A stretch of 27,097 bases of DNA from a virus. Below the pieces are notes generated by a model. The model was given only the letters and a program-made list of their open reading frames with translations, did not search any database and had not been told where the DNA came from. The DNA lies in IMG/VR virus record IMGVR_UViG_3300045912_000962, positions 1 to 27,097 of that record, one strand, 5' to 3'. The translations under genes and the position numbers were made by a program. Positions 1 through 27,097 of the stretch are shown here, in pieces; within the stretch, counting starts at the first letter, position 1, and each line of letters begins with the position of its first letter.

Positions 1-861
1 TCACGAGCCAGACGGGACGAAGATCACCACCACGCCCGAACCGCCGGCGCCGCCGGGGTTGTTCTCGTCGCCGCCCGACCCGCCGCCGCCCGTGTTCGCC
101 GTCCCGGCGTTGCCTGCGACGTTGTTCGCGGACGGTGCCGAGGCGCCGCCGTGAGTGCCGGCGCCACCGGCTCCGAACCGGTTCTTTCCGCCGCCGCCGC
201 CGCCGTATCCGGTGCTCGTTCCGCTGATGGCGCTGGTGACTCCAGCGCCGCCGTTGCCGTTCGGGCCGAAGCCGCCGTCCGCGCCGTTGCCCGCCGCGCC
301 AGCGCCGCCGCCCCCCCACGATCCGCCGTGGCCGCTGCCGCCGTTGTAGAGCCCGGTGCCGCCCGATCCCTCCGATCCGCCGCCGCCCGCCGGACCGCTG
401 CCGCTGCCGCCGTTGCCGTAGCCCGAGCCGAGGTCGAGGCCCTGACCGCCGTAACGCCCGCCGTGCGCCGTGACACTCAGCAGGCCGCTCAGCGTCGAGT
501 TGCCGCCGTTGCCGGGCGCTTCGCTGAAAGCGCTGGCCGGGGCGCCACCGGCGCCCACCGTGATCGTCAACGTTCCGGCGGTTACGGTGTCGGAGTCCTC
601 GACGACCTGACCGCCTCCGCCGCCCCCGCCCGCCTGGAATGCGCCGTGCCCGCCGGGACCGCCGCCGCCGACCACGAGGTAGTAGATCGTCCCGCCGGTC
701 GAGAACGAGATCGAGCCCGAGCCGTTGAAGATGTAGCTCGTGCCGGACTGCCCTTCGTAGGTGACGCCATTGACGACCGTCGGGCTGCCCGTCGTGCCGG
801 AAACGATCGGGCCGCCGCCGCCGCCAGGCGGGCTCGATACATGGCGCCCCACCGGGATCAT
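1..861 (-). CDS. Glycine-rich adhesin-like protein
   Basis: The 286-aa protein overlaps the fibre stop (ATGA at 858-861) and is complete; its TGA is the first three bases of the window. After 'MIPVGRHVSSPPGGGGGPIV' in short form and a 'YLVVGGGGPGGHGAFQAGGGG' domain start, almost the whole sequence is GGGG/GGSG/GNGG stretches, ending 'GGSGVVVIFVPSGS'. Such proteins occur at the tip of phage fibres, where bundled polyglycine helices present receptor-binding loops. As the last gene after the fibre, it could be an exchangeable host-range adhesin. The family was not proved. Confidence 0.75.
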   Translation of the reverse strand: MIPVGRHVSSPPGGGGGPIVSGTTGSPTVVNGVTYEGQSGTSYIFNGSGSISFSTGGTIYYLVVGGGGPGGHGAFQAGGGGGGGQVVEDSDTVTAGTLTITVGAGGAPASAFSEAPGNGGNSTLSGLLSVTAHGGRYGGQGLDLGSGYGNGGSGSGPAGGGGSEGSGGTGLYNGGSGHGGSWGGGGAGAAGNGADGGFGPNGNGGAGVTSAISGTSTGYGGGGGGKNRFGAGGAGTHGGASAPSANNVAGNAGTANTGGGGSGGDENNPGGAGGSGVVVIFVPSGS

Positions 862-2576
862 GCGACCGCCGCGATGTCGCCGAACGCGACCCATTCGTCG
901 GTCGCGATCTTCACCACGGTCACGAGACCCCGATAGCGCGTCTGGATCGCGCCCGCCCCTGCCGTCACACCGTTCAGCGTCACGCCGGCGGCGGCGGCAA
1001 TGGTCACCGTGCCCGCTCCGAACTGCAGGTGGTTCGACGTGTGCCCCACCGGCAGAGAGGTGGTTGCGTTGGCCGGCAGGGTGACCGTCGTCGCGCTGCC
1101 GGACGTGTGCCGCTTCGTCTTGCCGTTGTCGGCCGAGACGAGGCTGTAGGCGGTGGCGGACTGCGCCTCCATCTCCGCCTGGCGGACCGCCGCCAAGTCG
1201 ACTTCCAGCGTGGTCCCGGACATGTCGAGGCCAGCGCCGAGGGAGATCGCGGCCACGTCTCCGCCGGACCCTCGGCCGACGAGCTGCGACGCCGCCAGCG
1301 CCAGATCGGTCGGATCTCCCGAGGTCGCCGCAGCGCGAACCTTGACCGAGTTCGCGGCCATGTCGGCGAGCTTGGCGTTGGTCACCGCATCGTTCGCGAT
1401 CGTCCCCGCGCCACCACCGGACGCGAACGACACATCGCCCGAGCCGAAGGACGGCAGCCGCGCAGCAGGAAGCGTCCCGGCCCCGAGGTCGGAGGCGCTG
1501 CCCGAGGTCGCCACTGCCGCAAGGCCCGTGATCGACGCAGCCGGCTGCGTTCCGGTATGGGTCGACCGGTCGCGAAGGTCGGCATCGCTGGCGTTGGTGG
1601 TCGCGCCGTCGGCGACGTTGATGATTGTCCGGACCTGCGCCGGCGTCAGATCCTCCGGCGCCCCGGTCCCGGCCGAGGCGCGGCCCTTTATCGTCCCCGA
1701 TGCCATTGCGGCGAGCTTGGCGTTGCCCACGGAGCCTGTGTCTACGGTCCAGAGCGTTCCTCCGGCCGAGACGACGATGTCGCCGTAGTCGCCGTCGCCG
1801 GGGCCTCCGCCGCCCCCGCCGGAACTCGCGATGGTCAGCGTGTTGCCGGTGTCGTCGTAGGTCAGGGTTACGTTCGCCCCCGCCACCAGAAGCGACGCGA
1901 CGCGGTCGTCGACCGCCTCGGCGAAGCCGGTGATGTCGGCCGGCGCGTGACCGTGGGACGCGGCCGCCTTGCCGTCCAGCGCAGACTGCAGCCCGCTCAC
2001 GTCGGCAATGGCGTGCCCGTGCGAGGCAGCCGCCTTGCCGTCGAGCGCGGCCTGGAGGCCGGTGACGGTCGAGATCGCCTGAGCGCCCGTGTGGGTCGCG
2101 CGGTCCCTCAGCTGCGCGTCGGTTGCATTCGCGGTCGCGCCTTCCGCCACCGTATCGAGCTTCGACTTGTCCGCGGCCGACATGAACCCCGCCGTCGTGC
2201 CGGTCGCGGCGGCGTGACCGTGAGAGGCCGCGGCGAAGAGCGCGACTGTCTCCGGTGTGAGCATCCCAGGCGCGATGACGGCCGAGTTGATCGTCCAGGA
2301 CGACCCGGTCACCGTGACGTGCCCGTAGTCTCCGTCGGCCACCCCGCCGCCACCCGGCGGCAGCACCCAGGCGCCGTCGCCCCTGAGAAAGGTCGTCGGA
2401 CCGGGGGTTCCGGCTGCCACGATGTCGGGGATCGTCACTTCCTGAAGCCGCGCGTCGAGCGCGGCCTGAAGGCCGATGACGTCAGAGATCGCGTGCTGGT
2501 GAACCGGGGCGGGTGGCAGGGTCGAGAAGCTGCCCTGGCCGTCGAGGTCGTAGGTCGCGTTGATCACGGTGCCCAT
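858..2576 (-). CDS. Tail fibre protein with repeats
   Basis: The 572-aa protein is a trimeric fibre type. ATG 2576 has GGAGG 7 nt upstream. The N-terminal part holds imperfect repeats: 'ISDVIGLQAALDAR', 'VTGLQAALDGKAAASHGHA', 'VSGLQSALDGKAAASHGHA' and 'ITGFAEAVDDR'. The HGH and ALDGK elements mark fibre shafts. Later come 'NAKLAAMASGTIKGRASAG', 'NAKLADMAANSVKVRAAATSG', then a C-terminal knob (VTLPANATTSLPVGHTSNH ... RYRGLVTVVKIATDEWVAFG). The last part resembles other phage fibre tips. It likely binds the host surface. Confidence 0.88.
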   Translation of the reverse strand: MGTVINATYDLDGQGSFSTLPPAPVHQHAISDVIGLQAALDARLQEVTIPDIVAAGTPGPTTFLRGDGAWVLPPGGGGVADGDYGHVTVTGSSWTINSAVIAPGMLTPETVALFAAASHGHAAATGTTAGFMSAADKSKLDTVAEGATANATDAQLRDRATHTGAQAISTVTGLQAALDGKAAASHGHAIADVSGLQSALDGKAAASHGHAPADITGFAEAVDDRVASLLVAGANVTLTYDDTGNTLTIASSGGGGGGPGDGDYGDIVVSAGGTLWTVDTGSVGNAKLAAMASGTIKGRASAGTGAPEDLTPAQVRTIINVADGATTNASDADLRDRSTHTGTQPAASITGLAAVATSGSASDLGAGTLPAARLPSFGSGDVSFASGGGAGTIANDAVTNAKLADMAANSVKVRAAATSGDPTDLALAASQLVGRGSGGDVAAISLGAGLDMSGTTLEVDLAAVRQAEMEAQSATAYSLVSADNGKTKRHTSGSATTVTLPANATTSLPVGHTSNHLQFGAGTVTIAAAAGVTLNGVTAGAGAIQTRYRGLVTVVKIATDEWVAFGDIAAVA

Positions 2577-2905
2577 GGCGTCACCTCCCATTCCACCTGG
2601 AACCGCGCCGTCGGCGTGACGTGCCGCCGGCCGTCCGGCGCAACAAGGATCACGTCGTGTTCGAGGACGCCGACGGGCCAGGACGCCATCTCGCCGCCGT
2701 CGAAGGCGAGCCGGCCCTGGGCGGCATCGACCCAGCTGCAGGCCACGGTCGCGACCAGCGCGCGGTTGCGGGCACGAACGCGGGACCCCGCGATTGCCCA
2801 ACCGGTGAAGTCCGTCTGCGGCGGGCCGGCTTCCTCGCTGCGGGTCAGGCTGATCCGCCCGACGAAGCGGAGCGACCGCTTGAGCCTCGGAACTTCGGAA
2901 CTCAC
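2564..2905 (-). CDS. Small tail-associated protein
   Basis: This 113-aa protein starts at a GTG overlapping the previous stop (GTGA). It is beta-rich, with 'LRFVGRISLTRSEEAG', 'DFTGWAIAGSRVRARNRAL' and 'VGVLEHDVILVAPDGRRHVTPTARFQVEWEV'. The content resembles small beta-sandwich proteins in fibre loci that connect the fibre to the baseplate, but no name can be given. It overlaps the fibre gene start by 13 nt, and its last codons include the fibre gene's GGAGG site. Confidence 0.6.
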   Translation of the reverse strand: MSSEVPRLKRSLRFVGRISLTRSEEAGPPQTDFTGWAIAGSRVRARNRALVATVACSWVDAAQGRLAFDGGEMASWPVGVLEHDVILVAPDGRRHVTPTARFQVEWEVTPWAP

Positions 2906-3696
2906 CGTTCAATCCCCCTGGAAATCCGGTCGTGGAACGCTTCCAGCGCTGCATCGATCTCGTCCGGCGTGCGCGCGGATTCTATGGCCGCGATGGCGCC
3001 GAGCCGGGCCGACTCGAGTGCGGCGGCGACGGAGACGAGATAGGCCGACTGGTGCAGCCAGATCTGCGCGACCTGCCAGGCGGTCGGCGCCGTGATCCCG
3101 ACCTCGGCAGCGATCAGCGGGTAGTCCTCGAGGCTGTCCGGTTCCTCCGGCAAGGCCGCATACCGCAGCGCCTCGGACCGCTTCTCGAGGTAGAGCATCT
3201 CCTGGCCGGGAATGTCGGTGACGTACCGGCGCCGGATCCGTCCCGACGCCTCGTTCACCTGCGCGACGGCCCGCTCCCTTCCGGCGGCGGCCTTCATCGT
3301 CTCGATCGCGGCCCGGCCTTCTCCCCTGACGACGAGCTGCTCGCGCGGCAGATACGGTTTCGGCGCGCTCAGGGTGGCGCTCCAGACGCCGGTATCGGCA
3401 AGGTCCAGCTCGATCCGGCCGCCCTTCGACCCGGCGGAAATCTCCTCGCCCGTCGCGGCGTCGAACAGTTCGAGGCGTGCGCCTTCCGGCAGGCCGGATA
3501 CCCGCAGCCCCGAGGCCGTCTGCTCGATCTCGGGCAGCTCCGGGCGCGGGCGCCAGCGCGCGCCGTCGAAGTGCTGCCGAATGATGCCCTCGAGCGTCAC
3601 ACCCTCGGGCAGGACCAGCGCCCCGGGCGGCGCGGCCGGACCCTGTCCTGCGCGAACCACGCAGCCCTCGTCGTCGATCAGCGCCCAGCGGGTCAT
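2902..3696 (-). CDS. Tail accessory protein downstream of J
   Basis: I do not recognise a family for this 264-aa protein. The N-terminus (MTRWALIDDEGCVVRAGQG) looks like the beginning of tail fibre assembly proteins. A small beta domain at about 55-115 ('LRVSGLPEGARLELFDAATG') is carbohydrate- or Ig-like, and the C-terminal half is helical ('AWQVAQIWLHQSAYLVSVAAALESARLGAI'). Translation is coupled to J by ATGA and to the next gene by GTGA. It is probably a tail tip attachment or fibre assembly protein. Confidence 0.65.
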   Translation of the reverse strand: MTRWALIDDEGCVVRAGQGPAAPPGALVLPEGVTLEGIIRQHFDGARWRPRPELPEIEQTASGLRVSGLPEGARLELFDAATGEEISAGSKGGRIELDLADTGVWSATLSAPKPYLPREQLVVRGEGRAAIETMKAAAGRERAVAQVNEASGRIRRRYVTDIPGQEMLYLEKRSEALRYAALPEEPDSLEDYPLIAAEVGITAPTAWQVAQIWLHQSAYLVSVAAALESARLGAIAAIESARTPDEIDAALEAFHDRISRGIER

Positions 3697-6104
3697 CGCG
3701 TGATCCTGAACCTTGTGATGGTGACGTTCCGGATCAGCTCGGGATCGCCGGAGAACGTGCCTCCGACCGAGCGCAGGCGATAATCGTTGGCGGTTTGCAG
3801 CCCGTAGGGAAAGGCCGTGAACCCGTAGAGATCCCAGGCCCCGTATCCGTTGTCCGTGATGTACTGGGGCACCCAAGGGTTGGGGTCCAGGACCCAGGGG
3901 CCCAGCCCGCCGCCCGCGCGGGCGTATCGGAAATCGTAGTGGATCGTCCACGCCGGCGATTGCCCATTCCCCGTCGGGCGTCGCGCCTCGAACGACACCA
4001 CCAAGAGCGTCACCTCACCGGTCGCGATCTCGCTCGTCAGACTCAGCGAGGCGAAGACGGTTCCGTTCGGGAGGTTCGATCGCCGGAGCGGGCCGGGGAC
4101 GACGACCTGCTCCTTGTCGGTCACCGCCCCTTCCTGGATCCAGCCGCGGGCCACCAGGTTGTTGAACTCCGCGTCGCCGTTCTCGGCGATCCGCCAGCCC
4201 TGGACGCCCGCGGAGTAGTTCGTCGACTGCAGATCGCCTCCGAACAGGGCCAGCACGCCGACGTTCGGCGCCGTCGCCGGCAGCCAGGGCGTCCAGTCGG
4301 TCGGGCGCGGGGCGATGAGCTGCGCGCGGGCCTCGTAGGCGCCGCCGCGCACGATGCCCTCGGTCACCACCACCTCGCCGGCGGCGACCGCGGTCGTGCC
4401 GCTCACGACGAAGGCCTGCCCGAGGGGGCGCACCTCCCAGCGCAGCTGTTCCACGTCCGAGGCCTCCGGGGCCGACCAGCTCAGCCGCAGCGCCGGACCT
4501 CGCACCGTTCCGGACTGGTCCAGAACCGAAGCGCCGGCGACGGCGAAGCCCGGCACCGCCTGGGCGGGCGGGTCGGGCGTGCCCGGCGGCGGCGGCGCGG
4601 AGGGCTGGATCGTTCCGGGAGGGTAGCTGAAATCGGCGGCGTCGCGCTCGCGCAGACCGATGCGCTGCAGGCCGGTGACGAGGTCGGCCGTGATCTCCGT
4701 CACCTCGAAGATCTTCGCCGCATAGCCGTTCCGCGCGCTCGTCCAGGCCACTGCGTCGAGCGGCTCCAGCACCATCGCCTCGGGCGGAAGCGTCAGACCG
4801 TGCCGGCGGAACCGCCGCTCGTCCTGGATGTAGGCACGCATCAGGCGCTGGACCTGCGCGCCGTAGGGGCAGGCGGGCAGCGCGAGGTCGGCTACCAGGC
4901 GACGGCCCTGGTCCTCGATCTCCCAGGCGGCGTTGTAGCGCGGCGGGGCGTCGCGGGTTTCCCAGAGACTGGACGGCTCGGGATAGCTCGCATGGACGGC
5001 GTTGTAGGTCGCGTCGAGCCCCGGGAACGGCGCGAAGTCCTCCGGCTCGCTGCCCACCACGTCGCTGTCGGCGAAGGCCAGCACCGGCAGCCCCGGCGGC
5101 CCGACCCGCACCTTCCAGACGCCTGCCACGTCGGTGATCTGCGCGGCAGACGCCTTGAGGAGCTCCGCCAGGACATCGGCGGGCTCGTCCTCGGCCACGC
5201 GGACCTCGAACCCGGTGCGGAACTGCGCTTCGGTGCCGCCGTTGCCGTCGTCGACGGCTGCGTCGCATTCGTTCATCGCCGCGAACCACTGGGCGAGCGG
5301 CAGGTCCGCCGCCGCGAAGTTGCCGCCGTAGACGCTGCCGTCCGGCAGCGTCACGCCGCGCAGGAGGTTGTAGGCCTGCACCATCGGGTTCGACGATCTC
5401 GCCCAGGTCGTCCGGTCGTTCCATCGCTGCGGCCCGGAACCGCCCACGGTCGTGTCGAGCCGCGGGTCGTAGAGCGGGATGCCTCCCAGCACGAAGCGGA
5501 CCCGCGGCAGTCCGCTCCAGACCTCGCGGCTGTACCGGAAGGTCATGATCGCGTAGCAGGTTCCGGTGCCCACCATGTCGGCGGACCAGGGCCTCAGCGG
5601 ATAGCCGCCGTAGCGCGCGAGCAGCATCGGGTCCGCCGCAGTCTGCGTCCCGTCGTAGAACTTAACCCAGGCGAAGCCGGCATAGCGGCCGCCGACGGGC
5701 AGTCCGAAGGACGGATCCGGCGTGCCCCCGAAGGTCACCGCATCGTCGTCGATGATCAGCCCCTCGAGCGTGCATCCAGGCACCGAGGAGAGCTCGATCA
5801 CATAGGTCAGATAGGCGTTCGGCGTCTGTCCGGCCGTGCCGTGGCTCATCGGGGGCGCGATCAGCGTGCCGCCGGTCGCGTAGGTGCCCAGTATGAACGA
5901 TTCCGAGGTCTGCCCGCCGGACTGCGTGGTCGACGTGCGGATGCCGGGGTCCGAGATCTTCGGTTTCGGCGCCAGCGCCTGCAGAAGCAGCGAGGCACCG
6001 ACCGAGACCAGCAGGCGACCGAAGGTAGATGTCAGGAAGGCGCCGACCGAACTCGCCCCGAAGGCGCCGAAGAGGGCACCGATCGCGGCGCCGACCGCAG
6101 CCAT
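3693..6104 (-). CDS. J-like host specificity / tail tip protein
   Basis: The 803-aa protein is the central tail-tip protein. A small hydrophobic N-terminus (about 1-46) is followed by 'SFILGTYATGGTLIAPP', 'AYLTYVIELSSVPGCTLEGLII' and 'WVKFYDGTQTAADPML', then a hub domain and fibronectin-like part ('PALRLSWSAPEASDVEQLRWEVRP'). A DUF1983-like segment ('YSAGVQGWRIAENGDAEFNNL') and a C-terminal beta domain probably trimerise or bind the host. It is shorter than lambda J (over 1,100 aa). The start shares a base with the previous stop. Confidence 0.85.
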   Translation of the reverse strand: MAAVGAAIGALFGAFGASSVGAFLTSTFGRLLVSVGASLLLQALAPKPKISDPGIRTSTTQSGGQTSESFILGTYATGGTLIAPPMSHGTAGQTPNAYLTYVIELSSVPGCTLEGLIIDDDAVTFGGTPDPSFGLPVGGRYAGFAWVKFYDGTQTAADPMLLARYGGYPLRPWSADMVGTGTCYAIMTFRYSREVWSGLPRVRFVLGGIPLYDPRLDTTVGGSGPQRWNDRTTWARSSNPMVQAYNLLRGVTLPDGSVYGGNFAAADLPLAQWFAAMNECDAAVDDGNGGTEAQFRTGFEVRVAEDEPADVLAELLKASAAQITDVAGVWKVRVGPPGLPVLAFADSDVVGSEPEDFAPFPGLDATYNAVHASYPEPSSLWETRDAPPRYNAAWEIEDQGRRLVADLALPACPYGAQVQRLMRAYIQDERRFRRHGLTLPPEAMVLEPLDAVAWTSARNGYAAKIFEVTEITADLVTGLQRIGLRERDAADFSYPPGTIQPSAPPPPGTPDPPAQAVPGFAVAGASVLDQSGTVRGPALRLSWSAPEASDVEQLRWEVRPLGQAFVVSGTTAVAAGEVVVTEGIVRGGAYEARAQLIAPRPTDWTPWLPATAPNVGVLALFGGDLQSTNYSAGVQGWRIAENGDAEFNNLVARGWIQEGAVTDKEQVVVPGPLRRSNLPNGTVFASLSLTSEIATGEVTLLVVSFEARRPTGNGQSPAWTIHYDFRYARAGGGLGPWVLDPNPWVPQYITDNGYGAWDLYGFTAFPYGLQTANDYRLRSVGGTFSGDPELIRNVTITRFRITR

Positions 6105-6523
6105 CAGTCCACCCTCCAGGCGCGCGAGGCATCGGTGAGCGGGACGAGCCGCAGGCCGCCCGGCCCGACGAGGTAGACATGCTCGCCCTGGACGACGCCC
6201 AGGGCATCGCCCTCACCGGCCGCGACGGCTGCAAGGTCGCCGGGCCGCGCGCGCGCGACGGGGATCTCCTCGAAGAGGCTGTCGGCCATGTCGAGGTGGT
6301 CCCCGAAGCCGGCCGCGCGCAAGAGTTCGAGCCCCTCGTTCAGGGTGCCGTAACGGCCCCTGTAAGGGGCGGCCGGGTCGGCTCCGGTCATGGCGGCGAC
6401 GGCGCCGGCCGCGAACATCGCGCAGTCGTGCTCGCCGAAGTCGAAGCGCCGCGACGCGGCCGCCGCGACGTAGAGCTCGAGCTTGCGGCGCCAGTCTGGC
6501 GCGCGGCGGCCCGTGAACCTCAT
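6104..6523 (-). CDS. Tail-associated NlpC/P60-like protein (DUF6950-like)
   Basis: The 139-aa protein has 'RRFDFGEHDCAMFAAGAVAAMTG' with the cysteine at residue 34, as in NlpC/P60-like tail peptidases, then 'RYGTLNEGLELLRAAGF' and 'RPGDLAAVAAG' with 'ALGVVQGEHVYLVGPGGL'. The family (DUF6950 type) is found beside the J-like protein in many phages and GTA-like clusters. The expected second catalytic histidine is not clear, so it may be a structural relative rather than an active wall-cutting enzyme. Confidence 0.75.
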   Translation of the reverse strand: MRFTGRRAPDWRRKLELYVAAAASRRFDFGEHDCAMFAAGAVAAMTGADPAAPYRGRYGTLNEGLELLRAAGFGDHLDMADSLFEEIPVARARPGDLAAVAAGEGDALGVVQGEHVYLVGPGGLRLVPLTDASRAWRVD

Positions 6524-7125
6524 GTCCGCCTCCTCTGGCCCCACCAGACGTCGACCGACCCGGAGATGTCCGCGTACTTGCGGAAGCGGTCGCCGCCCTT
6601 GCGCTTCTGCACCTCGTCCGACCGGCGCAGCGGCAGCGTCCGGGTGAGCGCCCTGGCCGAGCTCGCCACCGTGACCTCGCACGAGCTCTCGCCCCCCGAC
6701 ACCCCTTCGGAGATGTTGATCGCGTCGATGTAGCCCTTGAAGACGCGGGTCGGCTCCTCGATCAGCGTGCGCGTGCGCGGCTCGAAGAAGGCGACGTGAA
6801 CCTCTACCGGCGCGTGGCGCGCGTCGTAACCCCGGATCAGCTGGACGACCTCCGCCGTCACGGGCGCAAGCCGCAGCTGCTGCATCCGCACCGCCAGGCC
6901 GACCTGCATCGTGATCGGAGGCACGCCGGCCAGGCCGCCCGCCCCGACGTAGCTGCGCGGCTGGCCGGCGATCGTGAACGTCCGGTCCTGCGCGCCGGTC
7001 CAGAGGCCGAGCGTCTCCACGAGGCCGCTCGTGCGGTTGCGTGCCTCGACCCAGACCAGCGCGTAGGCCGCGAGCCCCCCGCGGGACTGGAGATGGGCGA
7101 GCGTGTTCGATCCGAGCGCGCGCAT
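6520..7125 (-). CDS. Tail tip hub-like protein
   Basis: The 201-aa protein occupies the place of the GTA hub protein (DUF2163-like). The sequence is beta-rich: 'LVWVEARNRTSGLVETLGLWTG', 'YVGAGGLAGVPPITMQVGLAVRMQ', 'VFKGYIDAINISEG' and 'CEVTVASSARALTRTL', ending in 'ISGSVDVWWGQRRR'. The strand pattern with 'FKGYID' and 'GEVTV' type elements is common in baseplate hub or hinge proteins. ATG 7125 is 2 nt after the previous TAG; the stop overlaps the next ATG. Confidence 0.6.
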   Translation of the reverse strand: MRALGSNTLAHLQSRGGLAAYALVWVEARNRTSGLVETLGLWTGAQDRTFTIAGQPRSYVGAGGLAGVPPITMQVGLAVRMQQLRLAPVTAEVVQLIRGYDARHAPVEVHVAFFEPRTRTLIEEPTRVFKGYIDAINISEGVSGGESSCEVTVASSARALTRTLPLRRSDEVQKRKGGDRFRKYADISGSVDVWWGQRRRT

Positions 7126-7127
7126 CG

Positions 7128-7790
7128 CTACCTCAGGGTCTGGACGAAGCGGAAGGCGAGGCCGTCGTAGACGGTGTGGGTGCCGCGCATCGGCGCGACC
7201 GAACCGAACACGACGACCGCCTTGCACCATGGCCGCACCAGCTGCACGGCCGCGCCCGCTGCGGCGCCGGGCCGGATCGCGGGGATGACCTCGAAGAACG
7301 GCGTCTGGCCCGAGCCGTCGGCCGTCACCAGCGGATCGACCACCCGGTGCAGCGCCTGCCGCACCGGCGAGGCGCCGTATGCAAAGCTGAGGTAGTCGCC
7401 CGCCGACAGGACATAACCTGACGGCAGGCCGGCAAGCCGCATCTCGCGGGCATCGGAGCCGTTCAGCGCGAAGATGGTGGGCGTCGCGCCGCCGAGGACC
7501 GCGCCCGCCGGGTCGGCCAGCGGCGCGGGCCGGCGGCGGTCGTAGGCCATGAAGGAGCGCCCGGGCTGGCGGATGAGGTCGACCAGCACCTCCGGCCGGC
7601 CGGTCTCGGCACGAAGGAGCCGTCCCAGCGCGACCTCGCCCTGCCAGAGACGCTCGCCGGCCTCTGCGGCGAGCTGCTCGCCGCCGCGGGTGGCCGCCAG
7701 ATCGACGTTCTCGCCGAGGTCGAAGGTCACGGAAGCCGCCGGCAGGGCGTCGAAGAAAACCTCGCGGGACAGCGGATAGGACAGGGGCAT
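7128..7790 (-). CDS. Distal tail protein-like, GTA-type position
   Basis: The 220-aa protein lies right after the tape measure, where GTA-like and siphovirus tails have the distal tail protein. It starts MPLSYPLSREVFFDALPAAS and is mostly beta-strand, with 'VDLIRQPGRSFMAYDRRRPAPLADP' (in two parts) and a final 'VVFGSVAPMRGTHTVYDGLAFRF'. No enzymatic motif is seen. The role is inferred from order: tape measure, distal tail, hub, peptidase, J-like. The start shares a base with the previous stop. Confidence 0.6.
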   Translation of the reverse strand: MPLSYPLSREVFFDALPAASVTFDLGENVDLAATRGGEQLAAEAGERLWQGEVALGRLLRAETGRPEVLVDLIRQPGRSFMAYDRRRPAPLADPAGAVLGGATPTIFALNGSDAREMRLAGLPSGYVLSAGDYLSFAYGASPVRQALHRVVDPLVTADGSGQTPFFEVIPAIRPGAAAGAAVQLVRPWCKAVVVFGSVAPMRGTHTVYDGLAFRFVQTLR

Positions 7791-9823
7791 CAGCCGATCC
7801 TCCGCTGATCGCCGGAAATGCGCTTGACCGACTGCGGCAGCACCGCGCGGTCGTACTCCCTGAGCGCCTCCACGGCGCCCTCGCGGGCCATCGCGCGGAT
7901 CTCCGCATCGCCGCGGGCGCCGTTCACCACGACCGTCAGCTGCACCGGTCCGCCCGCCTGGGCGCGCGGCGCGGCGCCGACGAGGCCGCCGCGGGCGAAA
8001 CGCGGCACGGTCCTGCCGGAGTTGATCGCCTCCAGGAGTGCGAGGTTGCGCCGCGTCGCAGCGGCATTCACGACGTATTCGCCGGGACTCGTCAGCGCCA
8101 CGATGTTGTCGGAGGTGTCGGAGCCGGGTCCGCGGATCAGGCCGCCGCCGGCGAACCTGCCGCCGAAGTCGAAGAGCGGCTTGCCGCCGAACAGTCCGCC
8201 GAGCGGGCCGGAGCCGAAGATCGCGGCCTGGATGGCGGCGCGTGCCAGCGCCGAGATGATGTTCTTCAGAACCTTCTCGAGGCTCTCGCCCTTGACGATC
8301 AGGTCGTCGATCGCCGAGGCGGTCGTCTGGTTGAGGAAATCCGACAGCTCGCGCATCTGCCGGACCTGCTGTTCCTCCTTCTGGCGCGCGGCGATCAGCT
8401 CCTCGACCTTCGCGCGTTCGGCCTCGGTCGCGGTCGCGAGCTGCTCGCGGTAGCGCAGCATCTCCTTCTTGACCGGATCGCTCTCGCGCAAGAGGTCGAT
8501 CTCGCCCCGAAGCCGCTCGACGAGGCGCTCGACCGCATCGGCCTCCGCGCGGGCGGCCGCACCGCCGCCACCGCCGCCGCCGCCACCGCCGCCCCGCGGC
8601 AGAGGGATGACCCTGGTCCCGCCGAAGAGAGCGCCGCTCTCGCGGGCCAGTCTCTCGCCGGCCACTCGACCCTGACCGTAGAGCTGGTACTGCGCGGCGA
8701 GGTTGCCGGTGGGATCGACGGATGCGGCTGCAGCGGCCGCCGCCTGGGATCTCAGGCGCAGCGTGGCCTGGATCGCAGACCCGACGCGGCCGATCAGCGC
8801 GTTCACGCCGGAGATCGCGGCGTTCATCCAGGAGGCGTCGGGGGCGGATGCCGCCAGCTGGCGTAGCTGATCCTCCGCCCTCACCAGCTCTGCATAGAGC
8901 TCGCCGGTTGCGGCCGCCGTCCCGTCGATAAGCGTCAGAAGTTCCGCGATGGCGTCTGCCTTTTCGCGCGCGGACGCCGCCTCGTTGACCCGCCGAAGTG
9001 CCTCCTCGAACTCGTACACCTTGGGGTTGATAACGTCGAAACCTGCACCGAACTGGTCAAAAACCGTGACGAAATCGAGCCCAAGAAAGTCCTGGATCGC
9101 CCGATCACGCATCGTAACAAGCGAGTCGAACTCCGCCGACAGTGCGGCGACCGCCCCGCGTGCGGCCTCAGAGGCTTCGTTAAATGCGATCTGCTTCTGC
9201 CGCTCGATAAGCAGCAGGACCTCGGCATTGAGCTCCCCGTACTTCGCGATCAGCCGCTCGATGCCTTCGGTCGAGTAGTTCGACTGCACGTCGCGCACGC
9301 GGCCGACCGCAGACTCCAGCTCTCCCACCGCATCCGCGAAGCTCAGCGTCTCCTGCCGGCCTGCGGTCATCCATTGCACGACCGCCCCGCCGAGCGAGAT
9401 GACCGCGATCGTGGCGAGGCTCACCGGGTTGAGGAGGCTCAGGAAGGCTCCGCCGAGCGCGCGGACCGCGCCGCCGGCGCCGGCGTTGCCCAGCACCTGC
9501 GTGATCTGCGTGCCCTGCTGGATGGCCACGAGGAACGGGCTCGACCCGGAGGCGAGCTGCACGCCGATGTCGTTGAACTGCGCGGCGAGGTTGCCTGTCT
9601 GGCCGGCCGCGGCATCCATCGCCCGGTCGAGATCCCGCGCGGCCGCCACGGCGCGGCCCTGCGTTGCGGCGAGTTGCCGGGTCGCGGCCTCCGCCTGCCG
9701 GCTCGCCCCCGCGGCGCCGGTGACCGAGGCCTTCAGCCGATCGGTCGCCTGAGCCGCGGCCGCCGTCTCGCGCTTCGCGCCCGAGGCGTTGGCGTCGATC
9801 ACGTAGGCGAAGCGCAGGGTCAT
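7790..9823 (-). CDS. Tail tape measure protein
   Basis: The 677-aa protein sets tail length and helps DNA entry. The N-terminal 110 residues are helical with 'AAQFNDIGVQLASGSSPFLVAIQQGTQI' in two parts, the signature of tape measure proteins. A hydrophobic segment follows at about 127-152, then long coiled coils. A run of 11 glycines near the middle (encoded by the CCGCCG repeat at about 8560-8600) forms a flexible hinge. The C-terminal part has 'FATGG/FAGGGLIRGPGSDTSDNI' and 'SPGEYVVNAAATRRN', another family hallmark. It is at the short end for tape measures, suggesting a short tail. Confidence 0.9.
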   Translation of the reverse strand: MTLRFAYVIDANASGAKRETAAAAQATDRLKASVTGAAGASRQAEAATRQLAATQGRAVAAARDLDRAMDAAAGQTGNLAAQFNDIGVQLASGSSPFLVAIQQGTQITQVLGNAGAGGAVRALGGAFLSLLNPVSLATIAVISLGGAVVQWMTAGRQETLSFADAVGELESAVGRVRDVQSNYSTEGIERLIAKYGELNAEVLLLIERQKQIAFNEASEAARGAVAALSAEFDSLVTMRDRAIQDFLGLDFVTVFDQFGAGFDVINPKVYEFEEALRRVNEAASAREKADAIAELLTLIDGTAAATGELYAELVRAEDQLRQLAASAPDASWMNAAISGVNALIGRVGSAIQATLRLRSQAAAAAAASVDPTGNLAAQYQLYGQGRVAGERLARESGALFGGTRVIPLPRGGGGGGGGGGGAAARAEADAVERLVERLRGEIDLLRESDPVKKEMLRYREQLATATEAERAKVEELIAARQKEEQQVRQMRELSDFLNQTTASAIDDLIVKGESLEKVLKNIISALARAAIQAAIFGSGPLGGLFGGKPLFDFGGRFAGGGLIRGPGSDTSDNIVALTSPGEYVVNAAATRRNLALLEAINSGRTVPRFARGGLVGAAPRAQAGGPVQLTVVVNGARGDAEIRAMAREGAVEALREYDRAVLPQSVKRISGDQRRIG

Positions 9824-10493
9824 CGGCCCTCACCGTTTGCCGCGTCGCGCGCGGCGATTTCCATGGTCTGCACGTCGGCCCAGAGCTCGGGGGTCATCTC
9901 GATCCCCGCCAGCGCCAGACCGGCCACCACACCGGCGTAGTCGAGCCCGGTGCGCACCGCCCCGCCGAGCCCGCCGGCGAGCCATCGCCATTGCGTGGAG
10001 ACCGCCAGGAAGGCCTCCACCGCGGCGAGGTTCTCGGGCCAGACGCCCTCGTCTTCGCCGGGCAGCAGTGCGTCTCCGAGGTCGATCCCGAAGCGGCGAG
10101 CGTCATCCTCGGCCTCGTCCCGGCGAGGGGCGCCCGACAGCCGGCCCTCGATCCAGGCGCGGGCCGCCCATCTCAGTTTCCCAGGCGGGCCTTGCCGACG
10201 CCCGCGAAGTACGCGGCGACGAGCCCGAGCTGCACGTAGCGCAGGGCGAGCAGCCGGTCGCGGAGCTCCCCGTCCCAGGGCAGCGGGTTGCCGTTCTCGT
10301 CCTCGATGTCCGCGCAGGAGACGAGGACGCGGTCGAAGAACGCCTCGATGTCCGCGCGGACCAGCTCCTCGGCCTCGGCGTACCGGATCACGCGGAACGT
10401 CGCGCTGAAGGTCTGTTCCTGGTGGCCGCCGTCGACCGGCACCTGGACGGCGACCGGATGGGTGAAGCGGGGATCGTTGACGATGCGCAGCAT
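9820..10493 (-). CDS. Tail assembly chaperone GT (made by -1 frameshift)
   Basis: The fused product would be 224 aa: 106 residues of G, then 118 in the -1 frame starting LRWAARAWIEGRLSG and ending 'AARDAANGEGR'. The extension reads like real protein ('GIDLGDALLPGEDEGVWPENLAAVEAFLAV' in two parts, 'LAGIEMTPELWADVQTMEI'). It has no ATG at its own 5' end; its first internal start (GTG 10020) comes far inside. This is the lambda GT arrangement. The T part recruits the tube subunit while G binds the tape measure. It overlaps the tape measure start as ATGA. Confidence 0.82.
10173..10493 (-). CDS. Tail assembly chaperone G (unshifted product)
   Basis: The 106-aa protein sits between the tail tube and tape measure genes, the place of lambda G. 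It has 'LRIVNDPRFTHPVAVQVPVDGG', a beta strand pair and 'EELVRADIEAFFDRVLVS'. It ends in 'ARLGN' then TGA, with the slippery GGGAAAC as the last codons before the stop. The unshifted protein would bind the tape measure protein during assembly. GGAG lies about 7 nt before ATG 10493. Confidence 0.8.
   Translation of the reverse strand: MLRIVNDPRFTHPVAVQVPVDGGHQEQTFSATFRVIRYAEAEELVRADIEAFFDRVLVSCADIEDENGNPLPWDGELRDRLLALRYVQLGLVAAYFAGVGKARLGN
10176..10182 (-). other. Programmed -1 frameshift site GGGAAAC
   Basis: The codons CTG GGA AAC TGA contain G-GGA-AAC, an ideal X-XXY-YYZ heptamer with the stop codon right after it. A slip of -1 gives GGG AAA CTG AGA TGG and continues in an open coding frame to 9820. 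Lambda uses GGGAAAG for the same purpose in G/GT. No stem-loop was checked. Confidence 0.85.
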
Positions 10494-10506
10494 GGCGGTC
10501 TCCCGG

Positions 10507-11439
10507 TCAGGTCAGCGTCAGGGTGAAGTCGTCGTTCCCGCTCACGGCCGCGACGTTGAACTTCAGCGGCCACTCGGCGATGTTCTGGCTGTTCTCGAGT
10601 CCGGCCGGGCGCTGGAGCTGTGCGGCCGGCATGGCGAAGGTCGCGATGTTGCCGGCGCCCGTGCCGTGGACGAGCTGGATCGCCACGTCCGTCGAGTCGC
10701 GGGCCAGCGTGTAGGGGTTGAGCGTGGTCACCGGCACCGCCTCGACCGTCGCCTCGGCCGTCGCCTCGCGGCCGGTGATCAGGATCGCCTCCGCGCCGAT
10801 CAGGAACCGCGGCTCGACCGCGTTGCCCATGTCGAGCGCGAACTCCCGCAGCACCAGGGGCTGGGCACCCACCGTGAAGGTCGGCGTGTTGGCGGTCGAG
10901 CCGACGCGCGGCTTGCGGAACGCGCCGAGCACCGGCGTCACGCGGGCGGCCTCGGCCGCGGGCTGGAACAGGCCCCAGAACTCGAACTCGATGTAGGGGA
11001 TGCCCTGCGCAGGCACCCGGAAGGTCGCGGTGCCGCGCGCCCCCGGGATCCGGTAGCGCGTGCCGCCGACCCAGAGCAGGAAGTGCCCGCTCTCGATCCC
11101 GTCGGTCACCGGGTTGTAGACCACCGAGGTGCCGGCGTTGATCGTCTGGGCCAGTCCGCAGGCCCTGAGCAGCGGCCCCCAGGCCGGCGGCGTGCCGGGG
11201 GTGCCCGAGGGCGCAAGCTCGACCTTGAAGCTCAGGCGCGCGTGCAGCGCTGCCGCGATGGTGCCCTGGTTGCCGAACCAGGGCAGGTCGAGGTTGCGCC
11301 CGACATCCTCGCCCTCCATCGGCGTCAGCTCGACGTCGACGACGAGCAGCGCGTCCGTTGCAGCCGAGGGCACAGGGTCGACGCCGTAGGCGGTCTCGAG
11401 CTTGAAGAGGACGATCTTGTTCTTCCAGAAGACGGGCAT
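10507..11439 (-). CDS. Major tail tube protein, non-contractile type
   Basis: The 310-aa protein begins MPVFWKNKIVLFKLETAYGVDPVPSAA in form, which is typical of phage tail tube proteins of siphovirus and RcapMu-like phages. 'PMEGEDVGRNLDLPWFGNQG' and a beta-rich body with repeated 'ATFRVPAQG / ATVEAVPVTTLNPYTLARDS' strands follow. It should polymerise into the tail tube. There is no sheath gene beside it, so the tail is non-contractile. AAGGAGG 6 nt before ATG 11439 is a strong ribosome site. Confidence 0.8.
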   Translation of the reverse strand: MPVFWKNKIVLFKLETAYGVDPVPSAATDALLVVDVELTPMEGEDVGRNLDLPWFGNQGTIAAALHARLSFKVELAPSGTPGTPPAWGPLLRACGLAQTINAGTSVVYNPVTDGIESGHFLLWVGGTRYRIPGARGTATFRVPAQGIPYIEFEFWGLFQPAAEAARVTPVLGAFRKPRVGSTANTPTFTVGAQPLVLREFALDMGNAVEPRFLIGAEAILITGREATAEATVEAVPVTTLNPYTLARDSTDVAIQLVHGTGAGNIATFAMPAAQLQRPAGLENSQNIAEWPLKFNVAAVSGNDDFTLTLT

Positions 11440-11440
11440 C

Positions 11441-11608
11441 TCAGGCCTCCTTCACGGGCGCTTCAACGCCGCCTTGACGGCCGGGTCCCCGGCCCCGGCG
11501 GGTTGTTTTCTCGGGCTCGGACGCGCCCTCCCTGCGCAGGCTGCCGTCGGGGTCGCGCACCCAGGCGCCTCCGGTCTGGGGAAGCGGATCGCTCGGGGTT
11601 TCGCTCAT
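11441..11608 (-). CDS. Small 55-aa protein before the tail tube gene
   Basis: This short ORF starts at ATG 11608, overlapping the gp37 stop (ATGA), and ends one base before the tail tube ATG. The product contains 'QTGGAWVRDPDGSLRREG' and a basic tail (EKTTRRGRGPGR). The 'VRDPDG.L..EG' segment is loosely like the Mu gp38/DUF2635 proteins that occupy the same place. The exact fit between neighbours argues that it is real. Its end carries the AAGGAGG that serves as the next gene's ribosome site. Confidence 0.65.
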   Translation of the reverse strand: MSETPSDPLPQTGGAWVRDPDGSLRREGASEPEKTTRRGRGPGRQGGVEAPVKEA

Positions 11609-12039
11609 GGCGTGATCCTCAGCTGGTCCTGGATCGAGAAGTCGATCTGGTCGAGAAGCGTGCCGCCCTGCAGCGGCGGCTGCAGCCGCGCCGCGCGGAA
11701 CACGAAGTCCCCCGCGATGTCCTCTGGCGCCGAACCGGCGAGGGCGGCGATGATGCGCATCCGCATGTCGCGGATTTCCGGCGCGGCGCGCTCTCCGGCC
11801 GCGCCAGCGTGGCGGTAGACGACGAGCACGCTCACCACCTCGTCGACGATCTGCGTGAACAGTCCCGCGGCCGACTCGCCGCCGCGCGCCGAGAGCCCCG
11901 CGGGGAGGACATGCGCCGACACGCCCTGCGGTGCCGTCGCCGCCCCGGAGAGGATCGCCTGCAGATCGGCAGCCGCATAGAGCCGCCCCCTCAGCTCCGG
12001 AACGCGCTCGGCCAGCCTCTCCATGACGAAGCCGAGCAT
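11605..12039 (-). CDS. Mu gp37-like tail terminator/joining protein
   Basis: The 144-aa protein resembles the gp37 family that follows gp36 in Mu-like phages: 'MLGFVMERLAERVPELRGRLY ... AADLQAIL', a central 'VDEVVSVLVVYRHAG' strand, 'ERAAPEIRDMRMRIIAAL' and a beta-rich end. The shape and place are those of a tail terminator or head-tail joining protein that caps the tail tube. Start and stop both overlap their neighbours (TGATG and ATGA). Confidence 0.75.
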   Translation of the reverse strand: MLGFVMERLAERVPELRGRLYAAADLQAILSGAATAPQGVSAHVLPAGLSARGGESAAGLFTQIVDEVVSVLVVYRHAGAAGERAAPEIRDMRMRIIAALAGSAPEDIAGDFVFRAARLQPPLQGGTLLDQIDFSIQDQLRITP

Positions 12040-12470
12040 CAGACGAAGCCCCTCAGATTGTCCTCGGTGAAGGGCCTGGCCCGGTCGGTCAGGCGTGCCC
12101 CGGTGCCTCCGGTGCCGGCGGCCTCCGGAACACCGGCCGCGGCGAGAAGCATCGTGCCCTGGGCGAGCTGCTGGAGCTGCCGGAGCGCCTCGCGGTAGTC
12201 GGCCTCGACCTTCGGATCGGGTGCATGTGTATGGAGCTTCCAGAACGCGATCGCGAGGGCGATGTCGCGGACGAGCGGCTGGGCCGGCGCGAGCGGCAGG
12301 GCGTAGCGCTTCGAGAGATAGGCGTCGATCGTCGCGTCGGTGTCGGCGATCGCGCGGTCCACGACGGCGAGGTCGATCTGTTCCTGGGCGAAGGGCCCGC
12401 GGTCGGTCAGCGCGACGAGCGCACGTTCGCCGAACCGGTCCGTCAGATCCTGGAGCGTGCAGTACGGCAT
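12039..12470 (-). CDS. Mu gp36-like head-tail connector protein (DUF1320)
   Basis: The 143-aa protein is DUF1320 (Mu gp36). It starts MPYCTLQDLTDRFGERALVAL and has 'VVDRAIADTDATIDAYLSKRYALPL' (about 36-60), the characteristic segment, then 'VRDIALAIAFWKLH' and 'DYREALRQLQQLAQG'. The family is placed at the head-tail junction as an adaptor. ATG 12470 shares one base with the previous stop, as does its own stop with the next start. Confidence 0.9.
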   Translation of the reverse strand: MPYCTLQDLTDRFGERALVALTDRGPFAQEQIDLAVVDRAIADTDATIDAYLSKRYALPLAPAQPLVRDIALAIAFWKLHTHAPDPKVEADYREALRQLQQLAQGTMLLAAAGVPEAAGTGGTGARLTDRARPFTEDNLRGFV

Positions 12471-12652
12471 CAGGACTCGATCCCCTTGACCGCCCACATG
12501 ACGGCCTCCTCGATCTTCGTTCGCGCGCGCCAGATCTCCCGGCCCTGGGGCATATCCTCGAGCAGATCGAGGAAGGCCTGCCCGGCGGCCCGCACGGCCG
12601 CCACCGTCTCCCGGTCGGCGGCGGGGCGGGTCAGGGTCGCGGGGTGGGTCAT
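12470..12652 (-). CDS. acb2: Acb2/Tad1-like cyclic-nucleotide sponge (anti-CBASS/anti-Thoeris)
   Basis: The 60-aa ORF has the compact helical hairpin of the Acb2/Tad1 family. A helix ('VAAVRAAGQAFLDLLEDMP'), a turn (QG) and the family's signature second helix 'REIWRARTKIEEAVMWAVKGI' are present, the TK(I/L)EEAxMWA core being the hallmark. Characterised members form multimers that bind and hide cyclic di- and trinucleotides or gcADPR, the alarm signals of CBASS and Thoeris. ATG 12652 has its own GAGAGGA site about 8 nt upstream, supporting separate translation. Its stop overlaps the gp36 start (TGATG). The ligand cannot be told from the sequence. Confidence 0.78.
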   Translation of the reverse strand: MTHPATLTRPAADRETVAAVRAAGQAFLDLLEDMPQGREIWRARTKIEEAVMWAVKGIES

Positions 12653-13030
12653 CGCTGCAGTCCTCTCGCTGGTGCCGGCGGGGCCGGGACGGCTACAGGG
12701 GATGCACGGCCGCCCCGCCGGCTGCTCGGCGCCCGGTCTGCCATCCGGGCGCCGCTGTCGTCGGGCTCCGCCGACGATCTCGATCGTCAGGGCGGGATCG
12801 GCCTCGAGGCGCGCACGCTCCTCCTCGCTCAGGTCGGCGAGCGCGATCTCGACCGCCTCGGGCCCGAAATGGCGGCCGATCCGCCAGCGGCCGCGCGCCG
12901 GCCCGGTCACGCGGACGAAGGCCGCGGCTGCAGCCGGAGAGGGCTTGCCCGTGGCGCCCTCTCCGGCGCCCCCCTGTCCCTCGCGGGGTTCTGGCGCAGC
13001 GGGGCGCGTTCTGCTCCTGCGGGCGCTCAT
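12470..13030 (-). CDS. Mu gp35-like protein, ORF reads on into Acb2-like domain
   Basis: The frame gives 186 aa. Residues 1-36 are a basic, Pro/Ala-rich leader. Residues 37-86 ('FVRVTGPARGRWRIGRHFGPEAVEI ... LSEEERARLEADPALTIEI') match the small Mu gp35-type family that follows the capsid gene. Residues 87-126 are an Arg/Pro-rich stretch with uneven codon choice. Residues 127-186 are the Acb2/Tad1-like domain listed separately. No stop separates the two parts. The true product may be gp35 alone (through a frameshift or a base error), a fusion, or both. ATG 13030 is preferred to GTG 13039. Confidence 0.6.
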   Translation of the reverse strand: MSARRSRTRPAAPEPREGQGGAGEGATGKPSPAAAAAFVRVTGPARGRWRIGRHFGPEAVEIALADLSEEERARLEADPALTIEIVGGARRQRRPDGRPGAEQPAGRPCIPCSRPGPAGTSERTAAMTHPATLTRPAADRETVAAVRAAGQAFLDLLEDMPQGREIWRARTKIEEAVMWAVKGIES

Positions 13031-13046
13031 CTTCCGCACCCCAGCA

Positions 13047-13940
13047 TCAGCTCAGCCACGGAACGACGAGCAGCTCGGCGGTGCCGGCCCACTGGTTGCT
13101 CTCGCCGCCGTTCACGAGCTGCGACTGCAGGATCTGCCGGCCGGCTCCCTCGAGCGAGGGGGGAACGACGAGCAGGTTCGGGATCAGACCCAGAGGCCGC
13201 CCGCCGTCGCCCTTCATGTTCATGATCGCGGCGCGGCCCACGGCGTAGTTGGCGGCATTGAGCGTCTGCCGGGAGCCCCAGGCCATCTGCGGGAAGCCGT
13301 AGCCCACGTTGCAGCGCATGTCGACGCCGTAGACGAACTCGCGCCGCTCGAAGACGTTGTCGTCGGTGGGCCGGTCCTTGTTCACGAACTCCGGCGCCTT
13401 GCGCTCCTGGTAGATGATCGGCTTCACCGTGCGGTTGGTGCAGAGCAGGAACCAGGGCGTGCCCGAGCCGCCGTCGGTGTTGGCGAAGACGGTCTCGTTG
13501 CCGGCGGCGTCGGTGATGGGATGGTCGGTGTCGAAGAAGAACTGCCCGTCCCAGCACTCGGTCGTGAAGCCCGCCGCGAGCAGGCCCCAGACGAGGATCT
13601 CGGGATGCGCGGCGGTGACCTCGCCCATCTCCGCGAACATCGCCGCGTACTGGCCGAGGTTGTCGTCCTCGATGTCGTTGCGGTCGACCGCGATCGTCTT
13701 CTCGAAGTGCTTGTTCGCGATCGTGTAGCTCGCCTCCGAGATGTTGTCGACGAGGCGCGGCCCGATCCACTCCCGCATCCCGGTCAGCTTCTTCAGCCAG
13801 CCGTAGCGGTTCTCGAACGTGGTCGAGCGGACGGTCATCGCCACCCGGTCCTTGAGCGGCGGGGCCATGCCGAGCCCGCGCTGGAACTCGGTCTTGAAGC
13901 CGACGCGGAGCGCGTCGAGGTTGGCCTGCGAGATGATCAT
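13047..13940 (-). CDS. T: Major capsid protein, Mu gpT-like (gp34)
   Basis: The 297-aa protein matches Mu T major head subunits throughout. Landmarks are 'NLDALRVGFKTEFQRGLGM', 'KLTGMREWIGPRLVDNIS' (about 51-68), 'FEKTIAVDRNDIEDDNLGQY' (about 79-98), 'FFFDTDHPI' and the C-terminal 'LIPNLLVVPPSLEGAGRQIL'. It has the HK97-type capsid fold in the family and assembles the icosahedral shell. A perfect AAGGAG lies 8 nt before the ATG, the best ribosome site in the window, fitting high expression. Confidence 0.93.
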   Translation of the reverse strand: MIISQANLDALRVGFKTEFQRGLGMAPPLKDRVAMTVRSTTFENRYGWLKKLTGMREWIGPRLVDNISEASYTIANKHFEKTIAVDRNDIEDDNLGQYAAMFAEMGEVTAAHPEILVWGLLAAGFTTECWDGQFFFDTDHPITDAAGNETVFANTDGGSGTPWFLLCTNRTVKPIIYQERKAPEFVNKDRPTDDNVFERREFVYGVDMRCNVGYGFPQMAWGSRQTLNAANYAVGRAAIMNMKGDGGRPLGLIPNLLVVPPSLEGAGRQILQSQLVNGGESNQWAGTAELLVVPWLS

Positions 13941-13952
13941 GTCGGAAGCTCC

Positions 13953-14384
13953 TTAGGAGAGGACGGCGCGGGTCAGCGCCTCGTCGAAACGGACCCAGAC
14001 GCCCTGCGCATCGACGCTGTCGACGACGCCGGCGGGCGAGCGCGTGCTGCTGCCGTTCGTCCTGGCGACGGTCTGGTCGTCGACGATGAAGCAGACCGTG
14101 CCGATGTCGGCGGCGGTGATCTGGTCGGCCGCGGCGGAGTTGCCGAAGCGGAAGATCCCCGGCTTGTAGGTCACCGGGGTCACCCCGGCGGCGGTGGAGG
14201 TCTTCGGCTCCTCGGCCCGGCCGACGCCGAAGGCGCCGGTCGCGGTCGCGCCCCTCACGAGCTGGCCCGCGGCGTTCCTCATCAGGATCGCGCCCTGGAA
14301 GATCGTCTGGCTGGCGCCGAGCAGGCCCTGGCGGACCGGGCCGAGCGCCTCGGGCGTGTTGCGGTTCGCGGTCAGGGCGGGCAT
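13953..14384 (-). CDS. Probable capsid decoration / cement-like protein
   Basis: The 143-aa product lies between scaffold and major capsid, the usual place for a decoration or stabilising protein. It starts MPALTANRNTPE and has 'FQGAILMRNAAGQLVRGA', 'GVGRAEE', 'GIFRFGNS', 'VCFIVDDQTVART' and 'AGVVDSVDAQGVWVRFDEAL'. This beta-rich pattern is shared by small capsid-associated proteins of Mu-like and DUF2190-type phages. No catalytic motif is seen. The decoration role comes from position and resemblance. Confidence 0.7.
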   Translation of the reverse strand: MPALTANRNTPEALGPVRQGLLGASQTIFQGAILMRNAAGQLVRGATATGAFGVGRAEEPKTSTAAGVTPVTYKPGIFRFGNSAAADQITAADIGTVCFIVDDQTVARTNGSSTRSPAGVVDSVDAQGVWVRFDEALTRAVLS

Positions 14385-14965
14385 CAGGCGGTCTCCCCGT
14401 TGCGCTCGGCGGCGAGCGTGGTTGCGTAGTCCTTGGCGGCGATGCCGAGCGCGGCGGCGACCGCGAGCTGCTCTTCGGTCAGGGCGACCTCACCGGCCTT
14501 CGGCGGCGGCGCGGCGGCGCGGCGGGCAAGATCGCCGGCAAGCCTCGGCGCGGCGCCGATCAGCTTCTCGACCACTGCGGGATGTTCCATGTGGAGCGCG
14601 ACCAGCTCGTCGCGGTTGCCCGCGTTCACGCCCGCGCGCCCCTCGCGCAGCGCCTGGTCGACATAGGCCTCGGAGGCGGCCCTCAGCGCGGCCGACTTGA
14701 GTGCGTCGAGCTCGCTGCGCACCGCGGCGAGCTGCGTCGCGAGATCCTGCGCCGACCCGCCGGCCGCCTTGGCGAGCTTCGCCGCGGCCAGCACTGCCGT
14801 GGCGTCGCCCTCCACGCCGAAGATCCGCCCGAGCTCTGCCAGCGTCTCGGCGGGCATCGTCTCGGCGGACTTCTCCTTCATCCTGGCGATCGCCGCGAGG
14901 ATCGCTTCCTCGTCGGCGTCCTCCGCCAGGTCGAGCGCCCTGGCGAGTTTCTTCATGTCGACCAT
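14384..14965 (-). CDS. Z: Scaffold protein Z, nested in I
   Basis: Starting at M159 of the protease, this nested 193-aa product begins MVDMKKLARALDLAEDADEE and consists of long helices (for example 'SAQDLATQLAAVRSELDALKSA'). It ends with the same 'LTEEQLAVAAALGIAAKDY' tail as I. Mu makes its scaffold Z by the same internal start. The strong GGAGG 5 nt upstream supports it. The protein would line the prohead and be removed by the protease. Its expression is inferred, not shown. Confidence 0.65.
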   Translation of the reverse strand: MVDMKKLARALDLAEDADEEAILAAIARMKEKSAETMPAETLAELGRIFGVEGDATAVLAAAKLAKAAGGSAQDLATQLAAVRSELDALKSAALRAASEAYVDQALREGRAGVNAGNRDELVALHMEHPAVVEKLIGAAPRLAGDLARRAAAPPPKAGEVALTEEQLAVAAALGIAAKDYATTLAAERNGETA

Positions 14966-15439
14966 CGAGGCCTCCGTTTCGCTGGAAAGTGCGGTCAGCC
15001 CGCGCAGGGCGGGGTCGTTGGTGAGCGCCGCGCGCAGGATGCGCACGACGCGGCCGTCCTTGGTGTGGTGGAACACCGGGCTGATGCCCCAGTAGGCGCG
15101 GTCGGCGAGCAGCGCCCGGCCGGCCGAGGTCCAGTCGACCCTGGCCCAGATCCCGTCTGCGCGCGCCTCCATCGCGACGATGTAGCCCTTTGCGGGAGCC
15201 GGCAGGCCCTGCTTGGCGGCAAGATCGGTCGCGTGGTTCTCGTCGACGACGATGCGCGCCTTGTAGTCCATCGAGGCGGCCACGATCGCCGCGAGATCGG
15301 CCGCCGCGTAGGGCCCGCGGCCGTCGTAGGTCTCGACCCGCCCGGCCGGCAGCAGGTGGATCCACTCGGGGATCCCGGCGCCGTCGGGCAGGGCATTGGC
15401 GGCGCCAAGCGCCACGAGAGGGACATCGTGCAGCGTCAT
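14384..15439 (-). CDS. I: Prohead protease, Mu gpI-like (gp32), with scaffold region
   Basis: The 351-aa protein is a Mu I-family capsid maturation protease fused to a scaffold. The N-terminal half carries the likely catalytic H69 ('VDENHATDLAAKQG'), S120 ('WGISPVFHH') and the conserved 'ALTNDPAL' (139-146). The second half is helical and coiled-coil-like and is the scaffold. In Mu, internal initiation gives the separate scaffold Z, and the signal for that is present here too. The ATG at 15439 has a poor ribosome site (gagagtggcggc). The 3' end overlaps the decoration-like gene by one base (TGATG). Confidence 0.88.
   Translation of the reverse strand: MTLHDVPLVALGAANALPDGAGIPEWIHLLPAGRVETYDGRGPYAAADLAAIVAASMDYKARIVVDENHATDLAAKQGLPAPAKGYIVAMEARADGIWARVDWTSAGRALLADRAYWGISPVFHHTKDGRVVRILRAALTNDPALRGLTALSSETEASMVDMKKLARALDLAEDADEEAILAAIARMKEKSAETMPAETLAELGRIFGVEGDATAVLAAAKLAKAAGGSAQDLATQLAAVRSELDALKSAALRAASEAYVDQALREGRAGVNAGNRDELVALHMEHPAVVEKLIGAAPRLAGDLARRAAAPPPKAGEVALTEEQLAVAAALGIAAKDYATTLAAERNGETA
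14971..14975 (-). promoter_or_regulatory. Internal ribosome binding site for scaffold Z
   Basis: GGAGG lies 5 nt before an in-frame ATG (14965) inside the protease gene. It is stronger than the site of the protease itself, which fits the excess of scaffold over protease needed for head assembly. Confidence 0.7.
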
Positions 15440-15470
15440 GCCGCCACTCTCGCCGCGGCGGGCTCGCGCG

Positions 15471-15493
15471 AACACCCGCAAGGGTTTGCGGGG
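15471..15493 (-). promoter_or_regulatory. Dyad element B, candidate late (head) control site
   Basis: This is the second copy of the CCCGCAA-N4-TTGCGGG element (dyad 15475-15492), in the 138-bp gap between G and I. It matches copy A (24547-24569) at 22 of 23 positions, with the one mismatch in the central spacer. The dyad end is 35 nt from the ATG of I. Mu's late promoter PI has this same position. Both copies are followed downstream by GCCGCGGCG, but at different spacing. Confidence 0.55.
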
Positions 15494-15577
15494 GCACGGC
15501 AGCGGGACGGGCGACGGAAGACATTCCGAGCCTGCCCGCGACAGGCGCCCGGCGTCAAGGCCGCAGCTGGCCGGCCG

Positions 15578-16072
15578 TCAGGAACCGGCGATGTCGGCGA
15601 TCCAGTCCGCGGTGATTTCGAGGATCTCCGCCTCGTCTTCGGCCGAGAGCCCCAGGAACGGCCGGGCCGGGATCGGCCCCCAGGGGATCGGCGCGCCGCG
15701 GCGCGTCTGCCCGAAGGCGCCGCGCGCCGCGCCGAACTGCATGACCGCGGCATAGATGCGGTTCGACCCGACCGCCACGCTGTCGCGGCCGCTCTCGGCG
15801 AAGATCTGCGTCGATAGCGCCCTCGACGGACCGTAGAGCGGCCGGGGGTCGACGCGGTTCGACCTGCGCGCGCCGTAGCGGGCCAGCGTCGTCGGCGACT
15901 TCGACGCCCATCGGCTGCCGTCGGGCGCCGTTCCGGTCGGAAACCGCTCCCTGGTCGAGTCGACCAGGTACTGGCCGATCTGCCGCATCACGGGCGTCAG
16001 GTCGTCGAGCAGTGCGGCGAGCCTGTCGAGGGCGGGACCCACGCGGTCTTCCTTGAGTTCGATGGTGATCAT
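15578..16072 (-). CDS. G: Virion morphogenesis protein, Mu gpG-like (gp31)
   Basis: The 164-aa protein matches the Mu G / phage virion morphogenesis family: 'MITIELKEDRVGPALDRLAALLDDLTPVMRQIGQYLVDSTRERFPTG' in form, then 'PDGSRWASKSPTTLARYG' and a C-terminal 'GPIPARPFLGLSAEDEAEI'. In Mu it has been linked to head-tail joining or tail completion. ATG 16072 is chosen since GGAG lies 8 nt upstream; an ATG two codons earlier (16078) is too close to that site. The 139-bp gap upstream (16073-16211) has no gene or clear signal. Confidence 0.85.
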   Translation of the reverse strand: MITIELKEDRVGPALDRLAALLDDLTPVMRQIGQYLVDSTRERFPTGTAPDGSRWASKSPTTLARYGARRSNRVDPRPLYGPSRALSTQIFAESGRDSVAVGSNRIYAAVMQFGAARGAFGQTRRGAPIPWGPIPARPFLGLSAEDEAEILEITADWIADIAGS

Positions 16073-16211
16073 GCCCATATCTCCGGTGAAGGCGCTGCGG
16101 CAAAGTCTCCCGGCATTCGCTGAGGACCGGCCTGGGGTCCGAAGGTTCCGTCGGTGGTCAGGGGAGCCCACCGCGCAGCGTCCGCGGGGCGGTCCAGGTG
16201 CCGCCCCTTCT

Positions 16212-17405
16212 TCATTCCGGGGCAGGATTGCCGCGGCGGCGCGTGCGCAGCAGACGTCCGACCTCTGCATCCTTCAGCGCCGCCTTGCGCGAAAGCCGCC
16301 GGAAGCTCGTGACGAAGAGACCCTTGCCGCTCAGCGTCGCCTTCACGATGAGCACGTATCCGCCGGCGGCTTCCGTCGTCTCGTCGAGCACGTAGATCAG
16401 GCTGCGCCGCTGGGTCCGGGGGTCGGTGTCGACGAAGCTCGCGGTTGCCTGTTCGACGACCCGCTGCGCCTCGGCGTACTCCGCGGCGGTGATCTCCGGG
16501 TGACTGCGTGCCTGCTTGCCGGCGGTCTCGGCCGAGAGGTCCGCGACCGTCTTCGTCGCCCCGATCCGGGCCGCGTCGGCCTCGGGGAGCCTGACGAGCG
16601 GCCAGGATCCCCGGGGCGCCGCCAACCAGGCCTCGAAGAGGCTCGATCGCAGCCACTCCTGGATCAGGTCGACCGAGGGCCTCGGCGGGAGCAGGTCGAG
16701 CTTCGGCCGGAGCGTCAGGATCGCGTCGGTTGCGGTCGCGCCGGGCGCGTAGTCCCATCCGCGGTCGATGCCCCTCGGGGCGCCCGTCCGCGGATCGGTC
16801 TGCTGCCAGTTCTCCGGCAGCCTGCGGTCCGGATCCCCGCCGAGGCGGCGCGCGGTGCGGAGGTTCCTCGCGCCGACGATGTAGCAGCTGCACCCCCAGC
16901 CGTTCGGCGGCGCGTGGGTCTGCCAGAAGGGATGGTCGGGCGGAAGCACCAGACCGTTCCACGACAGGTGGATCTCGCGCGGCTCCCGCGAGCCGCCATG
17001 GCGGTAGACCCAGAACGCGAACCCGCCCTCCACCAGCTGCGCCATGCGGCCGGCCGCGTAGCTCGTCGCGAGATTGGTGCGGTAGATCACCCGGGTCCGC
17101 CAGGCCTCGCCGCGCTTCGTCCCCTCGCCGGTCCAGCCGTGCCAGCCGCGCTCCTCGACGATCCGCCGGAAGTCGCGGCGGAACTCCTCGAGGCTCGTGC
17201 CTTCGGCCACCGCCCGGTCGACGGCTGCGGCGAGATCGGCGAGCAGGTCGGCCTTCATCGCGCCGGCGACCATGAAGGCACGGTCGTGCGCGCTGCGGCT
17301 GATGTCGTCCCAGCGCCGCGTCGGCACGAGGTTTCCGAGCCTGAGGCGGAACGCCGCCACCTGCTCGGCGAAGGGCTTGCGGAAGGTGGCGGCGAGATCG
17401 GCCAT
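16212..17405 (-). CDS. F: Minor head protein F (Mu gp30-like) with C-terminal nuclease-like domain
   Basis: The 397-aa protein has the Mu F head-morphogenesis domain in its first two-thirds: 'EFRRDFRRIVEERGW', 'RVIYRTNLATSYAAGRMAQ' (106-123) and 'HPFWQTHAPPNGWGCSCYI' (158-176), the usual signature. It joins portal and capsid and is injected or structural in Mu relatives. Beyond about residue 280 an extra domain ('RRSLIYVLDETTEAAGGYVL ... KGLFVTSFRRL') resembles the phage barnase/EndoU-ColicinE5-RelE-like nuclease domains (PBECR) often fused to Mu F proteins. The ribosome site before ATG 17405 is weak. Confidence 0.88.
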   Translation of the reverse strand: MADLAATFRKPFAEQVAAFRLRLGNLVPTRRWDDISRSAHDRAFMVAGAMKADLLADLAAAVDRAVAEGTSLEEFRRDFRRIVEERGWHGWTGEGTKRGEAWRTRVIYRTNLATSYAAGRMAQLVEGGFAFWVYRHGGSREPREIHLSWNGLVLPPDHPFWQTHAPPNGWGCSCYIVGARNLRTARRLGGDPDRRLPENWQQTDPRTGAPRGIDRGWDYAPGATATDAILTLRPKLDLLPPRPSVDLIQEWLRSSLFEAWLAAPRGSWPLVRLPEADAARIGATKTVADLSAETAGKQARSHPEITAAEYAEAQRVVEQATASFVDTDPRTQRRSLIYVLDETTEAAGGYVLIVKATLSGKGLFVTSFRRLSRKAALKDAEVGRLLRTRRRGNPAPE

Positions 17406-17414
17406 CCCGGCGGC

Positions 17415-17804
17415 TCACATGCCGACCGCCTCGAGGGGGTAGATCAGCACCCGCAGGGTCTCGCCCTCCGGGACAATCGCCTCCGGCGGCTCCGCGATCA
17501 GTCCCTCGGGGACGTGGACCACGATCCTGTCCGGCGAGCTGCCGCCGCGGATCGGCCCCGGCACGTTGACGAAGAGCTCGATGCGCACCGAGACCCCGGC
17601 GATCTCGAGCACGGCCTCGTGGTAGCTGTTGTGGCGCTCGTCGTTGCGGAACACGAGCTCGGCCACTGCGCCTGGGGCGTCCGTCGGACCGAGCCGCGCG
17701 AAGGCCGCATCGTCGCGACCCCAGCGGACGGTGTCGCCTCCGGCGGCCGGCGGCGCGAGCACGGCAACCGCCAGCATCGCCGCGGCAAGAGGCAGGGCCC
17801 TCAT
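17415..17804 (-). CDS. Secreted protein of unknown function between portal and F
   Basis: The 129-aa product begins with a signal peptide (MRALPLAAAMLAVAVLAPPAAGG), so the mature protein of about 105 aa should be periplasmic or outer-surface. The rest is beta-rich, with 'AVAELVFRNDERHNSYHEAVLEI' and 'LRVLIYPLEAV', and no cysteine. The start overlaps the portal stop as ATGA and it ends 9 nt before F. An exported protein inside the head operon does not fit capsid building. It may be an accessory (moron-like) gene, for example for superinfection exclusion, but nothing in the sequence proves this. Confidence 0.7.
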   Translation of the reverse strand: MRALPLAAAMLAVAVLAPPAAGGDTVRWGRDDAAFARLGPTDAPGAVAELVFRNDERHNSYHEAVLEIAGVSVRIELFVNVPGPIRGGSSPDRIVVHVPEGLIAEPPEAIVPEGETLRVLIYPLEAVGM

Positions 17805-19468
17805 GCGCTGTCCTCCTCGGCCGCCGCGCGCCCTCCCGCATGGGCGGCCAGGAGCGCCATGGCGAAGACCTGGCCGAGCGATCGGGCGTCGAGCGCCGGG
17901 AACCCTTCGCGGATGAGCGCGGCGAGTTCGTCGAAGTCCCGCGCGGCGTCCACCATCGCCTCGATGCGCCCGATCAGCTCCTCGACGGCGGGTGCCGCCT
18001 CCCGCTCGAGCCGGTCCGTCAGCGCGTCGGTCGCGTCGGCCTGATCGGACCCCCCGTTTTTTTCGCTCAGGAGGGCCGACTCGGTCGGGGGGGCACCCTC
18101 GACCCGCCCGAGACCCGGACCCCGTTTAAAATCGCCGGAAACCCGTTTAATGGACGGATCCGCGGCCCCGCCCTCGCCCGCGTCAGTGTCGGCGGACCCG
18201 TCTGCAGCCTCGACGGGCGCCGATCCGGTCAGGATCTCCTCCTCTCCGTCCGGCCTGGCGAGCCCGAGCTTGTCGCGCATCTCGGCCTGCGACACCCGCA
18301 GCCCCAGGGGCACGAGGCGGGCCACCGCGTCGACGGTCGCCTTGACATCCTCTTCCTGCGGCCTGCCGATCCGCAGCCGCGGCGGCTTCACGCCCGGTCC
18401 GTGTTCGAGCTGCATCCAGACCGCGATCAGGTCGCGGTTCAGGATCGCCTCGAGCCTGCGGGCGTCGGCCCGCTCGATGTCTTCCTGGACCTGCCGGTGC
18501 TCGCGCGCGGAGCCCAGGCCGCCGACCACGGCGTCGGTCGTGGCGGTCTGACCGAGGACCGCTTTCGAGATCTGCCGGTCGAGCCAGTCGGCGCGCTTCT
18601 CGTAGAGCTCGGTCGTCGCCCCGGCCGAACGCGCCTCGACGAACTCGATCATCATCGACTGCGGGATGATCGCCGCGCAGTCGCCGGCGATGTTGGCGAC
18701 GGCGGTGAAGAGCGTGTCCTTGTCGGCCTCGCTTGCCTCGGGACCGTAACGGCCGACCCGCAGCGGCTGGCCGTAGGTCTGCGTGAAGATCGCCCAGTCG
18801 CGCTGGGTGTAGGCCTTGAACATCCAGGCCCACGCGGCGGCCCTGGCCAGGCCCGATCGCAGCCCCAGGCCGGACTTCGCCTTCATCTCGGCGAAGATGA
18901 ACTTGCCTCCCGGCAGCGGCAGCTCCGCGCCGTTGTCGTCGAGAAGCCGCGGTGTCCTGAGGTCGGATCTATCGAAGCGGAACCAGCGCGGGTCGCGCCA
19001 TTCCAGGCGCTCCGGCATCCATTGGCCGGAGGACGTGTCCCAGACGATCTCGGTGAAGCTGTAGCCCTTGCCGATCGCGTCGAGAATGTCGAAGAGCTCC
19101 TCGGCGAGCTCGCCCCGGGTCAGCCATTCCCGGACCTGACCGGCGTGGTCCTCGCCGCGCTGGTCGTCGGTTGCCGCCTCGACGGTGATCTCGAGCTGGC
19201 TGACGTTGCGTTTGCGCGTGCCGAGGACGCCCAGATAGTGCAGGTCGCGTTCCTCGATCGTCTCCGCGAGCCCGAGGTAGCGGACGGGATCGCCCGCGTC
19301 CGCCTCGCGCAGGATCATCGCCAGGCGCACCGGGGTCAGGCCGTCGGCAGGGTAGCCCGTCAGCGGCGACCGGATGCCCGTGATGGATGGGCGCGCGATC
19401 TCTTCCGTCAGGGTCTGGCGGCGGATCGGGTTGCCCCAGCGGTCGAGAAGTTCGGTCCGGCCGGCCAT
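17801..19468 (-). CDS. Portal protein, Mu gp29-like (DUF935)
   Basis: The 555-aa protein matches the Mu gp29/DUF935 portal family. Landmarks are 'PVRYLGLAETIEERDLHYLGVLGTRKRNV' (about 60-90), 'GKGYSFTEIVWD' (about 133-144), and 'QRDWAIFTQTYGQPLRVGRY' with 'ISKAVLGQTATTD' in the stem and crown region. It forms the dodecameric ring through which DNA enters. The C-terminal part (after about residue 410) is a low-complexity acidic/Gly/Ser linker before a final helical region. That linker's DNA is unusually A/T-rich and contains a 7-A run (see findings). The stop overlaps the next ATG. Confidence 0.93.
   Translation of the reverse strand: MAGRTELLDRWGNPIRRQTLTEEIARPSITGIRSPLTGYPADGLTPVRLAMILREADAGDPVRYLGLAETIEERDLHYLGVLGTRKRNVSQLEITVEAATDDQRGEDHAGQVREWLTRGELAEELFDILDAIGKGYSFTEIVWDTSSGQWMPERLEWRDPRWFRFDRSDLRTPRLLDDNGAELPLPGGKFIFAEMKAKSGLGLRSGLARAAAWAWMFKAYTQRDWAIFTQTYGQPLRVGRYGPEASEADKDTLFTAVANIAGDCAAIIPQSMMIEFVEARSAGATTELYEKRADWLDRQISKAVLGQTATTDAVVGGLGSAREHRQVQEDIERADARRLEAILNRDLIAVWMQLEHGPGVKPPRLRIGRPQEEDVKATVDAVARLVPLGLRVSQAEMRDKLGLARPDGEEEILTGSAPVEAADGSADTDAGEGGAADPSIKRVSGDFKRGPGLGRVEGAPPTESALLSEKNGGSDQADATDALTDRLEREAAPAVEELIGRIEAMVDAARDFDELAALIREGFPALDARSLGQVFAMALLAAHAGGRAAAEEDSA
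18056..18062 (-). other. A-AAA-AAC slippery heptamer inside portal gene
   Basis: In the portal frame the codons are GAA AAA AAC (E469 K470 N471), which is an X-XXY-YYZ site, followed immediately by six Gs. The -1 frame is open from here to the ATG of the next gene and continues in that gene's frame. No known case in this family was recalled, so frameshifting here is speculative. Confidence 0.3.
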
Positions 19469-20896
19469 CTAGAGCCCCCCCCTGATTGCCGCGCCGAGCG
19501 GCGGGCGGTAGAGGCCGCGCCCCTCGCGCTCGGCCGACATCGAGAGACGGCCCGGCTCCCTGGCCGTGCCGAACGGCGCCGCGCCCCGGTATTCGTAGGG
19601 CTGATAGGCCGTGCGGGCGGCGGAGGCGGCGAGGGCTGCGGCCCAGAACCGGTCGGCATGGCCGTCGGTGTCGCCGTCGGCCACGAGGCGGCGCTGTCCC
19701 GTCGGGCCGACGCGGCTCCTCACCGCATGGAGATCCGCGCGCAGGACGGGATCTCCGGCCGGGATCCGGATCCGCCTGTCCTGGAACCGCTCCTTGAGCT
19801 CCGTCGCGAGGTCGAGCTTGGCTGCCGGCGAGAACAGGACGCCTTCCACCCGCGCCGTACCGTGCCGCCGGCGCGCGTCCTCTACGGGCTTCTCGCCCAT
19901 GCCGGTCTGGTCCATCGCGCAGCGGACCACCCGGTAGCGCGCGAACACCTCGTCGAGCAGCGCATCCTGTTCGGCGAAGGTGATCCTGCGGCGAGCGACG
20001 ATCTCGCGCGTCCAGAGAACGTCGCCGACGAGTTCCAGGACCCAGATGACGAAGAGGTCGTTGCGCGCGGCGATGTCGACGCCGACAAAGCAGTGCCCGC
20101 CCAGGTAGCCTTCGGGATCGCCCGCCGCCGGGCTCTCGACGGCGCCGATGAGGTCGTAATCGAGCCAGGCCGCAGCCTCGTCGAGCCACTTCAGCTCGTA
20201 CTCCTGGGCCCAGGCGTCCTCGTCCGCCATGCCGGCGCGGAGCATCCCGATGTCACGGTCGAGGCCCTGCCGGACGGCCTCGTGGATGTCGATGACATGG
20301 CGCGACCAGACCGAGTTCTCCGCCGTCATCAGCTCGTAGAACTTGTTGCCCTTGCCGTTCGGCGTGGAGATCACCCGCAGCTTCTGGCCGCCCTTCGAGA
20401 TCACCGGGAACAGCGCGGCCCAGATCTGGCGGCTCTGCTGGTGGAACGCGAACTCGTCGAGGATCACGTTTGCCGAGAATCCGCGCGCGGTATCGGGGTT
20501 CGCCGGCAGCGCGGTGATCCGGCTGCCGTTCGGAAAGGCGACCTCGAGCGCCTTGTAGACGGCGTCCGGGCCGCGTTCCCGCGGCGATCTGAACTCGGCC
20601 TCCTCGAAGCGCGGCTCGCCGCCCTTCACGAGGGTGTTGTAGACCTCGTAAAACGCCTTCGTGAAGGGCTTCACAACCTCGGTCATCGCCTCGGCGGCCT
20701 GGCGCTCTCCGCGCGACAGGATCACCCAGCGCACCCGCCGGTCCTCGGCCCAGGCGCGGAAGCAGTCGTCCACGCACTCGCCGCAGGTCGTGAAGGTCTT
20801 GCCGGTCTGGCGGGCGAACATGCCGATCTTGAAGCGGCTGCTGTCCTCGATCCAGGCGCGCTGGTAGGGCAGGAAGCTGACGACCGGCGCGATCAC
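19469..20896 (-). CDS. terL: Large terminase subunit, Mu gp28-like
   Basis: The 475-aa ATPase/nuclease pumps and cuts DNA at the portal. The start is a GTG (overlapping the previous stop) leading into 'FLPYQRAWIEDSSRFKIGMF', the classic Mu-type N-terminus. The Walker A-like ARQTGKT is at 28-34, Walker B VILDEF at 144-149, and the coupling motif STPNG at 177-181. The nuclease domain begins with 'FVGVDIAARNDLF' (acid D275), continues with 'CAMDQTGMGE' (D330) and has a final 'DTDGHADRFWAAALA'. Length and motif order are normal for the family. It stops with TAG directly before the portal ATG. Confidence 0.93.
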   Translation of the reverse strand: MIAPVVSFLPYQRAWIEDSSRFKIGMFARQTGKTFTTCGECVDDCFRAWAEDRRVRWVILSRGERQAAEAMTEVVKPFTKAFYEVYNTLVKGGEPRFEEAEFRSPRERGPDAVYKALEVAFPNGSRITALPANPDTARGFSANVILDEFAFHQQSRQIWAALFPVISKGGQKLRVISTPNGKGNKFYELMTAENSVWSRHVIDIHEAVRQGLDRDIGMLRAGMADEDAWAQEYELKWLDEAAAWLDYDLIGAVESPAAGDPEGYLGGHCFVGVDIAARNDLFVIWVLELVGDVLWTREIVARRRITFAEQDALLDEVFARYRVVRCAMDQTGMGEKPVEDARRRHGTARVEGVLFSPAAKLDLATELKERFQDRRIRIPAGDPVLRADLHAVRSRVGPTGQRRLVADGDTDGHADRFWAAALAASAARTAYQPYEYRGAAPFGTAREPGRLSMSAEREGRGLYRPPLGAAIRGGL

Positions 20897-21381
20897 GTCA
20901 GCCCCTCGCGTTTCAGCGCCCGAAGGTCGCTCAGCACGGTCGTCGGGGGCACTCCGAGCTCGGCCGCGATCTGGGTCTGGGATCGTCCCGCCCCGAGAAG
21001 CTCGAGCACCCGCGCCCGGCGCGCGGCGAGCTCCGGCGGGACGGCGTTCTTGCGCCTGGGCAGGCCGAGCCTGAGGTAGTCGGCAGAAACGATGTGGAGC
21101 GGCAGGTCCAGCCGGCGCGCGATCGCGGTCGGACCGAGGCCCGAATGCGCGAGCTCGGCCACCTTGTTCCGGCGAACCTCGACCGTGCGCGAGGGCTTCC
21201 GGCCGAAGGTGAACGGCTTCTTCGCGGCCGGGGTGCCGGGGGCGGCCGCGGCGCCCCAGCCGATGCCGGAGCGTCCGCGCGGCACCAGCGTCACCGTCGC
21301 CGGAACGGAGACCGCGCCGTAGGCGGCCGCGATGCGCCGCCGCTCCGCCTCGGAAAGGGGGACCTGTCTCTGCTCCGTCAT
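20893..21381 (-). CDS. Double helix-turn-helix DNA-binding protein
   Basis: The 162-aa protein has two separate helix-turn-helix-like segments in its C-terminal half: 'GLGPTAIARRLDLPLHIV' and 'GRSQTQIAAELGVPPTTVLSDL'. The second is the final 35 residues and looks like a winged or response-regulator-type helix pair. A basic linker (RRKNAVPPELAARRARVLELL) joins them. The N-terminal 60 residues are Pro/Gly/Ala-rich. It sits just before the large terminase, its stop overlapping terL's GTG. It may be a second packaging-site recognition protein or a regulator of the head operon; I cannot decide which. Confidence 0.7.
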   Translation of the reverse strand: MTEQRQVPLSEAERRRIAAAYGAVSVPATVTLVPRGRSGIGWGAAAAPGTPAAKKPFTFGRKPSRTVEVRRNKVAELAHSGLGPTAIARRLDLPLHIVSADYLRLGLPRRKNAVPPELAARRARVLELLGAGRSQTQIAAELGVPPTTVLSDLRALKREGLT

Positions 21382-21572
21382 GGGGGTTCGATCCTCACGA
21401 GGTAGTCGCGCCCGAGGAAGCGGGCGAGCGTGAAGCGCCAGCCGAGGTGCTCGAGGCGCTCGCGCCGGCCGAGCAGCCAGGCGGCGAGATGGCCGAGGCG
21501 CCGCTCGCGCGAGCAGCGATCGGCGAGCAGGACCCGCCGGCCGGTCTCGATGCCGGACGCAGCGCCGGTCAT
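21378..21572 (-). CDS. Small basic protein of unknown function
   Basis: This 64-aa ORF is accepted mainly for its position. It fills the space between DUF3486 and the double-HTH gene exactly, with ATGA overlaps at both ends. It is arginine- and leucine-rich (RRLGHLAAWLLGRRERLEHLGWRF), probably helical and basic. No family is recognised. It could bind nucleic acid or be a terminase accessory protein. Confidence 0.6.
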   Translation of the reverse strand: MTGAASGIETGRRVLLADRCSRERRLGHLAAWLLGRRERLEHLGWRFTLARFLGRDYLVRIEPP

Positions 21573-22105
21573 GCGAAGCCCAGGATGCGGCGGGCGCGGT
21601 CCGCCGCCTCGGCATCGAGATCGCCCTGCGCCACCGCGGCCTCGAGGCGCGCCGACTGCGCCTTCTCGAGGCGCCTGCGCTCGTCCTCGAGGAGCTTCTC
21701 CCGGATGCCCGCAGAGCTCATCAGGTCCTTCAGCATCCGGCTCAGGAAGTGCAGGTCCTTCGCGTCGATCTGCCCTTCTTCCTCCCGGATCGCGCGAATG
21801 AGATGGACGGCCGAGGCGCCGATCATCTGCATGAGCACCCTGTGCAGCTCGCTCTCGGCGTCGATGTCCGTCTCGGCCAGGACGGCCGAGGCGATCGAGA
21901 ACGCATCGCGCTGGTCCTTGAGCAGCTTCGAGAACTCCCCGACGGCGCTCTTGCCGATCCTCAGTTCGAGCCCGTCGGCCGCAAGCCAGGCATTGAGCTC
22001 CTCCGTGACCGCGACGATGTCCCCGAACCCGCGCTCCTCGAGCGCCCTGCGCAGACGGTCGCGAAGCTCACCGGGCACGAGGTCGATCTTCCTCACGGGC
22101 GGCAT
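21569..22105 (-). CDS. Small terminase subunit, Mu gp27-like (DUF3486)
   Basis: The 178-aa protein belongs to DUF3486, the Mu gp27 family considered to be the small terminase. Its N-terminus 'RKIDLVPGELRDRLRRALEERGFGDIVAVTEELNAWL' holds the family's DNA-binding helices. A central 'IGKSAVGEFSKLLKDQRDAF' and a long alpha-helical C-terminus for oligomerisation follow. It would recognise the phage end and pass DNA to the large subunit. The ATG at 22105 follows the previous stop by 2 nt, and its stop overlaps the next ATG. Confidence 0.85.
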   Translation of the reverse strand: MPPVRKIDLVPGELRDRLRRALEERGFGDIVAVTEELNAWLAADGLELRIGKSAVGEFSKLLKDQRDAFSIASAVLAETDIDAESELHRVLMQMIGASAVHLIRAIREEEGQIDAKDLHFLSRMLKDLMSSAGIREKLLEDERRRLEKAQSARLEAAVAQGDLDAEAADRARRILGFA

Positions 22106-22107
22106 GG

Positions 22108-22407
22108 TCAGATCCTCGGCTTGGGACGCTCGATCCCGGGATGCCGGGCGATGCCCTGCGCCACTTCCAGGCCGCGGGCCGTCGCCGTCAGCACCGTCAG
22201 CGTCCCGTGCCGTTCCGCGACGACGAGCCCCTGCTCGGCGAGCCAGGCGATCTCGCCCTCGACCTGGTCGGTCGTGAACACGATTCCCCACTCGTCGAGC
22301 AGCGCCCGCAGCATCTGTCCGTTCGAGGTGTAGCGCGGCGCGTCCTCGAGCAGCTGCAGGATCAGGATGCGGGCGTCGCGCCTGAGGCGCTCGAGGTAGT
22401 CGCTCAT
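22108..22407 (-). CDS. Mu gp26-like winged-helix protein
   Basis: The 99-aa product (ATG 22407; a GTG at 22410 is also possible) matches the gp26-like family found next to gp25 in Mu-like phages. The sequence 'DYLERLRRDARILILQLLEDAP' starts a small winged-helix-like fold, with 'LRALLDEWGIVFTTDQVEGEIAWLAEQGLV' as the recognition region and a short beta wing after it. DNA binding is suggested by fold only. The gene directly precedes the small terminase, so a role in packaging or its control is possible. Confidence 0.75.
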   Translation of the reverse strand: MSDYLERLRRDARILILQLLEDAPRYTSNGQMLRALLDEWGIVFTTDQVEGEIAWLAEQGLVVAERHGTLTVLTATARGLEVAQGIARHPGIERPKPRI

Positions 22408-22763
22408 CACTTGCTCTTCAGGTGTTCGTCGTGGCGACCGACCATCGTCTCCAGCCGCCGCATGATCTGGTTCGAGCCTTCCTGCTGGGCCGCGATGATC
22501 CCGAGCTTCCCGTTCATCTCCGCCAGCGCGAGCTCCAGCTTGTGGATGTCGGCCGATCCCGGCAGGCTCCGGAGCGTCTGCTCCACGCCCTGGAGGCGCG
22601 CCTCGTGCCGGTCGAGCCGGCCGGTGTGCTCGTCGAGCCGCGAGGCGTTCCGGCGCGCGCCGGAGTTGAGCAGCGTCCAGAGCGTCGACCCGAACGACAG
22701 AAGGAGCGCGAGCGCCGCCACCCAGGCGACGATCGCGTCGACGGTGACCTGCTCCGGCGTCAC
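22407..22763 (-). CDS. Mu gp25-like membrane coiled-coil protein (DUF2730)
   Basis: The 118-aa protein starts at a GTG overlapping the holin stop (GTGA). One membrane helix (about residues 9-32, 'VAWVAALALLLSFGSTLWTL') is followed by 'GARRNASRLDEHTGRLDRHEARL', a coiled coil, and the 'DIHKLELALAEMNGKL' stretch that marks DUF2730 (Mu gp25). The family has no firmly known function. It always lies between the lysis and terminase genes in Mu-like phages, as here. It could be a spanin-like or membrane-attached lysis accessory protein; that is inference. Confidence 0.8.
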   Translation of the reverse strand: MTPEQVTVDAIVAWVAALALLLSFGSTLWTLLNSGARRNASRLDEHTGRLDRHEARLQGVEQTLRSLPGSADIHKLELALAEMNGKLGIIAAQQEGSNQIMRRLETMVGRHDEHLKSK

Positions 22764-23275
22764 CGGCGGCTCCAGGTCTCTGCCACGGCCTTGACGGTGT
22801 GGCCGCCCATGTAGAGCGACAGGTAGAGCCCCGTCCAGGCGAGCAGCACGTCCCAGGGCGCGGGCGGCAGCGCGATGCGCCAGAAGGCGTTCGCGACGTG
22901 GAGCAGCATCACGTTCCAGCCCCAGAGCAGGAAGGTGAAGTACATGCCCATCGGCCGCCACAGTCTCGCGAAGGCCGGCTCGCGTGCCTCCATCTCGAAC
23001 ACCCTAAGGCGGGCGTCGATCTCGGCCTCGTGCAGGGCGACGAGCTCGGGGGCGAGGCTGGTCTCGACCTCGCGGACCGCGTCCTCCACCTGGCGGGCGC
23101 GTTCGTCCCGCGAAGCCGCATCGAGCGCATCGGGCGAGATCCCGGCGCGGTCAGCCACCGCCTTGACGACCGTCTCGGCGAGCTGGGCGTTCTCGCGGCC
23201 GATCTTCCGGGCGAGGATGTCGCGCACGAGCGGCGCCCCGATCTGCGTGGCGACGGAGATGAGTGCGGCGCTCAT
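22760..23275 (-). CDS. Holin, GTA-type (3TM holin family)
   Basis: The 171-aa protein resembles the holin family linked to release of Rhodobacter gene transfer agents (GTA_holin_3TM). An amphipathic N-terminal half (to about residue 100) is rich in acidic helices. It is followed by the conserved 'FARLWRPMGMYFTFLLWGWN' segment and a second membrane helix around WDVLLAWTGLYLSLYMGG, ending in a basic tail. It would form inner-membrane lesions that let the endolysin reach the wall. It starts at ATG 23275, one base after the previous stop, and its end overlaps the next gene as GTGA. Confidence 0.85.
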   Translation of the reverse strand: MSAALISVATQIGAPLVRDILARKIGRENAQLAETVVKAVADRAGISPDALDAASRDERARQVEDAVREVETSLAPELVALHEAEIDARLRVFEMEAREPAFARLWRPMGMYFTFLLWGWNVMLLHVANAFWRIALPPAPWDVLLAWTGLYLSLYMGGHTVKAVAETWSRR

Positions 23276-23276
23276 G

Positions 23277-23576
23277 TCAGCCGTCCATGCCCGAGGGCGG
23301 CAGATCGTCGTCTACCGCCTCCCACCCCTGCCCCGCTGCCAGAAGGCAGGCCTGTCCTTCCGCGTCGGTCGCGACGATGGTCCAGGTTCCGGTGGCCTCG
23401 GAGACGAAGAGCTCGACGACCCGCCCGTTGTTGCCCAGTCCCATGCCGATGCGCCCTTCGCTCCAGCTTTCGTGGAGGAACGCGAGGACATCCGCGTGCG
23501 GCGCGCAGGGTGCCTGCGCCGCGGCCGGCCATGCGGCGTTGATCGCGGCCAGGGCCGCGGCGATCTGCAGTCTCAT
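23277..23576 (-). CDS. Small secreted protein in the lysis cassette
   Basis: The 99-aa product has a clear signal peptide (MRLQIAAALAAINAAWPAAAQA, cleavage likely after AQA at residue 22). The mature part is about 77 aa with two cysteines (C24 and C77) that could pair in the periplasm. The start overlaps the endolysin stop (ATGA), with GAGGAG about 6 nt upstream. I do not recognise a family. Its place between endolysin and holin suggests a periplasmic role in lysis, but it has neither the coiled coil of an inner-membrane spanin nor an obvious lipobox. Confidence 0.75.
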   Translation of the reverse strand: MRLQIAAALAAINAAWPAAAQAPCAPHADVLAFLHESWSEGRIGMGLGNNGRVVELFVSEATGTWTIVATDAEGQACLLAAGQGWEAVDDDLPPSGMDG

Positions 23577-24487
23577 CTTATACTCCTCAGCCTGGCCGCG
23601 AGGGCAGGGAACGCTCCCTGCACCTTGGCGGCGATGACGTCGCGATAGATCCACGCCAGCCGGAGGGCCCAGAGGGCCGCTGCGGCCAGGACGAGCGTTG
23701 CGGCCCAGTCCGGCAGGCCCGAGGTCTCGGGCACGGCGGTCCCCGCCGCCCCGCCGGCCGCGGTCGCAGCCGGAGCTGCCGCCTTGCGGCGGGCGTCGAG
23801 CCGGCGCTGCAGCGTCGAGAGCGTGGCGCGGCCGAGGACTGCGTCGATCGTCAGGTCGTGGTCGCGCTGGAATCGGCGCACCGCGTCGGCCGCGATCTCC
23901 CCCGCGCGCTCGCCCGGCTGGTAGCCGAGCGCCGCGAGGCCGCGGCGGATCTCGTCGATCTCGGCAGGGCTCAGGTCGAGGGCAAGCCTGGCGGCAACCG
24001 ATCCCTCGCGCACGGGACGGGCGAGCTGGCCGCCGTAGCGGCCGAGGTGCATGAGCTCGAACTCCTCCTGGCGGCGGCGCACCAGCCCGGGCAGAACCTT
24101 GCCGCCGCCCTTCGTCCAGAGAAGGAGCCTGCGGCGCACCTCGACCCAGTCGCGCGCCTTCCACGACGCGACCCAGCTCGCCCTGTGGATCGCGCCTGTG
24201 TTGAAGTCGAAGCTGACGGCACCGTCGAACTCCCGCTGACTCGCGCCGGGCATCGCGGCACGCACCCTCGGCTCGTAGTTGCGCGCAAGCGCGGCCCTCA
24301 GGAGGCGCGAGGCCTCGTCCCTGGTGATGCGCATCCCCGGGCGGGGGACGACGACACCGGACGCCGCCGTGAGCCCGGCGCCGATGGTCCAGACCCCGGC
24401 CGGGCAGCGGTAGGCCTTGAGCACCACGCCTTCGTGACGTTCGAGGAAATCCACGCCCATGGGGCTGGTGGCGGCGGCGGCGGTCAT
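23573..24487 (-). CDS. Endolysin, GH24 lysozyme with peptidoglycan-binding domain and C-terminal membrane helix
   Basis: The 304-aa protein hydrolyses cell-wall glycan at lysis. The GH24 catalytic region is at the N-terminus: E19, C28 and T34 sit in the E-x8-(D/C)-x5-T arrangement (HEGVVLKAYRCPAGVWTIG). C in place of D is common in phage members of the family. A peptidoglycan-binding-type repeat follows at about 172-235 (IRRGLAALGYQPG ... VRRFQRDHDL). An Ala/Gly linker leads to a hydrophobic helix at about 262-284, so the enzyme may be anchored at its C-terminus. The ATG at 24487 is chosen although its ribosome site is weak; an in-frame TTG at 24508 is the alternative. Confidence 0.85.
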   Translation of the reverse strand: MTAAAATSPMGVDFLERHEGVVLKAYRCPAGVWTIGAGLTAASGVVVPRPGMRITRDEASRLLRAALARNYEPRVRAAMPGASQREFDGAVSFDFNTGAIHRASWVASWKARDWVEVRRRLLLWTKGGGKVLPGLVRRRQEEFELMHLGRYGGQLARPVREGSVAARLALDLSPAEIDEIRRGLAALGYQPGERAGEIAADAVRRFQRDHDLTIDAVLGRATLSTLQRRLDARRKAAAPAATAAGGAAGTAVPETSGLPDWAATLVLAAAALWALRLAWIYRDVIAAKVQGAFPALAARLRSIR

Positions 24488-24546
24488 GCGTGATGTCCCA
24501 GGCGGCAAGGCGGATAGCCGAAGAGTGCGCCGCCGCGGCGCGCCGT

Positions 24547-24569
24547 AACACCCGCAAGGGATTGCGGGG
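24547..24569 (-). promoter_or_regulatory. Dyad element A, candidate late (lysis) control site
   Basis: The element contains CCCGCAA-N4-TTGCGGG, an 18-bp dyad with 7-bp arms, in the 91-bp gap between the activator gene and the endolysin gene. A second copy with one central mismatch over 23 bp lies at 15471-15493. No other intact copy was found. The position equals that of Mu Plys. It could be the activator's binding site, or an RNA hairpin; no T-run follows. Confidence 0.55.
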
Positions 24570-24578
24570 CAGGCCGCC

Positions 24579-24977
24579 TCAGAACAGGGATTTCTGCCGG
24601 GGGTCCTCGGAGCGGCTTCGGCCGCTCCCGCCCTTCTCGCCCGACCCGGAGAGGTACTTGCGCACCTGGACGTCGCTGACGTGCAGTCTGCGCGCGATTT
24701 CGGCCACCGGCAAGCCCCGCGCGCGGAGAACGCGGGCGATGAACGGCTTCCCGGTGGGAACCCGCGCGGGCAGCAGCTCCGCGGCGGCGGCGAGCTCGGC
24801 TGCCTTGCGCTTGCCGAACCGGCGGGCCAGCCGCGACCGGCCGGAGGGGCTGCGGGAAAGGTAGAGTTCCGCTCCGCCGAACTCGAGCAGGAACTCGACC
24901 GCGCCGTCGTGGCCGAGCACGCGGACGTAGGGCTCCAGGTGCGCCGGGGGTTTCGGAAGGTCGCAACCGCCCGTCAT
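24579..24977 (-). CDS. Mor/C-family transcription activator
   Basis: The 132-aa protein has the layout of the Mor/C family of Mu-like phages. A helical dimerisation region has the typical 'EFGGAELYL' segment (residues 32-40), and a C-terminal helix-turn-helix reads GLPVAEIARRLHVSDVQVRKYL (88-109, with RARG just before). In Mu, Mor turns on the middle promoter and C the late promoters; only one such gene is seen here, so it may do both jobs. The gene sits directly before the lysis module, as C does in Mu. The dyad at 24551-24568 just after its stop is a candidate binding site. Mor versus C is not resolved. Confidence 0.75.
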   Translation of the reverse strand: MTGGCDLPKPPAHLEPYVRVLGHDGAVEFLLEFGGAELYLSRSPSGRSRLARRFGKRKAAELAAAAELLPARVPTGKPFIARVLRARGLPVAEIARRLHVSDVQVRKYLSGSGEKGGSGRSRSEDPRQKSLF

Positions 24978-25540
24978 GGCCGCTGCCCGAAGAGGCCGGT
25001 CTGGTCGCCCCACACGTCCGCGCCGGGCCAGGGCTCGCGCGCGAAGAGCTCGGCCACGGGAACGCCGGGTCGAAGCGCCATCACGAGGTCGCGCATCTCC
25101 GCGGGCTTGCGCGAATGCTCGCGGCGCGGGGCGTCGATCAGGTTGCGCTGCCTGCGCGAGCCGACCGCGGGGCGGCCGCGCGTCGCGAGAAGGAACGGCT
25201 CGCTCGCGGACCGCAGGATGAAGCCCGTCCCCATCGCGGCGGTGCCGGCCGACGTCCGCTTCGCCCAGGCGCCACCCGTCTTGTACTCGAAGCCCCATGC
25301 CGCGATGACGCGGAGAGCGACCTCAAGCGACGGCCATGTCGCCCACAGGACGAGGAGGCAGTCGCGGGCAGCCAGCTCTCCCACCGGCAGCGCGGCGATC
25401 TCCTCGGCGCTCATCGTCCGGTAGTGCGCCTCCGGCGCGCGGCCGTAACCCCTCTCCGACCAGAGCGCGGTGGCCCAGGGCGGATCCGCCAGAATCGCGC
25501 CGTAGTGGCCGGGACGGAGATGTCCGAACGGCCAGGTCAT
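24974..25540 (-). CDS. MT-A70 family DNA N6-adenine methyltransferase
   Basis: The 188-aa protein belongs to the MT-A70-type adenine methyltransferases. The catalytic DPPW motif is at residues 19-22, and there is a conserved 'HSRKP' at about 142-146 and a C-terminal 'LFAREPWPGADVWGDQ' that is typical of the family. It would transfer a methyl group from S-adenosylmethionine to N6 of adenine in DNA, most likely protecting phage DNA from host restriction. Mu uses the unrelated Mom modification for that purpose, so this may be a functional substitute. It is coupled by ATGA overlaps on both sides and belongs to the middle operon. Confidence 0.88.
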   Translation of the reverse strand: MTWPFGHLRPGHYGAILADPPWATALWSERGYGRAPEAHYRTMSAEEIAALPVGELAARDCLLVLWATWPSLEVALRVIAAWGFEYKTGGAWAKRTSAGTAAMGTGFILRSASEPFLLATRGRPAVGSRRQRNLIDAPRREHSRKPAEMRDLVMALRPGVPVAELFAREPWPGADVWGDQTGLFGQRP

Positions 25541-25932
25541 TCGGCGCGCCGCGTCCTGTGCGGCCCGCCGCTGCGGCCGCCGTGGATCTGGCAGAGGCCC
25601 GTCTCGTTGCGGTCGCTGACCGCGTTGCCGCAGCCCGGCACCGCGCAGGTGTCGGGTTCGGCCTCCGTCCCGCCGCCCGTCCTCAGGCCGCACCGGCGCT
25701 TGTTCGCCCATTCGGCGGCGGGCTCCACGGTCACGACGATCGGCGCGCCGTCGGCGCGGAAGTCGAGCACGTAGCGGTGGCCGGCGATGGTCACCGCCCT
25801 CGCGCCGGCTTCGGCGGCGCGGTCCACCGTCCGCGCGATCTCGAGTCGCAGCGCCGCGACGTCGAGGCCCATGACGCGCTCGAGATACCGCAGCAGCGCA
25901 TGTTCCGTGACATGGACTCGCGGACGCTTCAT
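25537..25932 (-). CDS. Unknown protein with C-terminal zinc-binding-like motif
   Basis: This is a 131-aa protein of unknown function. The N-terminal part is basic (MKRPRVHVTEHALLRYLERV) and is followed by a helix and a beta-rich stretch around residues 47-70. The C-terminal part carries cysteines at 96, 101 and 114 and a histidine at 117 (C-x4-C-x12-C-x2-H), a likely zinc knuckle resembling those beside HNH modules in phage proteins; no HNH catalytic core is seen. The start (ATG 25932) overlaps the gemA stop as ATGA and the end overlaps the methyltransferase start likewise. A nucleic-acid-binding role is a reasonable guess only. Confidence 0.7.
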   Translation of the reverse strand: MKRPRVHVTEHALLRYLERVMGLDVAALRLEIARTVDRAAEAGARAVTIAGHRYVLDFRADGAPIVVTVEPAAEWANKRRCGLRTGGGTEAEPDTCAVPGCGNAVSDRNETGLCQIHGGRSGGPHRTRRAE

Positions 25933-26381
25933 TCCTCGACCTTCCCGCCGGCCGGATCTATCCCCGCGCGGCGGCACATGGCCTTCAGCGCCTGCAGCAC
26001 GTCGTCGATCTGCCCCGGGTCGCGCAGGGCGTCGACGTCGATCGGCGCCGACTGCCACTTCGAGGCAAACTGGAGCCGCACGAAGGCGTTCAGGCTGTCC
26101 CGCCCGGGCTTGTGGATGACGCCCGCCTCGTTCAGCAGGCGCCAGAGGACATGGATGTAGCGCAGGTCGGCACGCGGCGCGCGGCCCGCGAAGCCCTGCC
26201 TGCGGCGGGGCCGGAACCCGCGGCGCTTGAGCTCCTCCACCACGCGCTCGAGTTCGGCCTCGGTCATGTCGGCCATGCTGTCCTTGCCGGTGACGGAGCG
26301 CTGGAGATCCCGCCGCGTGTCCTCGTCGAGGCCGAGATCGCGGCAGCCGACGTGGATCAGTCTCCGGAGGGTCGACCGCAT
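25929..26381 (-). CDS. gemA: GemA / Mu gp16-like regulatory protein
   Basis: The 150-aa product matches the Mu gp16/GemA family (DUF1018). It has the typical N-terminus (LRRLIHVGCRDLGLDEDTRR), the 'MTEAELERVVEELKRRGF' segment near residues 35-52, and a C-terminal half containing 'YIHVLWRLLNEAGVI' and 'RLQFASKWQ'. GemA in Mu modulates early host functions, including DNA topology. The ATG at 26381 has GGAGG about 6 nt upstream. The gene ends in an ATGA overlap with the next one. Its position before the activator gene is the same as in Mu (16 before mor). Confidence 0.85.
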   Translation of the reverse strand: MRSTLRRLIHVGCRDLGLDEDTRRDLQRSVTGKDSMADMTEAELERVVEELKRRGFRPRRRQGFAGRAPRADLRYIHVLWRLLNEAGVIHKPGRDSLNAFVRLQFASKWQSAPIDVDALRDPGQIDDVLQALKAMCRRAGIDPAGGKVEE

Positions 26382-26578
26382 TGCAATCCTCCGATCAGCC
26401 GCTGCATCGCCGCGATCTCCTCGTCGACCAGCCGCTCGAGGGCAGCGCGCTCTGCCCCGAGCGCCTCGCCCTCGGAAATGACCGCCTCCACCTCGGCCGC
26501 GAGCAGCGACGCCGCGCCGATACATTCGTCGCAGGCGTCGCGCAGCCGGCGTCGCAGCCGTTCGTGCATCTCGCTCAC
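26357..26578 (-). CDS. Small acidic helical protein
   Basis: The 73-aa product starts at a GTG that overlaps the previous stop by 4 nt. A second possible start is the ATG three codons later. The sequence is almost all heptad-like helix, with acidic and leucine/alanine-rich stretches (for example AALERLVDEEIAAMQRL) and two cysteines close together near residues 15-18. It is likely a small coiled-coil protein. Its 3' end overlaps the start of the gemA-like gene by 25 nt. Small unnamed helical proteins are common in the early region of Mu-like phages. I cannot assign a function. Confidence 0.6.
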   Translation of the reverse strand: MSEMHERLRRRLRDACDECIGAASLLAAEVEAVISEGEALGAERAALERLVDEEIAAMQRLIGGLQCGRPSGD

Positions 26579-26793
26579 GGACGCTCCGGGAGAGACACGC
26601 CCCGGACTCCGGGCTCCCCCTCGGCGCAGGTGACGAGGACGACCTGCTGCAACCATCCGGCTTCCGGAACGCGCACGGCGTGCTGTTCGAGCGCCTCGAC
26701 GCACTGGGCCCAGCCCGGGGTCGCCATGGCGTACTCGGTGCAGAAGGGCTGCGGGCTCGCGGTGCAGACGAGCAGGACGATGACGGTCTTCAT
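26575..26793 (-). CDS. Small cysteine-containing protein, hydrophobic N-terminus
   Basis: This 72-aa protein has no family I can name. The ATG at 26793 is chosen because AAGGAG lies 7 nt upstream; longer in-frame starts have no comparable site. The N-terminus (MKTVIVLLVC) is short and hydrophobic with one lysine, so a signal peptide or lipoprotein-like leader is possible, but no clean cleavage site is visible. Cysteines at 10, 18, 31 and 56 could form disulphides if the protein is exported. Its stop overlaps the next gene's GTG start (GTGA), implying translational coupling. Being the first gene after the hairpin-containing gap, it may open a transcription unit. Confidence 0.6.
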   Translation of the reverse strand: MKTVIVLLVCTASPQPFCTEYAMATPGWAQCVEALEQHAVRVPEAGWLQQVVLVTCAEGEPGVRGVSLPERP

Positions 26794-26843
26794 GGGAAGG
26801 CTCCTTTCGAGACGGGTTCGGGTCGGGTCGGTGAAGGGGCGTC

Positions 26844-26866
26844 CCGGGGCGGACATGCCGCCCCGG
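26844..26866 (-). terminator. GC-rich hairpin, possible weak terminator
   Basis: A perfect 9-bp inverted repeat (CCGGGGCGG / CCGCCCCGG) with a 5-nt loop lies 15 bp after the proline-rich gene's stop. It is the strongest dyad in the 88-bp gap before the next gene. There is no T-run after it on the minus strand, so intrinsic termination would be weak. It may instead be an mRNA-processing or attenuation hairpin. Confidence 0.35.
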
Positions 26867-26881
26867 TCGCACCGGCCGGCG

Positions 26882-27097
26882 TCAGATCGCGCGCCCGCAG
26901 CCCTTGCCCGGCGGCTTCGGGTGCGGTTCGGGCTTCGGCTCGGGCTTGGGGTCCGGTTTCGGCACCTCGGGGTCCGGCCCTGGCTCCGGTGCCGGCTCCG
27001 GCTCCGGCTCCGGCGGCTTCGAGGGCGTCGCGCGCGGCACGGCGGGGTCTTCTCCCCGCATCTCGATCGCGCACACGTCCGGCAGGACGAGCTGGCC
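26882..27097 (-). CDS. Proline-rich protein, 5' end probably outside the window
   Basis: I do not recognise a family. The reading frame is open to the right edge, so the gene probably starts outside. The only in-window starts are a GTG at 27076 and an ATG at 27061, and neither has a clear ribosome binding site. The visible part has a short ordered stretch (LVLPDVCAIEMRGEDP), then a long run of PEP/PKP-type repeats alternating proline with glutamate, aspartate or lysine, then a basic GKGCGRAI end. Such runs form extended, stiff linkers (TonB-like or spacer segments). Its place upstream of the gemA-type genes suggests the early/middle region. No function is assigned. Confidence 0.55.
   Translation of the reverse strand, partial: GQLVLPDVCAIEMRGEDPAVPRATPSKPPEPEPEPAPEPGPDPEVPKPDPKPEPKPEPHPKPPGKGCGRAI

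Follow-up and report, generated by a model that had tools for sequence, protein, structure and literature searches.

Does a short open reading frame (ORF) between the gp35-like and gp36-like genes of a Mu-like phage encode a nucleotide sponge of the Acb2/Tad1 family, and what would such a protein do in the middle of a head operon? The ORF is read from the minus strand of a 27,097-nt viral DNA sequence (the window, to which positions refer unless another contig is named). The window comes from a long-tailed Mu-like phage (siphophage), and its gene set comprises Mu portal, Mu F, Gp27, a C-like late activator, terminase, head protease, head protein and tape measure. Read along the minus strand, the operon carries the major head protein gene (13047–13940; phrog_371, E 5e-118), the gp35-like gene (12764–13039; phrog_27280, E 8e-16, its end set by DNA alignment with a second contig, L002), an intergenic stretch (12653–12763), the ORF of 60 codons (12470–12652) and the gene for a gp36-like head-tail adaptor (12039–12470; 143 aa from the ATG at 12470–12468; phrog_195, E 5e-42 with a start at 12497). 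The major head protein resembles that of Rhodobacterales phages, a likeness that only hints at an alphaproteobacterial host. Elsewhere in the window, a DNA methyltransferase gene (phrog_359; 24974–25711) adjoins the C-like late activator.

The ATG of the ORF is at 12652 and its TGA at 12472–12470, in exact agreement with the interval that a first-pass annotation, made from the sequence alone, had given for an ORF between the gp35-like and gp36 genes; the translation is MTHPATLTRPAADRETVAAVRAAGQAFLDLLEDMPQGREIWRARTKIEEAVMWAVKGIES. That annotation had also credited the ORF with its own ribosome site, and direct reading of the sequence bears this out, as a Shine-Dalgarno-like GAGAGGA (12667–12661, minus strand) precedes the ATG by 8 nt. 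At the other end, the TGA shares one base with the ATG of gp36 (TGATG). The first-pass annotation had named neither the strand nor this overlap, nor the altered pocket residues described below. GC content at the three codon positions is 0.72/0.52/0.95, which looks coding-like and lies near the major-head-gene values of 0.61/0.44/0.97; the preceding 111 nt, read in the same frame, look non-coding (0.76/0.84/0.78). These 111 nt are open in frame in the window and contain two GC-rich stem-loops (within 12674–12754), and GC-rich stem-loops also occur in the gp35–gp36 gap of a related contig, L089 (5399–5434). Shuffled sequences folded as well as the window's stem-loops (z -1.1) and no promoter or terminator match was found ahead of the 60-aa gene, so we set the stem-loops aside as a functional element.

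The 60-aa protein matched the Acb2/Tad1 hairpin profile PF24729 with 55.3 bits (E 7.6e-15) over profile positions 7–56 of 58. Since the curated cut-off for this profile is 27 bits, the match is not due to chance, and the family assignment proposed at first pass stands. The protein also matched phrog_1454. An alignment query of viral contigs found more than 300 relatives, of which 80 were kept; 49 distinct relatives, each matching PF24729 at E 0.001 or better, were aligned with the window protein. The hairpin core is invariant in the 50 aligned sequences, and a profile of the relatives reached Acb2 homologue 43, PaP2/PaMx33 Acb2 (p26), T4 Vs.4 and Tad1 in the PDB. When the single sequence was scanned against viral and cellular genome collections, contig L002 was the sole match and none came from a cellular genome; neither a plasmid match nor an NCBIfam model was found for the 60-aa protein. 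By sequence, the protein is a member of the known Acb2/Tad1 family.

The hairpin fold proposed for the ORF product was recovered by AlphaFold2, which gave a confident model (mean pLDDT 89.5) of two long antiparallel helices spanning residues 11–31 and 38–59, with block pLDDT values of 91–99. The model aligned with T4 Vs.4 (7UQ2; Z 6.4) and with Acb2 in complex with cGAMP (8H2J; Z 6.3), each over 58 residues at an rmsd of 3.3–3.4 and at Z scores that unrelated hairpins equal, and with Acb2 homologue 43 bound to 3'cADPR over 57 residues at Z 5.7, within the range of unrelated hairpins. The fold alone therefore proves little, and the weight of the assignment rests on the sequence match. Foldseek returned no match below E 0.001 for the window model, as expected for a two-helix protein. 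The full-length relative encoded by L016 superposed more closely on Acb2, at 1.6–2.0 Å over 57–58 residues.

PaMx33/PaP2 Acb2 (p26; 8H2J, 8H2X, 8H39) shares the helical hairpin and PF24729 with the window protein and can be aligned with it from Tyr11 to the C-terminus, but its inter-helix segment is about 24 residues longer and its gene lies beside replication genes rather than in a head operon. T4 Acb2 (Vs.4; 7UQ2) has a hairpin with a C-terminal AKTKxxEAxMWA motif common to the window protein. The best single PDB match is Acb2 homologue 43 (9PTQ, with 3'cADPR), a weak similarity (E 0.025) to a protein that is short, like the window protein in N-terminal length, and whose hairpin lacks a long insert; 9PTQ shows that short family members can bind other ligands. 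Proteins of about 75 aa (from L012, L016, L033, L043 and L047) occupy the same place in the operon, are 47–56% identical to the window protein and have the core QGRE..ARTKIEEAVMWAVKG in common with it; unlike it, they carry an N-terminal ARVxNSPxRHxYRxL (mostly with the Tyr) and the Lys and Thr pocket positions. Tad1 (7UAV, 8KBF) shares a second-helix stretch, RE..A.T..EEA.MW, but has an extra N-terminal four-stranded β-sheet before its two helices (PMC12043709); the model of the 60-aa protein contains no strands and this sheet is absent.

The window protein begins later than its relatives, which are mostly 73–80 aa long and carry an N-terminal segment, RTxNNxxRHxYRVLSDxEK, that it lacks; equivalent N-terminal positions were assigned by gapless alignment backward from the conserved glycine. 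Thr6 occupies the place of a tyrosine found in 42 of 49 relatives (Tyr11 of PaMx33 Acb2, Tyr8 of T4 Acb2), and the window protein contains no tyrosine. Lys26 of PaMx33 Acb2, a cyclic-dinucleotide pocket residue, is lysine in all 49 relatives and is retained in Acb2 homologue 43; the window protein has Arg21 here, a conservative change. Glu59 stands where T4 Acb2 has Phe82 and where a threonine is present in all but one of the 49 relatives. The position of Arg67 of PaMx33 Acb2, a cyclic-trinucleotide site residue, is occupied by Arg38, as it is by arginine in every relative (49/49). In T4 Acb2, Tyr8 and Phe82 have been linked to cyclic-dinucleotide binding (PMC12657218). What is new, as read from the alignment, is that the window copy departs from the 49 relatives at all three positions equivalent to the known cyclic-dinucleotide pocket while retaining Arg38, so that residues of this pocket are altered but the arginine belonging to the other site is not. 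With its altered pocket, the protein could serve as a compact natural variant for probing the residues that set ligand range in the Acb2/Tad1 family.

Family members characterised so far are sponges (PMC12043709, PMC12657218), and Acb2 hexamers hold dinucleotides in inter-protomer pockets and trinucleotides in a central channel (PMC12043709). We think it probable that the 60-aa protein is a minimal and divergent oligomeric nucleotide sponge of the Acb2/Tad1 family, with an altered ligand range and made late with the capsid. It would have its own translation start within the late head operon, with coupling to gp36, and would accumulate alongside the capsid proteins; its helical hairpins would pack into dimers or hexamers, and the oligomer would bind a host immune nucleotide, leaving the host effector off. 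We infer nucleotide binding, ligand class, oligomeric state and a counter-defence role by analogy with the family, from which sequestering of CBASS or Thoeris signals is likewise a putative activity, and operon position points to late expression with the capsid. Because the pocket positions are changed and Arg38 is kept, the expected ligand would be a cyclic trinucleotide or a cADPR-type signal and not a canonical cyclic dinucleotide. A more specific proposal, which we advance only tentatively, is that this hairpin-only sponge has lost the dinucleotide pocket, binds a cyclic trinucleotide, a cADPR isomer or an as yet undescribed signal, and accumulates in step with the capsid protein, a trigger of some of these defences. 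Thoeris ThsB1 reportedly recognises the major head protein of the phage (PMC12043709), and it would therefore make sense for a sponge to be timed with the capsid: with head proteins as reported Thoeris triggers (PMC12043709), a sponge made with the capsid would align signal and antidote in time.

The main rival to a working sponge is loss of function, which would also fit three changed near-invariant positions and a very long branch (6.25 against a median of 0.15; the window protein could not be placed in the phylogenetic tree). The gene would on that account be a decaying or non-functional sponge remnant, kept only for its place in the operon and its translational coupling to gp36, and this would agree with alteration of all three residues that the relatives conserve (Tyr in 42, Lys in 49 and Thr in 48 of the 49), with the missing N-terminal motif and with a length that is the shortest among the intact ORFs aligned. 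We nevertheless consider a remnant unlikely, given that the ORF is intact, with a Shine-Dalgarno sequence and coding-like GC at its codon positions, that 19 of 23 core residues, including Arg38-Glu39 and EEAVMWAVK, are identical to those of the L016 and L012 proteins, and that a second phage contig, L002, has the identical sequence, L002 being the sole close relative and identical in DNA across the 60-aa gene.

A functional sponge also has to be weighed against a head or connector assembly protein acting in the virion. Eight Mu-like relatives that form a supported clade (100/99) carry the ~75-aa form at the same spot before gp36, so that placement in the head operon recurs among Mu-like phages and is not unique to the window, and in Sinorhizobium phage Aussie an unannotated Acb2/Tad1-hairpin protein, AUSSIE_37 (L003 5890–6126), is encoded between the head-to-tail adaptor and stopper genes. 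These placements would suit an assembly role, but in six relatives picked by head-protein similarity, with the same gene order, gp35 is directly followed by gp36 with no sponge gene between them; the head proteins of these six are 45–82% identical to that of the window (contigs L088, 82%, and L089, 70%; phages vB_ThpS-P1, 68%, RC1, 58%, vB_RhkS_P1, 46%, and Fc02, 45%), and the complete records of the four named phages contain no PF24729 match. Most family relatives are located in other modules, where they adjoin endolysins (lysis), terminases, integrases and nucleases as well as head genes, with no single module in common. Absence from this spot in the six relatives together with such varied neighbours indicates an accessory pattern rather than a virion component and, with characterised family members being sponges (PMC12043709, PMC12657218), an assembly function seems distinctly improbable. 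The pattern suggests that the 60-aa gene is a mobile accessory gene that prefers certain landing sites and does not belong to the virion, and accessory behaviour of this kind would fit counter-defence.

In the contig of the closest of the six, L088, an 84-aa Acb2 homologue from another, PaMx33-like subfamily is encoded instead shortly before the terminase gene (L097 1916–2170); it has a Tyr in its GYQP motif and the sequence KRWLAIGRT. In Mu-like phages, sponge-type counter-defence genes appear to settle between head genes, and a close relative can bear a different type of sponge elsewhere in its genome; genes lodged in these ways are easily overlooked in annotation. In the record of Sinorhizobium phage Aussie, AUSSIE_37 is labelled a hypothetical protein. 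An Acb2-like gene is also present in a tailed-phage genome whose record is named as an algal virus, Dunaliella viridis virus SI2 (L004 5917–6147), a host label that is doubtful.

The boundary between gp35 and the 60-aa ORF was resolved by comparison with L002 (36,058 bp), a near-identical phage contig in which the identical 60-aa ORF is separate from gp35. In the window, a 189-aa ORF (13039–12470) is open in frame from the gp35-like gene through the 60-aa gene because a single base at 12763, C on the minus strand where L002 has T, turns a stop codon into CGA; in the DNA alignment the corresponding codon of L002 (12763–12761) is TGA and ends gp35 there. The 60-aa ORF of L002 begins at the same ATG, with no alternative start in between. 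That the true product in this phage is a 189-aa gp35–sponge fusion displaying the hairpin domain on the capsid is hardly credible, for although no stop interrupts the frame between 13039 and 12470, L002 differs by one base and its gp35 stops at TGA, base usage in the 111-nt linker is not coding-like in that frame, the linker would encode a low-complexity Arg/Pro/Gly stretch, and a Shine-Dalgarno sequence is retained at the downstream ATG. Judged on these sequence features, the 60-aa ORF is a separate gene, and we interpret the gp35 fusion as a single-base accident, whether genuine or introduced during assembly. The first-pass annotation had warned that a gp35 annotated as one long gene would hide the ORF; this applies to the window contig, with its CGA, but not to L002, where the TGA stop keeps the two apart.

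From about 10,000 to 12,760, the window and L002 are almost without differences. At 12890–13250, a highly divergent patch with nearly identical flanks covers the N-terminal half of gp35 and the 3' end of the head-protein gene; from its sequence, this patch looks like a recombination tract.
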